Made by a program: the position numbers and the translations under genes
In this document: positions 1 to 38,579 of the stretch, one piece after another
How the letters are laid out: each line of letters starts with the position of its first letter
Position numbering within the stretch: position 1 is the stretch's first letter
Notes under the pieces: generated by a model
The model's input: the letters and a program-made list of their open reading frames with translations, nothing else
The model's database searches: none
Told to the model about the DNA's origin: nothing
DNA from: Candidatus Gastranaerophilales bacterium
GTDB taxonomy: Bacteria; Cyanobacteriota; Vampirovibrionia; Gastranaerophilales; Gastranaerophilaceae
DNA: 38,579 bases
Assembly (NCBI GenBank): GCA_944326425.1
Contig: CALVDX010000002.1
Location: 136,902-175,480 of the forward strand
Reading direction: 5' to 3'

Positions 1-1958
1 TCACCTTTTTGTCTCATTGAAGGTTCAATGATTTTCTTAGCAAAGTCAGATGCGTTGTCCGGAATAAGTTTGATATCCTCTGCGTGAGGAACACCGTCTA
101 ATGATGACGGTACCGGTACTTCTTCACACGCATCAACTGCTGCATCAATAAGAGCAAGGTTCATATTAACAACATCATCGCCTTTTTTCTTAAAGGTTTT
201 CTTAGTCATTTCTCTCATACCTTCAAGAGCTTGTTCAAACGGTATGATTCCTGAAACTTTGAAGTAAGCAACCATCATAACAGTGTTTGCACCTTTGCCG
301 CGTAAGCCCGGTTGTTTTTCAATAAGTGCTTCTGCATCAATATTGTAGAATTTAATCTTTTTATTGATAATTGTTTCCTGCATATCTCTAGTAAGGTGAG
401 CAAATGCTTCGTCCTTTGTATAAGGAGAGTTAAGAAGGAAAGTACCGCCTTCTTTAATACCTTTCAACAAATCATATCTGCCGACATAAGCGTGTGCAGA
501 ACATGAAACAAAGTCAGGCGCCGTAATAAGATATGTAGATTTAATCGGTTTATCGCCAAATCTCAGGTGAGAAACAGTTACACCGAATGACTTTTTAGAG
601 TCATAAGCAAAGTACGCTTGAGCGTCTTTGTTTGTATATTGACCGATAATCTTAATAGAGTTTTTGTTAGCACCAACAGTACCGTCTGACCCTAAGCCCC
701 AGAACATACAGTTTGTAGTACCTTCCGGTTCTGTAACGATATGTTCTTCAATCTTTAATGATTTATGGGTTACATCATCTTCGATACCAACCGTAAATCC
801 GTGGAAACCATTCTTTTCAGCATGTTTGTAAACAGCAAGAACCATTGACGGTGTAAATTCTTTTGAAGATAAACCGTAACGGCCGCCGATAACTCTGATG
901 TCTTTATTTTCAAGTGCTGCAATAACATCAAGATATAAAGGTTCGCCGATAGATCCCGGTTCTTTTGTTCTGTCAAGAACAGTAATACGTTTAACAGATT
1001 TAGGAAGTGCTTCATTAAATCTTTTTACATCAAACGGTCTGTAAAGTCTTACTTTTACTAAACCGTATTTAGTACCGCGTTTTGCATTGAGGTACTCAAT
1101 AGTTTCTTCAATAGTTTCGCAGCCTGAACCCATTGCAACAATAACGTCTGTTGCATCCGGAGCACCGACGTAATCAAACGGATGATATTGTCTGCCTGTA
1201 ACGGCGGCAACTTTATCCATATATTCCTGAACAATATCAGGCACCATTTCATAGTACTTGTTAACTGTTTCACGGCCTTGGAAGTACACATCAGTGTTTT
1301 GTGCGCCGACTTTACAAACAGGAGCTTCAGGTCTTAACGCTCTTTGTCTGAATTCTTCAATATATTTAGGTTCAACTAATTTAGCAATATCCTCGTAAGA
1401 GATTTCTTCGATTTTGTGTACTTCGTGAGAAGTTCTGAATCCGTCGAAGAATTGTAAGAACGGAACTTTTGCTTTATAAGTTGAAAGGTGTGCAACTAAT
1501 GCCAAATCCATTTCTTCCTGAACAGAGTTAGCTGCAAGCATTGCATAACCTGTATTACGGCAGCCCATAACGTCAGAATGGTCACCGAAAATTGATAATG
1601 ATTGTGCCGCAATTGCACGTGCTGCAACGTGGATAACAGACGGCAGCATTTCACCTGCAATCTTGTGCATAACAGGAATCATCAAAAGTAAACCTTGTGA
1701 TGCTGTATAAGTAGAAGTTAAAGCACCTGCAGCAAGAGATCCGTGAACTGCACCTGCAGCACCGGCTTCTGATTGCATTTCTGCTACTTTTACTTCTTTG
1801 CCCCAAATATTTTTCTTGTGTTGGGACGCCCACTCATCGATCCATTCACCCATTGTTGAGGATGGAGTAATAGGATAGATTGCGGAAACTTCACTCATCG
1901 CATACGCAATATGCGCTGCAGCATAGTTGCCGTCAACCGTAATTGTTTTTCCTGGCAT
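1..1958 (-). CDS. nifJ: Pyruvate:ferredoxin (flavodoxin) oxidoreductase, N-terminal part, cut by window edge
   Basis: This open frame runs off the left edge; 652 codons are visible, about 55% of the usual ~1170-1200 residues. It begins MPGKTITVDGNYAAAHIAYA, and the YPITPSSTMGEWIDEWA motif (near residue 30) is typical of the pyrimidine-binding domain I of single-chain PFOR. It continues through domain II and the GSIGEPLY region (domain III). The family oxidatively decarboxylates pyruvate to acetyl-CoA with thiamine diphosphate and Fe-S clusters, reducing ferredoxin or flavodoxin in the cytoplasm of anaerobes. The C-terminal ferredoxin and ThDP-binding parts lie outside the window. The ATG at 1958 has a strong Shine-Dalgarno GGAGGT at 1968-1973 (minus strand). 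Family assignment is confident; coupling to fermentative or H2 metabolism is inference. Confidence 0.95.
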   Translation of the reverse strand, partial: MPGKTITVDGNYAAAHIAYAMSEVSAIYPITPSSTMGEWIDEWASQHKKNIWGKEVKVAEMQSEAGAAGAVHGSLAAGALTSTYTASQGLLLMIPVMHKIAGEMLPSVIHVAARAIAAQSLSIFGDHSDVMGCRNTGYAMLAANSVQEEMDLALVAHLSTYKAKVPFLQFFDGFRTSHEVHKIEEISYEDIAKLVEPKYIEEFRQRALRPEAPVCKVGAQNTDVYFQGRETVNKYYEMVPDIVQEYMDKVAAVTGRQYHPFDYVGAPDATDVIVAMGSGCETIEETIEYLNAKRGTKYGLVKVRLYRPFDVKRFNEALPKSVKRITVLDRTKEPGSIGEPLYLDVIAALENKDIRVIGGRYGLSSKEFTPSMVLAVYKHAEKNGFHGFTVGIEDDVTHKSLKIEEHIVTEPEGTTNCMFWGLGSDGTVGANKNSIKIIGQYTNKDAQAYFAYDSKKSFGVTVSHLRFGDKPIKSTYLITAPDFVSCSAHAYVGRYDLLKGIKEGGTFLLNSPYTKDEAFAHLTRDMQETIINKKIKFYNIDAEALIEKQPGLRGKGANTVMMVAYFKVSGIIPFEQALEGMREMTKKTFKKKGDDVVNMNLALIDAAVDACEEVPVPSSLDGVPHAEDIKLIPDNASDFAKKIIEPSMRQKG

Positions 1959-1998
1959 AATTAACATACCTCCTTATTTAAATATGCGCTCTTACTTA

Positions 1999-2029
1999 AT
2001 TATAACTATACCCTTGCATGATAATACAA
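1999..2029 (-). promoter_or_regulatory. Candidate nifJ promoter
   Basis: On the minus strand there is a perfect TATAAT (2004-1999) about 40 nt before the nifJ ATG. A weak TTGTAT (2029-2024) lies 19 nt upstream of it. The -10 match is good and the -35 poor, so this is a moderate call. Confidence 0.4.
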
Positions 2030-2151
2030 ACAAAATTTTTTGACAAAGAATAATTCACCTACATTCTTCATCGGTCAACGCAGCTACACCTATTTAAATA
2101 CAACAACCCGCCAACTTTTTATTAATTTTAATATGTTTAACATCAATACTA

Positions 2152-2183
2152 TATCGGGCGGTATAAAATACAGCCGCCCGATA
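2152..2183. other. Strong GC-rich hairpin between nifX-like gene and nifJ
   Basis: A perfect 10-bp inverted repeat, TATCGGGCGG (2152-2161) and CCGCCCGATA (2174-2183), closes a 12-nt loop. It lies just downstream of the stop codon of the minus-strand gene at 2210, so it probably ends or stabilises that transcript. No T-tract follows on either strand, so it is not a classic intrinsic terminator. The rest of 1974-2209 is AT-rich with no gene seen. Confidence 0.45.
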
Positions 2184-2209
2184 AGTAACACCATTATAAA
2201 CTGAATTAA

Positions 2210-2803
2210 TTAACCATGGTTATGACAGTGATGATGTTCATGACCATGTCCGCCGCAATGGCTATGCTCTCCCCCGCAGGTATTTTCGCCTGCCGCAAGC
2301 ACCCCGTCCAAATATTCTGCAACAAGTTCTTTTACGGGAAGTTCAGGGCAGCCTGTTACAACCTGCACACCGTTCCGCGTGAAAATATCCATGGGACGTC
2401 CGCCCATGCCGCCCGCTAATACAATATTTGTTCCTTGCTCTGATATCCAGCCTGCACTCTGACAGCTTATTCCTTCCCCGGGAACTCTCGTTTCAATATT
2501 TAATATTTCCCGGGTTTCAGGATTTACATCAACAAATGTAAAGGACTCACAATGTCCAAAGTGTGAGCATAGTTTATCATTTTCTGTAGGGATAACAATT
2601 CTCATATTTTTATTTCCTTTCATTTTATCAATATTTGACTGCAGCAAGATAGCACTTTCAAGAGCCTCTGTCTCGGTTATATTATGTAAAGCGGCATACT
2701 CTTTTAAAATATTTAAAATATTCTCATTAATTCTGCGATTAAATGGAATTTTTTTTAAACAAGTACGTTTTCTCCCTGCATTACAGCGTTTTCCGCCCCG
2801 CAT
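2210..2803 (-). CDS. RHH-like domain fused to NifX/NifB-type (dinitrogenase FeMo-cofactor) domain with His-rich tail
   Basis: The 197-residue frame has two parts. Residues 1-66 are basic (MRGGKRCNAGRKRTCLKK) and then resemble a short ribbon-helix-helix or helical DNA-binding segment (IPFNRRINENILNILKEYAA). Residues 67-175 start MRIVIPTENDKLCSHFGHCE and match the NifX/NifB C-terminal domain family, small alpha/beta proteins that bind metal clusters. The C-terminal ~20 residues are rich in His, Gly and Cys, a likely metal-binding tail. ATG 2605 (M67) has its own AGGAAA nine bases upstream, so the second domain may also be made alone by internal initiation. No nitrogenase genes are present, so nitrogen fixation is not implied. 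The upstream promoter overlaps a palindrome, which fits autoregulation by the N-terminal domain (inference). Confidence 0.8.
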   Translation of the reverse strand: MRGGKRCNAGRKRTCLKKIPFNRRINENILNILKEYAALHNITETEALESAILLQSNIDKMKGNKNMRIVIPTENDKLCSHFGHCESFTFVDVNPETREILNIETRVPGEGISCQSAGWISEQGTNIVLAGGMGGRPMDIFTRNGVQVVTGCPELPVKELVAEYLDGVLAAGENTCGGEHSHCGGHGHEHHHCHNHG

Positions 2804-2855
2804 AGTTTTAATACCTTCTAATTACCGATTACAATAACTAACTTTCTATAAGTAC

Positions 2856-2883
2856 ATAATAACATGGTGTTTGAATATGTCAA
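2856..2883 (-). promoter_or_regulatory. Promoter of the RHH/NifX-like gene, overlapping operator
   Basis: On the minus strand, TTGACA (2883-2878) is followed after 16 nt by TATTAT (2861-2856), about 53 nt before the ATG at 2803. The -35 hexamer lies inside the 24-bp palindrome at 2871-2894, so a protein bound there would block RNA polymerase. Confidence 0.6.
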
Positions 2884-2894
2884 TACATATTCAA
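2871..2894. promoter_or_regulatory. Perfect 10-4-10 palindromic operator
   Basis: TTGAATATGT (2871-2880), CAAT, ACATATTCAA (2885-2894) is a perfect inverted repeat in the 199-bp divergent region between the NifX-like gene and the flavin reductase. Half-sites of this shape are common for dimeric helix-turn-helix or ribbon-helix-helix repressors. Which protein binds is not visible; the DNA-binding-like N-terminus of the adjacent gene is the nearest candidate. Confidence 0.6.
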
Positions 2895-2942
2895 TACCGG
2901 CAGAACAGCTGAAAGTATCAGCCCGTTTAGTCAATTAATGCC

Positions 2943-2972
2943 TTGACCTTTTTGCTTAAAACGTTGTACACT
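2943..2972 (+). promoter_or_regulatory. Candidate promoter of the flavin reductase gene
   Basis: TTGACC (2943-2948) is followed after 18 nt by TACACT (2967-2972), 30 nt before the ATG at 3003. It lies about 50 bp downstream of the palindromic operator, so co-regulation with the divergent gene is possible but not shown. Confidence 0.45.
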
Positions 2973-3002
2973 GCTTTTATAAATAAAAAGGGGGAAATAA
3001 TT

Positions 3003-3632
3003 ATGAAAGTATTGCTTATTAACGGAAGTTCACGCAAAAACGGCTGTACCTTCAGTGCTTTAAGCGAGGTAGCCAAAGCCCTCAATAATAATAGTATAGA
3101 AACTGAAATTCTGCAGCTTGGTACCGAGCCATATAGAGACTGTATCGGATGCGGCGCTTGCCGGACTAAAAATGCAAACAGATGTGTTTTTAATGACGAC
3201 ATTGTTAATACCCTGATTGAAAAAGCAGAAACTGCTGACGGTTTTGTTTTCGGCTCCCCGGTATACTATGCACACCCGTCAGGACGGCTTTTATCGGTTA
3301 TGGACAGAGCTTTTTATGCCGGAGGAAAATTCTTTGCTTACAAACCTGCAGCCGCAATTGTTTCCGCAAGACGCGCCGGCACAACAGCATCTGTAGATGT
3401 AATTAACAAGTATTTCCTTATAAATAATATGCCAGTAGTTGCTTCCTGTTACTGGAACATGGTTCATGGTAACAGGCCGGAAGAAATTTACCTTGATGAA
3501 GAAGGTATTGAAATCATGCACAATCTTGGCAATAACATGGCATGGTACTTAAAATCCTTTGCAATTGCTAAAGAAAACGGGATTAATCATCCTGTACTTG
3601 AAAACAAGGTATTAACTAATTTTATAAGATAG
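3003..3632 (+). CDS. NAD(P)H-dependent FMN reductase / iron-sulfur flavoprotein family
   Basis: This 209-residue protein has a flavodoxin-like fold. It starts MKVLLINGSSRKNGCT, with the GSSRKNG phosphate loop that binds FMN. A Cys cluster, CIGCGACRTKNANRC (about residues 47-61), is typical of the iron-sulfur flavoprotein branch, and FGSPVYYAHPSG follows as the second FMN-contact loop. Family members pass electrons between reduced pyridine nucleotides or ferredoxin and small acceptors. I chose ATG 3003 over an in-frame ATG at 2943 because GGGGGAAA sits just upstream and the family N-terminus begins there; the 2943 ATG falls in the promoter. Its neighbour is divergent and also redox or metal related, suggesting a shared stress or metal response (inference). 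Confidence 0.85.
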   Translation: MKVLLINGSSRKNGCTFSALSEVAKALNNNSIETEILQLGTEPYRDCIGCGACRTKNANRCVFNDDIVNTLIEKAETADGFVFGSPVYYAHPSGRLLSVMDRAFYAGGKFFAYKPAAAIVSARRAGTTASVDVINKYFLINNMPVVASCYWNMVHGNRPEEIYLDEEGIEIMHNLGNNMAWYLKSFAIAKENGINHPVLENKVLTNFIR

Positions 3633-3635
3633 TCC

Positions 3636-3672
3636 TATAAACCGGAATAATTTAAAACTTTGCCGGTTTATA
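3636..3672. terminator. Hairpin between convergent flavin reductase and rel
   Basis: TATAAACCGG (3636-3645) and CCGGTTTATA (3663-3672) form a perfect 10-bp stem in the 41-bp gap between two convergent genes. Its place fits a bidirectional terminator, though the T-tracts are weak. Confidence 0.55.
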
Positions 3673-3673
3673 A

Positions 3674-5899
3674 CTACTGTTTTTTATGTCTCGGGGTTGC
3701 CGGAGTCGGTTTTCCGCCGCGGGATTTGGTATTCTTCTTGCCAAACTGCTGAGGCGCTTGATTATAGGAGGTTTGTATACGTCTTACGCTATACACTTCA
3801 GGCAGCGACTGAATAGCTGTCATAACCTTCCTCAAAGTATCAATATTATCAAGTTCTATACCGAGCTCAATAATTCCGACTTTGTTACGGGTTTTGCAGT
3901 TTGCGTAATTTATATTTGTATTATTATCCGCAACAACAGAAATAATATCTTTTAAAATCCCCATTTTTTCCGCAGTTTCAATACGGATTGTAGTAGAATA
4001 TGTTTTATCAACGTGATGCCCCGACCATCTTATATCAAGAAGTCTTTCGGGCGGGATATCGTCAAGGGTTTTGCAGTCAAGCCTGTGCACCGTAACCCCT
4101 TTGGAGCGTGTAACAACACCGACAATAGGCTCTCCCGGAATAGGCGAACAGCAGCGTGCAAAGCTGTATAAAAGCCCCTCCAGACCGATAATATCTTTTT
4201 CCGAAGCTTTGTGGCGTTTGCCGGAAAATTTCGGTTCCTGCGGTTTTGCCGGTCTCTTTAACTTATTAACAATCTTATTAACAGTTGTTTCACCATAACC
4301 GAGTGCAGCAAATAAATCATCTACAGAAATATAATTCATTTGCTGAGCAACCTTTTCAAACTCGCCGTTTTTCATGTACTCATCAAACACAACCTTTGTA
4401 AGTTCATGTTCAAGGTTTGCCTTGCCAAGTTCAATATGATCTTCACGTTTATTCTTTTTATACCACTGGCGGATTTTTGAAATAGCCTGCTTTGTGACTA
4501 CAAAATTCAGCCAGTCAAGCCGCGGCGCAGAAACCTTGGAGGTCAAAATCTCAACAATATCACCGTTTTTGAGCTTTGTATCCAATTGAACAATCCTGCC
4601 GTTAATAAGCGCCCCGACAGTTCTGTTTCCGACATCCGAGTGAATACGATATGCAAAGTCAACAGGCGTAGCATTTGCCGGTAAATCAATAACATCGCCC
4701 TGCGGTGTAAACGCAAATACCTGATCAGAGAACAGGTCAAGTTTAACAGCATTGACAAAATCCTCAGCATCCTGCGATTCTTTGTTATACTCAACAAGTT
4801 TACGCATCCACGAAAACTGTTTATCAATATTTGAATCCGCCCGCTGAACACCTTTTTCCTTATATCGCCAGTGAGCCGCAACCCCGTATTCTGCAATTTC
4901 ATGCATTGCCCACGTTCTAATCTGAACTTCAAGAGGTTTTTGCCGCGGTCCGATTACCGACGTATGCAACGACTGGTACATGTTGCTCTTAGGCATTGCA
5001 ATATAATCTTTAAAACGCCCCGGAATCGGTTTAAATCTCTGGTGAATAAGCCCCAGAACTTCGTAACACTCTTTTTCCGTATCGACTATTACCCGCACTG
5101 CTGTTATGTCATACAGGTCATGGAACGCGATATTCAAACGCTTCATCTTATTATAAATCGAATAATAATGTTTAGCACGCCCCGTTATTTTTGCATTTAT
5201 CCCGCTTTTTTGCACATCCTTGGAAATACTTTCGATAAGAAGTTTAACAGTCATTTCACGCTCAGTTTTCTTCTGCGACACAAGCTGTGCAATTTCGTAA
5301 TACTTATCAGGATGAAGGTATCTTAAGGATAAATCCTCTAATTCTGCTTTTATCTTCCCGACCCCGAGCCTGTTTGCAAGCGGCGCAAATATGTCCAGAG
5401 TTTCTTGTGCTATTTTCTGTTGTTTTGCAGGTGTCATATAATTCAGTGTCCGCATATTATGCAGCCTATCTGCAAGCTTCAGGAAAATAATCCTTACATC
5501 TGACGCCATTGCAATAAACATTCGTCTAAAATTCTCAGCCTGACGCTCCTCTGTCGATTTAAACTGGAGTTTACCGAGTTTTGTAACTCCCTGAACAAGG
5601 TTGAGGACATCCTCGCCAAACTTTTCCTTTAATTCTTCAGGCGTAGTTTCGGTATCTTCAAGAATGTCATGCAAATATCCAGCCATAAGTGTATGCTTGT
5701 CTGCCCTTAAGGATACAAGTATTTTTACAACCTCAATAGGGTGCACAATATACGGCTCTTCCGAAACCCTGTACTGCCCGTGGTGAAGTTTCTTGGCAAA
5801 CTCAAACGCTGCCTCAATTTCTTTTATATCGTCATCGCTGTAATGCTGCTCAATTAGCTGATTTTTGACTTCGTCAAAGGATATTACTTCATCGTCCAT
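3674..5899 (-). CDS. rel: Bifunctional (p)ppGpp synthase/hydrolase (RelA/SpoT family)
   Basis: At 741 residues it has the normal length and domain order of long Rel proteins. The HD hydrolase domain spans about 30-180, with H53, the HD pair H77/D78 in LHDILEDT, and LADRLHNMRT (142-151). The synthetase domain spans about 235-345, with RAKHYYSIYNKM, RFKDYIAMPKSNMYQSLHTS and EVQIRTWAMHEIAEYG. A TGS domain (about 390-450), a helical/CC region with FARCCSPIPGEPIVG, and a C-terminal ACT domain (about 660-725) follow. Catalytic motifs of both halves look intact, so it should both make and degrade the alarmone on ribosomes during starvation. There is no Shine-Dalgarno; a good promoter ends 7 nt before the ATG, so the mRNA is probably leaderless. 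The tail after the ACT domain is basic. Confidence 0.95.
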   Translation of the reverse strand: MDDEVISFDEVKNQLIEQHYSDDDIKEIEAAFEFAKKLHHGQYRVSEEPYIVHPIEVVKILVSLRADKHTLMAGYLHDILEDTETTPEELKEKFGEDVLNLVQGVTKLGKLQFKSTEERQAENFRRMFIAMASDVRIIFLKLADRLHNMRTLNYMTPAKQQKIAQETLDIFAPLANRLGVGKIKAELEDLSLRYLHPDKYYEIAQLVSQKKTEREMTVKLLIESISKDVQKSGINAKITGRAKHYYSIYNKMKRLNIAFHDLYDITAVRVIVDTEKECYEVLGLIHQRFKPIPGRFKDYIAMPKSNMYQSLHTSVIGPRQKPLEVQIRTWAMHEIAEYGVAAHWRYKEKGVQRADSNIDKQFSWMRKLVEYNKESQDAEDFVNAVKLDLFSDQVFAFTPQGDVIDLPANATPVDFAYRIHSDVGNRTVGALINGRIVQLDTKLKNGDIVEILTSKVSAPRLDWLNFVVTKQAISKIRQWYKKNKREDHIELGKANLEHELTKVVFDEYMKNGEFEKVAQQMNYISVDDLFAALGYGETTVNKIVNKLKRPAKPQEPKFSGKRHKASEKDIIGLEGLLYSFARCCSPIPGEPIVGVVTRSKGVTVHRLDCKTLDDIPPERLLDIRWSGHHVDKTYSTTIRIETAEKMGILKDIISVVADNNTNINYANCKTRNKVGIIELGIELDNIDTLRKVMTAIQSLPEVYSVRRIQTSYNQAPQQFGKKNTKSRGGKPTPATPRHKKQ

Positions 5900-5906
5900 A
5901 GTTACA

Positions 5907-5935
5907 ATAATACTGATTTTTCAGGAAAAATTCAA
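5907..5935 (-). promoter_or_regulatory. rel promoter, predicted leaderless
   Basis: On the minus strand, TTGAAT (5935-5930), 17 nt, TATTAT (5912-5907), then only 7 nt to the rel ATG at 5899. The transcript would begin at or next to the start codon. Confidence 0.65.
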
Positions 5936-5963
5936 GTTAGAACAGAAATTTCATACATAAAGT

Positions 5964-6064
5964 GGGGGGGGTAAATGTTTCTGCCTTGCTAAAATATGAA
6001 CTACAAGTCCGGCGCAGGGGGGGGTAAATATTTCTGCCTTACAAAAATATGGACTACAAGTCCG
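5964..6064. repeat. Two tandem copies of a 53-bp repeat with G8 tracts
   Basis: Copy 1 (5964-6012) and copy 2 (6017-6064) each start with eight G followed by TAAAT, then TTTCTGCCTT, AAAATATG and ACTACAAGTCCG, with a period of exactly 53 bp and a few substitutions. A small palindrome, TCCGAA-G-TTCGGA, follows at 6061-6073. The GGGGTAAAT core recurs at 13246, 13924 and 15790. It lies between divergent rel and the gene at 6142, upstream of the latter's promoter. Confidence 0.75.
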
Positions 6065-6105
6065 AAGTTCGGAACCCACCGATAACAGATACAATCCTCC
6101 CCCGC

Positions 6106-6135
6106 TTTACTCAAAATGTTAAAAGATGGTAGAAT
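6106..6135 (+). promoter_or_regulatory. Candidate promoter of the 6142 gene, predicted leaderless
   Basis: TTTACT (6106-6111), 18 nt, TAGAAT (6130-6135), then 6 nt to the ATG. No Shine-Dalgarno is visible. Confidence 0.45.
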
Positions 6136-6141
6136 TGTGGT

Positions 6142-7290
6142 ATGAGAATAATAGCGGTAAACAATAATTACAAAAACAGACTGGGTCAGCTTGCCGCTGC
6201 TAACCCAAAAGGACGAAAGAGCATGAAGATGGTCGATGATTCTGCAAAATACGGAGAAATTGATTATTACCCGTACAGTATGAACAGTGTTCAGTTTACC
6301 GGTAAATTTGCCGATACATACCCTAAGTACTGGCTTAAAAACCTGCTTAAACTTAATCTTCCCTGCCCGTGCTGCGGTAAACAAATGATACCGCTTGATG
6401 AAGTGAAAGCGCTTCCTGCGGCAGGACTATTCAGTGCCTCCTGTCTTACGGCCGTAAATACACTTGAACAATTTGAAGATTATATGAAGCCGGTTGAATA
6501 CAGTATTATGCAAATAATTAAACCGCTTGCACAAAAGTACCCCGGAATTGACCTTCAAGAACTCATCATTCTGCTGTCTTTTGAATACGAAAGCAGCCTC
6601 GTTGCCGCACAGCTTACTATTTTAAACCGGCTAAAAACATTGGCACCGGAAGTCGAAGAAGAAAACAGACAAGAACTGCTGGATATTACTAAAACAGCAA
6701 AAGAATTTATACTGAAGAAACGTTCAACTAAATTTAAACGTAAAATTTTTCTGGGTGATATTGAAGAATATACAGCAAAAATTGAAAACAAAGAAACTCG
6801 CGAAAAAATTTTAACACTCGCAGAAAAAATGCCGACATCAGAAGATTCAGTTTCAGCATTTATAATGAAGTATAAAGACAGGTCGCCCGAGGAAATTGGT
6901 GAAAGACTTCTAATGTACTCTGCAGCTACTCTGGAACACATCACACCGGACAGCGAAAACGGAGAAGTAACAATCTGGGAATGCCAACGCTGTAACAACA
7001 CCCGTTCAAATGCACCGGTAATCAGACAGATTAATGAAAACCCTAATATGCTTGATAATCTGAGAAATCATATTCAAATTATTGTTGACAGAGCTGTTTT
7101 TATCAAAAATCACGGCGGAACACAGCAATCACAAAAGCTTCTTGATTATGCTAAAGCCATACGTGATGAATACTTAACAAACATTAAAAAATATAAAAAT
7201 ATTGCCGTAAAAATTGAGGATGAAGCACTGAAAAAACTACAATTTGAAGAAATCCCGATATCCGGTGAGATAAAAGAAGAAATTGAATAA
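6142..7290 (+). CDS. Unknown protein with split HNH-endonuclease-like motif
   Basis: 382 residues, not a family I can name. Residues 74-81 hold a zinc-knuckle-like CPCCGKQM. About 190 residues later comes LEHITPDSENGEV (264-276), then WECQRCNNTRSN (279-290). That order (CxxC, then E/D-H-I-x-P, an N-G, and CxxCN with a basic residue) is the pattern of HNH nucleases, but the usual spacing is only ~20-30 residues. Here the two halves are separated by a helical stretch rich in Lys and Glu. The C-terminus (about 300-382) is helical too. The N-terminal SVQFTGKF resembles short motifs I associate with lineage-specific proteins of this group (memory, not checked). No signal peptide or membrane segment. 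A DNA-cleaving role is only a hypothesis. It is monocistronic, ending in a strong terminator. Confidence 0.6.
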   Translation: MRIIAVNNNYKNRLGQLAAANPKGRKSMKMVDDSAKYGEIDYYPYSMNSVQFTGKFADTYPKYWLKNLLKLNLPCPCCGKQMIPLDEVKALPAAGLFSASCLTAVNTLEQFEDYMKPVEYSIMQIIKPLAQKYPGIDLQELIILLSFEYESSLVAAQLTILNRLKTLAPEVEEENRQELLDITKTAKEFILKKRSTKFKRKIFLGDIEEYTAKIENKETREKILTLAEKMPTSEDSVSAFIMKYKDRSPEEIGERLLMYSAATLEHITPDSENGEVTIWECQRCNNTRSNAPVIRQINENPNMLDNLRNHIQIIVDRAVFIKNHGGTQQSQKLLDYAKAIRDEYLTNIKKYKNIAVKIEDEALKKLQFEEIPISGEIKEEIE

Positions 7291-7302
7291 TAACTGCAAT
7301 AA

Positions 7303-7333
7303 AAAATCTCCCCTTTTGCAAAGGGGAGATTTT
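7303..7333. terminator. Bidirectional intrinsic terminator
   Basis: A 14-bp perfect stem, AAAATCTCCCCTTT (7303-7316) and AAAGGGGAGATTTT (7320-7333), with loop TGC and T-runs on both strands. It separates the convergent 6142 gene and pilT. Confidence 0.9.
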
Positions 7334-7346
7334 ATAATATTCTAAA

Positions 7347-8414
7347 CTACGCTTGAAGGCTTCTTTTAAATTCCTCCGGACGGGAAGAACGGGCAAGGGC
7401 ATCTTCAAGAGTGATTTTCTTTTTAAGATATAAATCTTTAAGCGACATTTCCAGAGTCTGCATACCAAACCCTGCGTTAGTCTGCATTGTAGAATAAATC
7501 TGAGCAGCTTTTGATTCTCTGATGAGGTTAGCAATAGCAGGGATAACAAGCATAGCTTCCTGAGCCATAACACGGCCTTTTTTAGAACCGTCAGCCTGCA
7601 GAAGCGGTAACAGAGTTTGTGCAAATACAGCAATCAAAGAACTTGAAAGCTGTACACGGATTTGCTGCTGCTGCCCTTCAGGGAATACGTCGATAATACG
7701 GTCGATAGTTTGAGAGGCAGAAGAGGTGTGCAAAGTACCAAACACTAAGTGGCCTGTTTCTGCGGCCGTCAAAGCCAAACGTATTGTATCAAGGTCACGC
7801 ATCTCACCAACCAGAATAACATCAGGGTCTTCACGAAGTGCTGACTTAAGAGCATTTGCAAAAGAACGCGTATCCTGCCCCAGTTCTCTCTGGTGGATGA
7901 TTGAACGCTTTGACGTATGAATAAACTCGATAGGATCCTCGATAGTGAGAATATGCTCTGCTCTTGTTTCATTAATATAATCAATCATAGCGGCAAGGGT
8001 AGTTGATTTACCTGACCCGGTAGGCCCTGTAACCAGAACCAGACCGCGCGGTTTTTCAGCAATTTTCCTTACAGTTTCCGATAAACCTAAATCTTTAAAT
8101 GAAGGGACTTTAGACGAAATGACCCGGAAACACGCCGCATAATTACCTTTATCACGATAGAGGTTACAACGGAAACGGCTTAAACCCGGGATACCGTATG
8201 AAAAGTCCAATTCCCAATCTTGTTCCAATCTTCTGCGTTGTTCCTTACTCAGCATCGGAAATAATAATAACTCTACATCTTCCGGTTTTAGAGGCGGTAC
8301 ATCCATACGCTGCAATATACCATCGACACGGACAGCCGGCGGTAACCCTGCTGAGATATGAAGGTCGCTCCCTTTCGCTTTTACAACGAACTCTAAATAT
8401 TTCTCAATTAGCAT
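7347..8414 (-). CDS. pilT: Twitching motility / pilus retraction ATPase PilT
   Basis: 355 residues, normal for PilT. The N-terminal PAS-like domain starts MLIEKYLEFVVKAKGSDLHI. Walker A is GPTGSGKST (130-138), the Walker B region DPDVILVGEMRD (196-207), and the His box GHLVFGTLHTSSA (221-233). The N-terminal start and GEMRD motif favour PilT over the assembly ATPase PilB. The hexamer hydrolyses ATP at the inner face of the cytoplasmic membrane to depolymerise type IV pili. The start ATG 8414 has AGAGGTAGAA just upstream. No other pilus assembly genes are adjacent, though a prepilin-like gene lies 2.5 kb away. Confidence 0.93.
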   Translation of the reverse strand: MLIEKYLEFVVKAKGSDLHISAGLPPAVRVDGILQRMDVPPLKPEDVELLLFPMLSKEQRRRLEQDWELDFSYGIPGLSRFRCNLYRDKGNYAACFRVISSKVPSFKDLGLSETVRKIAEKPRGLVLVTGPTGSGKSTTLAAMIDYINETRAEHILTIEDPIEFIHTSKRSIIHQRELGQDTRSFANALKSALREDPDVILVGEMRDLDTIRLALTAAETGHLVFGTLHTSSASQTIDRIIDVFPEGQQQQIRVQLSSSLIAVFAQTLLPLLQADGSKKGRVMAQEAMLVIPAIANLIRESKAAQIYSTMQTNAGFGMQTLEMSLKDLYLKKKITLEDALARSSRPEEFKRSLQA

Positions 8415-8653
8415 TTCTACCTCTAATTTATATAAATAAAACTCAATTCTCGATTTAATTATACCATTTAACCGTAAAATTGCAAAGAAAATTTATATTA
8501 TCTGGTTTAATTGAAGTAGGTATTATTTATAAAAACTTTAAAATAAAACTATCCTCCGGCAGCAGCTAAATCTATTTTAAGCTGCTTAGATTATATAAAT
8601 ATGCAATCTGTCTTTTTTAGGTTAAAATAGTTTTTATACCGGAAGGGGGAAAT
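8415..8653. other. Divergent intergenic region pilT / msbA-like
   Basis: This 239-bp AT-rich gap must hold promoters for both divergent genes. A 7-bp hairpin, AGCAGCT (8561-8567) and AGCTGCT (8580-8586), lies about 70 nt before the exporter. I see no gene and no promoter I would assign with confidence. Confidence 0.4.
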
Positions 8654-10480
8654 ATGAAACTAAGTAGTACAACTGCCAAAAATTCATACAGATATTTCTG
8701 GCTTTTATCTAAAATTTTTCCATATATAAAACCTTATATGGGAAGGGTTATCGCTGGTTTTTTAGTAGCTGTTCCGCTCGGACTGCTGGACGGTGTTGTT
8801 GCATTCTCATTAAAACCTTATATGGACTACGTTGTAGGACAAAAGAATTTAGTATTCTCGCTGCTCGGTCATACATATACCGTTTCCTACTTACTGCTTG
8901 GAACTATAATTCCGTTTGGTGTTATAGGGTTTGCACTGTTTCAGGGAGTTTTACGGTATCTTAATGATTACATTTCAGAATGGTCCAGCCAAAAAATTAC
9001 TAATGCCGTTAAAATTTCATTATTTAAAACATTACTGAAAATGGACACAAAATTTTATGATGAAAACAGCTCCGGAATAGTATTATCAAGATTTCTTACC
9101 GACCCTGATACGGCCTCAAAAGGCATAGTACAAAACATAAAAACAATTATCACCAGCACATGCGGAGCTTTAGGATTAATATGTGTTATGCTGTACAGCT
9201 CGTGGAAACTTGCCCTTATCGGAGTAGTCGTACTTTGTGCGGCATTTGTTCCTGTTGCTCTTATCAGAAAAAGAGTTAAACAAGCTTCCAATCAAAATAT
9301 GGTCATCGGCGGGAACATCACTACAAATATTAATGAGACTTATTCAGGCAACAAAGTTATGACAGCATATTGCCTGCAAGAGCGGCAGGAAAAAGCGTTT
9401 GTCAACCAAATACATGAGTCTTTTGATGTCGCTATGACTCTTATCAAACGCGCAGGCTGGATGTCTCCGCTAATGTACCTGATTGCATCATGCGGAATTG
9501 CAATTGTACTCTGGTACGGGACAGGACTAATCCTGAGAGGAGAAATGACAGCCGGTTGCTTTGCATCTTTTGTTACCTCTCTCCTTTTATTGTATAAACC
9601 TGTTAAAACTCTCGGCAACACACTCACAGGACTTCAAACCATATTCGTTGCAATGGGCCGTGTATTTGAACTCTTTGACATGGAGCCTGAACTCAAAGAA
9701 TGCAAACAGCCTAAAATATTAGAAAGTGTTAATTCATCTATAGTATTCAATAATATCTCTTTTGGCTATACACCGGAGCATACAGTACTAAAGAATATTA
9801 ACCTGGAAGTTAAAAAAGGTGAAACTTTAGCTATTGTCGGCAATTCCGGCGGCGGGAAATCCACATTAGTCAACCTGCTTCCGCGTTTTTATGATGTAGA
9901 TTCAGGCTCTATTACGATTGACGGTATTGATATAAGAGAGCTTTCATTATCGAGTTTAAGAAAACATATTGCAATGGTTTTTCAGGATAATTTTCTGTTT
10001 TCCGGAACAATTAAAGAAAATATTCTAATGGGAAATTATGAGGCTACAGAAGAAAAATTAGAACAGGCAATTGAATCCGCCCACTTAAAAGAAGCCCTTG
10101 ATGCGCTGCCGGACGGAATTGACACCATGCTCGGGGAACGCGGAACAACCTTATCAGGCGGACAAAGACAAAGAGTTGCGATTGCAAGAGCAATGATTAG
10201 AAATGCGCCGATAGTAATTCTTGATGAAGCTACTTCAGCTCTGGATAACAAATCAGAAGCAATTGTACAAAAAGCTCTTGATAATCTGATGAAAAATAAG
10301 ACAGTATTTGTAATTGCTCACAGATTATCAACTATTAAGAATGCCGACCGTATAGCGGTAATTAATGAAGGAGAACTGGTTGAACTCGGAACACATGACG
10401 AACTGTTAACACACGAAAACGGGCAATATAGGGCTTTATACGAAATGCAGTTCAGGAAACAAGAAACCGTAGAAGTTTAA
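8654..10480 (+). CDS. ABC exporter, MsbA-type half-transporter (fused TMD-NBD)
   Basis: 608 residues: a six-helix exporter transmembrane domain (about 25-330), then a nucleotide-binding domain. Walker A is GNSGGGKST (396-404), the Q-loop is in MVFQDN (441-446), the signature is LSGGQ (500-504), Walker B with the catalytic Glu is VILDEATSALD (521-531), and the H-loop is in IAHRLST (554-560). All ATPase motifs are intact. The family works as a homodimer in the inner membrane; MsbA flips lipid A-core, other members export lipids, peptides or drugs. Lipid flipping is the likely role but the substrate cannot be read from sequence. GGAAGGGGG lies directly before the ATG. It is monocistronic and followed by a strong terminator. 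Confidence 0.88.
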   Translation: MKLSSTTAKNSYRYFWLLSKIFPYIKPYMGRVIAGFLVAVPLGLLDGVVAFSLKPYMDYVVGQKNLVFSLLGHTYTVSYLLLGTIIPFGVIGFALFQGVLRYLNDYISEWSSQKITNAVKISLFKTLLKMDTKFYDENSSGIVLSRFLTDPDTASKGIVQNIKTIITSTCGALGLICVMLYSSWKLALIGVVVLCAAFVPVALIRKRVKQASNQNMVIGGNITTNINETYSGNKVMTAYCLQERQEKAFVNQIHESFDVAMTLIKRAGWMSPLMYLIASCGIAIVLWYGTGLILRGEMTAGCFASFVTSLLLLYKPVKTLGNTLTGLQTIFVAMGRVFELFDMEPELKECKQPKILESVNSSIVFNNISFGYTPEHTVLKNINLEVKKGETLAIVGNSGGGKSTLVNLLPRFYDVDSGSITIDGIDIRELSLSSLRKHIAMVFQDNFLFSGTIKENILMGNYEATEEKLEQAIESAHLKEALDALPDGIDTMLGERGTTLSGGQRQRVAIARAMIRNAPIVILDEATSALDNKSEAIVQKALDNLMKNKTVFVIAHRLSTIKNADRIAVINEGELVELGTHDELLTHENGQYRALYEMQFRKQETVEV

Positions 10481-10508
10481 ATTCCCATTATACAGATTAA
10501 TTTTCTAA

Positions 10509-10535
10509 CAGCCGAAACATTATTTGTTTCGGCTG
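10509..10535 (+). terminator. Intrinsic terminator of the exporter gene
   Basis: CAGCCGAAACA (10509-10519), loop TTATT, TGTTTCGGCTG (10525-10535): an 11-bp perfect stem followed by TTTCCTTTC. Confidence 0.85.
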
Positions 10536-10567
10536 TTTCCTTTCTCACGTTCACATCCAGAAGTACG

Positions 10568-10694
10568 AATAAAATTTAATATAATCTGGATATAGAACGG
10601 AAAGAAAAAAACATAAACCCCGAACAAACGAGAAGAGAAAGGAACATAACAGATGAGAAAACTAGGATTCACATTGGCGGAAGTACTTATAACC
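10568..10694. repeat. Inverted repeat copy A (127 bp) of the prepilin leader and start
   Basis: This stretch is the reverse complement of 11577-11703, with one mismatch by eye (position 10618). It carries the -10 box TATAAT (10580-10585), the leader, the Shine-Dalgarno AAAGGA (10638-10643), the ATG (10653) and the first 14 codons of the prepilin. Unlike copy B it has no -35-like hexamer at the right place; 10557-10562 reads CCAGAA. Confidence 0.9.
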
Positions 10695-10784
10695 TCCGAA
10701 ATTATAGTGGTACAAACAGCTTTTAGAAAAGCAAACCTTGCTGTCAACGCGAGGAAAGGTAAGAGAAGGAAGGGGAAAAGATAA
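10653..10784 (+). pseudogene. Truncated prepilin start (43 codons)
   Basis: The frame begins MRKLGFTLAEVLIT, identical to the prepilin on the other strand, then departs (SEIIVVQTAF...) and ends at a TAA after a Lys/Arg-rich tail. The hydrophobic helix needed for membrane insertion is lost after residue 14, so no functional pilin is expected. Shared ATTATAG bases just past the break suggest a decayed paralogue or recombination scar. It has a Shine-Dalgarno but apparently no -35. The following stretch to 10864 contains no gene I recognise. Confidence 0.6.
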
Positions 10785-10864
10785 GGGGTACGATTTTGAC
10801 TACACCAACCAATCCGGTGCAGGTGCTGCAGAAGAAGGAAGAGATTTTTATAAAACCATATTTA

Positions 10865-10897
10865 AAAAGGCTGCAAGTTACGCACTTACAGCCTTTT
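10865..10897 (-). terminator. Intrinsic terminator of the prepilin gene
   Basis: AAAAGGCTG (10865-10873) pairs with CAGCCTTTT (10889-10897), with an inner AAGT/ACTT helix. On the minus strand it ends in a TTTTT run, 23 nt after the prepilin stop. Confidence 0.8.
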
Positions 10898-10919
10898 GTA
10901 ATACTAAACTATACATAAA

Positions 10920-11618
10920 TTATTTTTTATTGAAAATATATCTTGCAGATGGTGAGTTAGGATAAGCACCAACACCGTGTAATTTAATAGCGTATTGGTC
11001 ACGTGCTACAAAATTCTTACTGTTACATTCTGTTTCAGTATCTTGAGTAATCGGTGTTTTACCTCTGCCGGCCTGTCCTTGGCAGTTAGCCAACATGTTA
11101 GGTTTCTTAAAACCGTTTACATCATATACAAATTTGAAACAGTTTACAGTTTCGCCCATTGCATCATTACATTCATTTGTTTCAATGGTATCATCAGCAG
11201 GATAAATAATAGCCGAACCATCACGGAAGAACATTGCCACATTACCGGTCATCATACTTCCATAATTTAAACAACCTGTTTCTGTTCCTGTAGGATTACC
11301 AATGTTATCATCACAAGCTTCTTGTTCATTAGCCGCATATTTTTCAGTCTGCATTCTGTTGCATAAAAATGCGTAGAATGAATTCATTTCTGTATCTGTA
11401 TCACCACTGGAATCTACCATCTCATCAAAGCTTATGTTCTCCAATGCTACCTGCATTTGAACACTCTCTGTTAATGAACTTATTGCTTTCTTTAACGCTG
11501 TTGAATACTCCCGCTCTGCTGTGTTTGACATAAGAGTCGGTAATGTTAATGTCGCGATTACACCTATAATCCCCAGGGTTATAAGTACTTCCGCCAATGT
11601 GAATCCTAGTTTTCTCAT
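10920..11618 (-). CDS. Type IV pilin / pseudopilin-like protein with prepilin N-terminus
   Basis: 232 residues. The short leader MRKLG is followed by FTLAEVLITLGIIGVIATLT: cleavage after Gly5, Glu at +5 and a hydrophobic helix, the class III signal read by prepilin peptidase. The remaining soluble domain has several Cys (near CNRM, ACDD, GCLNYG, NECND, NCFKF, ANCQG), probably disulphide-bonded outside the membrane. A VNGFKKPN segment resembles the Asp/Asn-Gly-x-x-x-Pro-Asn stretch common in bacterial pseudopilins. It likely builds or decorates a type IV pilus or type II-like filament, in keeping with pilT nearby. The first 14 codons, leader and -10 box lie in a 127-bp inverted repeat whose other copy sits beyond the 3' end, flanking the gene. 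Confidence 0.85.
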   Translation of the reverse strand: MRKLGFTLAEVLITLGIIGVIATLTLPTLMSNTAEREYSTALKKAISSLTESVQMQVALENISFDEMVDSSGDTDTEMNSFYAFLCNRMQTEKYAANEQEACDDNIGNPTGTETGCLNYGSMMTGNVAMFFRDGSAIIYPADDTIETNECNDAMGETVNCFKFVYDVNGFKKPNMLANCQGQAGRGKTPITQDTETECNSKNFVARDQYAIKLHGVGAYPNSPSARYIFNKK

Positions 11619-11703
11619 CTGTTATGTTCCTTTCTCTTCTCGTTTGTTCGGGTTTTATGTTTTTTTCTTTCCGTTCTATATCCAGATTATATTAAATTTT
11701 ATT
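11577..11703. repeat. Inverted repeat copy B (127 bp) carrying the prepilin start
   Basis: The reverse complement of 10568-10694 with one mismatch. It contains the working prepilin ATG (11618-11616), Shine-Dalgarno and -10 box. The repeat ends 5 bp short of the -35 hexamer TTGACT, so only this copy has a complete promoter. The two copies are separated by 882 bp. Confidence 0.9.
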
Positions 11704-11714
11704 AATTTAGTCAA
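11686..11714 (-). promoter_or_regulatory. Prepilin promoter
   Basis: On the minus strand TTGACT (11714-11709), 17 nt, TATAAT (11691-11686). It predicts a ~60-nt leader before the ATG at 11618. The -10 is inside the inverted repeat, the -35 outside. Confidence 0.75.
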
Positions 11715-11770
11715 CATATTAATCTTAAAGATATACATGTAAATACATGCCACACCTTTTAAATTTTATA

Positions 11771-12643
11771 TCAAGCCTTCTTACAAATTCGCTGAAACGC
11801 AAAGGCAATAAGGTTTACAATAATTAACATAAAAAATAAAATATATCCGAGTGCTGATGATTTTCCAGCCTCAAAGTATTCAAAGCCCTCTCTATACACA
11901 CTATAAACTAGAACATCTGTTGCATGCTCGGGACCGCCCTGAGTCATAATATATATCAAATCAAAGACCTGAAAAGAGGATATTAAGGTAACAGATGCAA
12001 CAAATACTATTATCGGCATGATATTGGGTAAAATTATCTTATATAAAATATACCATTCACCGGCCCCATCTACTTTTGCAGCTTCTATGAAAGACTTATT
12101 TATCCCTGCAAAACCGGTTAAATACAATATTACATTATACCCTAAAAGCTTCCATACTGAAACAAAAATCAAGATGCCCATAGCCAGATTCTCATCATAT
12201 AACCATTTACATTCCAAATGTAACAAATTGTTAACAAGTCCCGATGACGGGTCAAATATCCAACACCATACACTGCCGACAACAACCATTGGTATTATAT
12301 AAGGTAAGAACAGGATAAGTTTAAACTCTTCAGAAAACTTAAACTGCAAAAAAATCATATAAGCAATAATTAATGGTAAAGTTACACCAAATAAAGTTAC
12401 GCTAAAGGAATAAACGAGAGTATTGTAAAATATCTTAATATACTCCGGTTTCGTAAAAATTTCTAAATAATTATTAATCCCTGCGAATTTAGGCAGCGAC
12501 AAAAAGTCCCAGGATAAAAAACTTATCCCGAAAGACAACACAATAGGAACTATAACAAAAACAAAAGTTCCAATACATGCCGGAGCCAAAAACGCAAGTA
12601 TATTATATATAGAATATGTTTTTTGATTCTGGCAATTCCCCAT
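11771..12643 (-). CDS. Sugar-type ABC transporter permease (MalF/UgpA family), orphan
   Basis: 290 residues with six predicted membrane helices starting near residue 15. The cytoplasmic EAA loop, EAAKVDGAGEWY...ILP (about residues 187-206), is the contact site for the ATPase in carbohydrate importers of the MalF/UgpA type, and QGGPEHATDVLVYSVY is also typical of them. Such permeases need a MalG-like partner, a binding protein and an MsmX/UgpC-like ATPase; none is next to it. Substrate is unknown, probably a sugar or glycerol phosphate ester. There is no Shine-Dalgarno; an extended -10 lies 7 nt before the ATG. It follows the deaminase gene by 66 nt on the same strand. Confidence 0.85.
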   Translation of the reverse strand: MGNCQNQKTYSIYNILAFLAPACIGTFVFVIVPIVLSFGISFLSWDFLSLPKFAGINNYLEIFTKPEYIKIFYNTLVYSFSVTLFGVTLPLIIAYMIFLQFKFSEEFKLILFLPYIIPMVVVGSVWCWIFDPSSGLVNNLLHLECKWLYDENLAMGILIFVSVWKLLGYNVILYLTGFAGINKSFIEAAKVDGAGEWYILYKIILPNIMPIIVFVASVTLISSFQVFDLIYIMTQGGPEHATDVLVYSVYREGFEYFEAGKSSALGYILFFMLIIVNLIAFAFQRICKKA

Positions 12644-12650
12644 AGTTGTA

Positions 12651-12659
12651 ATTTTAGCA
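12651..12659 (-). promoter_or_regulatory. Extended -10 before the permease, predicted leaderless
   Basis: Minus strand TGC-TAAAAT (12659-12651) fits the extended -10 pattern, then 7 nt to the ATG at 12643. No clear -35 and no Shine-Dalgarno. Confidence 0.45.
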
Positions 12660-12709
12660 TAAAAGCTGCATTTACGGGAAAGTGTAAATCCGGCTGCAAC
12701 AGTTTTATA

Positions 12710-13153
12710 TTATGCTTCAAGTTCGCGTTTTATATCTTCCGCTGAAACGTACAATACAGGAGAACTTTCGTCTTTTCTCAAATAAACATCTTTAATCCCC
12801 GCCTGTACGATAAACCTTTTACAAAGAATACATATAATATCATGCCCCCAGATATACATAGTTGCCCCTTTGCACCTATCCTGACCGGCCTGGATTATTG
12901 CATTCTGTTCCGCATGGATTGAACGGCAGGTTTCATACTTGGTACCGGACGGAATATTATTTTTAATTCTGTAGCAGACACCACGCTCATAGCATGACTC
13001 AACCCCGCTCGGTGTACCGTTATAGCCGGTAGCTTTAATTTTTTTATCTTCACCGACAATTACTGCACCTACATTTGCACGCAAACAATTAGAGCGCGAG
13101 GCGCACGTCTTTGCCAAATCCAAAAAATAATCCGTCCAAGGCTTAATTCCCAT
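12710..13153 (-). CDS. dCMP deaminase-like zinc deaminase (ComEB family)
   Basis: 147 residues. The N-terminus PWTDYFLDLAKTCASRSNC and GAVIV...ATGYNGTPSG match the dCMP deaminase/ComEB family. The zinc site is H80-A-E82 (HAEQNAI) plus C108 and C111. The usual PCxxC is IICILC here: the Pro is Ile107, but both Cys are kept, so zinc binding should survive. These enzymes turn dCMP into dUMP for thymidylate synthesis. The extra Cys residues (C54, C60, C76) resemble the additional zinc site of Gram-positive members. AAAGGA lies upstream of ATG 13153. It is divergent from the pyrimidine operon, a fitting neighbour. A riboflavin or other nucleotide deaminase role is less likely. Confidence 0.85.
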   Translation of the reverse strand: MGIKPWTDYFLDLAKTCASRSNCLRANVGAVIVGEDKKIKATGYNGTPSGVESCYERGVCYRIKNNIPSGTKYETCRSIHAEQNAIIQAGQDRCKGATMYIWGHDIICILCKRFIVQAGIKDVYLRKDESSPVLYVSAEDIKRELEA

Positions 13154-13245
13154 TACTAAAAAATCCTTTCTGTACTCAATTGTGGCATGTTCTAAACCAA
13201 TTTTTCAATAGTAATAGACGCGAATTTTACATTTTATAATAAACA

Positions 13246-13275
13246 GAGGGTAAATGAAGGGGTAAATTGGGGGAT
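13246..13275 (+). repeat. GGGTAAAT microrepeat cluster
   Basis: GAGGGTAAATGAAGGGGTAA-AT followed by TGGGGGATGAAT: two clear copies and one degenerate copy of the (G)nTAAAT motif seen at 5964 and 15790. It lies in the non-coding stretch between the deaminase and the pyr promoter. Confidence 0.6.
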
Positions 13276-13412
13276 GAATTATCACAACGGAATACAGCCT
13301 GTAAGTTAGCGGGGAGTGGGGAATTTTTTTCTTTTGTTACCCTCCCCGCAGAACGGATTTGCAGCAGGACTTCAGCAGTGAGCATGTCTGCTTTACAAAA
13401 CTTTACCTTATA
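13276..13412. other. Non-coding stretch with GC-rich hairpin upstream of pyr promoter
   Basis: GCGGGGAG (13309-13316) pairs with CTCCCCGC (13342-13349) across a 25-nt T-rich loop. I see no gene here; it may be a remnant of a dispersed repeat. Confidence 0.4.
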
Positions 13413-13441
13413 TTGACCTCAGTATTCATATTTGCGATAAT
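13413..13441 (+). promoter_or_regulatory. pyr operon promoter
   Basis: TTGACC (13413-13418), 17 nt, GATAAT (13436-13441): near-consensus sigma-70 type. The start site would fall near 13448, about 12 nt before the leader peptide ATG. Confidence 0.75.
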
Positions 13442-13459
13442 AGTCAGGATGGTGAAATT

Positions 13460-13504
13460 ATGAATTTTACAAACGTTGGTAAGAAAAAATTTGTTTACTT
13501 CTAA
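13460..13504 (+). CDS. Putative pyr operon leader peptide (14 aa)
   Basis: The frame MNFTNVGKKKFVYF ends with TAA two bases before the terminator stem. Upstream AGGATGG (13446-13452) is a good Shine-Dalgarno. The codons after GGT are A- and T-rich (AAG AAA AAA TTT GTT TAC TTC). A ribosome finishing this peptide would cover the 5' arm of the terminator. This is the geometry of the E. coli pyrBI leader, where UTP shortage slows RNA polymerase, lets the ribosome catch up and prevents termination. Function here is inference; translation is unproven. Confidence 0.6.
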   Translation: MNFTNVGKKKFVYF

Positions 13505-13506
13505 AG

Positions 13507-13539
13507 AAAAGAGAAAAGTATTTGCTTTTCTCTTTTTTT
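13507..13539 (+). terminator. Intrinsic terminator / attenuator before pyrK
   Basis: AAAAGAGAAAAG (13507-13518), loop TATTTG, CTTTTCTCTTTT (13525-13536), continuing the T-run to 13539. It lies between the promoter and pyrK, 18 nt before the pyrK ATG, so it must be read through for operon expression. Confidence 0.8.
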
Positions 13540-13557
13540 ATAAGGATAAAGAAAGTA

Positions 13558-14334
13558 ATGGTAAAAAAACAGTTTAAAGCCAAAATCAAATATAATAAAT
13601 ACACAGGGAAAGGCCTGTACATAATGGATTTAGAGACCCCGGGCGGAATAGTTTCCAAACCGGGGCAATTTATATCCATCCTTATCCCAAACAAAACTCT
13701 CCGACGCCCGATTAGTATCCTTGAAAACACCGGAACCTCTCTCCGATTGCTTTATAAAATCCGCGGAGAAGGAACAAAATACCTTTCAATGCTTACAGAA
13801 GGTGAAAGTATTGACTTTACAGGTCCGTTCGGGAATTCTTTTTCTCTCCAAAAAAGAAACCTGTTAATCGGTGCCGGTGTCGGAATTGCTCCTGTTTACT
13901 ACTTAAAAGGGATGGGGATAAACGGAGGGGTAAATAAGGGCGAAACAAAACTGATTGCAGGATTTAAAACAAAAGACGAAATTCCGGAAGATTTGCTGCC
14001 CTCAATAGATTTCATATCAACCGATGACGGGAGTTACGGAGTAAAAGGCAGTATTGTTGATTATACAAAAAGCTGTATAGATAAGTTTAAACCCGATAAC
14101 ATCTGTATTTGCGGCCCCGTTATCGTAATGAAACTTATTTCTCAGATTGCTTTAGAAAAAAATATCAACTGCCAGGTCTCTATGGAAAGCATGATGGGAT
14201 GTTCAATCGGAGCATGCCGCGGTTGCGTTATAAAAATCAATGATAACGGAATAATAAAAAATGCCTCAGTCTGTAAAGAAGGTACCGTATTTGATGCAAG
14301 AAAAGTTTTCTACGGAGGATGCAAGCATGCCTGA
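13558..14334 (+). CDS. pyrK: Dihydroorotate dehydrogenase electron transfer subunit PyrK
   Basis: 258 residues, ferredoxin-reductase fold. RRPISILE (49-56) is the FAD-binding motif, LLIGAGVGIAPVYYL (102-116) starts the NAD-binding domain, and C215, C220, C223 and C239 ligate the 2Fe-2S cluster (GCSIGACRGC...C). With PyrD type 1B it passes electrons from dihydroorotate to NAD+. The start is ATG 13558 with AAGGA upstream; an in-frame ATG at 13522 is inside the attenuator hairpin and is rejected. Residues 120-128 (GINGGVNKG) are encoded by GGAGGGGTAAATAAGGG, a copy of the dispersed GGGGTAAAT motif, at the loop before the next beta strand. Confidence 0.93.
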   Translation: MVKKQFKAKIKYNKYTGKGLYIMDLETPGGIVSKPGQFISILIPNKTLRRPISILENTGTSLRLLYKIRGEGTKYLSMLTEGESIDFTGPFGNSFSLQKRNLLIGAGVGIAPVYYLKGMGINGGVNKGETKLIAGFKTKDEIPEDLLPSIDFISTDDGSYGVKGSIVDYTKSCIDKFKPDNICICGPVIVMKLISQIALEKNINCQVSMESMMGCSIGACRGCVIKINDNGIIKNASVCKEGTVFDARKVFYGGCKHA

Positions 14335-15244
14335 TATGAGAGTAAGCAAAGGGAAATTACAGCTTAAAAATCCGATAATGACCGCATCAGGCACTTACGG
14401 GTACAATCTTGAATACGAAGATTTTACAGACCTTACCTCACTCGGAGCGATAGTAACGAAAGCTATAACCCTCAATCCGCGTGAAGGCAATCCGTGGCAG
14501 AGAATTATTGAGACCGATTGCGGTATGGTTAATTCAATAGGATTGGAAAATGTTGGAATAGAGCAGTTTTTAAAAGAAAAACTCCCCATTCTTATTAAAA
14601 GGAAAATAGATTTTTCCGTAAATATTGCAGGCAGCACTCTTGATGAGTACATAACCCTTGCCCGAAAGTGCGAAGCCAACAACATAAAAATGATAGAACT
14701 AAACGTATCCTGCCCCAACGTTCAGCACGGATGTCTGGAGTTTGGCGTTGATGAAAATACATTAGGCAGTCTTGTAAAGTCCGTCCGCAGTGTATTTAGC
14801 GGGTGTTTGACAATTAAACTTACCCCGAACGTTACAAGTATCGAAAACCTGGGACTAGCCTGCCAAGAAGCCGGTGCCGATGCGGTTTCTGCAATAAATA
14901 CGCTAAAGGGTACCGGTATAAAATTAACTTTTGAAAACGGAAAATTCAAAAAAGAACAGGTTACAGGCGGATACTCAGGGCGAGGAATAAAACCAGCAGC
15001 ACTCAGCGCGGTTTTGAGATTAAGCAAAGTACTAAGTATTCCAATCATCGGCATAGGCGGAATTTATTCCTTAAATGATGTTTTTGAATTCTTTGCTGCC
15101 GGCGCCGATGCCGTACAAATAGGAACCGCAAATTTTACCCATCCGGATATTGCAGGGAAAATTGTTTCTGAATTATATAGTTTTATGGGAAATAACGGGT
15201 TTAATACCCTCGATGAATTGAAAGGAGCGCTAAGAAATGAGTAA
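14327..15244 (+). CDS. pyrD: Dihydroorotate dehydrogenase, class 1B
   Basis: 305 residues, an FMN-binding TIM barrel. ASGTYGY (20-26), TKAITLNPREGN, NVSCPN (126-131; Cys129 is the catalytic base of class 1 enzymes), IIGIGGIYS and GADAVQIGTA are all present. It oxidises dihydroorotate to orotate in the cytoplasm, paired with PyrK. The start is ATG 14327, eight bases inside the end of pyrK, with GGAGGA at 14313-14318. An upstream in-frame ATG (14261) lies deep in pyrK and lacks a Shine-Dalgarno. The 8-nt overlaps at both ends suggest translational coupling. Confidence 0.95.
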   Translation: MPDMRVSKGKLQLKNPIMTASGTYGYNLEYEDFTDLTSLGAIVTKAITLNPREGNPWQRIIETDCGMVNSIGLENVGIEQFLKEKLPILIKRKIDFSVNIAGSTLDEYITLARKCEANNIKMIELNVSCPNVQHGCLEFGVDENTLGSLVKSVRSVFSGCLTIKLTPNVTSIENLGLACQEAGADAVSAINTLKGTGIKLTFENGKFKKEQVTGGYSGRGIKPAALSAVLRLSKVLSIPIIGIGGIYSLNDVFEFFAAGADAVQIGTANFTHPDIAGKIVSELYSFMGNNGFNTLDELKGALRNE

Positions 15245-15806
15245 CGAAGCGTTAGAACTCTTAGAGAAAACGGAAGGAGTACTGAAAGGACATTTTTGTC
15301 TGACTTCGGGGCTGCATTCCGACATATACTTTCAGTGTGCAAAGCTCTACCAGTACCCCGAGTACACGGAAAAAATAGCAAAGCTTATTGCAAAAAGTCT
15401 TGAAGGTGTAGAGTTTGACACAGTAATATCTCCCGCAATAGGGGCCGTTATTATAGGTTACGAAACAGCAAAACAAGCTAAAAAGCGAAACCTCTTTGTT
15501 GAGCGCAAAGACGGTATAATGCAGCTCCGCCGCGGTTATACCCTCAAAAAAGGCGAAAGAGTCGTCATAGTAGAAGATGTTATAACTACAGCGCGCACAA
15601 TCAAAGAAACAATAGAAGCAATAAAAGAATTTGAGCCCGAAATTGCCGCAGTAGGCTGTATAGTTGACAGAACCTGCGGTAAAATAGGTTTAAACATAAA
15701 ATCCGTACTCCAAATAGATCCGGTAACTTACGAACCCGGCAAATGCCCGCTCTGCGCCGCCGGTATACCAATCATTAAGCCCGGCAGCCGGGAGGGGGGT
15801 AAATGA
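15237..15806 (+). CDS. pyrE: Orotate phosphoribosyltransferase
   Basis: 189 residues. It contains LTSGLHSDIYFQC (22-34), the PRPP loop VVIVEDVITTART (109-121) and the C-terminal CPLCAAGIPIIKPGSR typical of the longer bacterial enzymes. It adds ribose phosphate from PRPP to orotate, giving OMP. The start overlaps the pyrD end by 8 nt, with AAGGAG upstream. The last codons (EGGK-stop) are encoded by GAGGGGGGTAAATGA, a copy of the dispersed G-tract/TAAAT repeat that continues past the stop, so the C-terminus may have been set by repeat insertion. Confidence 0.94.
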   Translation: MSNEALELLEKTEGVLKGHFCLTSGLHSDIYFQCAKLYQYPEYTEKIAKLIAKSLEGVEFDTVISPAIGAVIIGYETAKQAKKRNLFVERKDGIMQLRRGYTLKKGERVVIVEDVITTARTIKETIEAIKEFEPEIAAVGCIVDRTCGKIGLNIKSVLQIDPVTYEPGKCPLCAAGIPIIKPGSREGGK

Positions 15807-15832
15807 GGGGGGTAAATAAAGGGGGAAATGAG
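15790..15832 (+). repeat. GGGGGGTAAAT repeat cluster over the pyrE stop
   Basis: GGAGGGGGGTAAATGA, then GGGGGGTAAATAAA and GGGGGAAATGAG: three adjacent copies of a G-tract/TAAAT unit, the first supplying the pyrE stop codon. The same unit occurs near 5964, 6017, 13246 and 13924. Confidence 0.7.
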
Positions 15833-15897
15833 CATCTCCAGGCGGAATGAAAAACTTTCCCCTCGCCCGACGCACTCCTGTCCGGTAAAAACTAAAA

Positions 15898-16058
15898 TGT
15901 CATCCCGAACTTGTTTCGGGATCTTACCGGAAAACAAGTATAACGCCAAGCGGGTAAGATGCTGAAGCGCGAACGAGCAGAGAGCGAAGGGCAAAGCGTG
16001 AGCCTTTGCCCGTAGACTCGTTTAACGCGAGTGAGCAAGAACCAAGTTCAGCATTACA
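15898..16058. repeat. REP/MITE-like palindromic element between pyrE and pyrB
   Basis: Ends TGTCAT and ATTACA are near-inverted. Inside are stacked inverted repeats: ATCCCGAA/TTCGGGAT (15902-15909, 15915-15922), ATCTTACC/GGTAAGAT (15921-15928, 15953-15960) and ATGCTGAA/TTCAGCAT (15959-15966, 16047-16054). The last encloses CGCG-AACGAG/CTCGTT-CGCG and GGGCAAAG/CTTTGCCC (15989-15996, 16004-16011). The CCCGAACTTGTTTCGGG core is a dispersed repeat I know from many bacterial genomes. The RNA could act as a partial terminator or processing site inside the operon. The gap 15833-15897 holds no gene I recognise. Confidence 0.75.
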
Positions 16059-16117
16059 AATCAAGGATAAACAAACCCAGCTGTAAAATTCAAAAATAAC
16101 AAGGAGAATACCAAAAC

Positions 16118-17089
16118 ATGAAAAACTTAATTGATATAAAAAGACTTACAAAAGAAGAAATAACCGCAATAATAAACCGCGCGGCGGAATTTAAAGCCGC
16201 ATCACAGGATCCCGCGCGCGGGGAAATTAATTACACAAGCGGGATAAGCGACTTTGCACGTTTAGGAGAGCGTCTGTACCGAGCAAGTTCCTGTTCCAAT
16301 AAAACCGCCTGCCTGATGTTCTTTGAAAACTCTACAAGAACAAAGTGTTCATTTGCAATAGCCGCACAAAAACTGGGGATGAATACCATTGACTTCAATG
16401 TACAAACCTCCTCTTTATCCAAAGGCGAAACACTAAAAGATACCCTTGATAACCTGTTTTATATGGGAGTTAATGTAGTAATTCTGCGCCATAGCGATGA
16501 TGATATGACAGAAAGAATGTCAAAGGAAGTAAAATTCCCGATGGCATTCATAAACGCCGGCGACGGAAAAAGTGCACACCCGACGCAGGCACTTCTTGAT
16601 TATATGACCATGCTTGAAAAACTCGGAACTGTTGAAGGCAAAAAAATCGTTATTGCCGGAGATGTCAGCCACTCCCGCGTTGCAAAATCAAATCTTGCGC
16701 TGCTTAGTAAAATGGGCGCAAATGTTCACTTTTTTGCGCCGGAATACTTCACTCCCAAAAACAAAGAAGAATTTAACGTAATCTGGGAAGAAGATTACAA
16801 CACGGCTATTACGGACGCAGATGTCGTAATGCTTTTAAGAATTCAGACAGAACGTTTAAACGGTGCAGAAACTGAAAAAGCAAAACACTACAGCGAAAAA
16901 TACTGTCTTACGACAGAACGGCTCGAAAAATATGCGCCGAATGCAATTCTTATGCACCCCGGACCGGTAAACCGCGACATTGAAGTTTCGTCAGAACTTC
17001 TTGATTCTCCAAAAGGTAAAACAATTCTGGAACAGGCGCGTAACGGTGTTTATGTAAGAATGGCGGTGCTTGAAAACACTGCAGGATAA
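16118..17089 (+). CDS. pyrB: Aspartate carbamoyltransferase catalytic subunit
   Basis: 323 residues. FFENSTRTK (68-76) binds carbamoyl phosphate (usually STRTR). SSLSKGETL, HPTQALLDY, GDVSHSRVAKSN, LRIQTERL and HPGPVNRDIEV are the aspartate carbamoyltransferase set, and LRxQxER plus the SKGE loop exclude ornithine carbamoyltransferase. It joins carbamoyl phosphate and aspartate. AAGGAG (16099-16104) precedes the ATG. Between residues 27 and 61 there are about 24 more residues than in E. coli PyrB, and the DNA there holds a 12-bp GC palindrome, CCCGCGCGCGGG (16211-16222). No regulatory pyrI is present. Confidence 0.93.
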   Translation: MKNLIDIKRLTKEEITAIINRAAEFKAASQDPARGEINYTSGISDFARLGERLYRASSCSNKTACLMFFENSTRTKCSFAIAAQKLGMNTIDFNVQTSSLSKGETLKDTLDNLFYMGVNVVILRHSDDDMTERMSKEVKFPMAFINAGDGKSAHPTQALLDYMTMLEKLGTVEGKKIVIAGDVSHSRVAKSNLALLSKMGANVHFFAPEYFTPKNKEEFNVIWEEDYNTAITDADVVMLLRIQTERLNGAETEKAKHYSEKYCLTTERLEKYAPNAILMHPGPVNRDIEVSSELLDSPKGKTILEQARNGVYVRMAVLENTAG

Positions 17090-17096
17090 AAGAAAA

Positions 17097-18269
17097 ATGG
17101 AAATAACTGCTCAAAATTTAAAAATAAATATAACAAACGGGATAATTAGGGATATTCAGGCGGGCAATCCTGCAAGTAATCTATACCTGTCTCCGCGTTT
17201 TATTGACCTGCACTGCCACCTTAGAGAGCCCGGAGGAGAAGCAAAAGAAACCCTGCAAACAGGTATAAAATCTGCATTCAACGGCGGCTACGGAACTATT
17301 TTTGCAATGCCCAACACAAATCCCGCCTGCGATAATCCCGACACACTTAAATATATTCTCTCCCGTGCTGAAAATCCTTACGCAGTAACCGTTAAACCGG
17401 TTTGCGCAATAACAACCGGGCTTGCCGGCAGCGCACTTACGGATTTTGAAACGTTAGCAGCGCTTGGCACCGGATGGTTTTCCAATGACGGCAAACCTGT
17501 TGAGGATATGGAACTTTTAAAAAATGCCCTCAAAAAAGCAAAAAAAGCCAATGTTCTTATAATTTCGCATGCTGAAAATACAGCATTCCCGCCGCAGGAT
17601 CCGCATTCTGAATACACCGCCGTAGAACGGGAAATCGAAGCGGTACGACAGACAGACGGGCGGCTGCACTTTGCACATATTTCTACTAAAAAATCAATAG
17701 AATTAATAAGAAAAGCAAAGAAAAAAGGTTTAAATATAACCGCAGAAACCGCGCCACACTATTTTACCTTCTCTAGGGATGATATTACAAGCGCAGACGG
17801 CAGATTTAAAATGAATCCGCCATTAAGAGAGCCTGATGACGTTATTGCGGTCAAAGAAGGTTTAAAAGACGGAACGATAGATATAATCGCAACAGACCAC
17901 GCCCCGCACACAAGGGAAGAAAAACTGCGCCCCTATGGCAAATCCCCGTTCGGGATTACTGGTTTTGAAACCGCATTTTCACTCGGATATACAAACCTTG
18001 TACTGACAGGAGTTTTAACAATAGAAGAATTGATAAACAAATTCGTTTACGCCCCCGCTGAGATTGCAAGGTTAAAAATTCACGGTTTAAAAACGGGCGA
18101 GAGGGCGGAATTTAACATTATTGACCTTTCTGAAAAATACACGGTACATGGAGAAAACTTTAAAACAAAATGTAAAATAACTCCCTATGAAGGTTTGGAA
18201 CTTACGGGAAAAGTAATCCAAACTGTCATCGGGGACAGAGTTTATGATTTAAGAAAAAGGGAGAAATAA
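17097..18269 (+). CDS. pyrC: Dihydroorotase
   Basis: 390 residues, a metal-dependent amidohydrolase. The N-terminal DLHCHLREPGG (37-47; H39 and H41 are metal ligands), AMPNTNP, AHISTKKS, TAETAPHYF, KMNPPLRE and IATDHAPH motifs are intact. It cyclises carbamoyl aspartate to dihydroorotate. It is slightly shorter than typical class I enzymes (~420-430). The start is ATG 17097, seven bases after the pyrB stop, with AGGA at 17083-17086. An in-frame ATG at 17070 lies inside pyrB and would add residues not seen in the family. Confidence 0.93.
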   Translation: MEITAQNLKINITNGIIRDIQAGNPASNLYLSPRFIDLHCHLREPGGEAKETLQTGIKSAFNGGYGTIFAMPNTNPACDNPDTLKYILSRAENPYAVTVKPVCAITTGLAGSALTDFETLAALGTGWFSNDGKPVEDMELLKNALKKAKKANVLIISHAENTAFPPQDPHSEYTAVEREIEAVRQTDGRLHFAHISTKKSIELIRKAKKKGLNITAETAPHYFTFSRDDITSADGRFKMNPPLREPDDVIAVKEGLKDGTIDIIATDHAPHTREEKLRPYGKSPFGITGFETAFSLGYTNLVLTGVLTIEELINKFVYAPAEIARLKIHGLKTGERAEFNIIDLSEKYTVHGENFKTKCKITPYEGLELTGKVIQTVIGDRVYDLRKREK

Positions 18270-18270
18270 A

Positions 18271-19005
18271 ATGAATATCAACCCGAAAATTAAAGAAAAA
18301 ATAGTTCTGGCACTTGATGTAAACACGCTTGATGAGGCAAAAGCACTTGTAACGGAATTAAAAGATTATACCGGAGTTTTTAAAGTAGGACTTCAATTCA
18401 TTATGGCAAACGGAAGTGAAGTTTTTAAGTTTATAAAAGACGAGGGCGGAAAATTCTTTTTTGATATAAAACTCCACGATATTCCAAATACGGTAAAAAA
18501 AGCGTCCGAAAACATAATTAAGCAGGGGGCGTCTTTTTTTAACCTGCACGCGTCAGGCGGGACGGAAATGATGCGGCAGGCGGCAGAGGGTGCAAACACC
18601 GCGGCAAAAGAACTCGGGCAGGAGGCGCCGGTTATTCTTGCAGTTACACTTTTAACGAGTGTTTCAGCAGATGTTTTAAACAATGAACTAAAAATTCCCT
18701 ACGATACAAAAGAGTATGCGCTAGGTCTTGCAAAACTCGCAAAATCAAGCGGTATGAGCGGGGTTGTAGCCTCGGCGCACGAATGTGCGGATATAAAATC
18801 CGCCTGCGGAAACGATTTTAAAGTCCTATGCCCCGGAATACGCCCCGAGTGGTCAGTAAAGGGCGACCAGAAACGTATTGCAACACCGTCTTATGCAGTA
18901 TCGCAGGGAGCGGACTACCTTGTAATCGGAAGGGCAGTAACCGCAAGCGATGACAGGATTGGGGCAATGAAAAAAATTTATGACGAAATTGAAGGTATTT
19001 TATAA
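18271..19005 (+). CDS. pyrF: Orotidine 5'-phosphate decarboxylase
   Basis: 244 residues. IVLALDV (11-17), the catalytic DIKLHDIPNTV (65-75, with D65, K67 and D70), VLCPGIRPEW and DYLVIGRAVTAS (phosphate-binding end of the barrel) identify the group I enzyme. It decarboxylates OMP to UMP, the last step. Its ATG follows the pyrC stop directly, and its stop TAA shares one base with the carA ATG, indicating tight coupling. Confidence 0.95.
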   Translation: MNINPKIKEKIVLALDVNTLDEAKALVTELKDYTGVFKVGLQFIMANGSEVFKFIKDEGGKFFFDIKLHDIPNTVKKASENIIKQGASFFNLHASGGTEMMRQAAEGANTAAKELGQEAPVILAVTLLTSVSADVLNNELKIPYDTKEYALGLAKLAKSSGMSGVVASAHECADIKSACGNDFKVLCPGIRPEWSVKGDQKRIATPSYAVSQGADYLVIGRAVTASDDRIGAMKKIYDEIEGIL

Positions 19006-20129
19006 TGAAAGCCAAATTATTATTAGATAACGGAATGATTTTTGAGGGCGAAAACTTTGGCGCGGAAGGAACAGCGTTCGGGGAAATCTGTTTTAACACA
19101 TCAATGGCAGGGTATCAGGAAATTTTAACAGACCCGTCCTACGCCAAGCAGGTTATTGTAATGACTTACCCGGAAATCGGCAACTACGGGATAAACAAAG
19201 ATGATTTTGAAAGTTCAAGAGTTTCCGCGACAGGGTTTGTAGTAAAAAACTATCCGGAAAACGAAAGCCACTACAAATCTTATATTAAACTCAAAGATTA
19301 TTTAAAACAGCAGAATATAATCGGAATTTCAAACATAGACACAAGACGGCTCACTACAATAATACGCGAGAGCGGCGCTATGAACTGTACAATCACAACG
19401 GAAGAAATCACCGGAGAAGTTAGAGAAAAACTCAAAAACTTCTCAATCGATAAAAATATTACCAAACTCGTATCAAGAAGTACCGAGGAAGTTGTAAAAC
19501 CAGCGCAGGAAAAAGCAAACGGGCTGCGTATAGCGGTTATTGACTGCGGAATAAAAAAGAGTATCATTGATTGTTTTAAAGACCGCGGATGTGAATTAAC
19601 GATTTATCCGAATGTTGTCAGTGCTGACAAAATTCTTGAATCAAAGTTTGACGCCGTATTAATTTCCAACGGCCCGGGCGACCCGCAGGATGCAGCAGAA
19701 ACAATTAAAACCGCAAAAGAACTCACAGGCAAAATCCCGATTTACGGAATTTGCCTCGGATACCAAATCTTGTGTATCGCGCTTGGCGGAAAGACTTACA
19801 AACTAAAATACGGACACAGAGGCGGCAACCATCCGGTTATAAACAAACAAACGGGAAAAGTCTTTATGACATCTCAAAACCACGGTTACGCCGTTCATCC
19901 GGAGTCGCTGCCCGAGAATACTACCATAACTTACGTCAACCTTAATGATGAGACGCTTGAAGGTTTTTCCTGCAAAGCGCTTAAAATTGACGCCGTCCAG
20001 TTCCACCCCGAAGCCGCACCCGGGCCTTACGATGCGCAGATAATTTTTGACGGCTGGGTGAATGAAATGTTAGAGCGCAAACACAATGTTTTAGACAAAT
20101 TAAAAAAATTATTCATAAAAAGAGGTTAG
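19005..20129 (+). CDS. carA: Carbamoyl phosphate synthase small subunit (glutaminase)
   Basis: 374 residues, normal length. The N-terminal CarA domain has GEICFNTSMAGYQEILTDPSY. The class I glutamine amidotransferase domain begins near residue 175, with the catalytic C250 in GICLGYQILC and the His/Glu pair H334/E336 in VQFHPEAAPGPYDA. The residue three after the Cys is Tyr253, where CLGHQ is more common; the triad is intact. It supplies ammonia from glutamine to CarB. It overlaps pyrF by one base and is 4 nt from carB. Confidence 0.95.
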   Translation: MKAKLLLDNGMIFEGENFGAEGTAFGEICFNTSMAGYQEILTDPSYAKQVIVMTYPEIGNYGINKDDFESSRVSATGFVVKNYPENESHYKSYIKLKDYLKQQNIIGISNIDTRRLTTIIRESGAMNCTITTEEITGEVREKLKNFSIDKNITKLVSRSTEEVVKPAQEKANGLRIAVIDCGIKKSIIDCFKDRGCELTIYPNVVSADKILESKFDAVLISNGPGDPQDAAETIKTAKELTGKIPIYGICLGYQILCIALGGKTYKLKYGHRGGNHPVINKQTGKVFMTSQNHGYAVHPESLPENTTITYVNLNDETLEGFSCKALKIDAVQFHPEAAPGPYDAQIIFDGWVNEMLERKHNVLDKLKKLFIKRG

Positions 20130-20133
20130 GATA

Positions 20134-23100
20134 ATGCCAAGAAATAACGATATAAAAAAAGTTCTTGTAATAGGTTCGGGCCCGATTGTAATAGGTCAGG
20201 CGGCAGAGTTTGACTATGCAGGTGTACAGGCCTGCAGAGCGCTTAAAGAAGAAGGAATAAAAGTTGTTCTTATAAACTCAAACCCCGCAACAATTATGAC
20301 GGATGAAACAATCGCGGATAAGGTTTATATTGAACCGCTTACGGTTGAAACCTTTGAGTACGTCATAAATAAAGAGCGGCCTGACGGACTACTTGCGGGG
20401 CTTGGCGGACAAACAGGGCTTAATATGGCGCTAAAACTATACGAAGAAGGGCTTTTAGACAAATACAACGTCAACCTTCTCGGGACAAAAATTGATTCAA
20501 TAAAAAAAGCCGAGGACAGAGAACTGTTTAAAGAACTTATGGTAGAAATCGGCGAACCTGTGCCTGACAGTATTACAGCCTCAAACATGGAGGAGGCGCA
20601 GGAGTTTGCATCAAGAACCGGTTTTCCGCTCATAATCCGTCCTGCGTACACACTAGGCGGCTCGGGCGGCGGTATTGCCTCCAATCAAAAAGAGTTTGAA
20701 GAAATAGTTTACAGCGGACTTTTAAGAAGCCCTATTTCACAAGTATTGATAGAAAAAAGTATTGCAGGGTACAAAGAAATAGAGTACGAAGTAATCCGCG
20801 ACGCAAACGATACGGCAATAACCATTTGTAATATGGAAAATATTGACCCGATTGGAATACATACAGGCGACAGCTTTGTCACAGCCCCATCGCAAACACT
20901 TACAAACAAAGAGTATCAAACATTGAGAAGTTCTGCGCTGAAAATTATCCGCGCACTTAAAATTGAGGGCGGGTGTAATGTTCAGTACGCCCTAGACCCG
21001 ACAAGCAGCCGGTATTATGTAATAGAGGTCAATCCGCGTGTAAGCCGTTCATCGGCGCTTGCATCAAAAGCCACCGGTTTTCCGATAGCCAAAGTCACAA
21101 CCAAAATTGCAATCGGATACAGGCTGGATGAGATTAAAAACGCTATTACACAGAAAACCGCAGCTGCGTTTGAACCCGCGCTGGATTATGTTGTAACCAA
21201 AATTCCCAAGTGGCCGTTTGACAAATTTGACCACGGTGACAGACTTCTGGGTACAAAAATGAAGGCTACGGGCGAGGTTATGGCAATCGGGCGCACTTTT
21301 GAAAGTTCGTTTAAAAAAGCAATAACTTCAATCGAGGATAAAAATACAGGATTGGTCAGAAAAAAATACACCTCTTTTTCGGACGAAGAACTCAAAGCAC
21401 TTTTGACAATTCAGGACGATAGGCGGATTTTCAGGGTAGCAGAGGCACTTTCAAGGAAAATTTCCGTTGATGAAATAAATTATATTACAAAGATTGATAA
21501 GTGGTTTATTTACAAAATTAAAAACCTTGTAGAGTTTGAACAGCGGCTTAAATCAGAACCCTTCACAAAAGGACTGTACCTTGAAGCAAAAGAAAAAGGA
21601 TTCTTGGACAGTGAAATTGCGGTTATTACAAGAAAACGGCTTGAGGATATAGAAGCGTTCAGAAAAGAACACGATATTAAAGCTGCGTTTAAAATAGTAG
21701 ACACCTGCGCCGCCGAGTTTAAAGCCTGCACACCTTACTATTACTCAACTTATAATGAGTATGATGAAAACGTGATTACGGACAAAGAAAGCATCCTTAT
21801 TTTAGGCTCGGGGCCAATCAGAATCGGGCAGAGTATAGAATTTGATTACTGTTCGGTGCACGCAGCGTGGGGCGTTAAGGCGAAAGGGTATGAGGCAATT
21901 ATTGTAAACTCCAACCCCGAAACACTTTCCACCGATTTTGATGTTGCTGACAAACTCTATTTTGAGCCTATGAATATTGAAAATATTATGAACATCGTTG
22001 AGAGTGAAAAACCTTACGGCGTGATAGTGCAGTTTGGCGGACAGACAGCAATTAATCTTGCGGAAAAACTCGACAAAAAGGGGGTTAAACTAATCGGAAC
22101 TTCGCTTGAATCAATAAATCTTGCAGAGGACAGAAAACAGTTTGAGGCGCTCCTGCACGCGCTTGACATCCCGCAGGCAAAAGGTAAAGCCGTCAGGAAA
22201 GTTGAAGAGGCAATCGAAACGGCAGAAGAACTGGGATTTCCGCTCCTTATACGACCGTCATACGTAATAGGCGGCCGCGGTATGCAGGTTGTTTATAATA
22301 CGGAAGAATTGATAACATACTTCAATTCCGCGCTCAAATTCTCAGACGAGCACCCCGTCCTGATTGACCAGTATATTGAGGGTAAAGAAGTTGAACTTGA
22401 TGCGGTTTCGGACGGCGAAAACGTACTTATCCCCGGGATTACCGAACATATTGAGCGGGCAGGTGTTCACTCCGGCGACAGTATGGCAATCTATCCGACA
22501 CAAAAGGTTAAAGCGTCTATGATTAACACTCTCGTCGACTACACTGAACGGCTTGCAAAAGCGCTTAAAATAAAAGGTTTGATGAATATTCAGTTTGTCT
22601 TAAAGGACGACGTGGCATACGTTATAGAAGTTAATCCGCGTGCTTCAAGGACGGTGCCTATTATGAGCAAAGTAACCGGAATCCCGATGGTAGAACTCGG
22701 GATAAGCACAGCTCTCGGGCTAAGTATCAAAGACCTCGGTTACAAACCGGGATTGTACGACAAAACCGACCTTGTGTGCGTAAAAGTTCCGGTATTCTCG
22801 TTCCAAAAATTAAACAGAATAGATCCCGCACTTGCGCCGGAAATGAAGTCTACAGGGGAAGTTCTGGGGATTGATACATCGTTTGACAGAGCGCTTGTGA
22901 AAGGATTTCTTGCTGCAGGGTATAAGTTTGACAGACTTAACGGGGATGTTATGTTATCGCTTAATGACCATACAAAACCGCAGTGCGATGAAATAGCAAA
23001 AACGCTTGTGGAATTAGGTTTCAGAATTGTTGCCACAACAGGAACGCACAAATATCTGCAAGAGCGCGGCATACCGACAAAAGAGATTAAAAATTTCGAT

Positions 23101-23364
23101 ATACCCAAAATGCAGGCACACATGAAGAAAAAACAGCTCTGTTTTATTATTAATACACCTTCAACCAACGCAAACGCAGCACGTATAGGCTCGGAAAACA
23201 GAGGATTTATGATAAGGACAATTGCAGAAATGTATTCAACACCCTGTTTTACGTCGCTTGATACGGCAGGAGCGTATTTAAGGGCGCTAAAATTCCATAA
23301 CTCTTACCCGAATTTGGAGTATAATGGTATAACAGAATACAGAAAGGTTTGTACACTTGTATAA
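20134..23364 (+). CDS. carB: Carbamoyl phosphate synthase large subunit
   Basis: 1076 residues, normal length. Two homologous halves each carry a biotin-carboxylase-like pre-domain and an ATP-grasp: VLVIGSGPIVIGQAAEFDYAG near residue 10 and ILILGSGPIRIGQSIEFDYC near 555; EVNPRVSRSSALASKATG and EVNPRASRTVPIMSKVTG are the metal-binding ends. The C-terminal MGS-like domain (about 930-1076) is the allosteric region, where UMP inhibits and ornithine activates in E. coli. It makes carbamoyl phosphate for pyrimidines and possibly arginine. The start follows AGAGGTTAGGATA. The last 8 nt overlap the next gene. Confidence 0.97.
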   Translation: MPRNNDIKKVLVIGSGPIVIGQAAEFDYAGVQACRALKEEGIKVVLINSNPATIMTDETIADKVYIEPLTVETFEYVINKERPDGLLAGLGGQTGLNMALKLYEEGLLDKYNVNLLGTKIDSIKKAEDRELFKELMVEIGEPVPDSITASNMEEAQEFASRTGFPLIIRPAYTLGGSGGGIASNQKEFEEIVYSGLLRSPISQVLIEKSIAGYKEIEYEVIRDANDTAITICNMENIDPIGIHTGDSFVTAPSQTLTNKEYQTLRSSALKIIRALKIEGGCNVQYALDPTSSRYYVIEVNPRVSRSSALASKATGFPIAKVTTKIAIGYRLDEIKNAITQKTAAAFEPALDYVVTKIPKWPFDKFDHGDRLLGTKMKATGEVMAIGRTFESSFKKAITSIEDKNTGLVRKKYTSFSDEELKALLTIQDDRRIFRVAEALSRKISVDEINYITKIDKWFIYKIKNLVEFEQRLKSEPFTKGLYLEAKEKGFLDSEIAVITRKRLEDIEAFRKEHDIKAAFKIVDTCAAEFKACTPYYYSTYNEYDENVITDKESILILGSGPIRIGQSIEFDYCSVHAAWGVKAKGYEAIIVNSNPETLSTDFDVADKLYFEPMNIENIMNIVESEKPYGVIVQFGGQTAINLAEKLDKKGVKLIGTSLESINLAEDRKQFEALLHALDIPQAKGKAVRKVEEAIETAEELGFPLLIRPSYVIGGRGMQVVYNTEELITYFNSALKFSDEHPVLIDQYIEGKEVELDAVSDGENVLIPGITEHIERAGVHSGDSMAIYPTQKVKASMINTLVDYTERLAKALKIKGLMNIQFVLKDDVAYVIEVNPRASRTVPIMSKVTGIPMVELGISTALGLSIKDLGYKPGLYDKTDLVCVKVPVFSFQKLNRIDPALAPEMKSTGEVLGIDTSFDRALVKGFLAAGYKFDRLNGDVMLSLNDHTKPQCDEIAKTLVELGFRIVATTGTHKYLQERGIPTKEIKNFDIPKMQAHMKKKQLCFIINTPSTNANAARIGSENRGFMIRTIAEMYSTPCFTSLDTAGAYLRALKFHNSYPNLEYNGITEYRKVCTLV

Positions 23365-24346
23365 AATATCGGGAGCGTTAGTTTTAGTTTGTATACTCGG
23401 GCAATTTGCAATTGCGCAGGCAGCGCCGGATAACGGTACTGCAGCATTACCGGCAGCAGGTCAAAATACCGCGCAGCCAGCCGCCCCACAAAATACAAAC
23501 AGCACGAATCCGGCTCCGGCGGCAGTAACAGAGCCGCCCAAAACTCTGCCGGTACCTGATTTAAATGAAAACGATGAAACCGATAAAATATACACTTCCA
23601 AACCTTTAACGGTAAAACCGGATTCCGGCAATAAAGCAATAGAAAGCCCGCCAAACAGTATTGATGTACAAAAAATTATCCAGTATTCTTCAAACAGTAG
23701 TCTTGAATATACGCGGCGCGGAATGTATTACGAGGAACAACAGGATTACAAATCAGCACTGGAGGATTACACAAAAGCCATAGAACTTGCCCCGGGGCGC
23801 TCTGAACTTCTCATCAGGCGCGCCGCATGCTATGAAGCATTGAATGAATATCCGCTTGCCGTGAGAGACCTTACGGAAACCCTCGGAATGCGCCCTTACC
23901 GTGCGGAGATTTATGCCTCCCGCGGCAAGATTTACGCAAAGATGAACAAGGACGATTTAGCAATATGGGATTTTGACAAAGCTGTTGAATTAAAACCATT
24001 AAAACCTGATTTTTACACCGACAGGGGAGATTTTTATAAAAGCAGAAAGAAAGAAGATTATGCAAAACGCGATTATGCAGCAGCGGCTGAACTTTACGCA
24101 TACACAGCCGACAACTTTAAAGCCGCCAAAATGTGGCGCGAAGCAATAAGAGAGTATGACAAGGCCATTGCTAAAAATCCTGATAAAGCAGAGTTTAAGC
24201 AGGCACGCAAATTTTGTATGGACGAACTTGAAAAAGAATTGAAAGCAGCCGAGGAAGAGGCTAAAAAGGCAGAGGAGGAAGCCAGAAGAAAATCCCGCCA
24301 AACAGATAAAAGCAGAATGCTTCCTAAAGAATCTTTAATGCGCTAA
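23357..24346 (+). CDS. Secreted or membrane-anchored TPR-repeat protein
   Basis: 329 residues starting with TTG, 8 nt inside carB, with AAAGG upstream. Residues 1-20 (MYKISGALVLVCILGQFAIA) look like a Sec signal peptide with cleavage near AQA-AP. A Pro/Ala/Asn-rich linker follows to about residue 75. Then come four or so 34-residue TPR units from about 113 (YTRRGMYYEEQQDYKSALED; RAACYEALNEYPLAVRDL; YASRGKIYAKMNKDDLAIWD; AAKMWREAIREYDKAIAKNP), and a Glu/Lys-rich coiled coil with a basic end. TPRs bind proteins; the partner is unknown. The overlap puts it in the pyr operon, yet nothing in it suggests nucleotide metabolism; it may simply be co-transcribed. Confidence 0.8.
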   Translation: MYKISGALVLVCILGQFAIAQAAPDNGTAALPAAGQNTAQPAAPQNTNSTNPAPAAVTEPPKTLPVPDLNENDETDKIYTSKPLTVKPDSGNKAIESPPNSIDVQKIIQYSSNSSLEYTRRGMYYEEQQDYKSALEDYTKAIELAPGRSELLIRRAACYEALNEYPLAVRDLTETLGMRPYRAEIYASRGKIYAKMNKDDLAIWDFDKAVELKPLKPDFYTDRGDFYKSRKKEDYAKRDYAAAAELYAYTADNFKAAKMWREAIREYDKAIAKNPDKAEFKQARKFCMDELEKELKAAEEEAKKAEEEARRKSRQTDKSRMLPKESLMR

Positions 24347-24429
24347 AATATGATTATTTTTTGATTTTATAACATTTTAAATAATATAAACCCCTGTAAT
24401 ATACCGCTTTAATGCATTATTTATAACTC

Positions 24430-24458
24430 TTGTTTTTTAATATTTTTCATGATATACT
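24430..24458 (+). promoter_or_regulatory. Candidate rtcB promoter
   Basis: TTGTTT (24430-24435), 17 nt, TATACT (24453-24458), 37 nt before the ATG. No Shine-Dalgarno is seen in the short leader. Confidence 0.5.
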
Positions 24459-24495
24459 ATAAAATACATAAGGCATTTTATCAAGAATTATAACA

Positions 24496-25740
24496 ATGAA
24501 AGAGATAACAGGCAAGTATAACAGCGCAAAAATTTTTACAGATGTAATAGATGAATTATCCGTAAAACAGATAGAAGAATTATGCAATCAGGAGTTTATA
24601 TCCGGCTCTAAAATCCGTATCATGCCGGATGTCCATGCCGGTGCAGGCTGCACAATCGGTACAACTATGACCATAACCGATAAAATTGTTCCAAATCTCG
24701 TCGGTGTAGATATCGGATGCGGGATGGAAACTATTAAGATTAAAGAAAAATCACTTGATTTTGACCGTTTTGATAAATTAATTTATGAAAAAATCCCCTC
24801 CGGCATAAATATACGCAATACCCCGCACAAATACGCTTCGGAGATTAATATTGAGGAATTAAAATGCCTGTATAATATCAATCAGTTCCGCGCACAAAGA
24901 AGCATAGGAACACTTGGCGGCGGCAATCATTTTATTGAAGTAGACAAAGATGACGAAGGGAATTTGTACATTGTTATTCACTCTGGCAGCCGGCATCTGG
25001 GTAAAGAAGTTGCGGAGTATTATCAGGAGGAAGCCTATAAACAGCTTAACAATTGTTCTAAAAAAATCCTTGATGATACTATCGAAGAACTAAAATCAAG
25101 CGGCAGACAATCAGAAATCCAGACAACAATAAAAAGAATGAAAGAGCAAAATATAACAAATATTCCCAAAGCTCTTGCTTACACCAGCGGATACCTGTTT
25201 GATGAATATATTCACGATATGAAAATCGTCCAACAGTACGCAGTACTAAATAAAAAAGCAATGGCGGATGAACTTATAAGGGGATTAAATTTAACGGTTG
25301 AAAACGAATTTACTACAATCCACAATTATATAGACACCGGACTTATGATACTTAGAAAAGGTGCTGTATCTGCCGGAGCGGGAGAAATGCTTTTAATCCC
25401 GATAAACATGAGAGACGGCAGTCTTATTTGCACAGGGAAAGGAAACGAGGACTGGAACTATTCAGCCCCGCACGGGGCAGGCCGGCTATTCAGCAGAAAA
25501 CAGGCCAGACAAAGATTTTCAGTCGAAGAATTTCAAGAGTCAATGTCCGGAATATTTACAACCTCTATCAATAACGATACCCTGGATGAGTGCCCTATGG
25601 CATATAAATCAATTGACGATATCATAGACAATATTTCTCCAACCGTTGATATTACTAAAATAATAAAACCGGTATATAACTTTAAAGCGGGTGAAGATTT
25701 TAGAAATCAACAAACACAAACAGCAAAAATTTCCTCATAA
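24496..25740 (+). CDS. rtcB: RNA ligase RtcB family
   Basis: 414 residues, close to E. coli RtcB (408). PDVHAGAGCTIG (43-54), VGVDIGCGM (69-77), GTLGGGNHFIEVD, VIHSGSRHLGK and APHGAGRLFSR are the metal-binding and guanylation motifs; the His in APHGAGR is the residue that carries GMP. The enzyme joins 2',3'-cyclic phosphate or 3'-phosphate ends to 5'-OH RNA ends with GTP and Mn2+. No rtcA, archease or RtcR regulator is next to it, so this is a stand-alone repair ligase. No Shine-Dalgarno is seen before the ATG. Confidence 0.92.
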   Translation: MKEITGKYNSAKIFTDVIDELSVKQIEELCNQEFISGSKIRIMPDVHAGAGCTIGTTMTITDKIVPNLVGVDIGCGMETIKIKEKSLDFDRFDKLIYEKIPSGINIRNTPHKYASEINIEELKCLYNINQFRAQRSIGTLGGGNHFIEVDKDDEGNLYIVIHSGSRHLGKEVAEYYQEEAYKQLNNCSKKILDDTIEELKSSGRQSEIQTTIKRMKEQNITNIPKALAYTSGYLFDEYIHDMKIVQQYAVLNKKAMADELIRGLNLTVENEFTTIHNYIDTGLMILRKGAVSAGAGEMLLIPINMRDGSLICTGKGNEDWNYSAPHGAGRLFSRKQARQRFSVEEFQESMSGIFTTSINNDTLDECPMAYKSIDDIIDNISPTVDITKIIKPVYNFKAGEDFRNQQTQTAKISS

Positions 25741-25815
25741 AGTACTAGCCCGACTGTACAATTTATTACATAAAAAACAGGTAATAATAAAAATGAAACG
25801 GAAAGGAGGCGTCTT

Positions 25816-26049
25816 GTGAAGTATCTTAGAAGTATTGCCTACTCACTGGTACTCATCGGGGCATTAAACTGGGGTCTGATAGGTATCTTCGGATTTGACC
25901 TTGTGGCAGCAATATTCGGTGATATGACAGTTTTATCCAGAATAGTATATTCTGTCATCGGGGCAAGTGCAGTAATTACAGCATTTACGGTACATCATTG
26001 CGATACTGTGCGACAGACAGAAACCTGTGAGTATGGAAATTGCAACTAG
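25816..26049 (+). CDS. DUF378 small membrane protein
   Basis: 77 residues with a GTG start and strong GGAGG (25805-25809). Two membrane helices are visible (about 7-29 and 38-60). ALNWGLIGIFGFDLVAAIFG is the signature of the DUF378 family. Function is unknown for the family. The hydrophilic tail holds two Cys and a His pair (VHHCDT...CEYGNC). It lies 75 nt after rtcB and may share its transcript; a terminator follows. Confidence 0.85.
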   Translation: MKYLRSIAYSLVLIGALNWGLIGIFGFDLVAAIFGDMTVLSRIVYSVIGASAVITAFTVHHCDTVRQTETCEYGNCN

Positions 26050-26070
26050 AAACTAAATATTTACTTTATT

Positions 26071-26100
26071 AAAAGAACCTCTGTTTAATGAGGTTCTTTT
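26071..26100. terminator. Bidirectional intrinsic terminator
   Basis: AAAAGAACCTC (26071-26081), loop TGTTTAAT, GAGGTTCTTTT (26090-26100): an 11-bp perfect stem with A/T tracts on both sides, between convergent genes. Confidence 0.88.
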
Positions 26101-26107
26101 AAGTAAC

Positions 26108-27085
26108 TTATTTTCCGGAGTACGACAGCCCCCTGCACTCCAGCTTTTCTAATATAGCAGGATACCTGTTTAGAACATTTTTTAGTTGGATATTATTCTG
26201 TACGACATTTTGCTGCTTAAGTGTTGTTTGGTTATACCAGTTTATTTCACGCCAGGGATTAGTATACATAACACTGTTAGCCGGATTATCAACAACTTTG
26301 ATTTTTGTTCCCCGCATAAGTGCCATTGCCCAAAACCAAATATCATCAGCATTTGGAGCAAGTTTTTCAAATAATTCCTCATTAGTCACATCTCCATATA
26401 AAGAACGAGGAGGGTATAAAACCCCGCCGGCGCCGGTAAAGAAATTAATAAACTCCGATGAACTGTCAGAAATACAGAATTTCCAGTTAAGATACGGTTT
26501 TATGCGTTTTCTCCAATCAAATCTAATCTTATGCACCCTGTGGGCATGAATACTCTGCGGGGCAGCGGTATAAGAATTATAGAGCTTTTCAAGCCAATCC
26601 GCGGGATAGTATACATCATCATCCGCAGTTACTATTATATCTTCGGGAAATTCCTTAAGCGCAGGTATTAATTTTTTATATGACTTCAGGTTTTTACACC
26701 ACTTGATTACTAATCCGTTTTCTTTTAACTTCAAAACCTGCGGCGAAACATCAGCCTCACGGTTTGGAAATTCTTCTTCTGCAAGCCATAAGATTACCAT
26801 GTCCGGTTGTAAAGACTGGGTTAAAAGAGAATAAAGACAATAGTGAATATCAAACATTCTCTCGGGATATGTCGTTAAAGAAACTATCAAACGCGGTGTA
26901 CGCCCGGAAACTTCATTTATTCCGCGGCCATTAAAACGTGAAATTTCGTACGCAATCTTCTCTTTATTTATCCCGTTTGTAAATACAAAATTCAGATTAT
27001 TAACCAGTTCTTCATGCCTGTAAACCATTTTTACAAGTTTGATTAATCTCAAATATCGTATATATTTTTTATAAAAGTCACCCAT
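26108..27085 (-). CDS. Glycosyltransferase, GT-A fold
   Basis: 325 residues. RLIVSLTTYPERMFDIHYCL starts the nucleotide-sugar domain (about residue 55); LLTQSLQPDMVILWLAEEEFP and the metal-binding TADDDVYYPADWLEKL motif (an Asp-rich DXD) follow. This pattern is seen in transferases of capsule and lipopolysaccharide loci. The sugar and acceptor are unknown. I chose ATG 27085 because AAGGA lies six bases upstream; in-frame ATGs at 27091 and 27175 have worse or no Shine-Dalgarno. No other polysaccharide genes are adjacent, so it is isolated. No signal peptide; probably cytoplasmic or membrane-associated through its basic N-terminus. Confidence 0.82.
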   Translation of the reverse strand: MGDFYKKYIRYLRLIKLVKMVYRHEELVNNLNFVFTNGINKEKIAYEISRFNGRGINEVSGRTPRLIVSLTTYPERMFDIHYCLYSLLTQSLQPDMVILWLAEEEFPNREADVSPQVLKLKENGLVIKWCKNLKSYKKLIPALKEFPEDIIVTADDDVYYPADWLEKLYNSYTAAPQSIHAHRVHKIRFDWRKRIKPYLNWKFCISDSSSEFINFFTGAGGVLYPPRSLYGDVTNEELFEKLAPNADDIWFWAMALMRGTKIKVVDNPANSVMYTNPWREINWYNQTTLKQQNVVQNNIQLKNVLNRYPAILEKLECRGLSYSGK

Positions 27086-27194
27086 CCGCATTCCTTCAAA
27101 AAACAGACAAAATAACTCTTTCAGTATACCAGAATATATTCCTGTTGTCACTGTTAAAAAATAATAAAAACACATATAATACCGCAGAAAATAC

Positions 27195-27222
27195 TTGACA
27201 GGTATAGCTGAAAGATTATAGT
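27195..27222 (+). promoter_or_regulatory. lysR-type gene promoter, predicted leaderless
   Basis: A consensus TTGACA (27195-27200), 16 nt, TATAGT (27217-27222), then 8 nt to the ATG. No Shine-Dalgarno; transcription should start at or next to the ATG. Confidence 0.65.
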
Positions 27223-27230
27223 ATTACTCT

Positions 27231-28130
27231 ATGGAAGTAAGAGTATTAAAGTATTTTCTTGCAGTTACGCGTGAAGGAAGCATTACGGGTGCAGCAGCAT
27301 CGCTTCATTTAACCCAGCCGACACTTACACGCCAGTTACAAGGACTGGAAAAAGAACTCGGACAAAAACTGCTTACGCGGGGAAAGTATCGTGTAACCTT
27401 GACTCCCGAAGGGATGATGCTGAGAAAACGTGCAGAAGAAATTGTTGATTTGGTTGAAAAAACAGAAGCAGAATTCAATTCAATAACAGATATAATAAGC
27501 GGAGATATTTACATAGGCTGCGGCGAAACAGATTCAATGAAAGGGGTTGCCGAAGTTATGAAAGGACTTCAGGCAGAATACCCCGGTATAAAATTCCATA
27601 TCTACAGCGGCAATGCAGAGGATGTTATTGAAAAACTGGATAAAGGACTGCTGGATTTTGGAGTTTTAATCCAGCCGATAGACCTATCAAAATATGATTA
27701 TATAACTCTTCCGGATAAAGATGTATGGGGTGTTGTAATGCCTAAGAACTGTCCGCTTGCCCGAAAGAACGTTGTTGAACTTAATGACTTAATAAACGTT
27801 CCGCTTATAGCATCAAGGCAAATGTCAAAAAAATATTCTGCAGACAGCGGTTTTTTGGACTGGTTTGGCGATAAATTTGACAACCTGAATATTACTGCAA
27901 CCTACAACCTTATATACAATGCAGTTATCATGGTTGAAGCAGGTATGGGGTATGCTGTTACTTTAGACAAACTTGCAAACACCTCAAAGGAGAGCAGCAT
28001 TTGTTTTAAACCGCTTTCCCCGCGATTAGAATCAGGTCTGGATATCGTCTGGAAAAAATATCAGGTATTTTCACCGGCAGCAAAGCTATTCCTAAATCGT
28101 TTACAGGACAAATTCCGTGCAGAGCCATAA
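27231..28130 (+). CDS. LysR-family transcriptional regulator
   Basis: 299 residues, normal for the family. The winged HTH at the N-terminus (MEVRVLKYFLAVTREGSITG; recognition helix near LTQPTLTRQLQGLEKELG) is highly typical. The C-terminal two-lobed effector domain starts near residue 88 (ISGDIYIGCGETDSMKGVAE). The effector is unknown. Targets are usually divergent neighbours, here the glycosyltransferase, whose start is 145 bp away, but its own promoter is all I can see. It converges with the YfiH gene with a 4-bp gap and no terminator between. Confidence 0.92.
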   Translation: MEVRVLKYFLAVTREGSITGAAASLHLTQPTLTRQLQGLEKELGQKLLTRGKYRVTLTPEGMMLRKRAEEIVDLVEKTEAEFNSITDIISGDIYIGCGETDSMKGVAEVMKGLQAEYPGIKFHIYSGNAEDVIEKLDKGLLDFGVLIQPIDLSKYDYITLPDKDVWGVVMPKNCPLARKNVVELNDLINVPLIASRQMSKKYSADSGFLDWFGDKFDNLNITATYNLIYNAVIMVEAGMGYAVTLDKLANTSKESSICFKPLSPRLESGLDIVWKKYQVFSPAAKLFLNRLQDKFRAEP

Positions 28131-28134
28131 ACTA

Positions 28135-28815
28135 TCATAGAACAACAAGTGCATTATGCCTTAACGGAGTTCCATTCTCTTTACGATAGGAAAAGAATAA
28201 ATCATTATCACAGGCTGTACAATAAGGACAAATGTCAATTTTTGTAACACCGATTTCTTCAAGCTGTCTGGCATTAATTTTTTTTAAATCAACATTATCT
28301 CCTTTAAAAAGCCCCGATTTATCGGTAACAGTATCCATAAGCTGCGAAAAAACATCTTCGCCTACAGTATAACAGCATACAGATATTGCCGGTCCTATTA
28401 AAGCTGTTACATTTTCAGGTTTAGTCCCAAACTCTTTTTGCATTTTTTCTACAGTAGCAACTGCTATTCTTGCAGCCGTTCCCCTCCAGCCCGCATGCGA
28501 AACAGCAGCTACATTGTTTACATTATCGTAAATAATCAAAGGAGTACAATCAGCAAAACTCAAATATATTGCAATATTTGGTTTTGAGACAATAAGCCCG
28601 TCCGTATCAGGGTACTGAGTATGCTCATCAACTATTTCTACATTTGAACCATGCGTCTGCTCCGGTGAGATTATCCGTTCTATATGCAGCATCTGCTTAA
28701 AAAACTCTTCATTACCGCGTATCGGACATTCCCGCGTTGTAAAAAAATGTCTTACTTCCGGTAACAAATAACTTTTTAGAACTTTCTTTCCGCCAAGGGT
28801 ATCAAAATAAAACAT
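28135..28815 (-). CDS. YfiH/LACC1-type purine nucleoside phosphorylase (laccase-domain) protein
   Basis: 226 residues. The metal ligands of the family are visible: H55 in PEQTHGSNVE, C90 in SFADCTPL and H107 in SHAGWRGT. Near the C-terminus is CPYCTACDNDLFFSYRKENG. The family (YfiH, YlmD, human LACC1) was first named multicopper polyphenol oxidase; members phosphorylate or hydrolyse purine nucleosides and one (PgeF) edits peptidoglycan precursors. Which applies here is not visible. GAGGA precedes the ATG. Confidence 0.9.
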   Translation of the reverse strand: MFYFDTLGGKKVLKSYLLPEVRHFFTTRECPIRGNEEFFKQMLHIERIISPEQTHGSNVEIVDEHTQYPDTDGLIVSKPNIAIYLSFADCTPLIIYDNVNNVAAVSHAGWRGTAARIAVATVEKMQKEFGTKPENVTALIGPAISVCCYTVGEDVFSQLMDTVTDKSGLFKGDNVDLKKINARQLEEIGVTKIDICPYCTACDNDLFFSYRKENGTPLRHNALVVL

Positions 28816-28901
28816 CTTATCCTCATATATTCATAATTTTGCACGCAGCAGGTTAGTTATTACTAAACATCATTCCTTTGTAACGAAATTTTGTCAACAT
28901 G

Positions 28902-28931
28902 TTTACAAAAAAAAACAATTAGTTGTAAAAT
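28902..28931 (+). promoter_or_regulatory. Candidate promoter of the 28954 gene
   Basis: TTTACA (28902-28907), 18 nt, TAAAAT (28926-28931). The start site would fall near 28938, right at the AGGAGA that serves the TTG start. Confidence 0.45.
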
Positions 28932-28953
28932 ACTATTAGGAGATTATCACAAA

Positions 28954-29601
28954 TTGCCTGCCAATAACTACGAAAACTTTGATAATATGGAAACCTCGTT
29001 TCGCAAATCTTCTGTAATCCAGGAGCGTTTAGGACTGGTTTCATCACACATGTACAAACAATTCCTTGATTACCAGCATGCAACGATCAATACTGCAGAA
29101 CTTTTCTCAGAAATGATAGACAACTTTAAAGTTATGGCAGATTCCTTTAAACAGTCCTTTGCTGCGCGCGGAATTGCAACACAAAATATTTATGTTGACT
29201 ACGACAAGGACAAAACGGTTGTTGTAATCAATATTTTATGGCATACAATAAGCCTTACAACCCGCTGTAACTTTGAACCGCAGGCATTATTCAGGGAAAA
29301 TAAGCCTCCGTTTTTCTGCGGGAGAGTAATGGCTTTAAATGGCAACTATAACGATATAGTAGAAGGTGCAAAAACCACATCGGAAATTATGGAGAAACTT
29401 CTTGAAAAAGAGGTTGCTTCTCTCTACGTTCCAGCAGACAAATCACAAGCCTGCATATTTAAAATAAAACACCTTAAAAACAGAGAATTTTTCTTAAACA
29501 ATACCGATGCCTCCAGAGAGTTTGTACTGAAAGTCGTTGAAACCATCTGCGGAGGCGGAGTTTACCATGAAGAAGGGCAAAGAAAAAGCTTTAATATTTA
29601 A
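28954..29601 (+). CDS. Unknown protein
   Basis: 216 codons from TTG 28954 (AGGAGA at 28938-28943, 11 nt upstream); the frame also opens from TTG 28891, which lies upstream of the promoter, and ATG 28987 is an alternative without a Shine-Dalgarno. I do not recognise the family. The N-terminal half is helical (SSVIQERLGLVSSHMYKQFL; FSEMIDNFKVMADSFKQSFA), the middle beta-rich (KTVVVINILWHTISLTTRC) and a Lys-rich FKIKHLKNREFFLNN precedes the end. No signal or membrane segment. It precedes the giant FliD gene on the same strand but with its own 263-bp gap. Confidence 0.65.
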   Translation: MPANNYENFDNMETSFRKSSVIQERLGLVSSHMYKQFLDYQHATINTAELFSEMIDNFKVMADSFKQSFAARGIATQNIYVDYDKDKTVVVINILWHTISLTTRCNFEPQALFRENKPPFFCGRVMALNGNYNDIVEGAKTTSEIMEKLLEKEVASLYVPADKSQACIFKIKHLKNREFFLNNTDASREFVLKVVETICGGGVYHEEGQRKSFNI

Positions 29602-29608
29602 TTTATCC

Positions 29609-29637
29609 TTGTCAAAATAGAAAAAATTTAGTAAAAT
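29609..29637 (+). promoter_or_regulatory. Candidate promoter for the fliD leader
   Basis: TTGTCA (29609-29614), 17 nt, TAAAAT (29632-29637). It predicts a leader of about 220 nt before the fliD TTG start. Confidence 0.55.
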
Positions 29638-29688
29638 ATATACATCCACTATACAAATTATATCCAAATCAACAGAGAGAGTTTCTGA

Positions 29689-29868
29689 ATGAGGCATTTA
29701 TTCAGGTTTGGCACTTTTAAAAATTTTGTAAAAATTTTTAAAAAATGTGTTATATATTTGCAAAGTTGTGGAATAAAAACTATAGGCAGTATAAAAACAA
29801 AGCAGACACTTGAAAGTTCAAGGACGCTTGGGCGTGTCTGTACATATCATGGAGATACACTAAGTTGA
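29689..29868 (+). CDS. Possible small basic protein in the fliD leader (59 aa)
   Basis: An open frame from ATG 29689 ends at TGA 29866-29868, overlapping the fliD TTG start (29865-29867) in the one-base-shifted TTGA arrangement used for translational coupling. The product MRHLFRFGTFKNFVKIFKKC... is basic (many Lys and Arg) with 3 Cys. The Shine-Dalgarno is only a weak AGAGAG. Part of the coding sequence is an AT-rich hairpin and a three-stem structure, so the frame may be accidental. Confidence 0.3.
   Translation: MRHLFRFGTFKNFVKIFKKCVIYLQSCGIKTIGSIKTKQTLESSRTLGRVCTYHGDTLS
29803..29840 (+). promoter_or_regulatory. Three-stem RNA structure just upstream of fliD
   Basis: CAGACAC (29803-29809) pairs with GTGTCTG (29834-29840). 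Inside are a CTTGA/TCAAG hairpin (loop AAGT) and an ACGC/GCGT hairpin (loop TTGG), with partial competition for 1-2 bases. It ends 10 nt before the Shine-Dalgarno GGAGAT (29851-29856). Further upstream are CTGAAT/ATTCAG and a long AT-rich hairpin (29711-29749). I cannot match it to a known riboswitch. Confidence 0.4.
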
Positions 29869-32800
29869 GCGTAATCGAGTTTAGCGGTTTAGTAACTGGT
29901 TTGGACACCAATTCGTGGGTAAGTGCACTCACGGCGCTCAAGAATGCAAAAGTTCAGGAGCTGGAAGCAGAAAAAGCTGCCGTTGTAGAATTAAAAGATG
30001 TTGTATCAGGGATTAAAACATTCTTTTCATCGTTTAGGACATCTCTGGAAAGACTTACCGATGCACGATTGGGTGTAGATGCCATGGACATATTTGTTCA
30101 AAACCTTGCCAACTCCTCCGATCCGTCAAAAGTTACCGCTACTGCAACACACACGGCCTCAAGGGATACTTATGAAGTGGGCGTTACACAATTAGCAAGC
30201 GCAACAAAAGTTAATACTGCCATTAGAAAAACATTCACAATGACTTACACTGCCGATATGGACACTAAATTGTCTATTCTGGGGGTTAAAGAGGGATACG
30301 TATCAGTAAATGAAAAAGAGATTAAAGTTGAAAATAGTGATACTATCAGCACATTAATCGACAAACTTGCCGATATAGGAGTAACTGCCACATACGACGA
30401 AGGGAAAGGACGTTTCACAATAGAAACCGATATATTTGAGGTTGATGAAGGAACAACAAATGTCTTTGGAGCTCTCGGGCTAACATTCAAAGACATTACA
30501 GGTGTATCCTCGGGAGAGCTGCGTGTTGAAGGATATGTAACAATTAAACCGACAACTTTATTATCAGATATAGGTGCAACCGGCGGTAATATCATGATAA
30601 ATAAAACCGTTGAAAACCTTACATTCAATTCCGGAGACACTATCCAAACATTCCTTGATTACATGAATAACAAATACGGAGCAGGTACTGCCACCATGGA
30701 TTCCGGCGGATTTATAACGATTTCGGGGGTTGATATTGAAGAACTCAGAGGGGGTTCAAATATTATAACAGCCCTCGGCTTGACAGAAACCGTTGATACA
30801 GTGACATCTTCCAGTGACCGATTGTACTATGACAATACTGAATTTGCAAACGCTAATACAGCACTCGGTAATTTAAATACTACATTTTCTAACTACAGAC
30901 TTATTCTGGGCAATGGTTCAAGCACTCAAACCGTAAATTTATCTTCCACATCAACACTGGGAGATATAATTAATCAAATAGAAACTTATGCTGCCAACAA
31001 TGGTATGAATGCAGATATAGAATTGACAAACCAAGGTGCAATTATTATTACCGGGGATATCGATAAACTGTATATAAGCGGCGGAATTGCTGACGGACTG
31101 GGATTAAAAACCGATACCGTTAACGGAACAACATTAACCGGCTCTCATATGGAATATTCTATTACTTATACTGCCAAAACAAGTACAACATTTGGAGATT
31201 TAGGGATATCCGGAAGCAATTTAACATACAACGTATTAAACGAACGCGGGGAAACACTTGCTGCAAACCTAAATGTAACTTCAACTACTACCATTGAAAA
31301 CTGGTTTGCTTCAATGAAACAGTACGGCATATCTGCTTCAATATCAGAAGAAGGGGTTATATCTGTAGACGGCGGAATTATATCCGGCAATCTGGCAACA
31401 GCACTTGGATTATCTTCCGTTGTATCAGGAGAAGTTATATCAGAAACATCAGCAGAATCTAATGCTTTAGCCGGGACAACAACAACCCAGGCCACAATGA
31501 CTTCATCATTGCAATCTCTAGGAATTACATCTAATCAAACCCTTACAATTAATGTTAACGGCACTAATACAACACGTAACTTTACAGGAACCTCTACCTT
31601 GCAGGATGTTGCAGATGCAATTGCAGCTGCCGGCGGAGAAATGTCTATTAAGGATGGTGAACTTAGCATTTCCGGTGTAGATAAACTATCCGGCTCATTA
31701 GTCTCATCACTTAACCTTGATGAAAACACTATCCAAGGTACATCAATGTATAATACCAACCTTGCTTATACAATGACTTCAATTGCAACCGAAGCAACCC
31801 AATTTTCACACTTAGGTATAACTAACTTAAGTTTTGCAGTCTATGATGAAGAGGGGAATTTGCAGGGTAATGTTAATCTTGCATCAACTTCGACAGTGGG
31901 CGACTTCATTAACCGCCTCGGCACTTACGGACTGTCTGCAAACATTGATGAAAATGGTGTTATTTCACTGGAAGGGGGGTATATCACAGGAAACCTCGCC
32001 AATAGTCTTGGACTTTCATACAGTGCAGACCATACCTACGTATCCAAAACTACCATACAATCTAATGCTCTCATGGGTACTATTACTACAACTGCATCCA
32101 TGACCTCATCACTGGCAGACTTTGGAATTAATTCTACACAATATTTAACAATCCGGGACATGGGAACTACAACCGTTCATTCCTTTACATCAGCATCAAC
32201 TCTTCAAGATATTTCAAACGCCATCAAAGCTGCCGGCGGAGAATTTACATTTGAAAATAATCAAATTTATATCACCGGCATTGATAATATTTCCGGCTCT
32301 TTATTAACAGGGCTTGGATTAACAGCCGTACAAACAGGAAACGCAACATCAATTTACTCGGCAGATGTAAAATATACCCTTGGCGGAATTGCTACAGAAG
32401 CTTCTAAACTTGCAGACTATGGAATTTCTCCAAGCGGAAAAACCTATAATATATATGCATTGGACGGAACAGTTCTCGGGTCAAATCTTTCCCTGAGTGC
32501 AGATGCAAGTGTTGGCGATTTAATCTCTTCACTAACCTCTAAAGGATTAAACGCATACATCGACTCAACAGGCAGAATAAGTATAACTAACGGTTACATT
32601 ACAGGTTCAATGGCCACAGCTCTGGGATTTTCATCAAACAATTATCAAACCAATGTTGTAAGTGTAACCCAGGTATCAGGAACAATTGAGGCTCAACTGC
32701 CTGTTACCGCAACATTAGATACAACATTTGCACAATTAGGTTACAGCGGCACATATTATTTGACAATTAACAATGATGGTACAAACAGTACATATACTTT

Positions 32801-35800
32801 TGATTCATCCTCAACTATTGCCTCAATATCTTATGCAGTTGCTTCTGCAGGAGGCAGTTTTGAACTACTCAACGGAGCTATATCAATTTCCGGTGTAGAA
32901 ATATCCGGTTCACTGGCAACCAGTCTGGGTATCGATCATAAAGCAGGTTCTGTACAACAATACACAACAACAAGCACCAGTATAACATCAACTACTGTCA
33001 TTAACGGCGGAACGACATCAATTGAACAAATTATAACAACAATAACAACTACATTAACTTCCACCGATACTTTTGTTTATCGTTCTGATATAAAATCATA
33101 CGAAATTACCACTTCCAATTTTGATGTGTCTACTACCAAATTATCACAATTGGGAGTTACAAACGGAACAGTAAATTTATATAACGGCAGCACAAATTCA
33201 ACAACAGCAATATTTACAGTAACAACTGATTCCACGGTCGGAGCTTTTATTACAGCACTAGAAATAAACGGCGTAACAGCAAGGTATGCAGACGGGGAAC
33301 TAACACTGACAGCAGATGAAGATTTACAGTTAAGAGAAGGAACTTCCAACCTGTTCAGCCATTTTGGGTTTACAAACACTATTGTTTATGAAACCTTAAC
33401 CCAAAACTCAACATCCAGCGTGCTAAATAACTTTACGACCCATAATCTGACTTCTACCACTGCACTTAGTTTGGTAACCAGCAGTACCTCAGAAATAACG
33501 CTTAATATAAACGGAGAAACTGTTTCAAGAGTGTTTGTAAACTCGGATACAATACAGGATGTAATATACTTTATCGAATCACAAGGCATTACCGCATCGC
33601 TAAATAACGGTACATTCAGCGCCTCCTCAGCATATCAGGAATTTTCTATTTCAGGAAGTCTGGCTTCAGTAATTCTTGGAGAAAACCCGTCGTTTACAAC
33701 AACTTCCCGCCCGACAGCCTGGAGCGGCACAGTTACTGATAAAGAAGAATCAACTGCAATTAATGGCGATACAAAACTTGTTCACCTTGGCGTAACAACC
33801 GGAGATATTAAGATTTATGACAACGGAACGTTAATATCAACAGCTATTAATATAAGTGAAAATACAACCATAAATGATTTAATCTCATCACTATCAAATT
33901 ATGGCTTCACAGCATCATTATCCGGCGGAAGATTAAATATAACAGCAGATTCCGAAATGTACCTTATGGACGAAACATCAAACCTTGCAACAAAACTTGG
34001 TTTGACAAAATCGTACGAGTACAACACTGTTTATCAATCGTCAACATCATCAAGTCTTGCATACACAACAGTAAGAACGATTGGAACATCCACAACACTT
34101 GCTGATATGGGATTTGAAGGAGGCTCCGATTTAAGGCTTATTATTGACGGCACAGTACACTCAATTGGTTTTACCGGAAGTGAAACAATTCAGGATGTAC
34201 TGGATGCCTTAAACGTATACGGAATTAATGCGGCTATAAATAATGGCAGCTTTACTGCATCTTCTACCGAACACACTTTCAGCATTACGGGAGAGTTAGG
34301 CGCAAAACTTGCAAGCTCTTCTCCGGTAACCTCTACAATTACTACTGTAACCGGATATACTACTACTCTGCCGCAATCAGTTAACCCGGTAACAATAAAC
34401 GAAGATGCTAAACTTGTTGACCTTGGAGTTACACAAGGCGGTATAAAAATCTACGATAACGGAACCTGGATTAACACAGGTATAAACATTGATCAAAATA
34501 CTACAATTGGTGACTTCCTTACAGCACTTGAAGGATATGGGTTTACGGCAAACCTTGACGGCAACAAAATTAAAATAAGTACTGATTCCGATAAATATAT
34601 TGCAGATGAGTCCTCAAACCTTGTTTCAAAATTAGGACTGACTAATCGGACACAAACAAAAGTAAATATATATGATCAAACAAATTCCAATACACTAACA
34701 ATGGTCAGAACTTATGAACTTTCAGATACAACGACTTTAAACGACTTGGGATTTGCCTCCGGAACATCATTACGTCTTGAACTTGACGGAGTTTTACACA
34801 ATATAGGTTTTACCGCCGATGATACCATTGGTGAAGTTGTTGATTCATTAAATACATTCGATATCCATGCAGAATTGCAAAACGGTATTCTAACTGCCAG
34901 TACAGAAGACAAAACATTTTATCTTATAGGTTCACTTGCAGATATACTCACAGGTGGAGCCCCAACTTACATAACCACAGAAAAAGTTTTATACCACGAA
35001 ACAGAGTCACAAAGTACAGGAATTACGTATGTAGCAGATTCCTCATCCAAACTTTCGGATCTTGGCGTTGAAACCGGATATATTAACGTACTACAAGCCG
35101 GAGAAATTATTTCTACAATTGCAATCCGCGACGATACCAAAGTTTCTCAACTATTTAGTGCACTTGCTGCTTATGGTATAGCCGGGAATATATCAACCGA
35201 CGGAAGAATCACTATCCAAAGTGTAGGCGATGTAACCTTGCTGGACGGAACATCAAATCTCGTCAGCCACCTTGGACTGGATGATAATATCTACTCAAAT
35301 ACATATTATGGTACAACTCTCGTTTTAGAAGATGATGTCAACGTTGCAACCGAAGACACTCTGGTTTCCTATTATGATACTCCTGACAAAAAGGCTGAAG
35401 GTTCAGTATATCTTGCAATTGAAGATCAGGATGGTAATGTGACAAATACCGTTATCAATATTGAAGCAAATGATACTTTTGGAACCCTGGTAGAAAAATT
35501 AGAAGAAGCAGGGATTTCTGCCAGCTTTGAAAATGGTAAAATTTCATATCATAACGGTATGGGGAGTGTAGAGATTACCGGCGGCACCTCTTCTATTGCA
35601 GATACTCTCGGCTTTGGCGATGCGGTACTTGAACAATGGATGCAAAATGATGTAGAAATCACATACGAACAAGATGAAATAAGATATTTATCCGTTGTTA
35701 ATTATGCAGATAATTCAACAACACTTGAAACGCTTGGTGTTTCAGATGGTGAATTCTCGATAGGTATAAACGGTTCAATAATAAATGTCAATGTTGCAAC

Positions 35801-37067
35801 AACCGACACACTTGCCAATGTAATGTCACGTATTTCAAGCGCTTCAAACGGGTCCGTTACTGCATCAATCACTTCAGACGGAAAGTTTATGCTTGAAGCG
35901 GCAGAAGGTGTTGAACTTATTATCGGAACATCAACCGATACTACAAACCTGGTAACTATTTTTAATCTTACACAAGACGGCTCAAATGTAATTACCGGCA
36001 ACACTTCTTTGTACAGAGCTTCCTCAACATCCAAAATAACAGACAGCGGATTATTCAGAGAAGGCGATGTTACAGAAGGAACATTCACTATAGGAAATGC
36101 CGAATTTACTATTACGAGCGAAACAACTATTGCTTCACTAATCAATGATATTAACCACTCTGAAGCAGCAAATGCCAACGCATATTGGGATAATATTAAC
36201 GGTAAAATGATTCTGACATCTGCAAGTCTGGGCTCATCATACGTTAATATTCAAGGCGGCACAAGTAATTTTACCGAGATTTTCGGGCTGACTATAAATG
36301 ACAACGGGGAAGAAAAACTTACAACATATAATCAGGATTTAGGCGACAATGCTATCCTTACTATTAACGGAACAAGAATTGTCTCAACCTCCAACACCAT
36401 TACAAGCGACATTTCAAGAATCGAAGGGTTAACCGTTAACATAAAAGGTATCACAGAGGGTGAATATGTAACAATAACCGTTGAACGTGATACACAATCC
36501 ATTGTTGATGCCGTTCAGGAAACACTGGATGCATATAATACTCTTATTGCTGAACTAAATACCGTACTTGCAATCGGCGGGGATTTACATAACGATACTG
36601 CATTAAAGAGTATTAAAAATCAAATTACATCAATGTTCACCTCACGCGGCACAAACGGTGTAACACTCTTTAGAAACTTATCAGCAATCGGTATTTCTAC
36701 TGAAAGCGCAAGTTCTGCTATGCCATCCGATATTTATTCACTCTATCTTGATACAGAAAAGTTTGAAAACGCTTTAAATACATCAGAAGATGAAGTCAAA
36801 TTGCTTCTGGTAGGAACAGATGCCAACCCCGGTATATTGACCAAGGTAGAAACAATTATTGAACAAATGCTTACCACTACAGGTTATTTCCAATCAAAGA
36901 GCAAAGCACTCGACAGGGAAATAGACCGATATGATGTAAAAATAGAAAGAGCGCAAAGACAGGCAAATTCATATAAAACTATGCTTGAAAATAAGTTCCA
37001 AAGTATGGAAATGCTTTATTCTAACATGCAAAGTGCTTATCAGAACGTATTCTCCGGCGGACTTTAA
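29865..37067 (+). CDS. fliD: Giant flagellar filament cap protein (FliD/HAP2-like)
   Basis: 2400 residues, whereas typical FliD is 450-700. The N-terminal ~110 residues (FSGLVTGLDTNSWVSALTAL) are the FliD N domain. The C-terminal 215 (from IEGLTVNIKG, about 2186) are the FliD C domain with VDAVQETLDAYNTLIAELN and an end coiled coil. Between them lie about 18 Ser/Thr-rich modules of ~100 residues, each with an LGI/LGV turn, a short NG strand pair, a TST-L-D-I helix, a G-A-strand and a closing SGSLA..LGL, like flagellin hook IN repeats. FliD pentamers cap the filament and help adhesion. The start is TTG with GGAGAT eight bases upstream; it aligns with FliD N-termini. No other flagellar gene is in the window. 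An adhesin with a FliD scaffold is possible. Confidence 0.88.
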   Translation: MSVIEFSGLVTGLDTNSWVSALTALKNAKVQELEAEKAAVVELKDVVSGIKTFFSSFRTSLERLTDARLGVDAMDIFVQNLANSSDPSKVTATATHTASRDTYEVGVTQLASATKVNTAIRKTFTMTYTADMDTKLSILGVKEGYVSVNEKEIKVENSDTISTLIDKLADIGVTATYDEGKGRFTIETDIFEVDEGTTNVFGALGLTFKDITGVSSGELRVEGYVTIKPTTLLSDIGATGGNIMINKTVENLTFNSGDTIQTFLDYMNNKYGAGTATMDSGGFITISGVDIEELRGGSNIITALGLTETVDTVTSSSDRLYYDNTEFANANTALGNLNTTFSNYRLILGNGSSTQTVNLSSTSTLGDIINQIETYAANNGMNADIELTNQGAIIITGDIDKLYISGGIADGLGLKTDTVNGTTLTGSHMEYSITYTAKTSTTFGDLGISGSNLTYNVLNERGETLAANLNVTSTTTIENWFASMKQYGISASISEEGVISVDGGIISGNLATALGLSSVVSGEVISETSAESNALAGTTTTQATMTSSLQSLGITSNQTLTINVNGTNTTRNFTGTSTLQDVADAIAAAGGEMSIKDGELSISGVDKLSGSLVSSLNLDENTIQGTSMYNTNLAYTMTSIATEATQFSHLGITNLSFAVYDEEGNLQGNVNLASTSTVGDFINRLGTYGLSANIDENGVISLEGGYITGNLANSLGLSYSADHTYVSKTTIQSNALMGTITTTASMTSSLADFGINSTQYLTIRDMGTTTVHSFTSASTLQDISNAIKAAGGEFTFENNQIYITGIDNISGSLLTGLGLTAVQTGNATSIYSADVKYTLGGIATEASKLADYGISPSGKTYNIYALDGTVLGSNLSLSADASVGDLISSLTSKGLNAYIDSTGRISITNGYITGSMATALGFSSNNYQTNVVSVTQVSGTIEAQLPVTATLDTTFAQLGYSGTYYLTINNDGTNSTYTFDSSSTIASISYAVASAGGSFELLNGAISISGVEISGSLATSLGIDHKAGSVQQYTTTSTSITSTTVINGGTTSIEQIITTITTTLTSTDTFVYRSDIKSYEITTSNFDVSTTKLSQLGVTNGTVNLYNGSTNSTTAIFTVTTDSTVGAFITALEINGVTARYADGELTLTADEDLQLREGTSNLFSHFGFTNTIVYETLTQNSTSSVLNNFTTHNLTSTTALSLVTSSTSEITLNINGETVSRVFVNSDTIQDVIYFIESQGITASLNNGTFSASSAYQEFSISGSLASVILGENPSFTTTSRPTAWSGTVTDKEESTAINGDTKLVHLGVTTGDIKIYDNGTLISTAINISENTTINDLISSLSNYGFTASLSGGRLNITADSEMYLMDETSNLATKLGLTKSYEYNTVYQSSTSSSLAYTTVRTIGTSTTLADMGFEGGSDLRLIIDGTVHSIGFTGSETIQDVLDALNVYGINAAINNGSFTASSTEHTFSITGELGAKLASSSPVTSTITTVTGYTTTLPQSVNPVTINEDAKLVDLGVTQGGIKIYDNGTWINTGINIDQNTTIGDFLTALEGYGFTANLDGNKIKISTDSDKYIADESSNLVSKLGLTNRTQTKVNIYDQTNSNTLTMVRTYELSDTTTLNDLGFASGTSLRLELDGVLHNIGFTADDTIGEVVDSLNTFDIHAELQNGILTASTEDKTFYLIGSLADILTGGAPTYITTEKVLYHETESQSTGITYVADSSSKLSDLGVETGYINVLQAGEIISTIAIRDDTKVSQLFSALAAYGIAGNISTDGRITIQSVGDVTLLDGTSNLVSHLGLDDNIYSNTYYGTTLVLEDDVNVATEDTLVSYYDTPDKKAEGSVYLAIEDQDGNVTNTVINIEANDTFGTLVEKLEEAGISASFENGKISYHNGMGSVEITGGTSSIADTLGFGDAVLEQWMQNDVEITYEQDEIRYLSVVNYADNSTTLETLGVSDGEFSIGINGSIINVNVATTDTLANVMSRISSASNGSVTASITSDGKFMLEAAEGVELIIGTSTDTTNLVTIFNLTQDGSNVITGNTSLYRASSTSKITDSGLFREGDVTEGTFTIGNAEFTITSETTIASLINDINHSEAANANAYWDNINGKMILTSASLGSSYVNIQGGTSNFTEIFGLTINDNGEEKLTTYNQDLGDNAILTINGTRIVSTSNTITSDISRIEGLTVNIKGITEGEYVTITVERDTQSIVDAVQETLDAYNTLIAELNTVLAIGGDLHNDTALKSIKNQITSMFTSRGTNGVTLFRNLSAIGISTESASSAMPSDIYSLYLDTEKFENALNTSEDEVKLLLVGTDANPGILTKVETIIEQMLTTTGYFQSKSKALDREIDRYDVKIERAQRQANSYKTMLENKFQSMEMLYSNMQSAYQNVFSGGL
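31168..32970 (+). repeat. Three A-B module pairs in fliD (period ~600-612 nt)
   Basis: Two ~100-residue module types alternate. Type A has YTxxxxATxxxxLGI and ends G-YITGNLA-SLGLS; type B has TATMTSSLxxLGI, TSTLQDV-AI-AAGGE and SGVDxLSGSL. Equivalent A codons lie at 31191, 31803 and 32409 (204 and 202 codons apart). So the unit duplicated was the pair. Confidence 0.8.
32970..35330 (+). repeat. C-D module pairs in fliD (period ~636-639 nt)
   Basis: A second pair type follows. Type C has KLVxLGVTxGxIKIYDNGT, D-YGFTA-L, and a strand closing ETSNLA-KLGLT; type D has TTLxDLGF-GxxLRL-xDG-xHxIGFT, TIQDVLDALN. Equivalent C codons fall at 33774, 34410 and 35049 (212 and 213 codons). The first C copy (near 33120) is preceded by a Thr-rich linker and the last C (near 35037) is followed by two more divergent modules. 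Confidence 0.75.
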
Positions 37068-37078
37068 TTTGTAAATTA

Positions 37079-37107
37079 TTGGCACATATTATAAAAAATG
37101 CTATAAT
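37079..37107 (+). promoter_or_regulatory. DUF2971 gene promoter
   Basis: TTGGCA (37079-37084), 17 nt, TATAAT (37102-37107): close to consensus. It starts 12 bp after the fliD stop and 23 bp before the next ATG. Confidence 0.8.
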
Positions 37108-37129
37108 CTAAATATGGGTTGGATTTTAT

Positions 37130-38047
37130 ATGATTAATTACGATAATTTACTTAAGAAAATCCCTAAGGTTAAAAAAATTCTTGATGACGGTTCTAATAC
37201 AAGCCTTTATCATTATACAAAACCCGAAAAACTTTTAAGTATATTAGAATCCGGAACTATAAGATTTTCCAATGCACTCTATCTTAATGATAAAGAAGAA
37301 GTTACTTATTCATATAAACTGATTGTAAGTCTTATTAACGAAACCGGAGATTTAAATCAGGAGCTATTCTCCAGGATTAAAGAATATTTTTATAAAAAAT
37401 ATAAGAATATAGTTGACGGTGACGACAACTTTTTAAACAAATACGAGTATTATACAATATCGTTTTCGACCGACAGCGACAACCTTACATTATGGAACAA
37501 TTATTCAAAAGGCCAGACGTACACAGGTTATAATATCGGATTTTGTAAAAAAGATCTTATTAATGATATGGAACGACAGGGATTTCAGTCTGTTTACGGA
37601 AACATAATTTATGATAAGAATATACAGATAACCATTTTAAAATTAATTTTTGATAAATGGAATAGACAGTATAAAAAACTTCTTGACTGCAAACAAACAG
37701 AAAAGAATAAAGAAAAAATGCAGGATACATTATTTGAACTTATTGATATTCTAAGTATAATAAGCCTGTTTTTTAAAAACCCGTATTTCAGGGATGAAAA
37801 AGAATACAGGATAATATTTATAAATCATTTTAGTACAAATACTTACAAACAAACAAAAATATTTGAGAAAAACGGTTTATTTATCCCGTACATTGAATAT
37901 CGTTTTATGAAGCGGACAGTAAGTTCAATAAATATAGGACCGACATTGGATGAAAACATCTTTTATACAAGCACCTGCCGCCTGCTTGCCAATTTCGGAT
38001 ACGAAAAGAAAACAATAAACCGGTCTAAAATACCGCTCCGGTACTGA
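37130..38047 (+). CDS. DUF2971 family protein
   Basis: 305 residues. The order SLYHYTKPEKLLSILESGTI, RFSNALYLNDKEEV, then ISFSTDSDNLTLWNNYSKGQ, TGYNIGF and YFRDEKEYRIIF matches DUF2971 (usually Y/HYt...L..il..g.lrfs....lND..E, cFS......lWs.Ya....G and E.EyRii). The biochemical role is not established; members are often found in variable regions, some near defence genes. AT-rich with many Lys and Asn codons. It has its own strong promoter between fliD and tRNA-Glu, a single-gene insertion pattern. No signal or membrane segment. A toxin or defence role is speculation. Confidence 0.75.
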   Translation: MINYDNLLKKIPKVKKILDDGSNTSLYHYTKPEKLLSILESGTIRFSNALYLNDKEEVTYSYKLIVSLINETGDLNQELFSRIKEYFYKKYKNIVDGDDNFLNKYEYYTISFSTDSDNLTLWNNYSKGQTYTGYNIGFCKKDLINDMERQGFQSVYGNIIYDKNIQITILKLIFDKWNRQYKKLLDCKQTEKNKEKMQDTLFELIDILSIISLFFKNPYFRDEKEYRIIFINHFSTNTYKQTKIFEKNGLFIPYIEYRFMKRTVSSINIGPTLDENIFYTSTCRLLANFGYEKKTINRSKIPLRY

Positions 38048-38086
38048 TATTTCTGTCATATCACCGTTGCAGATAAAAACAGACCG

Positions 38087-38114
38087 TTGACAAAAAATAT
38101 TGTTCTGGTACGAT
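38087..38114 (+). promoter_or_regulatory. tRNA-Glu promoter
   Basis: Consensus TTGACA (38087-38092), 16 nt, TACGAT (38109-38114); the mature tRNA begins 16 nt further on. Confidence 0.7.
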
Positions 38115-38129
38115 AGTTAATGTCGGTAA

Positions 38130-38205
38130 GCCCCCATCGTCTAGAGGCCTAGGACAACACCCTTTCACGGTGTAGACAGCGATTCGAATTCGCTTGGGGG
38201 TACCA
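38130..38205 (+). tRNA. tRNA-Glu (anticodon UUC)
   Basis: A full cloverleaf: acceptor GCCCCCA with TGGGGGT (first pair G-U), D arm with CTAGAGGCCTAGG, anticodon stem ACACC/GGTGT with loop CTTTCAC (TTC at 38164-38166), T arm AGCGA-TTCGAAT-TCGCT, discriminator A and an encoded CCA at 38203-38205. The acceptor and ...GGGGGTACCA end are close to cyanobacterial tRNA-Glu as I remember it. Confidence 0.97.
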
Positions 38206-38215
38206 TTTTAAGATA

Positions 38216-38240
38216 AGGCTCTGATAAAGAGCCTATTTTT
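38216..38240 (+). terminator. Terminator of tRNA-Glu
   Basis: AGGCTCT (38216-38222), loop GATAA, AGAGCCT (38228-38234), then ATTTTTG. Confidence 0.85.
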
Positions 38241-38410
38241 GTGAATATAATTTGTAAATTTATTTATTTTTATATTCTTTCTCTTTTATACTGTACTTGC
38301 AACTTTTTGTTATCCATTTTCTGGGCGCAGTTCAGTCGCGCAAACTATAAAGCAAGGCTTCACCTTATAGAGTTCTCGCCACTTTATTCCATAACTTTAG
38401 AAAAAAAAAT

Positions 38411-38429
38411 AAGCCCGCTAAGCGGACTT
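38411..38429 (-). terminator. Hairpin terminator, stronger on the minus strand
   Basis: AAGCCCGC (38411-38418), TAA, GCGGACTT (38422-38429), one mismatch. On the minus strand it is followed by TATTTTTTTTT, on the plus strand by TATTTTTT. It may end the minus-strand gene at the right edge, whose stop is 90 nt away. Confidence 0.65.
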
Positions 38430-38466
38430 TATTTTTTATTCAAATGGCGGAACTGACGCTTCTAGG

Positions 38467-38485
38467 TTCGAACTGTTAGTTCGAA
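38467..38485. other. Small perfect inverted repeat
   Basis: TTCGAAC (38467-38473), TGTTA, GTTCGAA (38479-38485). It lies between a minus-strand gene end and its likely terminator. It may be an RNA hairpin or a binding site; nothing more can be said. Confidence 0.4.
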
Positions 38486-38518
38486 TGTATACAAATAATC
38501 TATCCCTCTATAGTAAAT

Positions 38519-38579
38519 TTAAGCAACTTGAACAGTATATCCAAGTTCTTTAATGATTTTTAAGGCTGTTGATAATTGA
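38519..38579 (-). CDS. C-terminus of a gene cut by the right edge, XRE-antitoxin-like
   Basis: Only 19 codons and the TAA (38521-38519) are visible: QLSTALKIIKELGYTVQVA. The pattern S-T-x-x-K-I-I-K-x-L-G-x-x-(hydrophobic) is common at the end of XRE helix-turn-helix antitoxins of HigA type, where it follows the last DNA-binding helix. With so little sequence this is a weak assignment. The minus-strand terminator at 38411-38429 fits as its transcript end. Confidence 0.4.
   Translation of the reverse strand, partial: QLSTALKIIKELGYTVQVA

Follow-up and report, generated by a model that had tools for sequence, protein, structure and literature searches.

A conserved leader ahead of the pyrimidine biosynthesis operon of Gastranaerophilales, predicted to work as a repressor-less, ribosome-dependent attenuator

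The pyr operon and its leader

The window, i.e., the whole stretch of 38,579 nucleotides that was analysed (C2:136902-175480), originates from a Gastranaerophilales (Melainabacteria) MAG of 2.0 Mb and 99.99% completeness. Among named sequences, its pyrK is closest to those of Candidatus Gastranaerophilales MAGs. Eight genes of the UMP pathway follow each other on its forward strand in the order pyrK-D-E-B-C-F-carA-carB, as matched by NCBIfam models (Table 1), which bears out the first-pass annotation of this DNA in placing a complete pyr operon here, pyrK being the one gene that scores under the cut-offs. Upstream of the operon, in divergent orientation, lies a gene for a ComEB-like deaminase (79 bits, under its cut-off).

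Table 1. Features of the pyr leader and operon (positions in the window).
Feature	Coordinates	Strand	Basis
Promoter: TTGACC (13413-13418), 17 nt, TGC-GATAAT (13436-13441), extended -10	13413..13441	+	10/12 matches; core columns invariant in genus
Transcript start region (~13447-13449) and Shine-Dalgarno-like AGGATGGTG	13446..13454	+	Start inferred from -10
Leader ORF, 14 codons, MNFTNVGKKKFVYF; ATG at 13460, TAA (13502-13504) at stem base	13460..13504	+	ORF and comparison
U-rich tract TTTGTTTACTTC, candidate pause site	13490..13501	+	Invariant in genus
Attenuator (predicted): purine 5' arm, U-rich loop, pyrimidine 3' arm, U7 tail	13504..13539	+	-16.0 kcal/mol
pyrK, dihydroorotate dehydrogenase electron transfer subunit	13558..14334	+	NCBIfam, 156 bits, under cut-offs; top matches are PyrK models
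pyrD	14336..15244	+	NCBIfam
pyrE	15237..15806	+	NCBIfam
pyrB	16118..17089	+	NCBIfam
pyrC	17097..18269	+	NCBIfam
pyrF	18271..19005	+	NCBIfam
carA	19005..20129	+	NCBIfam
carB	20134..23364	+	NCBIfam

The elements that had been read ahead of pyrK at first pass were all recovered, namely a promoter of the form TTGACC-N17-GATAAT, in which TG precedes the -10 element, a Shine-Dalgarno sequence followed by a 14-codon peptide, and a predicted intrinsic terminator right behind the peptide's stop codon, with 18 nt between its T-run and the pyrK ATG (13558). The leader ATG lies 46 nt ahead of the stem core, and the folding energy of the leader is 3.5 sd under that of shuffled sequences. The hairpin is overlooked by a simple terminator scan because it contains few G-C pairs and is mostly A-U. 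An alignment of the seven members of the genus showed that TTGAC, TTTGnGATAATA and GGTGAAAT are invariant columns, and that 12 stem pairs are 100% kept, two with compensatory changes. Two further candidates were set aside: a start hairpin carrying the ATG in its loop, seen in the window's leader, is not clearly retained in relatives, and for pyrC-like switching or slippage of the transcript start no conserved homopolymer was seen by eye downstream of the -10 element.

Conservation of the leader in relatives

A PyrK search covered 288 genomes of the family, and the regions upstream of loci with a pyr-type pyrK were extracted and oriented. Nearly all of these regions present the same succession of promoter, short ORF, hairpin, T-run and pyrK. 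Considering 94 related pyr operons from 20 genera and 3 families, a short ORF reaches the same hairpin in every one of them (94/94), with its stop at the stem base in 84, within the hairpin in 5, past the hairpin in 5, and more than 14 nt short of it in none; in this tally, loci L052 and L054 and those of families f6 and f7 were read by eye. A strict test, accepting an ATG-started ORF that has 7 or more codons and ends between -6 and +14 nt from the stem core, was passed by 77 of the 88 loci of the family, as compared to 12.0 (sd 3.0, maximum 22) when the 75 upstream nt were dinucleotide-shuffled; on the non-redundant set, the values were 50 of 58 and 8.1 (sd 2.7). These counts are not independent, as the loci share ancestry. 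The 11 failing loci comprise two GTG-started ORFs ending at the base, four ORFs that end within the hairpin, and five that read past the terminator (L017, L018, L019, L027 and L040). Leaders that read through evolved in at least four lineages (G111; G063/G149; G033; G123), and base-stop and read-through forms are both present inside one genus.

Across the family, leader ORFs are mostly 9-15 codons long, the ATG stands a median of 42 nt (IQR 41-46) ahead of the stem core, and the stop 3 nt (2-5) from it. A Shine-Dalgarno-like 4-mer precedes 60 of the 77 leader ATGs, as compared to 19% at random positions. Neither loss of the ATG nor variable spacing between stop and hairpin, which the first-pass annotation had named as evidence against its own reading, appeared among these loci. 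Since the regulation discussed here is deduced from the DNA, it could be argued that the hairpin is a fixed partial terminator that merely lowers basal expression, accompanied by an ORF that arose by chance; however, the excess in the strict test, the Shine-Dalgarno enrichment and the one-sided placement of the stop together indicate that the ORF is maintained, and we regard such an explanation as very improbable.

Outside the family, families f6 and f7 of the order also carry the leader, as recognized by eye (MNYLILKFNILS; MKTYFKDTYEIFI; MMIKIKQNQQNLNIS), and no such leader was seen in families f2, f3 and f4, where some contigs are short upstream. No match to pyrB or pyrD was obtained in approximately half of the family's genera, so that there it is the operon which is missing, rather than the leader; this distribution suggests that gut Melainabacteria have repeatedly lost pyrimidine synthesis and become auxotrophic. 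At L052 and L054 the attenuator unit lies, as judged by eye, farther upstream of pyrK, and tandem repeats (GGGTGAAATCGAGCGATAGCGAGTGAACCCG...) are inserted between the two.

The leader peptide and the U-rich tract

We then compared the peptides themselves. The alignment of the leader across relatives, which had been proposed together with the original reading, shows that ATG, stop-to-stem spacing and terminator are kept while the peptide drifts neutrally, with a synonymous/non-synonymous value of 0.316 as compared to 0.283 if neutral, and amino acids near the expectation from base composition. As the peptide sequence is not conserved, the ORF appears to be kept for the position in which it puts the ribosome. 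Lysine is present in all 51 non-redundant leader peptides, which could recall classical amino-acid attenuation, in which the ribosome stalls at regulatory codons. Nevertheless, lysine amounts to 25% of residues where 21% is expected from composition, its positions drift, no run of regulatory codons beyond composition was found, no antiterminator is apparent in the leaders, and base-stop and read-through ORFs coexist in one genus, all of which makes amino-acid attenuation extremely improbable. Regarding the antiterminator, only weak structure was found in the leaders, and the competition it offers is slight: without the 3' arm, leaders average -3.5 kcal/mol, against -14.1 kcal/mol for the terminator.

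The tract TTTGTTTACTTC is invariant in the window's genus and lies in another reading frame in G063 and G149, an indication that it is kept as nucleic acid. A conserved U-rich leader tract is confined to this genus; across the family, the U-rich region is formed by the loop and 3' arm of the terminator, and the leader upstream of the stem is A-rich (53% A, 31% U), meaning that a classical upstream U-rich pause would be weak outside the window's genus. A slow U-rich stretch in the leader, as in the pyrBI model invoked by the first-pass annotation, would apply to the genus, whereas across the family the candidate slow stretch is that of the terminator.

Search for PyrR and its binding element

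In the pyr operons of Gram-positive bacteria, attenuation by PyrR is common, and a PyrR-type or other protein that binds the leader and favours termination was considered as an alternative here. The absence of a pyrR gene had initially been noted for the window, with a search of the genome proposed; in this work, no match to the PyrR profile above cut-off was found in the window's genome or in 58 relatives (0/59), while the control genomes worked, 6 of 14 passing. One relative that also has the leader carries a PyrR-like phosphoribosyltransferase (L103, G011:C189:256-735) reaching 78 bits against a cut-off of 138 bits, which could represent contamination or a diverged PyrR. On the RNA side, a conserved PyrR-binding loop, named beforehand as a finding that would speak against coupled attenuation, was not found: Rfam models matched only a tRNA in the window and no PyrR-binding element in the leader, and loop sequences vary among relatives. 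Moreover, a protein regulator would leave the conserved ORF and its stop position unexplained. Taken together, we regard protein-mediated control as very improbable.

Composition of the terminator

To characterize the attenuators, their composition was compared with that of predicted terminators located behind genes, taken from the window's own genome (n = 31) and from the family (n = 21). Behind the 5' arm, in loop, 3' arm and tail, the pyr attenuators have a U fraction of 0.74±0.07, as compared to 0.49±0.08 in the own genome (p = 4e-14) and 0.52±0.08 in the family (p = 8e-11). Conversely, the 5' arm is 0.90 purine, against 0.67 and 0.68 in the generic terminators of the own genome and the family, respectively. 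The attenuator in the window, with 0.75 U and a 5' arm of 0.94 purine, has values reached by none of the 31 terminators of its genome. Stability is alike in the three sets (about -14.0 kcal/mol for pyr attenuators, -15.6 for own and -13.8 for family terminators). At stem positions 3-10 counted from the loop, a purine is nearly always found in the 5' arm. Along the transcript, U amounts to approximately 30-39% within the ORF, falls to 18% and 2% in the bins flanking the start of the core, is 17% in the next, and then reaches 47, 60, 75 and 78% over the four 5-nt bins that follow, with 60-78% at +15 to +29.

The terminator itself therefore looks coded for pyrimidine sensing, a point that was absent from the first-pass annotation. 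We propose that the terminator is in itself the nucleotide sensor, in which nearly all demand for pyrimidines falls in the 3' half, behind a U-poor 5' arm, so that polymerase would slow down just when the ribosome can reach the 5' arm and that arm is unable yet to pair; this would make it a self-timed attenuator without repressor that arose in non-photosynthetic relatives of cyanobacteria. We hold this interpretation to be evenly balanced between right and wrong, and the U-rich 3' half could have some other purpose.

Proposed mechanism

Altogether, the leader probably works as an attenuator without repressor that reads the pyrimidine nucleotide pool (UTP-sensing) by ribosome occlusion, through coupling of transcription and translation, with a geometry nearest to that of E. 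coli pyrE and a slow U-rich stretch placed in the terminator rather than in the leader. The initial reading of coupled, UTP-sensing attenuation of the pyr operon is in this way supported by the conserved ATG, spacing and terminator, the neutral peptide and the PyrR search. UTP as the signal is deduced from the content of the operon and the nucleotide layout, and we infer leader translation, termination, slowing of polymerase and the UTP response in the following manner. Polymerase would start approximately 12 nt ahead of the leader ATG. With ample UTP, it would run across both the 14-codon leader and the terminator too early for a ribosome to have loaded and caught up, the hairpin would fold, and transcription would end ahead of pyrK. 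At low UTP (and CTP), polymerase would pass the nearly U-free 5' arm and slow in the loop and 3' arm, both rich in U, with additional slowing in TTTGTTTACTTC, just upstream of the stop, in the window's genus. The ribosome at the stop on the stem foot, or inside the hairpin in some relatives, would then cover the 5' arm, the terminator could not fold, and pyrK-carB would be transcribed. Low UTP would thus probably switch the pyr genes on without any repressor protein.

Placement of the stop at the base of, inside or beyond the hairpin, and never far short of it, matches what ribosome occlusion requires. In E. coli, a stop placed 5 bp ahead of a terminator lowered termination from ~90% to <10%, and this repression was lost at distances above 27 nt between stop and terminator (PMC4824070). 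Moreover, a terminator lying within the initial ~100 bp of a coding sequence normally escapes repression, except where a pause gives the ribosome time to catch up (PMC4824070). The unit described here would fit that picture, with termination by default and relief at low UTP, when polymerase would slow in the U-rich half and the ribosome would arrive at the foot of the stem.

A ribosome-occlusion attenuator could also sense translation capacity or growth state instead of UTP; its ORF-terminator geometry would be identical, and the content of the peptide equally irrelevant. However, among the regions examined the unit occurs only before the pyr operon: a scan of 438 kb of this genome, including a 400-kb sample taken as stretches, yielded no further case with a Shine-Dalgarno sequence, and no leader terminator was found upstream of pyrG and upp. 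In addition, the pyrimidine bias of the terminator fits a pyrimidine signal, and we consider sensing of translation capacity unlikely.

Comparison with known systems

Control by UTP without a repressor, through transcription-translation coupling, is known from enterobacteria. The best comparison is offered by E. coli rph-pyrE, where, according to PMC2784333 (citing Bonekamp 1984), bringing the rph stop closer to the attenuator gives back correct regulation by uracil levels. In that system, termination before a pyr gene is relieved when translation ends near the stem, which in the window is predicted from sequence. Differently from the window, the translated ORF in E. coli is the whole rph gene, pyrE alone is controlled, and the stem is G-C rich; here, a dedicated short leader precedes the whole pathway and the terminator is loaded with U.

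E. coli pyrBI has a dedicated leader peptide and an intrinsic terminator, coupled to the ribosome and free of a repressor (PMC5021804; PMC3641672), and the window is predicted to share these traits. The pyrBI-like geometry initially assigned to this leader stands in so far as a ribosome-coupled terminator precedes pyr genes, but the stop at the stem foot is of the pyrE/rph type, whereas the pyrBI leader reads through. Indeed, pyrL has 44 codons, runs through the terminator and places its ATG 87 nt ahead of the stem, while the window's ORF is far more compact; an ORF through the terminator is absent from the window and present in five relatives. Moreover, the U-rich stretch of pyrBI lies in the leader, and the U fraction of its terminator is 0.47 against 0.75 in the window. 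With the PyrR attenuation of the Bacillus type, the system shares attenuation before a pyr operon, and differs from it in having no PyrR above cut-off, no Rfam match and no antiterminator.

No paper on the pyr leader of Gastranaerophilales was found in a literature search, the main reviews on pyr regulation lying outside it. In gut Melainabacteria, a compact form is kept ahead of the entire de novo pathway in approximately 20 genera; this suggests that the strategy arose more than once, and would imply tight transcription-translation coupling in a phylum in which it has been little studied. Pyrimidines sorted by strand in a terminator may further provide a simple rule for spotting nucleotide-sensing attenuators in other genomes.

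Other features of the window

The gap between pyrE and pyrB (15807-16117) consists of a 311-nt non-coding insert containing the palindrome CATCCCGAACTTGTTTCGGGAT, which has 11 copies in the genome at ≤2 mismatches and is thus a dispersed REP-like repeat within the operon. Farther downstream, an ORF of 2400 amino acids (29865-37067) contains many imperfect internal repeats and, by eye, resembles an enlarged flagellar-cap (FliD-like) protein.
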